DNA of 20,454 bases from Hyphomicrobiales bacterium (GTDB lineage: Bacteria > Pseudomonadota > Alphaproteobacteria > Rhizobiales > JAJFHC01): contig JAJFHC010000089.1 in NCBI GenBank assembly GCA_021775835.1, positions 1 to 20,454 of the forward strand, in the 5' to 3' direction. Of this stretch, positions 1 through 20,454 are shown one piece after another (within the stretch, counting starts at the first letter, position 1; the number at the start of each line of letters is the position of its first letter). The position numbers were made by a program, and so were the translations under genes. Below the pieces are notes generated by a model. That model was not told where the DNA came from. It saw only the letters and a list, made by a program, of their open reading frames with translations, and made no database searches.

Positions 1-21
1 AAGCATTAGTAGTTGGCCCAT

Positions 22-52
22 GGGGCCCAAGGCCCCTTTCCTTTTGCCTTTT
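22..52 (+). terminator. Possible Rho-independent terminator upstream of the tRNA
   Basis: A 6-bp GC-only stem (GGGGCC at 22-27, CAA loop, GGCCCC at 31-36) is followed directly by a T-rich tract (37-52, with three runs of T). This is the layout of an intrinsic terminator on the plus strand. It would end a gene lying before the window. The T tract is broken by C and G residues, so strength is uncertain. A second small hairpin (TGCCTT-TT-AAGGCA, 45-58) overlaps the tail. Confidence 0.45.
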
Positions 53-62
53 AAGGCATAAA

Positions 63-139
63 GCGCCGGTAGCTCAGCTGGATAGAGCACTAGACTACGA
101 ATCTAGGGGTCGGGGGTTCGAATCCTCCCCGGCGCGCCA
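63..139 (+). tRNA. tRNA-Arg (anticodon ACG)
   Basis: A full cloverleaf can be drawn. The acceptor stem GCGCCGG (63-69) pairs with CCGGCGC (129-135). The D arm contains GCTCAGCTGGATAGAGC. The anticodon stem CTAGA/TCTAG encloses the loop CTACGAA with anticodon ACG. The T stem GGGGG/CCTCC (one G-T pair) encloses TTCGAAT. The discriminator G136 and an encoded CCA (137-139) complete it. It reads CGN arginine codons; the first anticodon base A is normally deaminated to inosine by TadA. tRNA 3' ends are common integration sites, but I see no integrase gene and no second copy of the tRNA 3' end in the window. Confidence 0.97.
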
Positions 140-474
140 ACAAAATCAACGACTTGGAATTTGATATTTTTGGGCGTTTGCTCATGCTCCGAATAGGTCA
201 CGTTTGCATTCGATTAACGTGGGATTATCCGGGACTGAGTGGGATCTGACAGGTAACTGGAAGGGGAGGGCAATGCACTCGACCCTTTTGGAGGTTTTTT
301 CGGACAATAGTTATTACTTGTCCGATTATCCGGTATTAGTTGGGCACGTCGGATAGACTTAGAACATCGGTCAGAAAAATTAGGGGAGACCGTTATCTCC
401 CCAAACTCGTCACAGTTGGATCGTAAGAAGTAAGCTCCAGGCATTGTACGCAAGAAGAGTCTGCCCTTGGAACG
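140..474. other. Gene-free stretch between tRNA-Arg and the beta-barrel gene
   Basis: This 335-bp stretch is AT-richer than most of the window. A 79-codon open frame on the minus strand (214-453) has no recognisable protein character and I do not call it. The stretch contains a minus-strand terminator (376-402) and a hairpin CGGACAA (301-307) / TTGTCCG (318-324) with a 10-nt loop, preceded by six T on the plus strand. A short direct repeat ATTATCCGG occurs at about 224-232 and 325-333. No other gene or RNA is recognisable. Confidence 0.5.
376..402 (-). terminator. Rho-independent terminator of the beta-barrel gene
   Basis: Read on the minus strand, GGGGAGA (402-396), a 6-nt loop and TCTCCCC (389-383) form a perfect 7-bp stem followed by TAATTTTT. 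It lies about 73 nt beyond the stop codon of the minus-strand outer-membrane gene that ends at 475, the right place and orientation to end that transcript. Confidence 0.75.
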
Positions 475-1155
475 CTAATTTGTGAGTCCGGGAATTCCGC
501 CAAATTTCCAAACGACGGCGGCTCGCAATACATCCGCATCATAGTCAATCGTGTGAGTATGAGGTACGGCAAGTGGAAAACCGTATTTCTTATCGTTGTA
601 GTTTCCGCGCAGATATTCGCCTCGAACGCTAAGCTGCTGGGTTAAGGCTACCTCCACCCCTGCACCGTAAACGAATCCGGTGTGCGTGTTTGAGTCCTGG
701 CCAGAAGTTTCATTTCCGTCACTTCCAGCAAAACCGATACCAGCAGTGCCGAAGATCAAGATACGGTCAATAGCGTAACCTGCACGAACCCGAATTGTGC
801 CAATCGTGTCTACGTCAAAATTCGTCAAGACTGTGTTGGAGTCGTCGACATCGCCAAAAGAGATATCGCCCTCAAGACCGTAGACAAAATGGTCGCTTTG
901 GAAATTGATACCTGCCAGCAAACCGAACATTGACCCGCTGCCGTTGATGCTCGATCCAGGTGTCGTCGCAGGCGATGCACTGCCACGGCTTACGTCGGCG
1001 TCCGACCACGCCCCTCCACCGTGTAACCCTGCATAAACTCCAGCCCAGTTATGGGTATAACTTCCATCAAAAATGTCGGCAGCAGTGGCCTTGTGTCCGC
1101 CCGTAAACGCGAGAAATGTAAAGGCAAGGCTCAAACATAATTTCCTGTAATTCAT
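475..1155 (-). CDS. Outer-membrane beta-barrel protein, Omp25/Omp31-like porin family
   Basis: The protein has 226 residues. Residues 1-25 form a Sec signal peptide (basic MNYRK start, hydrophobic core, cleavage near ATA|AD). The mature part opens with NWAGVYAGLHGGGAW and continues with alternating, glycine- and aromatic-rich strands such as FGLLAGINFQ, YGLEGDISFGD, IRVRAGYAI, FVYGAGVEVALT and LSVRGEYLR. This is the pattern of the small 8-stranded barrels (OmpA/Omp25/opacity type) common in alphaproteobacteria. The end (VLRAAVVWKFGG) resembles a last barrel strand but is followed by a short tail. The start is supported by a strong Shine-Dalgarno site (AAAAGGAGG) just upstream. It is monocistronic with its own terminator. 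The role is probably structural or adhesive; the exact function cannot be read. Confidence 0.85.
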   Translation of the reverse strand: MNYRKLCLSLAFTFLAFTGGHKATAADIFDGSYTHNWAGVYAGLHGGGAWSDADVSRGSASPATTPGSSINGSGSMFGLLAGINFQSDHFVYGLEGDISFGDVDDSNTVLTNFDVDTIGTIRVRAGYAIDRILIFGTAGIGFAGSDGNETSGQDSNTHTGFVYGAGVEVALTQQLSVRGEYLRGNYNDKKYGFPLAVPHTHTIDYDADVLRAAVVWKFGGIPGLTN

Positions 1156-1578
1156 ATTGCCGCCTCCTTTTGAACAAATTCACCTTCTGCAAATATAGAC
1201 AACTGTTACGTATCCCGGAAGATAAATGTCGAATATGTGGATAGGCGGAAAAACGGGATAGAATTCAGCAACTTCTGTACAGGAGCAATGTTTCTGCCAA
1301 ATAACATCTTCAGCATTCACTCAATCCATCGTGAAAATATCCGCGAGAAGGTCAAATTTGAGTCGCCAGTTTCAAAAAAGGGAAACTAACGGAATTCAGA
1401 ATCGGGCACATTGATGTCAGTTTCCGGGCAAAGCATGATGCAGGTGATACCCCAACAATGCAGCACACCGGACTGAGGGGAACAGTATCCAGCCTGTGCG
1501 CCCCTGCAGCCACGAGTATCATTGGAATTATCGTTATCGGCGGGGGGCTTGGCGAACCTGTGTTGTTGCCAACACGTG
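1156..1578. other. Gene-free stretch, possibly with decayed coding sequence
   Basis: This 423-bp stretch lies upstream of the beta-barrel gene and downstream of the methyltransferase gene, both on the minus strand. The part near 1156-1300 is AT-rich and should hold the barrel gene's promoter, although I cannot pick convincing -35/-10 boxes. From about 1362 to 1600 one plus-strand frame stays open without a plausible start and includes a glycine/isoleucine-rich segment (IIGIIVIGGGLG). It could be a gene remnant or chance. I see no RNA gene. Confidence 0.4.
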
Positions 1579-2478
1579 TCAATCGGAGCTACGCGCCACG
1601 ATACGGCAAAAAGTCAGATCACCGGTGTCCAGGGCCTGAAGCCGTTTCATCCAGAGCTCGCCTTCTGCAAGCAAAGCGTCACCCCATTCCCCAATGGCAC
1701 CATCGGTCTCGAAAGACCGCAACAGGCGTCGCCAGGCATGGAGTACATTTTCACAATAAGATTTTGTCTGGTCCTTACACGAAATCACCTTGAGACCGCA
1801 TTGTTCCAGCGTTGAGGTGTAGCGCTCCAATGTCCAGGGATGTGGTGTCGTCACTTCAGAACCGGTCCATGATTTCAGCGCCTCCGAGTCCAGGCCGTCG
1901 GGCTGTGAAAGGAGGTAATCGGTGATGACAAGTCGTCCGTCATCGCGAAGACCTTTGGCTGCGGCCGTCAACAGTTTGATTTTTTCGGAAACGGCAAAAA
2001 GCCGCTCACGCGTATAGATCAAGTGAAACTTGTTGTCCGTTATGTGGGAAACTTTCTCTAGGTCCACGTCTTCGATGGGAAGCCGGTCACTCAGGTTGCA
2101 CTGTTGAACCATCCGGCGTGCTTGATCGGCCAACGCCGCATTCGGTTCCAGCGCGTTCATCCAGAGGTTATGGTCCTGCACCAGAAGCAGCGCGGTTCCG
2201 CCCAGCCCTGCCGTCAGGTCCAGCACAGGCTGGCGTGAGTTGATATTGAACTCCTTAAACAGTTTGCGGGTAGCCTCTGGACCTCCGGGTTCAAGAAAGC
2301 CACCGCCCCATAATTCGTTGCGCACGGCAGTGAATTGTTCCGGCGATGACAGATCTTGTGTTTCAACATCGGTGTCCTGCGGTTGTTCAGTCACACCTGA
2401 AATGGGTTCAGTTTTGCCATGCCACCAATTGGAGAGGTGTTGGCGCGCTGAAATTTCTTTCTCCGCAAGGCCCGTCAT
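1579..2478 (-). CDS. SAM-dependent methyltransferase (class I fold)
   Basis: The product has 299 residues if translation starts at the ATG at 2478. A short N-terminal part (GLAEKEISARQHLSNWWHG) leads into LWGGGFLEPGGPEATRKLF and then a class I motif I, VLDLTAGLGGTALLL. An acidic residue follows at motif II (NALEPN), and motif IV-like (KFHLIYTRERLF) and post-strand segments (DDGRLVITDYLL) come after. The substrate cannot be told; homology to small-molecule methyltransferases is an inference. The same frame is open to a TTG at 2760 with a well-placed GGAGA, which would give 393 residues. I prefer the shorter start because the extra 94 residues look unlike any domain and their third-position GC is lower than in the rest of the gene. 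The ATG has only a distant GGA. Confidence 0.75.
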   Translation of the reverse strand: MTGLAEKEISARQHLSNWWHGKTEPISGVTEQPQDTDVETQDLSSPEQFTAVRNELWGGGFLEPGGPEATRKLFKEFNINSRQPVLDLTAGLGGTALLLVQDHNLWMNALEPNAALADQARRMVQQCNLSDRLPIEDVDLEKVSHITDNKFHLIYTRERLFAVSEKIKLLTAAAKGLRDDGRLVITDYLLSQPDGLDSEALKSWTGSEVTTPHPWTLERYTSTLEQCGLKVISCKDQTKSYCENVLHAWRRLLRSFETDGAIGEWGDALLAEGELWMKRLQALDTGDLTFCRIVARSSD

Positions 2479-2817
2479 AGAAGTGTCATTCCAAAAAGCT
2501 GCATTCAACCAAATGCCTCTTCGGCAGGGCATTTCCGCGAAATTAAACAGAACACCGTTAAGTTGTGGTTTATGACGCCTAAACGGTATGGTGGTGGCGT
2601 CGTGATGCCCCGCCTCAACATTTTGCGTCAACGCTTTGTGTTCGAAACGTGCAATCCTGCCGAAGATATCGGAAAGGTCACTTGGCAGGCCGTCGGTGTC
2701 ATCGACAGGGTGAAGGACTTTGTCTCTGTCGATAGAGGCAGTTTTCACGCCTCCATCCAATCAGGTACTCTCCAGAATTCCAATTGACGTTGGCGACGGC
2801 AGCAGGGCACCCACAAA
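2479..2817. other. Divergent intergenic region, or N-terminal extension of the methyltransferase
   Basis: If the methyltransferase starts at 2478, this is a 339-bp divergent gap before the glycosyltransferase. It contains a hairpin AAATGCC (2511-2517) / GGCATTT (2528-2534) whose loop contains a C(TTCG)G motif. Frames are open on both strands (plus 2563-2787; minus to a TTG at 2760 with GGAGA eight bases upstream), and neither gives a recognisable protein. Promoters for both flanking genes must lie here, but I cannot identify them by eye. Confidence 0.4.
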
Positions 2818-4923
2818 TTGACCATTACCCACCAGACCCCCATCCTGTTCCACCATCGCGCGCGCCTGCCCGCCATTATGGCCGGCGTCCTCATCTGTCT
2901 TGTCGTCGGGTTCGCCTGGCTTTCCGACGACGCGCTCATCACCCTGCGCATGCTTCTCAATGCCGATGCCGGTTATGGCCTGACCTGGAACACAGGCGAG
3001 CGCGTGCTCGCGTTCACGCACCCGCTGTGGGCGCTCTCGGTCTATCTGGGGTTCCAGGTCACAGGCGCGTTGTTTGCCACGCTGTTTGCCCTGTCTGTCC
3101 TTTTTGCCGCGGCGGCCATCGTTGGCCTGTTGGTCGCCTGGCGTTCCTACGGCACGCCATCGCCGATGCCAGCGGTTTTGGCGTTGAGCTGCCTGATCCT
3201 TTCGAAGGCTTTTCTCGATCATGCAGCCTCCGGGCTCGAGACGCCCCTGAGCTATGCCTTGTATGGCGGTGTCTTCCTGGTCGCCCTGTCCGAAGACAGG
3301 TGGGCCGACGCGCGGTTCTTCTGGCTGTGCGTGCTGTCCGGCCTGATGGTCTTGAACCGGATGGACCTGGGGCTGCTGGTCCTGCCATTGCTGTTGCTCT
3401 CATTGCGTGAGTCCGGGAGCCGGCTGCGCCGTTTCCTGATCGGGTGTGCCGCTTTCCTGCCCGTGGTGGCCTGGCTGGTTTTCTCGCTGGTTTATTTCGG
3501 CGCGCCTTTTCCCAATACCTTCTATGCAAAGATCGGTGCGGGCATCCCGCGCACCGAATTGCTGGCAGTAGCCGGTCACTATTTTTACCTCCAGATCCGC
3601 GACGACCTGCCGTCGGTGATTGTCCTGGCCATGATGGTGGTGTGCTACCGGCTGACCCCACATCCCCCTGTCCGGGCAATGATCGTCGGTGTAATTCTCT
3701 ACCTGCTCTACATCGTCTGGATCGGTGGCGATTTCATGCAGGGACGTTACTTTGCCGTGCCGGTCTATGCAGCAGCAATGGTCATTGCCACCACGCCGTT
3801 GTCATCGCGTATGGCCCGCGGCGTGATGCTGGCCGTTGTCGTCACGGCAACGCTCGGCGCGTCCCCTGTCGCCGGCCTTCGCGTACTTGTCTTTGACCGG
3901 GAGCACAGCATCACCAATGCGGCCAGTGGCATTGTCGATGAGCGTCGGTATTACAGGCGCCAGGAACAGGGCTTCCTCCTGATGCTCCTGAGAGGCCGCA
4001 CACCCAAAATGCATACCGACTGGACGACCAGGCCTGGCCAACCGGCACCGGTATACGTCACGTGCGGCGGGCTCGGCGCTTACGGGCTGCAGTTCGGACC
4101 TCAAGTGTCCTTCATCGATCAGTGCGCCCTGAACGACGCCTTCGTCAGCCGGTTGCCGGCGCTTTATCCGGCCCCGGAGTATTCTCCCGGTGGTGTCGCG
4201 GATCACTTTTCCACAAGGGGCTGGCGCATCGGCCATCTGACGCGCGGATTTCCGGCCGCGTATCTGGCTTTCATGCAGGCCTACCGGCAGGAGTTTTCGG
4301 GCAATGCCGGTGTCCCACCTGCCGACGGCATTGGACGGTCCCTGAAGAATATCGGCCGCACGACGCTGGTCGACGATCCCGCGACGAGTGCGCTGTTTGT
4401 GGATGTGCGCCGGGTAATCGCCGGTCCTGTCTGGAGCCGCGAACGGTTTGCAGCGATCTGGCGGCTGAACACCGGGGCCTATGGAACGATTGCACGCGAA
4501 ACGCTGACCACCAGTCAACAATTGTTGTCCCGGCCCAATGCCGTGGACCTGTTCGCGAAAAGCACGTTTCCGGCGCGATCGGTTGCCGGACAATTGACCG
4601 ACGCCTCCGTACCGGAAACCCCGGACGGCAGTTCTGCGCGTGACGGTTTGAAGATCGCCGGTCCTGTCGTCGTTCGCCTGAGGGCGCCGGTGACAACGGA
4701 CTGCGTCACAGTACCCTTGGCCGGCAATGACGTTTATTATGTCAGGATTTCAGGAGGCGATGGCGAGGCCGCGACGCTGACCGGCGGTATCTCCGATCCC
4801 CTCATGCGGGACCGGAAGGTCCTCCTGGGCCGCCCCATGGAGGTTCGAGCCATCGATGTTCATCCGGTGATCGGCTATACGCTCTTCACAATCGGCCGCC
4901 CAAGGCCCGTTTGCGACGATTGA
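2818..4923 (+). CDS. GT-C fold membrane glycosyltransferase, AftB/ZomB-like
   Basis: The 701-residue protein has about ten transmembrane helices in residues 18-350, followed by a soluble domain of about 340 residues (360-701), expected outside the cytoplasm. After the first helix lies LSDDALITLR (D37, D38), the acidic pair typical of GT-C catalytic loops, then GLTWNTGERVLAFTHPLW. Further landmarks are SGLETPL (138-144), LNRMDLGLL (179-187), FGAPFPNTFYAK (227-238) and GGDFMQGRYF (303-312). These match the arrangement seen in AftB-type arabinofuranosyltransferases and their wide family of lipid-phosphate-sugar-dependent relatives. The probable role is transfer of a sugar from a polyprenyl carrier onto an envelope glycan; donor and acceptor are unknown. 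The TTG start at 2818 keeps a basic HHRAR segment before helix 1 and has AGGG ten bases upstream. The ATG at 2878 is the alternative. Confidence 0.75.
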   Translation: MTITHQTPILFHHRARLPAIMAGVLICLVVGFAWLSDDALITLRMLLNADAGYGLTWNTGERVLAFTHPLWALSVYLGFQVTGALFATLFALSVLFAAAAIVGLLVAWRSYGTPSPMPAVLALSCLILSKAFLDHAASGLETPLSYALYGGVFLVALSEDRWADARFFWLCVLSGLMVLNRMDLGLLVLPLLLLSLRESGSRLRRFLIGCAAFLPVVAWLVFSLVYFGAPFPNTFYAKIGAGIPRTELLAVAGHYFYLQIRDDLPSVIVLAMMVVCYRLTPHPPVRAMIVGVILYLLYIVWIGGDFMQGRYFAVPVYAAAMVIATTPLSSRMARGVMLAVVVTATLGASPVAGLRVLVFDREHSITNAASGIVDERRYYRRQEQGFLLMLLRGRTPKMHTDWTTRPGQPAPVYVTCGGLGAYGLQFGPQVSFIDQCALNDAFVSRLPALYPAPEYSPGGVADHFSTRGWRIGHLTRGFPAAYLAFMQAYRQEFSGNAGVPPADGIGRSLKNIGRTTLVDDPATSALFVDVRRVIAGPVWSRERFAAIWRLNTGAYGTIARETLTTSQQLLSRPNAVDLFAKSTFPARSVAGQLTDASVPETPDGSSARDGLKIAGPVVVRLRAPVTTDCVTVPLAGNDVYYVRISGGDGEAATLTGGISDPLMRDRKVLLGRPMEVRAIDVHPVIGYTLFTIGRPRPVCDD

Positions 4924-4968
4924 GGTGGGAGACAATTCCGCCAACTCGTCTTGACGATGTTCGCAGCC

Positions 4969-6579
4969 TCATCCCGTCCGGATCATCGCCGCGGCTTTTT
5001 CCGCAATCATCAAGCTTGCCGCATTGGTGTTGGCCGACGGCATGGTCGGCATGATCGAGGCGTCGATCACGCGTAAATTCTCAAGGCCGCGCACACGCAG
5101 TTCGTGGTCGACAACAGCGGTCGGATCGCCTTCCGGCCCCATCCGGCAGGTGCCCATCATGTGAAACACGGTTGTGCCGCGCTGGCGTGCCGTGTCGAGC
5201 AGTTCGTCGTCGGTAACCACGCTGTCGCCGGGATAGATCTCACCGTCGAAATACGGTTCCATCGGCTTGGTGCGCAAAAGCTGGCGTGCCATCTTGAGGC
5301 CCGCGAGCAGGACACGCCGGTCGCTTTCCTCGCCCAGGTAGTTGGCATCGATCACCGGCTTGTCGAACGGGTCGATCGACCTGACGCGCACGGAGCCTAG
5401 GCTGTCCGGCCGCTGCTGCCAGGCGGCGATCGTCATTCCCGGCCGGTCGTCGAGCGTGCTCTGGTGACCTTCCTTGTAACTCGCCGGCATGAACGTGATT
5501 TGCAGGTCGTTGATGTCGAGGGCCGGGTCCGACCGGGCGAATGCATAACAGACGGTCGAGGCGATCCCCAGGACGGACGGCCGTTTCAACGCCCATTTGA
5601 CCGCTTCCGCCGCCATGCGCCAGCCGTGCACGCGCTCGTTCAGTGTGTCGGAGTTTTTTACCCGGGCAGTGAAGCGCGGCGTGAAATGATCGCGCAGGTT
5701 CTCGCCGACACCCGGCAAAGCGTGACGGGTGTCGATGCCCAGTCCCGACAGGTGCTCCGGGCAGCCGACGCCGGCCAGTTGCAGAAGTTGTGGCGAGTTG
5801 ATGACACCGCCGCACAGCAGAACTTCGGCATGTGCGCAGACCTCCATGATCTCGCCGCCACGCCCGCCATAAGAATACCTGACGCCGGTGCAGCGCCGGC
5901 CGTCGAACACGAGATCCGTCACGTGGGCGCTGGTGCGCACGTCGAGGTTTCCGCGGTTGCGGATCGGGGTCAGAAACGCCTTTGCCGAACTCTGCCGCCG
6001 GCCATCGACGATGGTGCGCTGGGTGTACGACGTGCCTTCCTGGATCCGGCCGTTGTAATCCGGGTTGCGGGGAATGCCCATAGTCTCCGCCCCGTCCAGA
6101 AACGCGTCGACCAGGGGGTGGCGCCAGTCGGTGGGGGTCACCCGTAGCGGCCCGTCGCGGCCCCGCCGGTCGTCGGGGTCTTCGCCCGAGTAGGTTTCGA
6201 GGCTCTTGAAATAGGGCAGCACATCCGCATAGCCCCAGCCCGCATTGCCCCGTTGCGCCCAGTGATCGAAATCGCCCGGCGTGCCGCGATTGAAGATGCA
6301 GCCATTGATCGACGACGACCCGCCCAGCGTCTTGCCCCGGGGGATAGGCACACTCCGGCCGCCGGTCCATTCCGACGGCTCGGTCTCATAGAGCCAGTTA
6401 TAGGTCGGGTCCTTCATCAGCTTCATCCAGCCGACCGGCATGTGGATCAGCGGATTCCAGTCCGGCGGCCCGGCCTCGAGGACACAGACCCGGATACCCG
6501 GATCCGCCGTCAGCCGGTTGGCGAGAACGCATCCCGCTGATCCGGCGCCGATGATGATGTAGTCGAAGGGGTCGGTCAT
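4969..6579 (-). CDS. GMC-family FAD-dependent oxidoreductase (choline dehydrogenase-like)
   Basis: The 536-residue length is normal for the family. The FAD dinucleotide motif GAGSAG is at 11-16 with E35 closing the Rossmann unit (VLEAGP). GMC signature 1 lies at about 81-99 (RGKTLGGSSSINGCIFNRG) and signature 2 at 257-272 (GGVINSPQLLQLAGVG). The catalytic pair is H473 (FHMMGTCRMG) and N517 (PSANTNAASL), the His/Asn arrangement of alcohol and choline dehydrogenases. It should oxidise a primary alcohol using FAD and pass electrons to a membrane acceptor or oxygen. Sequence does not fix the substrate, and betaine genes are absent nearby, so I do not call it betA. It is convergent with the glycosyltransferase gene (45-bp gap). 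No clear Shine-Dalgarno precedes the ATG. Confidence 0.92.
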   Translation of the reverse strand: MTDPFDYIIIGAGSAGCVLANRLTADPGIRVCVLEAGPPDWNPLIHMPVGWMKLMKDPTYNWLYETEPSEWTGGRSVPIPRGKTLGGSSSINGCIFNRGTPGDFDHWAQRGNAGWGYADVLPYFKSLETYSGEDPDDRRGRDGPLRVTPTDWRHPLVDAFLDGAETMGIPRNPDYNGRIQEGTSYTQRTIVDGRRQSSAKAFLTPIRNRGNLDVRTSAHVTDLVFDGRRCTGVRYSYGGRGGEIMEVCAHAEVLLCGGVINSPQLLQLAGVGCPEHLSGLGIDTRHALPGVGENLRDHFTPRFTARVKNSDTLNERVHGWRMAAEAVKWALKRPSVLGIASTVCYAFARSDPALDINDLQITFMPASYKEGHQSTLDDRPGMTIAAWQQRPDSLGSVRVRSIDPFDKPVIDANYLGEESDRRVLLAGLKMARQLLRTKPMEPYFDGEIYPGDSVVTDDELLDTARQRGTTVFHMMGTCRMGPEGDPTAVVDHELRVRGLENLRVIDASIMPTMPSANTNAASLMIAEKAAAMIRTG

Positions 6580-6758
6580 GGGGTTTTGGGTGAATGTACT
6601 TGTAAGGACTGTGGGTCCCGTAGATTAGCGTTACCGGTCAGGATTGACTATGCGGGAAATCCAGTTTCGGCGAGTGGCAGCATTCGGAACCGCAAATTAG
6701 AAAGATTGCGGTCCCAGATACATTTTCGATAGCAACACGCATCGTCATTGCGATGCCG

Positions 6759-7880
6759 CTAAGGTGCAGTTTTGAATGACCTGGGCACACCGTTTGAGTC
6801 TATCGGTTTCCGCTTTAATGGACCGGGTATTCCGGTCGCGCCAACATCGAACCTGGATGTCTTTTGACTACCTGCTCCCAAGGTCAGAATCCAATCACGG
6901 ACACCAGGAATGACCGTCACGGCCCGAGCACCCAATTTTGGAGCACAATTCGGATCATTGCCACCTGAAGACTGCTCCGCTCCTATAACGCACCACGATT
7001 TGTTGTGATTGTTAGGGCCTATCCTGACAGATGTTGAATTGAGGCGGAGGTTGCTTCCATCTGTTTTTGCAGCGGATGAATGATACTGATTCAGCCAGAT
7101 ATCACCGTTACTGCTCACGTTGAAACGGAGACCAACGCTATGTCCGATTGCGAGCGCGTAACCTCCGGCTGCACCGACACGGTCAATACCGGGAATGACG
7201 ACGACGGATTTTCGGCCGCGGCTGTATTCCGGATTTTCACCAGATACGGTCACACCGGCCACGGTCCACATTCCCGGATAGGTTCTGGGGTCTATAGTGA
7301 TCGTCGTGTTGCGGAAAGTGAGCCGCCGAACACCGCCGGTTGCTGAATCTGCGTGATGGCCGTTGAGTGTAACAGATTCGTCGTATTCGACATTGAATCG
7401 GAACGATGTGCCGTGCGAGATCGTAAGTTCGTATCCCCCGTCCCGACTGGCTGAGGTAACTCCTTTGATCAGCGTGACATTGTTTGAGGTTCTTGACCAG
7501 GCGTTGGAAGCATTCTCTGCATTTTGTACCCACCAATGTCCGCGATACGCGCCACGGTCGACTGCAATGGTTGTGGTTTCGAGCGAGACAACATTCTGCC
7601 GGCACTTCAACCCACTTCCAGCCGTGCACTCGACTTCGCCCCCGACGGTTTTGAAATTGATGTCAGCGCCGGGTGCAATTATGAATCTATAGGAGGCATC
7701 TGGCTCGAGCATTAGGCACGGCTCGTCTCCTTGATGTGCTGATGTGAGCCCAGTGTCCTCGTTCATGACTTTGTAGATGCCAGCATATCCATTTGACACA
7801 ATCTCACCGTCACAACCATCAGCGAACGAAGATTGAGTAGTTACAAAAAAAACCAGAGCAAAAAGTATTATTAATCTCAT
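6759..7880 (-). CDS. Exported protein with three and a half internal repeats, unknown function
   Basis: The 373-residue protein begins with a signal peptide (MRLIILFALVFFVTTQSSFA|DG). The rest is a tandem of modules of about 85-90 residues, at about 55-142, 149-231 and 239-326, with a partial fourth at 329-346. Each module runs: a hydrophobic strand with a small-residue turn, an [R]F(N/D/I)V-like strand (YRFIIA, FRFNVE, LRFNVS, SRFDVG), a T/S-rich strand ending I-x-P/x (TTIAVD, TTITIDP, SVRIGP), a W-x-V strand (HWWVQNA, MWTVAGV, SWCVIGA), then V(T)(L/V)I(K/P)G(V/I). The repeats are diverged and beta-rich, so a secreted or surface array of beta-sandwich domains is plausible. Cysteines are clustered in the first module. 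A G-rich site (GGGGTTGGGG) precedes the ATG. Base composition is AT-richer than in neighbouring genes. I do not recognise the family. Confidence 0.8.
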   Translation of the reverse strand: MRLIILFALVFFVTTQSSFADGCDGEIVSNGYAGIYKVMNEDTGLTSAHQGDEPCLMLEPDASYRFIIAPGADINFKTVGGEVECTAGSGLKCRQNVVSLETTTIAVDRGAYRGHWWVQNAENASNAWSRTSNNVTLIKGVTSASRDGGYELTISHGTSFRFNVEYDESVTLNGHHADSATGGVRRLTFRNTTITIDPRTYPGMWTVAGVTVSGENPEYSRGRKSVVVIPGIDRVGAAGGYALAIGHSVGLRFNVSSNGDIWLNQYHSSAAKTDGSNLRLNSTSVRIGPNNHNKSWCVIGAEQSSGGNDPNCAPKLGARAVTVIPGVRDWILTLGAGSQKTSRFDVGATGIPGPLKRKPIDSNGVPRSFKTAP

Positions 7881-8132
7881 ATCCCCAACCCCATTCTTTT
7901 CAATAGACTGTCATGATGAAGATGTCTCGTCAATAAAAGCGACAGAACCTATGCGAGTACGAATAGAGTCATGTTGCGAACGATTTACAACTGCACGTTC
8001 CTCAACCGAAGTCCCCCCATCACATTTCTGTGTCCCCCCGTCTTCCAACGCCGCCCGTCCTGCTTTATGCTCCACGCCTCGGGGAGACGCCCGCAAATTC
8101 TCATAACAAAATCAGACAGGGAGAAATTACTG

Positions 8133-8987
8133 ATGCTGAAATCTGTTCTCATGGCCGGCGCGGCCAGTCTTGTGGTGCTGGCCAGTGCCGCCACGGCGAT
8201 TGCCGATGGTCACTCAAAGCAGTGCACCAATGACGTGTGGAAAAAAGTCATGGCGGCCGGCAAGGTCGTCGTCGGCGTCAAGGCCGACTACAAGCCCTGG
8301 GGCTTCAGGGACTCCAGCGGCAAGATCGTCGGCATGGAAATCGATATCGCCCAGGCCGCAGCCGACGCCATGGGTGTCGAGCTCGAAGTCGTGGCTGTCC
8401 AGTCGTCCAACCGCATGCAGTTCCTGGAACAGGGCAAGATCAACATGATGATCGCCACCATGTCCGACCGCCCCGACCGTCGCAAGATCGTCGGCATCAC
8501 CCAGCCGAACTACTACACCTCAGGCACCAACATCATGGCGCCCAAGGCTCTGGGCTTCAAGAAGTGGGACGACCTCAAGGGCAAGCCGGTGTGCGGTAAG
8601 CAGGGCGCTTTCTACAACAAGGTCGTAACCGAGCGTTACGGTGTCAAAGTCGTCGCCTTCACGGGCAACGCCGAAGCCAAGCAGGCCCTGCGCGACAAGA
8701 AATGCGTTGCCTGGGTCTATGACGACTCCTCGATCGGTTCGGATCTTTCTTCCGGTAATTTCGACGATTTCGAAATGCCGCTCAATTCCGAAGACGACAA
8801 CCCCTGGGGTCTGGCCGTGCCGTTGGCGGAAAAGAACTGCGTGTTCGGAAACTTCATGTCGGGTCTTACCTTCAACATGCACCAGTCGGGCAAGATGATC
8901 GAACTTGAAAAGAAATGGGGCATCAAGGCCACCAAATACCTGGTCGACCAGAACGCCTCGTTCAAGGACTGGCTCGCGGGCAAGTAA
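8133..8987 (+). CDS. Amino-acid ABC transporter periplasmic binding protein (SBP_bac_3 type)
   Basis: The mature protein has about 260 residues after a signal peptide (MLKSVLMAGAASLVVLASAATAIA). Family landmarks are KVVVGVKADYKPWGF at the first lobe, GKIVGMEIDIAQAAADAMG (the G-x-D/E-I-D-I-A motif), NRMQFLEQGKINMMIATMS and RKIVGITQPNYYTSG. The C-terminal lobe has WGLAVPLAEKNCVFGNFM. It captures a polar amino acid or similar ligand in the periplasm for the permeases that follow; ligand identity is not readable. The start at 8133 is supported by AGGGAG nine bases upstream and by the signal peptide. The same frame stays open upstream to 7971 without protein character. It is first in a four-gene operon. 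Confidence 0.93.
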   Translation: MLKSVLMAGAASLVVLASAATAIADGHSKQCTNDVWKKVMAAGKVVVGVKADYKPWGFRDSSGKIVGMEIDIAQAAADAMGVELEVVAVQSSNRMQFLEQGKINMMIATMSDRPDRRKIVGITQPNYYTSGTNIMAPKALGFKKWDDLKGKPVCGKQGAFYNKVVTERYGVKVVAFTGNAEAKQALRDKKCVAWVYDDSSIGSDLSSGNFDDFEMPLNSEDDNPWGLAVPLAEKNCVFGNFMSGLTFNMHQSGKMIELEKKWGIKATKYLVDQNASFKDWLAGK

Positions 8988-9014
8988 CCGCCATCTCACG
9001 TTTGTACTGAAAGT

Positions 9015-9043
9015 CGGGGCATTCTCATGATCAGGATGCCCCG
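9015..9043 (+). promoter_or_regulatory. Intercistronic stem-loop after the binding-protein gene
   Basis: A perfect 8-bp stem (CGGGGCAT 9015-9022 / ATGCCCCG 9036-9043) with a 13-nt loop lies 27 nt past the binding-protein stop and 41 nt before the first permease. No T run follows, so it is more likely an mRNA-stabilising or partial-stop element than a full terminator. Such elements let binding proteins be made in excess over membrane components in other transporter operons. Confidence 0.6.
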
Positions 9044-9084
9044 ATGTTACGCGGCGACAGGGCAGGTCTTGGGGATGTTTTTGA

Positions 9085-9843
9085 ATGCTTGAAGCCTTTA
9101 CGGAGTTTTTCCGTCAGGTGGCGGAAGACTATCCGCGCTGGAACTTTATCTTCTTTCATGACGCCCGTCAGTGGGCGCGGATCGTCAGCGGCTTCCAGTA
9201 CACCGTCCTGTTGTCGATCGCGTGTGTCATTTTCTCGGTCATCATCGGCGTCGCCGGCGCCTGGTTGCAGGGCTCGTCGAGCAGGCTGACCAGAAACGTC
9301 GTGCAGGGCTACATCCAGTTCTTCCGTAACACCCCCCCGTTCGTCCAGTTGTTGTTTTTCTATTTCGCCCTGGGACAGTTCACGCCGTCCATCACCGGTG
9401 ACGACGGCTGGACCGAAACCGCCCTGATCTCCAATGTCGGTTGGGCCATCATATCGCTGTCGTTTTTTGCCGGCGCCTTCAACGTCGAGATTTTCCGATC
9501 CGGCATCGAGGCGGTGCCGGAGTCGACTGTGGAGGCCGCCGAGGCCTTGGGCTTCACAAGGCTGCAGATCTACAAGGAAATCGTCCTGCCGCTCGCCTTC
9601 CGCGTGTCGCTGCCGTCGCTTAACAACAATCTCGTCAACCTCGTAAAGACCACGACCCAGGCCATCGGCATCGCCGTGCCGGAGTTGCTCTATGAAAGCG
9701 TCGGCATCTGGAATGACTACCCGAGTGCGCTCTACCCCACCATGCTGATGCTGTTTGTCTCCTTCATCGCCCTGGTCGGCGTTCTGGTCTTCGGCATGAA
9801 CCGCTGGGAAAAGAACTTGCGCATTCCAGGATACGGGGGCTGA
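9085..9843 (+). CDS. Amino-acid ABC transporter permease 1 (HisM/GlnP family)
   Basis: The 252-residue membrane protein belongs to the polar amino-acid uptake permease class. Several hydrophobic helices flank the typical FFRNTPPFVQLLFFYF segment near residues 78-93. The cytoplasmic EAA coupling loop is present as EAAEALGFTRLQIYKEIVLPLAFR, which docks with the ATPase. It pairs with the second permease to form the heterodimeric channel. A GGGGA site lies nine bases before the ATG. The stop is four bases before the next start, so translation is probably coupled. Confidence 0.92.
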   Translation: MLEAFTEFFRQVAEDYPRWNFIFFHDARQWARIVSGFQYTVLLSIACVIFSVIIGVAGAWLQGSSSRLTRNVVQGYIQFFRNTPPFVQLLFFYFALGQFTPSITGDDGWTETALISNVGWAIISLSFFAGAFNVEIFRSGIEAVPESTVEAAEALGFTRLQIYKEIVLPLAFRVSLPSLNNNLVNLVKTTTQAIGIAVPELLYESVGIWNDYPSALYPTMLMLFVSFIALVGVLVFGMNRWEKNLRIPGYGG

Positions 9844-9847
9844 ACCG

Positions 9848-10744
9848 ATGGCATTTCGATCTGTTCCCGGCGTCAATGCCAAACCCACCACCGACCTGCC
9901 GGTCCTGCTGCCCGTCGATCCGGCCCGGGTGAGGGTCAACGACCCTGTCGGTTTCTCCCGCTGGCTGGCCAGCCTGCCGGCGTGGACCTGGGGCGTGCTC
10001 ATCGCCGGCATTGTCCTGTGGCCGGCCGTGTCGCTTGCCGCCTCCAACTACACCTACGCCCTGGCGACCACGGCACTGGTCAAATGGCTGCCGTTTCTGG
10101 TCGCCAGCGGATTTTTCTTCAACGTCGTCATCTCCCTGTTCACCATGCTGATCGGCACCGTCTCCGGTGTGGTCCTGGGGCTGGCGCAGATATCGCCCAA
10201 CGTGGCCATCCGCCTGCCGGCCAAGTTCATTACCCAGACCTTCCGCAATTCCCCCTGGCTGGTGCTCTTGTTCATCGTGCTGCTGGCCTTTCCGTTCGAG
10301 GTGACGATCGGTTCGCTTGTCATCTCAATCCCTGATTGGGCGAAGGCGGTTGTCGGCCTGTCCCTGCCGATCATGGCGAACATTTCGGAAGTCGTGCGCG
10401 GCGCCATCCAGTCGGTTCACGACGGCCAGTGGGAGGCCGCGGAATCGCTGGGCTATTCGCGCCACCAGACTCTGTGGCGCATCATCCTGCCGCAATGTTT
10501 CAAGCGCATGATCCCGCCCTGGATGAACTGGTACGCGATCCTGACCATGGCGACGCCGCTGTGTTCGCTGCTCGGCGTCGAGGAGCTGATCACCCTCAGC
10601 CGTCAGGCGATTGAGGCCGAGGACAACCACCCCGAACTGCTGGTCCCGTTCTACAGTTTCGCGCTTTTGATTTTCTTTGCCTATTGCTACCCGATTGCCC
10701 GCATGACGATTGCGCTTGAAAAGCGCTTTGCGGTGAAACTATGA
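9848..10744 (+). CDS. Amino-acid ABC transporter permease 2 (HisQ/HisM family)
   Basis: The 298-residue protein has a cytoplasmic N-terminal extension of about 40 residues before the first helix (LPAWTWGVLIAGIVLWPAVS). The core contains TQTFRNSPWLVLLFIVLL, the counterpart of the FRNTP segment in permease 1, and the EAA loop EAAESLGYSRHQTLWRIILPQCF. It is the second half of the membrane channel. It follows permease 1 by four bases and precedes the ATPase by ten, in one operon. Confidence 0.92.
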   Translation: MAFRSVPGVNAKPTTDLPVLLPVDPARVRVNDPVGFSRWLASLPAWTWGVLIAGIVLWPAVSLAASNYTYALATTALVKWLPFLVASGFFFNVVISLFTMLIGTVSGVVLGLAQISPNVAIRLPAKFITQTFRNSPWLVLLFIVLLAFPFEVTIGSLVISIPDWAKAVVGLSLPIMANISEVVRGAIQSVHDGQWEAAESLGYSRHQTLWRIILPQCFKRMIPPWMNWYAILTMATPLCSLLGVEELITLSRQAIEAEDNHPELLVPFYSFALLIFFAYCYPIARMTIALEKRFAVKL

Positions 10745-10754
10745 GGAATTCTTG

Positions 10755-11510
10755 ATGTCGCAATCCGCTTGGAGTCCCGATCAGCCAATCATATCGATCA
10801 AGGACGTGCACAAGTCCTTCGGCGACCTTGAAGTCCTGAAGGGCGTTTCGCTCGACGTCATGAAAGGTGAGGTCATCTGCATCATCGGACCGTCAGGGTC
10901 CGGCAAGTCGACGCTCATCCGCTGCATCAATGCCCTCAACGACATCCAGGCGGGTTCGATCACGGTCGAAGGCCAGGAGGTCCACGACCCCAATCTCAAC
11001 AAGCTCGACCTGCGCCAGAAAGTCGGCATGGTTTTCCAGCAGTATAATCTTTTCCCTCACAAGACGGCGCTGGAAAACATCATGATGGCGCCGGTCCTGG
11101 TCCTGAAGGAGCCCAAGGACGAAGTTGAAAAACGTGCCCGCGAGCTGATCCGGAAAGTCCGCCTTGAGGGCAAGGAGAGCAGTTATCCAGGCGAATTGTC
11201 AGGCGGGCAGCAACAGCGTGTGGCGATTGCCCGGTCGCTTGCCATGCGCCCGGATGTCATGCTGTTCGACGAGGTGACGGCCGCCCTCGATCCGGAAACC
11301 GTCAAGGAGGTCCTGGTCACCATCAAGGACCTGGCCCAGGACGGCATGACCTGCATCCTGGTGACCCACGAAATGGGTTTTGCCCGTGAGATTGCCGACC
11401 ATATCTACTTCACGGACCGGGGCGTCATTGTCGAGCACGGCGCTCCTGACACATTCTTTGACAGCGCCAGCGATCCCCGGACCAAGGAGTTCCTGAGCCA
11501 GATATTGTAG
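10755..11510 (+). CDS. Amino-acid ABC transporter ATP-binding protein (GlnQ/HisP family)
   Basis: The 251-residue ATPase has a complete motif set: Walker A GPSGSGKST (45-53), Q-loop FQQYNLFPHKT, signature LSGGQQQR (from residue 148), Walker B VMLFDEVTAALD and switch histidine VTHEMGFAREIAD. It powers import through the two permeases upstream. I chose the ATG at 10755, with AGGAA six bases upstream, over the adjacent in-frame TTG at 10752. It ends four bases before the convergent MscS gene, leaving no room for a separate terminator. Confidence 0.95.
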   Translation: MSQSAWSPDQPIISIKDVHKSFGDLEVLKGVSLDVMKGEVICIIGPSGSGKSTLIRCINALNDIQAGSITVEGQEVHDPNLNKLDLRQKVGMVFQQYNLFPHKTALENIMMAPVLVLKEPKDEVEKRARELIRKVRLEGKESSYPGELSGGQQQRVAIARSLAMRPDVMLFDEVTAALDPETVKEVLVTIKDLAQDGMTCILVTHEMGFAREIADHIYFTDRGVIVEHGAPDTFFDSASDPRTKEFLSQIL

Positions 11511-11514
11511 ACGC

Positions 11515-12924
11515 CTACTCCTGCGGCGCTTCGGAGCTCAGCAGGTCGTCTTCCTGGCCGGAGCGGGCGCGCTCCTCCTCGACCCTTTCCACCACGGCCA
11601 CCTCTGCCGAGGCGTCGCCCACATGAGCGTCTTCGCGCGGCGGCTGGATCGGTTCCGGGTGATCGGGACGGGTTTGGGCAGGAACGCCTGCGGGTAGAGC
11701 TGCGTCGCCATGAATATTCAGGCGAAAGGCTGGTTCGGGCAGCGAAAAACCCGCAGCCTCGAGCGCACGCTTGGTCAGGCGGATCGACTCGCTGCGCGCC
11801 TTGGTGAAGCTGGTTTTCCGCTGGTCGACCCAGCCTGAGAACGACAGCGCCACATTGGAGTCGCCAATATCGGCGATCCAGCCCGAAGGTTCGGGGTCAT
11901 CCAATGTGAAGTCGAACCCTTTCAGGGTTTCAAGAACCAGATCAAGCGCCTCGCGCAGGTTGCAGTCCGCATTGACACCAAGACTGAAGCTGAACCGGCG
12001 TTCCGGGTTGAGCGTGTAGTTGGTGATCACGCCCTTGAACACGTTTGAATTGGGGATCCGCACATGGTTGCCGTCGAATGTCAGCAGGATGGTCGCGCGC
12101 GCCGTCAGGCGGATCACATACCCTTCGAAGGCATCGATCGCCACATGATCGTTGGGCCGGAACGGCTGGCGCACGCTGAGCATGATACTGGCGATGTAGT
12201 TCTCTACCGTGTCGCGCACGGCAAAGCCTACCGCCAGGCCGACGATGCCGGCCGCCCCGAGCATGGTGCCGAGCAGGGCGGTGGCACCGAGCAGGTCGAG
12301 CGCCACCACAAGCCCGGCGGCGCCGAAACTGATCTTCACGATCTGGCGGTAGAGATCGGCGACAAAACCGTTGGGCGCCATCGCATCCCACGGCCAGCTC
12401 AGCCGGGCGAGCAGCCAGCCGGCGCCGACAAAGATCAGAAAGGCCACCGCCGCCACGGCGATCAGCGGCGCCAGCGCGATCATCTGGGCGAGGCGGTCGA
12501 GGAACCGGTTCCAGGCGGGCGTCAGGCGTTCACGCAGGGAGGTTGCCTGGGCAAGCTGGTTCTTGACCGTGACCACACCCTCCACCCGGGCGGCCAGGGT
12601 CGCGGCTTCTTCAATGGCTTCGGCGGTCAGCACGGTGCCCCGCAGGCGCACGACGCCGGCATCGACTGATACCTGAACCCGCCGGAGATGGTTGATCTCT
12701 TCGAAAATGTTGAGAATCCGCCGCTCGATGGCCAGGTCCGCGACCACATCGGTTTCCACCGTGATCGTGGTCTTGGTTTCGCCGTTGGTGGGCGCCGTTT
12801 CCTGGGCGTAGCCAGCGTGGGGCTGGGCCAGAAGAAACAGGCAAAACAGCAGCCACAGCAGTACTTTCAAACCGCCATTGGGCCCTTTGCAGGCGACGTC
12901 ACGAAACCCGGATTTAAGCAGCAT
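11515..12924 (-). CDS. MscS-type mechanosensitive channel with N-terminal BON domain
   Basis: The 469-residue protein (numbered from the ATG at 12924) starts with a hydrophobic segment or signal peptide (19-40, ending GYAQE). A BON-like domain follows at about 62-125 (IERRILNIFEEI, VQVSVDAGVVRLRGTV, EGVVTVKNQL). Then come transmembrane helices at about 147-172 and 196-217, and the MscS pore helix 219-250 (GTMLGAAGIVGLAVGFAVRD, then ENYIASIML). The beta domain (FRPNDHVAI, GYVIRLTARATIL, VRIPNSNVFKGVITNYT) and alpha/beta C-terminal domain follow. The tail after about 405 is proline- and acid-rich. It should release solutes on hypo-osmotic shock; BON domains bind membranes or polymers in other proteins. 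The start is uncertain: TTG 12942 or GTG 12939 behind AGGA are alternatives. It is convergent with the ABC operon (4-bp gap). Confidence 0.88.
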   Translation of the reverse strand: MLLKSGFRDVACKGPNGGLKVLLWLLFCLFLLAQPHAGYAQETAPTNGETKTTITVETDVVADLAIERRILNIFEEINHLRRVQVSVDAGVVRLRGTVLTAEAIEEAATLAARVEGVVTVKNQLAQATSLRERLTPAWNRFLDRLAQMIALAPLIAVAAVAFLIFVGAGWLLARLSWPWDAMAPNGFVADLYRQIVKISFGAAGLVVALDLLGATALLGTMLGAAGIVGLAVGFAVRDTVENYIASIMLSVRQPFRPNDHVAIDAFEGYVIRLTARATILLTFDGNHVRIPNSNVFKGVITNYTLNPERRFSFSLGVNADCNLREALDLVLETLKGFDFTLDDPEPSGWIADIGDSNVALSFSGWVDQRKTSFTKARSESIRLTKRALEAAGFSLPEPAFRLNIHGDAALPAGVPAQTRPDHPEPIQPPREDAHVGDASAEVAVVERVEEERARSGQEDDLLSSEAPQE

Positions 12925-13078
12925 GGATGAACTTTGCACCAAGATGACCGTCCTGCGTCCTACATCAGACTGATTCTGGGCTGATCGGCAAGTCGAAGTT
13001 CGTTTGCATCTGTTCAGCCTTTTGGGCAGGCTGGCGCAGCATCCGGATCTCCAAAGGCATCGCAAGGAAGGCCGCCAC

Positions 13079-13651
13079 ATGCGCAAACTGCAGTCCCAGG
13101 GCGTTCATCACATCACCCTCAACGGCGCGGACCGCCAGACATCGATCGATTTCTGGGAGGGCGTGCTCGGCATGCCGTTCGTGTTCGAACAGCCCAATCT
13201 CGACCGGCCCGATCAGAACCACTTGTATTTCGATCCGGGCGACGGCCGGCTGATCACCATATTCACCGACGAGACCCGCGCACCGGACGCCGCCAAGAAC
13301 CCCAACGACATCGGCAACCTCCACCACCTGGCGTTTTCGGTGTCACGGGCAACCTACACCCAGGCAGTGGCCCGCCTTGACGAGCGCGGCCTCACCCACT
13401 CGGGTGAAATCGACCGCGGCTTCATGGACTCGATCTATTTTCGCGAACCGCTCGGACAGTTGATCGAGTTGGCCAGCTACAAGTTTGAGCCGCCGGGCGG
13501 CATGACCCATGCCGACGTCCTCCACACCGCGCACAAGCTGCGCCTGGAGCGCGGCGACTACAACATCGCCGACGAACATCTGGCCGACGCCATCGAGATG
13601 CTGACCGCAGACACCACCGGCAGCCTGTCGCGCGTAAAGGACGAGAGTTAG
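13079..13651 (+). CDS. VOC-superfamily (glyoxalase/extradiol dioxygenase-fold) protein
   Basis: The 190-residue protein has one VOC unit in residues 5-133. It starts GVHHITLNGADRQTSIDFWEGVLGM, continues NHLYFDPGDGRLITIF and LHHLAFSVS, and ends SIYFREPLGQLIELASYKF. The expected metal ligands are visible: a histidine in the HH of strand 1 (10-11), a histidine in LHHLAF (82-83) and E130. A tail of about 55 residues rich in helix-forming residues follows. The reaction could be ring cleavage, isomerisation or glyoxalase-type; sequence alone does not decide. The start has AAGGAAG eight bases upstream; an ATG at 13004 in the same frame lacks this. It is divergent from the MscS gene (about 150-bp gap). 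Confidence 0.85.
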   Translation: MRKLQSQGVHHITLNGADRQTSIDFWEGVLGMPFVFEQPNLDRPDQNHLYFDPGDGRLITIFTDETRAPDAAKNPNDIGNLHHLAFSVSRATYTQAVARLDERGLTHSGEIDRGFMDSIYFREPLGQLIELASYKFEPPGGMTHADVLHTAHKLRLERGDYNIADEHLADAIEMLTADTTGSLSRVKDES

Positions 13652-13806
13652 GGGCGGGAAGGCGCTCGGGTAACGGCCTACAAAAATGTCATCCGCGGGC
13701 TCGACGCGAGGACATCCGACAGGCTCTGCGCGGCAGTTTATGTTGGCCAAGAACCGCGGAACCCACTAGCCTCCCAGCCACACCTCCTTCAGGCCGATCC
13801 CGTACT

Positions 13807-14715
13807 GTGACAGCACTGACATCCCTTTGGCGCACCTTGCCACCCGTGACCCGCGCCGTTGCGCTGATGGCGATCTCCACCATCTTCATCGCCGGCATGC
13901 ACGCCATCATCCGCCACGTCTCAAGCGATCTGCACCCGATCCAGATCGCCTTCTTCAGGAATCTGTTCGGCCTGCTCGTCTTCATCCCCTGGTTCTTCAA
14001 ATACGGCATCGAACCACTGCGCACCAAACGCCTGCCCATGCACGCTCTGCGCGCCGGGCTCAACATCCTGGCCATGTTCGCCTTCTTCTATGCGCTCTCC
14101 ATCGCGCCGATCGCCGAGGTCACGGCCTTGGGCTTCACCGCCCCGATCTTCGCCACGCTCCTGAGCATTCTGCTGTTGCGCGAAAAGATCCGGTTCCGGC
14201 GCTGGGCAGCGATTGCCGTGGGCTTCATCGGCACCCTTGTGATCCTGCGGCCGGGCGCCCAGGCGATTGAGCCCGGCGCCCTGCTGGTGCTGGGCTCCGC
14301 CCTGTTGTGGGGCACCACTCTGATTGTCATCAAGCATCTGGGGCGCACCGAATCGAGCATCACGATCACGCTCTACATGAGCCTTCTGCTGGCCTTGCTG
14401 TCGTTCATCCCCGCCCTGTTTGTCTGGAAGACACCGTCACTGGAAGTGTTCGGGTGGCTCGCCGTGATCGGCATCAGCGGCAACATCGGCCAGATCGCCA
14501 TCGCCCAGTCGCTCAAGATGGCCGACGCCGGCGTCGTCATGCCGCTCGATTTCCTCAAGCTGGTCTGGGCCTCGCTGTTCGGCTACTTCCTGTTCGGCGA
14601 GGGCCTCGATGCCTTCGTCTGGCTTGGCGGCCTGATTGTCCTGGCCAGTAGCAGCTACATCGCCTACCGCGAAAGCAGACGAGGCAAGAAACTGGTGGCG
14701 CCACCGCCGGAGTGA
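13807..14715 (+). CDS. EamA/DMT-family membrane transporter
   Basis: The 302-residue protein has ten predicted helices arranged as two EamA halves. Half 1 contains HPIQIAFFRNLFGLLVFIPW and IAPIAEVTALGFTAPIFATL, followed by LLREKIRFRRWAAIAVGFIG. Half 2 contains GSALLWGTTLIVIKHLGRTE and IAQSLKMADAGVVMPLDFLKLVWASLFGYFLFGE. This is the standard drug/metabolite exporter layout; the exported substrate is unknown. The GTG at 13807 is chosen because it keeps a charged segment before helix 1. The next in-frame ATG (residue 21) would begin inside helix 1. No strong Shine-Dalgarno is visible. Confidence 0.9.
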   Translation: MTALTSLWRTLPPVTRAVALMAISTIFIAGMHAIIRHVSSDLHPIQIAFFRNLFGLLVFIPWFFKYGIEPLRTKRLPMHALRAGLNILAMFAFFYALSIAPIAEVTALGFTAPIFATLLSILLLREKIRFRRWAAIAVGFIGTLVILRPGAQAIEPGALLVLGSALLWGTTLIVIKHLGRTESSITITLYMSLLLALLSFIPALFVWKTPSLEVFGWLAVIGISGNIGQIAIAQSLKMADAGVVMPLDFLKLVWASLFGYFLFGEGLDAFVWLGGLIVLASSSYIAYRESRRGKKLVAPPPE

Positions 14716-14779
14716 TCTGACCACCGCCGGCACCTCAACGGTTTCCCAGACACTACAAAGCGTAATCCGAACCACCCCT

Positions 14780-14898
14780 CCCGTTTCCCGGGCGCCCGCA
14801 AGGGCGAGCCGGGATCTTACCAAACGCAGACTTCAGAGATTGGAACGGTCCCGGTTCAGCGATGCAGCACTGACGTGCCGCATCGCGCCCGGGAAACG
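14780..14898. repeat. 119-bp structured repeat element, copy 1
   Basis: This copy matches 18301-18419 at 118 of 119 positions, in the same orientation. Its ends are perfect 14-bp inverted repeats (14782-14795 against 14885-14898; CGTTTCCCGGGCGC and its complement). Internal stems are CGCCC-GCAA-GGGCG (14793-14806), an 8-bp pairing of 14807-14814 with 14849-14856, and GCGATGC (14859-14865) / GCATCGC (14880-14886) with a nested GCAC-TGAC-GTGC. It lies between the convergent EamA and B12-regulator genes, 64 bases past the first stop and 15 before the second. It has no coding potential I can support. It could be a non-autonomous mobile repeat or a structured RNA element at transcript ends. Confidence 0.9.
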
Positions 14899-14913
14899 AA
14901 CAGAACGGTAATT

Positions 14914-15822
14914 CTACCGGCGCGCAGCACGGACACGGAAACGTTGAATGAAGTCCAGGTAGTCCGGTACGTTATGAAAAACTGTCGTTCGCCGGCGCTT
15001 GACGTCCCGCAATCCGGCCATCGCCTGGCCGCCGAGCCACAACTCCGTTTCTGCGGCAAGTTCTGACGTGACCTCCGATATCCGTTCTTCAAGCACGGTC
15101 CGGGGCAGAAGTGTCGAACTCAGGCACACCACATCGGCTCCCAGAGACTTTGCCGCTGTCGCAATGGATTTTGCCGGCAGTTGTGCGCCAAGATAAAGCG
15201 CCCGCACGTTGCATGACTGGGCCAGTATGGCAGCAGTGAGCGCCCCCAACTCGTGCAATTCTCCTTCAGGAGTCGTGAAAATCGCGACGCCTTTTGTGTC
15301 AGACGTTCCTGTAAAGCGTAAGCCCTGGCCCAGGAGCGTGCGGATCAGGGACGATACGTAATGCTCCGCTTCAACGGACAACTGGCCCTGTACCCACAAG
15401 TCCCCGACCCTGGCCATGAGGGGGACGACAATGCAGCGGGCAAATTTGACCGGTCCCAGTGAGGCAAAGTGGGTCGACAAACGGTTCTCGATTGCGTTGG
15501 TGTCCAGCGAACTGGCCGCGCTCAAGATGTCGTCGAGGGAGAATATCTCGTCGGGACAGCACTCGAGCGAAATCTGCTTCAATGTCTCCGGATCAAGTGA
15601 CGCAAGCTTGCCGATGCGGTGCCCGGCGCCTGTGCATTTGCCCAGCAATTGCAGATATCGCACCTCCTGGTCCGAATAGACCCGGGTGGCGTTGTTACCC
15701 CGCTTCGGGCGGACGATGTCGTAGCGCCGTTCCCAGGCATGCAACACCTGTTTGGACAAGCCGGTTAGCCCGGTGACGTCGCGCAGGTCATACTCAAACC
15801 TGTCTGAAATTATGTCCATCAT
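14914..15822 (-). CDS. MerR-type regulator with cobalamin-binding domain (CarH/LitR-like)
   Basis: The 302-residue protein has an N-terminal MerR helix-turn-helix (about 11-75: YDLRDVTGLTGLSKQVLHAW, then RYDIVRPKR). A four-helix bundle follows (about 95-170) containing W143, nine residues, then E153-H154. This Wx9EH motif caps adenosylcobalamin in CarH/LitR light sensors. The C-terminal B12-binding domain (177-300) has E188-L-H190-E-L-G193, the D/ExHxxG motif in which H190 should be the lower axial cobalt ligand, then LGADVVCLSST and ELWLGGQAM. Such proteins repress DNA as B12-loaded oligomers in the dark and release it in light. The residue after W143 is valine. Start: tandem ATGs, the second (15819) with GGA six bases upstream. 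It is divergent from the chemotaxis gene. Confidence 0.88.
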   Translation of the reverse strand: MMDIISDRFEYDLRDVTGLTGLSKQVLHAWERRYDIVRPKRGNNATRVYSDQEVRYLQLLGKCTGAGHRIGKLASLDPETLKQISLECCPDEIFSLDDILSAASSLDTNAIENRLSTHFASLGPVKFARCIVVPLMARVGDLWVQGQLSVEAEHYVSSLIRTLLGQGLRFTGTSDTKGVAIFTTPEGELHELGALTAAILAQSCNVRALYLGAQLPAKSIATAAKSLGADVVCLSSTLLPRTVLEERISEVTSELAAETELWLGGQAMAGLRDVKRRRTTVFHNVPDYLDFIQRFRVRAARR

Positions 15823-15936
15823 TGTTCCACGATGGCGTCTCCAAAGGTGAACACGCCCCGCCTGTATTGAGTAACCAACATTGAAGGTAAACCAACCAGC
15901 ACCCCGAAATCAAAGCGGAATGCGGTGGGCTATGTT

Positions 15937-15977
15937 TGTATACGTTTAAGATATACACCGTTATGTATATGTTAAGG
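15937..15977. promoter_or_regulatory. Cluster of TGTATA/TATACA half-sites, candidate regulator operator
   Basis: Three hexamers of one type lie in the gap between the divergent B12-type regulator and the chemotaxis gene: TGTATA at 15937-15942, TATACA at 15952-15957 and TGTATA at 15964-15969. The outer two extend into similar 14-mers, TGTATACGTTTAAG and TGTATATGTTAAGG, 27 bp apart. CarH-type proteins bind several near-direct repeats with a TnTACA-like core, which TATACA fits. Assigning this operator to the neighbouring regulator is inference. Confidence 0.45.
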
Positions 15978-16108
15978 GTATGCAACTATTCAAAGTATCG
16001 GACTGAGTGGACGGTCGGACCGGTTTCGGCTGCTGGGGAAAAATTGTGTCGGAGAAGGACGGCGTCGCCAGGCGTTGGGCCACGCTCCGCCAACTGCGAG
16101 GCACAATC

Positions 16109-18265
16109 ATGATACTAGGGACATTTGCAAGGTTTTCGCGGCTTTCAACGAAGCTGCCACTCTTTATGGTCGGGCTGGCCCTGCTCGTCGCCAGTGCGGT
16201 CGGTATGGCGGCGTTTGTCACTGCGCAAAAGAATTCGCAAGACATGATCGAGGCTCGGATGGGCGCGCTGTTGCAGGCGAAGAGCCACGAGCTCGAATTG
16301 TACCTCACGGGCATTGAACAGGATCTGCGTGTGGTTTCGGAAAACCCGACAGTGATAGAAGCGATTCATGCATTCGACACAGCTTGGGATACGCTGGGAT
16401 CGGGTCAAGGCGAGCTCCTGCAAAAGGCTTACATTGAAGACAACCCTCACCCTCTGGGCGAGAAGGAAAAGCTCGATACCTCAACGACGGCGGGTGGCTA
16501 CGACGCGGTTCATGGTCAATATCATCCCTGGTTGCGTAAATTGTTGAAAGAGCGTCAGTATTACGACATCTTCCTGTTCGATCTGGACGGCAACCTGGTC
16601 TACACGGTCTTCAAGGAACTCGACTACGCAACCAATCTGAACAGGGGAAAATACAAGAATACCGATCTCGGCAACGCCTTCCGGGCCGCAGCCGACAGCT
16701 CAGCAAAGGGATCGATCTCCTTTTTCGATTTCAAGCCTTATGCGCCATCCCACGGTGCGCCGGCAAGTTTCATGTCGACCCCTATTTTCGATGGCGACCG
16801 CAAGGTGGGCGTGCTGGTGTTCCAGATGCCGATCGACGTCCTGAATGAATTGATGTCCAGCGCCAAAGGTTTGGGTACGACCGGAGAGGTCATGATTGTC
16901 GGCGCCGACAATCTGATGCGCAATGACTCGTTGTTCACCAAGGACAACGACATTCTGAAGACATCCATTGAAAATTCCGCCGTTTCATCGGCGATCGGTG
17001 GTTCATCCGGTCAGACGATTGCCACCGGTTATCGCAACCTGGAACTGGACTTCGTGGCGATGCCGTTTGTCTATCAAGGGACGAAATGGGCACTGGTCGC
17101 AGCTCAGGATACTGCCGAAATCAACGCGCCAGTCATATCAATGGGACAGAAGATTCTGCTGATTACATTGGTCATGATAGCCATTTCCGGAGCGGTCGGA
17201 CTTTTCCTGTCGCGTTCCATTACCCGCCGGATTGTCGCCCTGGTGGGCACCATGACCAAGCTTGCGCAAGGTGACACTGACGTGGAACTTGCCGTCGATG
17301 ACCGCCAGGACGAAATCGGCGACATGAGTCGCACCGTCACGATCTTCCGTGACAACGCACTCGAGCGTGCAAAATTGCAGTACGAGAACGACCGCAACAG
17401 CGAGGCCGGGCGGGACCGGGAACATCGGGTCGATGCCCTCATTGCACAATTCAAGAGCGCAATTGCGGTATCCATCGGCGAACTGGGATCCAACTCGGTT
17501 CAGATGAAAGACACTGTGGCGGCAATTTCCGATGCAGCAACGGCCACGTCGACGGAAGCCGGCAACGCCAATGCGGCATCGGATGATGCGTCCCAGAACG
17601 TTCAGGCAGTGGCTGCGGCGGCCGAGGAACTGACAGCGTCGATCGGCGAAATTTCGATGCAGATCACGGAAACCAACAACATTGTCGACCGCGCGGCTAC
17701 AGCCGCTGAAGTTACCGATGCGAAAGTTGGACAGCTTTCCGGTGCGGCGCAGAAAATCGGCGAGGTCGTGTCGCTCATTGAAGACATCGCGGCCCAGACG
17801 AACCTGTTGGCACTCAATGCGACAATCGAGGCCGCCCGGGCCGGCGAGGCCGGCAAGGGCTTTGCTGTTGTCGCGTCCGAGGTCAAGAACCTCGCGACCC
17901 AGACGGCCGGCGCAACCGAAAGCATTGGTGAACAGATCAAGGAGATTCAAAGCGAGACCGATACTGCGGTCGCCGCCATCCAGGAAATCTCCGAAATCAT
18001 GAAGGACGTCACGGGAAGCTCATGTGCCATTGCAGCGGCAATCGAGCAGCAAGGCGTGGCAACCGCCGAGATCTCGCGAAATGTCAATCGGGCCGCAATG
18101 AGCTCAAACACGGTCTCGGAAAGCATGAGTGGTGTCACGTCTGCAGCGTCTGAAACCGCCCATTCAATCAGTCAGATTGAGCACGCCGCTGAAGGTGTGG
18201 AAACGCAGGCAAACCAGCTTCGCTCCGTAGTAGACAAGTTTCTGGTTGAGGTGGCGGCGGCCTGA
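16109..18265 (+). CDS. Methyl-accepting chemotaxis protein with periplasmic sensor domain
   Basis: The product has 718 residues from the ATG at 16109, which has GAGG seven bases upstream. An in-frame GTG at 16007 would add 34 unconvincing residues. Transmembrane helix 1 is at about 17-38, followed by a large periplasmic sensor (40-345) with Cache-like features ([47 protein letters not shown]). Helix 2 is at 348-368, then HAMP to about 420, and a long coiled-coil signalling domain. The conserved hairpin tip ([20 protein letters not shown]) is at about 564-583. It should sense a small ligand and control CheA. No CheR-tethering pentapeptide is visible at the C-terminus ([11 protein letters not shown]). 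No other che genes are nearby, so it acts as an orphan receptor. The ligand is unknown. Confidence 0.93.
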
Positions 18266-18300
18266 CGGCAGTCAAGGTCGAACGCCTGATCAGTCCCGTA

Positions 18301-18419
18301 CCCGTTTCCCGGTCGCCCGCAAGGGCGAGCCGGGATCTTACCAAACGCAGACTTCAGAGATTGGAACGGTCCCGGTTCAGCGATGCAGCACTGACGTGCC
18401 GCATCGCGCCCGGGAAACG
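18301..18419. repeat. 119-bp structured repeat element, copy 2
   Basis: Same element and orientation as 14780-14898. The single difference is T at 18313 where copy 1 has G (14792), which breaks one pair of the terminal inverted repeat. It begins 36 bases after the chemotaxis-receptor stop codon. Both copies are followed by the octamer CAGAACGG, at offsets differing by three bases, so homology may extend slightly beyond the inverted ends. The near-identity of an untranslated sequence implies recent copying or selection on the structure. Confidence 0.9.
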
Positions 18420-18482
18420 GCGATCAGAACGGCGGTTCACACCGTCGGGCGCTCTGAAAAGGTAGGTCATGGAAGGGAAGGA

Positions 18483-18547
18483 AGCAGCGGCGCGTATAGC
18501 CTTTGGCTCGGGGGCAATATAAGCGTCTGGTACCGTTTGCCGCTGCT
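18483..18547. repeat. Nested inverted repeat upstream of the bufferin-like locus
   Basis: A 9-bp perfect inverted repeat, AGCAGCGGC (18483-18491) and GCCGCTGCT (18539-18547), encloses a small hairpin AGCC-TTT-GGCT (18498-18508). No T run follows in either direction, so it is not a typical terminator. It may be a leader structure, an RNA fold or chance. Confidence 0.4.
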
Positions 18548-18550
18548 GTG

Positions 18551-18564
18551 TCTCATAGATGAGA
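18551..18564. promoter_or_regulatory. Palindrome TCTCATAGATGAGA
   Basis: Six-base perfect arms flank a central AG. The size and symmetry would suit a dimeric regulator site upstream of the YHS/bufferin genes, but it is about 270 bp from the first start codon, and no known operator consensus is matched. Offered only as a candidate. Confidence 0.25.
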
Positions 18565-18830
18565 ACGATTTCACCTTTGTGCCACAACTCTTAACAAATG
18601 TTTAACATGTCCTCGCCAATCTGCAAATGAACGTGTATTTTCTCTGATGGTATTCGTCTCCGCTGGCGTCATGGGGTGACCTCAAACCGTCACAAAGACG
18701 TGGCGTAATAACGGTCAACTCACGGCGATTTGAAAACGGCGTTGGTTGAACATGGCAGGCCTCGTCGTTACGTGTGCTGAACAAATTCAAGATTGCCCTT
18801 TCAACTGACTTCAAAAAAAGGATGATATAC

Positions 18831-19373
18831 ATGCTTCGCGTTTTGACCTTGACTGCAGCACTGGCCGCCTTCTCCATGGGATCGGCAATCGCCGGCGAGC
18901 AATATGTCGATGAAACCGGCTTCGCCGTCAGCGGCTACGACGTGGTCGCCTACCACAGCCTGAAACAGAATCCGTACGGCACCCGCCAAACCCCTGCTGT
19001 ACCCGGCAAGGCCGCCATCACAGCGGAATATAATGGGGCCAAATGGGCTTTCTCTTCGACTGAGAACCGTGACAAGTTTAAGGCGGATCCGGCCAAATAC
19101 GCACCCCAGTTCGATGGTCATTGCGCCTACGGTATCGCCCAGGGCGGCAAGGTGCCGGCCAACCCCAACCTCTGGCGCCTCCTTGACGGCAAGCTGTTCG
19201 TCAACATCACCCCCAACGTCGTTGGCTTCTGGGAAAAAGACGTTCCCGGCAACATCAAGAAGGCCGGCAAGAAATGGGTCTCGCTCGAAGGCAAGGGCGC
19301 GTCCTCCAAGAAATGGACCGCGATCAAGGCCAATGACGGCACCTACACCACCCAGGCACCGGTTGCCAACTGA
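18831..19373 (+). CDS. Exported YHS-domain protein
   Basis: The 180-residue protein starts with a signal peptide ([22 protein letters not shown]). The body resembles the periplasmic YHS-domain family: [65 protein letters not shown]. The C-terminal part ([25 protein letters not shown]) is typical of the same proteins. YHS domains are linked with metal, often copper or heavy-metal, handling. The position directly before a bufferin-type precursor makes a shared metal-homeostasis role likely, but that is inference. The start has AAGGA eight bases upstream; an ATG three codons earlier is too close to that site. The bufferin gene follows after 88 bases containing a hairpin. Confidence 0.85.
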
Positions 19374-19391
19374 GGCGAATAATTGCAAAAA

Positions 19392-19413
19392 GACCGTGGC
19401 TTCGGCCACGGTC
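19392..19413. terminator. UUCG-capped hairpin between the YHS and bufferin genes
   Basis: A perfect 9-bp stem (GACCGTGGC 19392-19400 / GCCACGGTC 19405-19413) is closed by TTCG. On the plus strand it is preceded by an A run and not followed by T, so on that strand it more likely acts as an RNA stabiliser or leaky attenuator between operon genes. On the minus strand the same hairpin is followed by TTTTT and would be a good intrinsic terminator, although no minus-strand gene ends here. Confidence 0.6.
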
Positions 19414-19461
19414 GTCCCTCACGATCATCTACAGACTTCACATCAGGAAGAGGTATCAGTC

Positions 19462-19788
19462 ATGAAAAAACTTGCTTTCACCAGTGCCATGATCGTCGGC
19501 GCCGTTGCAACCGCCGTATCGGCCGCCAATATCGAACCCGCCGACGCCGCTGCCAAGGAAAAGTGTTTCGGCATTTCCCTGGCCGGACAGAACGATTGCG
19601 CGGCCGGCCCCGGCACGACTTGCGCAGGCACATCCGTAATCGACTACCAGGGCAACGCCTGGACGCTGGTCCCTGCCGGCGACTGCGTAAAATACGGCGA
19701 TGGACAGCAGTCCGCGGAATTCAAGCTCCCTGAAGACCGCAAGGGTTCGCTTGAAGCCCTTAAGCGCGATCTTCCTCAGGAAGGCTGA
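19462..19788 (+). CDS. bufA1: Bufferin-like RiPP precursor (DUF2282, BufA1 type)
   Basis: The 108-residue protein has a Sec-type signal peptide ([21 protein letters not shown]) and a mature part with exactly four cysteines: C35 ([10 protein letters not shown]), C46 (QNDCAAG), C54 (TTCAGTS) and C75 (PAGDCVKYG). KCFG, then NDCA, then CAG, then W-x-x-VPAGDC is the hallmark of DUF2282. Members of this family (bufferins) are exported peptides whose cysteines are modified by an MNIO enzyme and which bind copper. The acidic and basic C-terminal tail (from about 82) extends beyond the usual core. AGGAAGAGG eight bases upstream sets the start. The MNIO gene follows after nine bases, supporting precursor-enzyme coupling. 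Modification and metal binding here are inferred from the family. Confidence 0.9.
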
Positions 19789-19797
19789 GCAGGGCCC

Positions 19798-20454
19798 ATG
19801 GCCGGTTTAGCGGAAAATATCGAACGGGCCGGCCCTCAGGGCCGGCCCCAGTCGATTCCGCCGAGCGCCGGTGTCGGGCTCAAGGCCGAGCATTACACGT
19901 CGATCCTTGAACACAAGCCGAACGTCGGCTGGTTCGAGATCCACGCCGAAAACTACATGGGCGAAGGCGGCCCGCCACACCACTATCTGGAACGGGTGCG
20001 GCGCGACTACCCGGTGTCGCTGCACGGCGTCGGCCTTTCCATAGGCTCGGCAGGCTCCCTCGACCGGGAACACCTGGCGCGGTTGAAGACCGTCAACGAC
20101 CGTTACGAACCGGGACTGTTCAGCGAACACCTGGCATGGTCGACCCATGACGGCCAGTTCATGAACGATTTGCTGCCGGTGCCCTACACTTCAGAAACAC
20201 TCAGCCGCTGTGCCGATCACATCGATCTGGTGCAGGAGACGCTCGGCCGCCGCATGCTGCTGGAGAACCCGTCCACCTATGTGACGTTCGAGGACAGCAC
20301 CATGTCTGAAATCGAATTCCTGAACGGCCTCGTGGCGCGGACCGGATGCGGGCTGCTGCTCGATGTCAACAATGTCCATGTTTCGGCGACAAACCACGGG
20401 TATTCGGCGGAAGAATACCTCGATGAGTTTCCCATCGGCGATGTTGGCGAAATC
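19798..20454 (+). CDS. bufB1: MNIO (DUF692) RiPP-modifying oxidase, partial at window end
   Basis: The first 219 residues are present; the gene runs off the window, and family members are about 280-300 residues. DUF692 landmarks occur in order: GVGLKAEHY (25-33), [10 protein letters not shown] (45-54), [11 protein letters not shown] (74-84), FSEHLAWS (108-115), LLPVPYT (125-131), LLENPSTY (154-161) and [12 protein letters not shown] (187-198). The histidine, glutamate, aspartate and asparagine residues in these blocks form the multinuclear iron site of the TIM-barrel fold. The enzyme oxidises cysteines of the bufferin precursor, giving heterocycles in characterised members. The start is nine bases after the precursor stop, with AGGG just before it. 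The usual partner (BufC, DUF2063) would be expected immediately downstream, beyond the window. Confidence 0.92.

Follow-up and report, generated by a model that had tools for sequence, protein, structure and literature searches.

RIME elements of Rhizobium are about 100 bp long and contain two palindromes. The literature describes them as an intergenic palindrome mosaic in rhizobia (Osteras et al., 1995; PMC2573895, PMC2873474, PMC3233446), and Bru-RS of Brucella, also alphaproteobacterial, as an intergenic stem-loop repeat of 103-118 bp (PMC2267715). With regard to REPINs (REP doublets), the dispersed unit is an inverted pair of palindromes plus a spacer (Bertels and Rainey, 2011; PMC3116915). 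The CGTC-REP dimers of Alphaproteobacteria are arranged head to head, commonly as heterodimers with spacers mostly of 20-100 bp, and lie after genes without a dedicated transposase (Di Nocera et al., 2013; PMC3733652).

Here we analysed a repeat in a contig of 20,454 bp from a Hyphomicrobiales bacterium (the window, meaning the whole stretch) together with a close relative, G042. The element resembles CGTC-REPs in its alphaproteobacterial host, head-to-head heterodimeric build, spacer range, post-gene position and absence of a dedicated transposase. On the other hand, it ends in CGTT, whereas CGTC-REPs carry an unpaired CGTC (or TGTC, CCTC) tag, and its units are palindromes built in two tiers (33 and 50 bp), whereas CGTC-REPs have a stem of 8-9 bp, a loop of 4-5 nt and a CCA tail, which the window element lacks. 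The family of the window and G042 shares with REPINs the inverted palindromes and spacer, and also tandem clusters that include flanking bases (PMC3116915), but its two units differ in length and sequence, and the cognate RAYT (Y1) expected of a REPIN genome was not matched in G042. The likeness to RIME is one of description rather than of compared sequences and leaves a relation neither shown nor excluded; that to Bru-RS is likewise descriptive and a lead only. Most likely, the element represents a new REP-dimer family.

A 119-bp dimer present twice in the window

A search of the whole window for direct repeats of at least 25 nt found a 119-nt repeat at 14780-14898 and 18301-18419 with a spacing of 3,521 bp. 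The copies are 99% (118/119) identical, the sole mismatch being 14792 G versus 18313 T, exactly the coordinates, orientation and single difference of the sequence-only reading. The match is far beyond chance, because the next-best direct repeat in the window is merely 27 nt at 74%. Copy 1 lies 64 nt after the EamA stop (14715), as that reading had stated, and copy 2 lies 35 nt, not 36, after the MCP stop (18265). The convergent MerR gene stops (14914) 15 nt from copy 1.

Both copies are assigned to the minus strand by the order large unit, spacer, small unit. Copy 1 (14780..14898; model match 14782-14898, 134 bits) consists of the small palindrome, unit A, with the end CGTTTCCCGG (14782..14814; alignment columns 86-118, helices 3 and 4), a 34-nt spacer (14815..14848) and the large palindrome, unit B, with the end CCGGGAAACG (14849..14898; columns 1-50, helices 1 and 2). 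Copy 2 (18301..18419), placed by the repeat search, the model and the G042 alignment, has unit A with the sole difference at 18303..18335, the spacer at 18336..18369 and unit B at 18370..18419.

The octamer CAGAACGG, noted earlier as a shifted motif common to both flanks, is indeed found 3' of both copies, at 14901 and 18425. We rejected it as part of the element: about 0.5% of random 20-mer pairs drawn from the window have a common octamer, it was noticed post hoc, and at three G042 copies that also have it (L045, L046, L051) it is read as a coding end, Leu-Pro-Phe-stop.

Evidence for two hairpins per element

Each copy is composed of two imperfect palindromes (~33 and ~50 bp) placed head to head around the spacer, and each palindrome is two-tiered, an inner hairpin being enclosed by 6-bp outer stems. 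The 119-bp unit is thus a REP-type dimer, whose two opposite units can each fold alone as judged from compensatory changes. The predicted fold stability is very high (z -10.1 and -7.6). In a set of 42 copies, for which 9 of the 49 G042 places scoring at least 80 bits were left out because their length fell outside 98-125 nt, the unit stems hold 19 and 16 double-change cells against means of 9.9 and 7.7 in 200 shuffles (maxima 14 and 12), while the stems of a cloverleaf hold 2 and 0; these cells count sequences, not events, and two subfamilies could produce them. For example, the 42 copies include 18 with G-C and 18 with T-A at column pair 10-45. A smaller copy set likewise showed compensatory changes in the unit stems.

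The cloverleaf came from folding prediction, and the RNAalifold consensus also draws it. We nevertheless rejected it as the conserved form; the double-change cells favour the two unit stems and support a model in which each unit would form its own conserved hairpin, the cloverleaf being a mere alternative fold. At the RNA level such hairpins might shield or insulate 3' ends, a role that has been suggested for other REPs. An intrinsic terminator was rejected, as no terminator-like site lies within either copy; the region 13700-19500 has 9 such sites, compared with 6.5 on average after shuffling (sd 2.8).

A dispersed family in a close relative

Copy numbers were obtained from G042. A G042 copy as blastn query gave at least 47 matches there (40 of 85 candidates scored), and the model, with 150 of its 3,330 candidates scored, gave at least 125 over the two strands. 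After removal of matches below 50 bits, and of those that hit one place again on its second strand, at least 73 distinct places of 50 bits or more remained, among these 36 of at least 90 bits. Their placement is tandem at 31, convergent at 29 and divergent at 3 (element-free gaps: 13, 3 and 6), with 4 others within a called gene, 3 unclear and 3 at contig edges. As expected of an extragenic repeat, 63 of the 73 were called intergenic, mostly downstream of genes, while a cruder gene caller put 22 within open frames. A search for Y1_Tnp (PF01797, RAYT) found no match in G042, which may be incomplete, at E 0.01 (3/3 candidates scored); matches to this transposase family came up in 8 of 15 genomes, and among the controls in 6 of 14. 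The genome-wide search for copies and the helper search for a transposase or RAYT-like protein, both suggested by the sequence-only reading and run here in the relative, thus bear out its view of a non-coding repeat family that is dispersed and has no transposase linked to it. In G042 the copies of the dimer family number in the tens and mostly lie after genes; the same probably holds for the window's genome in this Hyphomicrobiales lineage.

Pairwise identity over the 2,628 listed pairs of the 73 places has a mean of 65% and a maximum of 95.2%, with one pair at 95% or more, so that the window pair (99.1%) exceeds every one of them. This comparison bears on the earlier suggestion of a structured RNA under strong selection, which would keep both copies identical. 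The very stable folds and the compensatory changes agree with it, and G-U cells exceed A-C cells on one strand (24 versus 8), but 9 of the 24 come from one column pair, without which the counts are 15 versus 8. Moreover, identity extends to the spacer, whereas the nearest non-tandem relatives of G042 copies are 64-95% identical (median 80%), and orientation relative to genes shows no significant bias (20 versus 11, p 0.15). Rfam gave only a tRNA in the whole window at the gathering threshold and no match in 14700-18500 at E up to 1, leaving the element without a match. Conservation of the structure by compensatory change stands, whereas selection as the cause of 99% identity is disfavoured by the low identity among the G042 pairs and appears to us most improbable.

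One element at the same site in the relative

Contig C132 of G042 is colinear with the window over 8020-11515, 11512-14716 and 18301-20454, at 84-90% identity. The left neighbour of the site, an EamA-type transporter (13807..14715, plus strand), is 96% identical in G042, and the right neighbour, a YHS-domain protein (18831..19373, plus strand; a longer GTG frame starts at 18774), is 93% identical. Between the last two colinear pieces, 14717..18300 has no counterpart in C132; it comprises 63 nt, copy 1, the MerR and MCP genes and 35 nt. Between EamA and YHS, G042 carries a single element, at the position orthologous to copy 2; the alignment that runs from copy 2 up to the start of YHS has 413 columns and 77.3% identity of aligned letters. 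The left flank of copy 1 (64 nt) is unlike the G042 flank of about ten nt. At this single comparable site, the element is therefore present in both genomes; one copy was inherited, because G042 holds a single element at the orthologous position, and this common position shows that one element predates the split of the window and G042. The two copies are direct repeats bracketing a gain/loss segment, and the 3.4-kb MerR-MCP segment that is absent from G042 has the second copy at its other end. G042 is the only member of its family among the genomes examined, and none of these besides the window shows the segment at the EamA-YHS site, nor an intermediate.

These data do not support, as stated, the earlier suggestion that the near-identity reflects recent transposition, since G042 has one element at the orthologous position and the second copy accompanies the segment. 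A REPIN-like copying across the segment, independent of the arrival of MerR-MCP, is decidedly unlikely: the tens of dispersed copies in G042 imply spread at some time, but they are old by their mean identity, G042 has no Y1_Tnp match, no target-site duplication was seen by eye in the listed flank pairs (29 of G042 and 2 of the window), and landing at the opposite edge of the indel would be a coincidence. It is also very improbable that MerR-MCP was placed at the EamA-YHS locus by a false join through the repeat in metagenome assembly. Chimeras do form at repeats, the window is probably of metagenome origin, and its MerR protein is represented by a single member, on a single contig (20,454 bp); but the copies differ by one base, the segment itself would need near-identical elements at its ends, and common sequencing read lengths span 119 bp.

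The bracketed MerR-MCP segment

The segment encodes a MerR-type regulator with cobalamin-binding domains (14914..15822, minus strand) and, divergent from it, a methyl-accepting chemotaxis receptor with dCache, HAMP and MCP signal domains (16109..18265, plus strand; ATG at 16109, a longer GTG frame from 16007). No MerR homologue was found in G042 at E 0.001 (9/9 candidates scored), though the same query does match other genomes, reaching E 1e-50 in 4 of 397 genomes of the order (at most 5 best candidates per genome). The same divergent arrangement of MerR and MCP is also found in L002 and L003/L169. The model search found no convincing element alongside such pairs elsewhere, the best matches being one of 18 bits (E 0.018) in L170, about 7 kb away from MerR, and one of 13 bits (E 0.23) in L168, located between the MCP and MerR genes. 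Likewise, no direct repeat of at least 40 nt brackets MerR-MCP in L169, L002 or 8 kb each of L167 and L168. GC3 is 69% in MerR and 66% in MCP, against 75-87% in eight neighbouring genes, with the glyoxalase gene left out.

Origin of the pair

We favour, at a probability of roughly 60%, a REP-type dimer family whose window pair arose through recombination across elements or owes its likeness to gene conversion, with direction and mechanism unproven. Recombination/duplication or gene conversion is preferred to a separate jump, because the second copy comes with the segment absent from G042. The MerR-MCP segment would have entered or left via homologous recombination between element copies; a genome with the segment would then carry a direct repeat, and one lacking it a single element. 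The element duplication, or the conversion between copies, was presumably recent because the copy identity is high. Recombination over 119 bp is proposed rather than observed, and a clean crossover would not account for the unmatched left flank of copy 1, which counts against this proposal. As no second genome has the segment at this site or an intermediate, gain and loss are not told apart.

Gene conversion, also raised by the sequence-only reading, is retained as a candidate. In its separate form, an ancestor had both copies, G042 deleted the segment between the repeats, and conversion homogenised the window copies; this is partly compatible with the recombination proposal, so that their odds overlap. 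Direct repeats 3.5 kb apart are plausible substrates, the one element of G042 is the expected remnant of such a deletion, and tandem-array neighbours in G042 are alike (92% in C31, 89% in C24). However, a direct pair 2.2 kb apart in G042 contig C73 is only 79% identical, MerR is without a match in G042 and rare in the order, and the GC3 of MerR and MCP below that of their neighbours mildly favours gain. We regard this ancestral-pair form as possible but rather unlikely.

Beyond the recombination or conversion that we favour for this pair, a doubtful and clearly speculative extension is that REP-type dimers in this lineage are shared docking sites for the gain and loss of small gene cassettes, here a MerR/B12 sensor and a chemotaxis receptor. 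If so, a seemingly inert hairpin repeat would provide genome-wide exchange points for accessory genes, and, if this were general, the persistence of REP dimers without a transposase would be tied to gene gain and loss. The present locus is one concrete testable case of REP-type repeats as edges of an accessory gene segment. It also adds a REP-dimer family, with a model and evidence from compensatory changes, to a lineage whose transposase-less REPs are unexplained.

Matches in other genomes

Blastn of the element against plasmids and phages gave nothing, exact-pattern scans gave nothing in viral contigs and 0 matches in genome contigs, and cognate units from two other genomes had no plasmid match. 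The MAGs with the nearest MerR relatives (G001-G003) gave 8 short, chance-like matches (E 0.05-0.7), and no match at E 0.01 came from the 4 genomes of the family to which G001 belongs. In the class, 6 of 385 genomes match a G042 copy at E 1e-6, the full-length match being only in G042. Of the 397 genomes of the order, at least 36 further ones have a partial blastn match (at most 2 best candidates per genome) and at least 26 further ones a model match (at most 9 best candidates per genome, among the matches listed). Because these reach at most 69 bits versus up to 132 bits in G042, we read them as putative cognate dimers set apart from the window/G042 family. Cognate single units elsewhere (e.g. 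in L029 and L035) carry GACG/CGTC beside the stem.

The repeat pair in the window

The sole long direct repeat of the window consists of 14780-14898 (copy 1) and 18301-18419 (copy 2), 119 nt at 99% identity, and the coordinates, common orientation and single difference of the two copies given in the sequence-only reading agree with the sequence. Its distances to stop codons also held, except that 35 nt, not 36, separate the stop of the chemotaxis receptor (MCP) gene from copy 2. According to Pfam assignments, copy 1 lies between convergent genes for an EamA transporter (13807-14715, + strand) and a MerR/B12-binding regulator (14914-15822, - strand), and copy 2 between same-strand genes for the MCP (16109-18265, +) and a YHS-domain protein (18831-19373, +). 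A model of the element, built from 17 full-length copies (both window copies and 15 from the close relative G042), matched these two copies alone within the window (134.0 and 133.9 bits; 62 and 60 on the opposite strand), and an Rfam search matched the element to no family. A terminator-like hairpin with a TTCTGTT tail (14906-14919, - strand) sits at the stop of the MerR gene, immediately ahead of copy 1, and a tRNA gene is present at 63-136.

A repeat family in a close relative

Among 397 genomes drawn from the order Hyphomicrobiales, full-length copies (82-83% identity) were found in one genome, G042 (6.6 Mb), the sole member of its family among the genomes compared, whose EamA is 96% identical to that of the window. 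One of its own copies as query gave at least 47 matches in G042 (best 40 of 85 candidates scored), and the model, on both strands, at least 125 (best 150 of 3,330 candidates scored). At least 73 distinct places reach 50 bits or more on the better strand, 36 of them 90 bits or more. Their mean identity over 2,628 pairs is 65%; five pairs reach 90% or more, one reaches 95%, and none the 99.1% of the window pair. Reading the element as a non-autonomous REP-type dimer is well supported for G042, and we infer the same for the window. Three tandem arrays inspected in G042 contigs (C31:9287-9729, C34:40928-41265 and C24:156093-156536), with joints constant at 7 nt in C31 and C34 and of about 35 nt in C24, are reminiscent of ordered REPIN clusters.

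With a GC3-based gene caller, the 73 places fall into 31 tandem, 29 convergent and 3 divergent gaps, 4 within a gene, 3 unclear and 3 at contig edges, versus 13 tandem, 3 convergent and 6 divergent among gaps at the same loci that hold no element and span 120 nt or more. Fisher's test gives p 0.010 for the convergent and p 0.008 for the divergent class, though the background is small. Under a less refined caller the counts were 26 convergent, 20 tandem, 2 divergent, 22 within open frames and 3 at edges, versus 5, 19 and 9 convergent, tandem and divergent element-free gaps. The nearer stop codon lies at a median of 43.5 nt from the element (60 places).

Origin of the pair

Window 8020-11515, 11512-14716 and 18301-20454 are colinear with G042 contig C132 (84-90% identity), whereas 14717-18300 is missing there: the gene order in G042 is EamA, one element and YHS, so that one element and no MerR-MCP segment stand against two elements in the window. 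Between the element and the start of YHS, inclusive of the element, 411 nt in the window and 407 nt in G042 align over 413 columns, with 77.3% of the aligned letters identical, and thus the G042 element, 75% identical to copy 2, occupies the same place as copy 2. The left flank differs, with 64 nt in the window versus about ten in G042. About 3.4 kb between genes for an ABC-transporter ATPase and a mechanosensitive channel in G042 (6709-10125 of the reverse-complemented stretch) is absent at window 11512-11515; the element model has no match in it.

The two copies are best read as marking either end of a segment that recombination between copies of the element brought in or removed. The difference of one versus two elements and the lack of the segment in G042 are observed directly, and the mechanism, direction and date of the change are inferred. 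In enteric bacteria, both duplications and deletions of DNA can arise from REP-REP recombination. A recent duplication or conversion would account for the 118/119 identity. On the other hand, the second copy might have arrived by independent transposition, but this is less likely: the element copies are old, the second copy falls at the edge of the indel, no target duplication is seen by eye, and a Y1 transposase search, which gave matches in 8 of the 15 genomes and in 6 of the 14 controls, found none in G042.

With regard to the segment itself, the MerR protein shares 48-57% identity with its eleven nearest relatives, the window's own protein being listed on one contig of 20,454 bp, and relatives occur in three MAG loci named Hyphomicrobiales bacterium. 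No MerR match was found in G042 at E 0.001, and at E 1e-50 a match is present in 4 of the 397 genomes. Divergent MerR and MCP genes are again paired at loci L002 and L003/L169 and, more loosely, at L168; the two genes are not adjacent at L167, and at L170 the contig ends too early to show the arrangement. At these other loci the element model gave chance-level matches (18 bits at L170; 13 bits between MCP and MerR at L168), and in the parts searched the pair is not flanked by direct repeats of at least 40 nt. Both MerR (69%) and MCP (66%) have a lower GC3 than eight neighbouring genes (75-87%).

Predicted structure

Each window copy is predicted to fold as a four-way junction (z-scores -10.1 and -7.6), as is the RNAalifold consensus of 17 copies. 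Comparative counts disagree with the junction as the conserved form, which we reject: the 17 copies give 19 double-change cells (covariation score 0.191) for the form in which each palindrome folds by itself, versus 12 (0.145) for the junction. In a 42-copy alignment made without reference to structure, with 200 shuffles as control, stems found only in the two-hairpin form carry 19 and 16 such cells (shuffle maxima 14 and 12), and stems that only the junction has carry 2 and 0. The counts are of sequences rather than events and may mirror two subfamilies. Column pair 10-45 is G-C in 18 and T-A in 18 of the 42 copies, while column 10 and its junction partner read T-C in 19. Each palindrome is thus a separate unit, like those of REP dimers. 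A role at the RNA level is possible, with weak support. On the strand reading the large palindrome first, G-U cells number 24 versus 8 A-C cells (15 versus 8 without one column pair, which holds 9 of the 24), and in tandem gaps the element has the strand of the genes in 20 cases and the opposite in 11, with no significant bias (p 0.15).

Relation to known REP elements

CGTC-REPs are described as the predominant REPs of Alphaproteobacteria; most are head-to-head dimers, and they have no transposase (PMC3733652). The window/G042 family shares this arrangement and likewise lacks a transposase, but it departs from the tag, stem-loop and tail that the same paper sets out for CGTC-REPs. It is therefore filed as a REP-type dimer and not a CGTC-REP. 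With REPINs (PMC3116915) it has the doublet logic in common, although no transposase was found for our family. A literature search joining REPIN, RAYT and Alphaproteobacteria returned no paper, and among the top matches listed in other literature searches none was recognised as describing this family. By eye, seven loci in other genomes (L014, L017, L018, L019, L022, L026 and L027) carry what look like inverted pairs of palindromes resembling the large one (unit B) around unrelated spacers; such pairs in other genomes of the order are apparently cognate REP dimers. At L029, L032, L033 and L035, single palindromes like the small one (unit A) adjoin GACG/CGTC; these units are CGTC-REP-like and have sequence in common with the small palindrome of the window.
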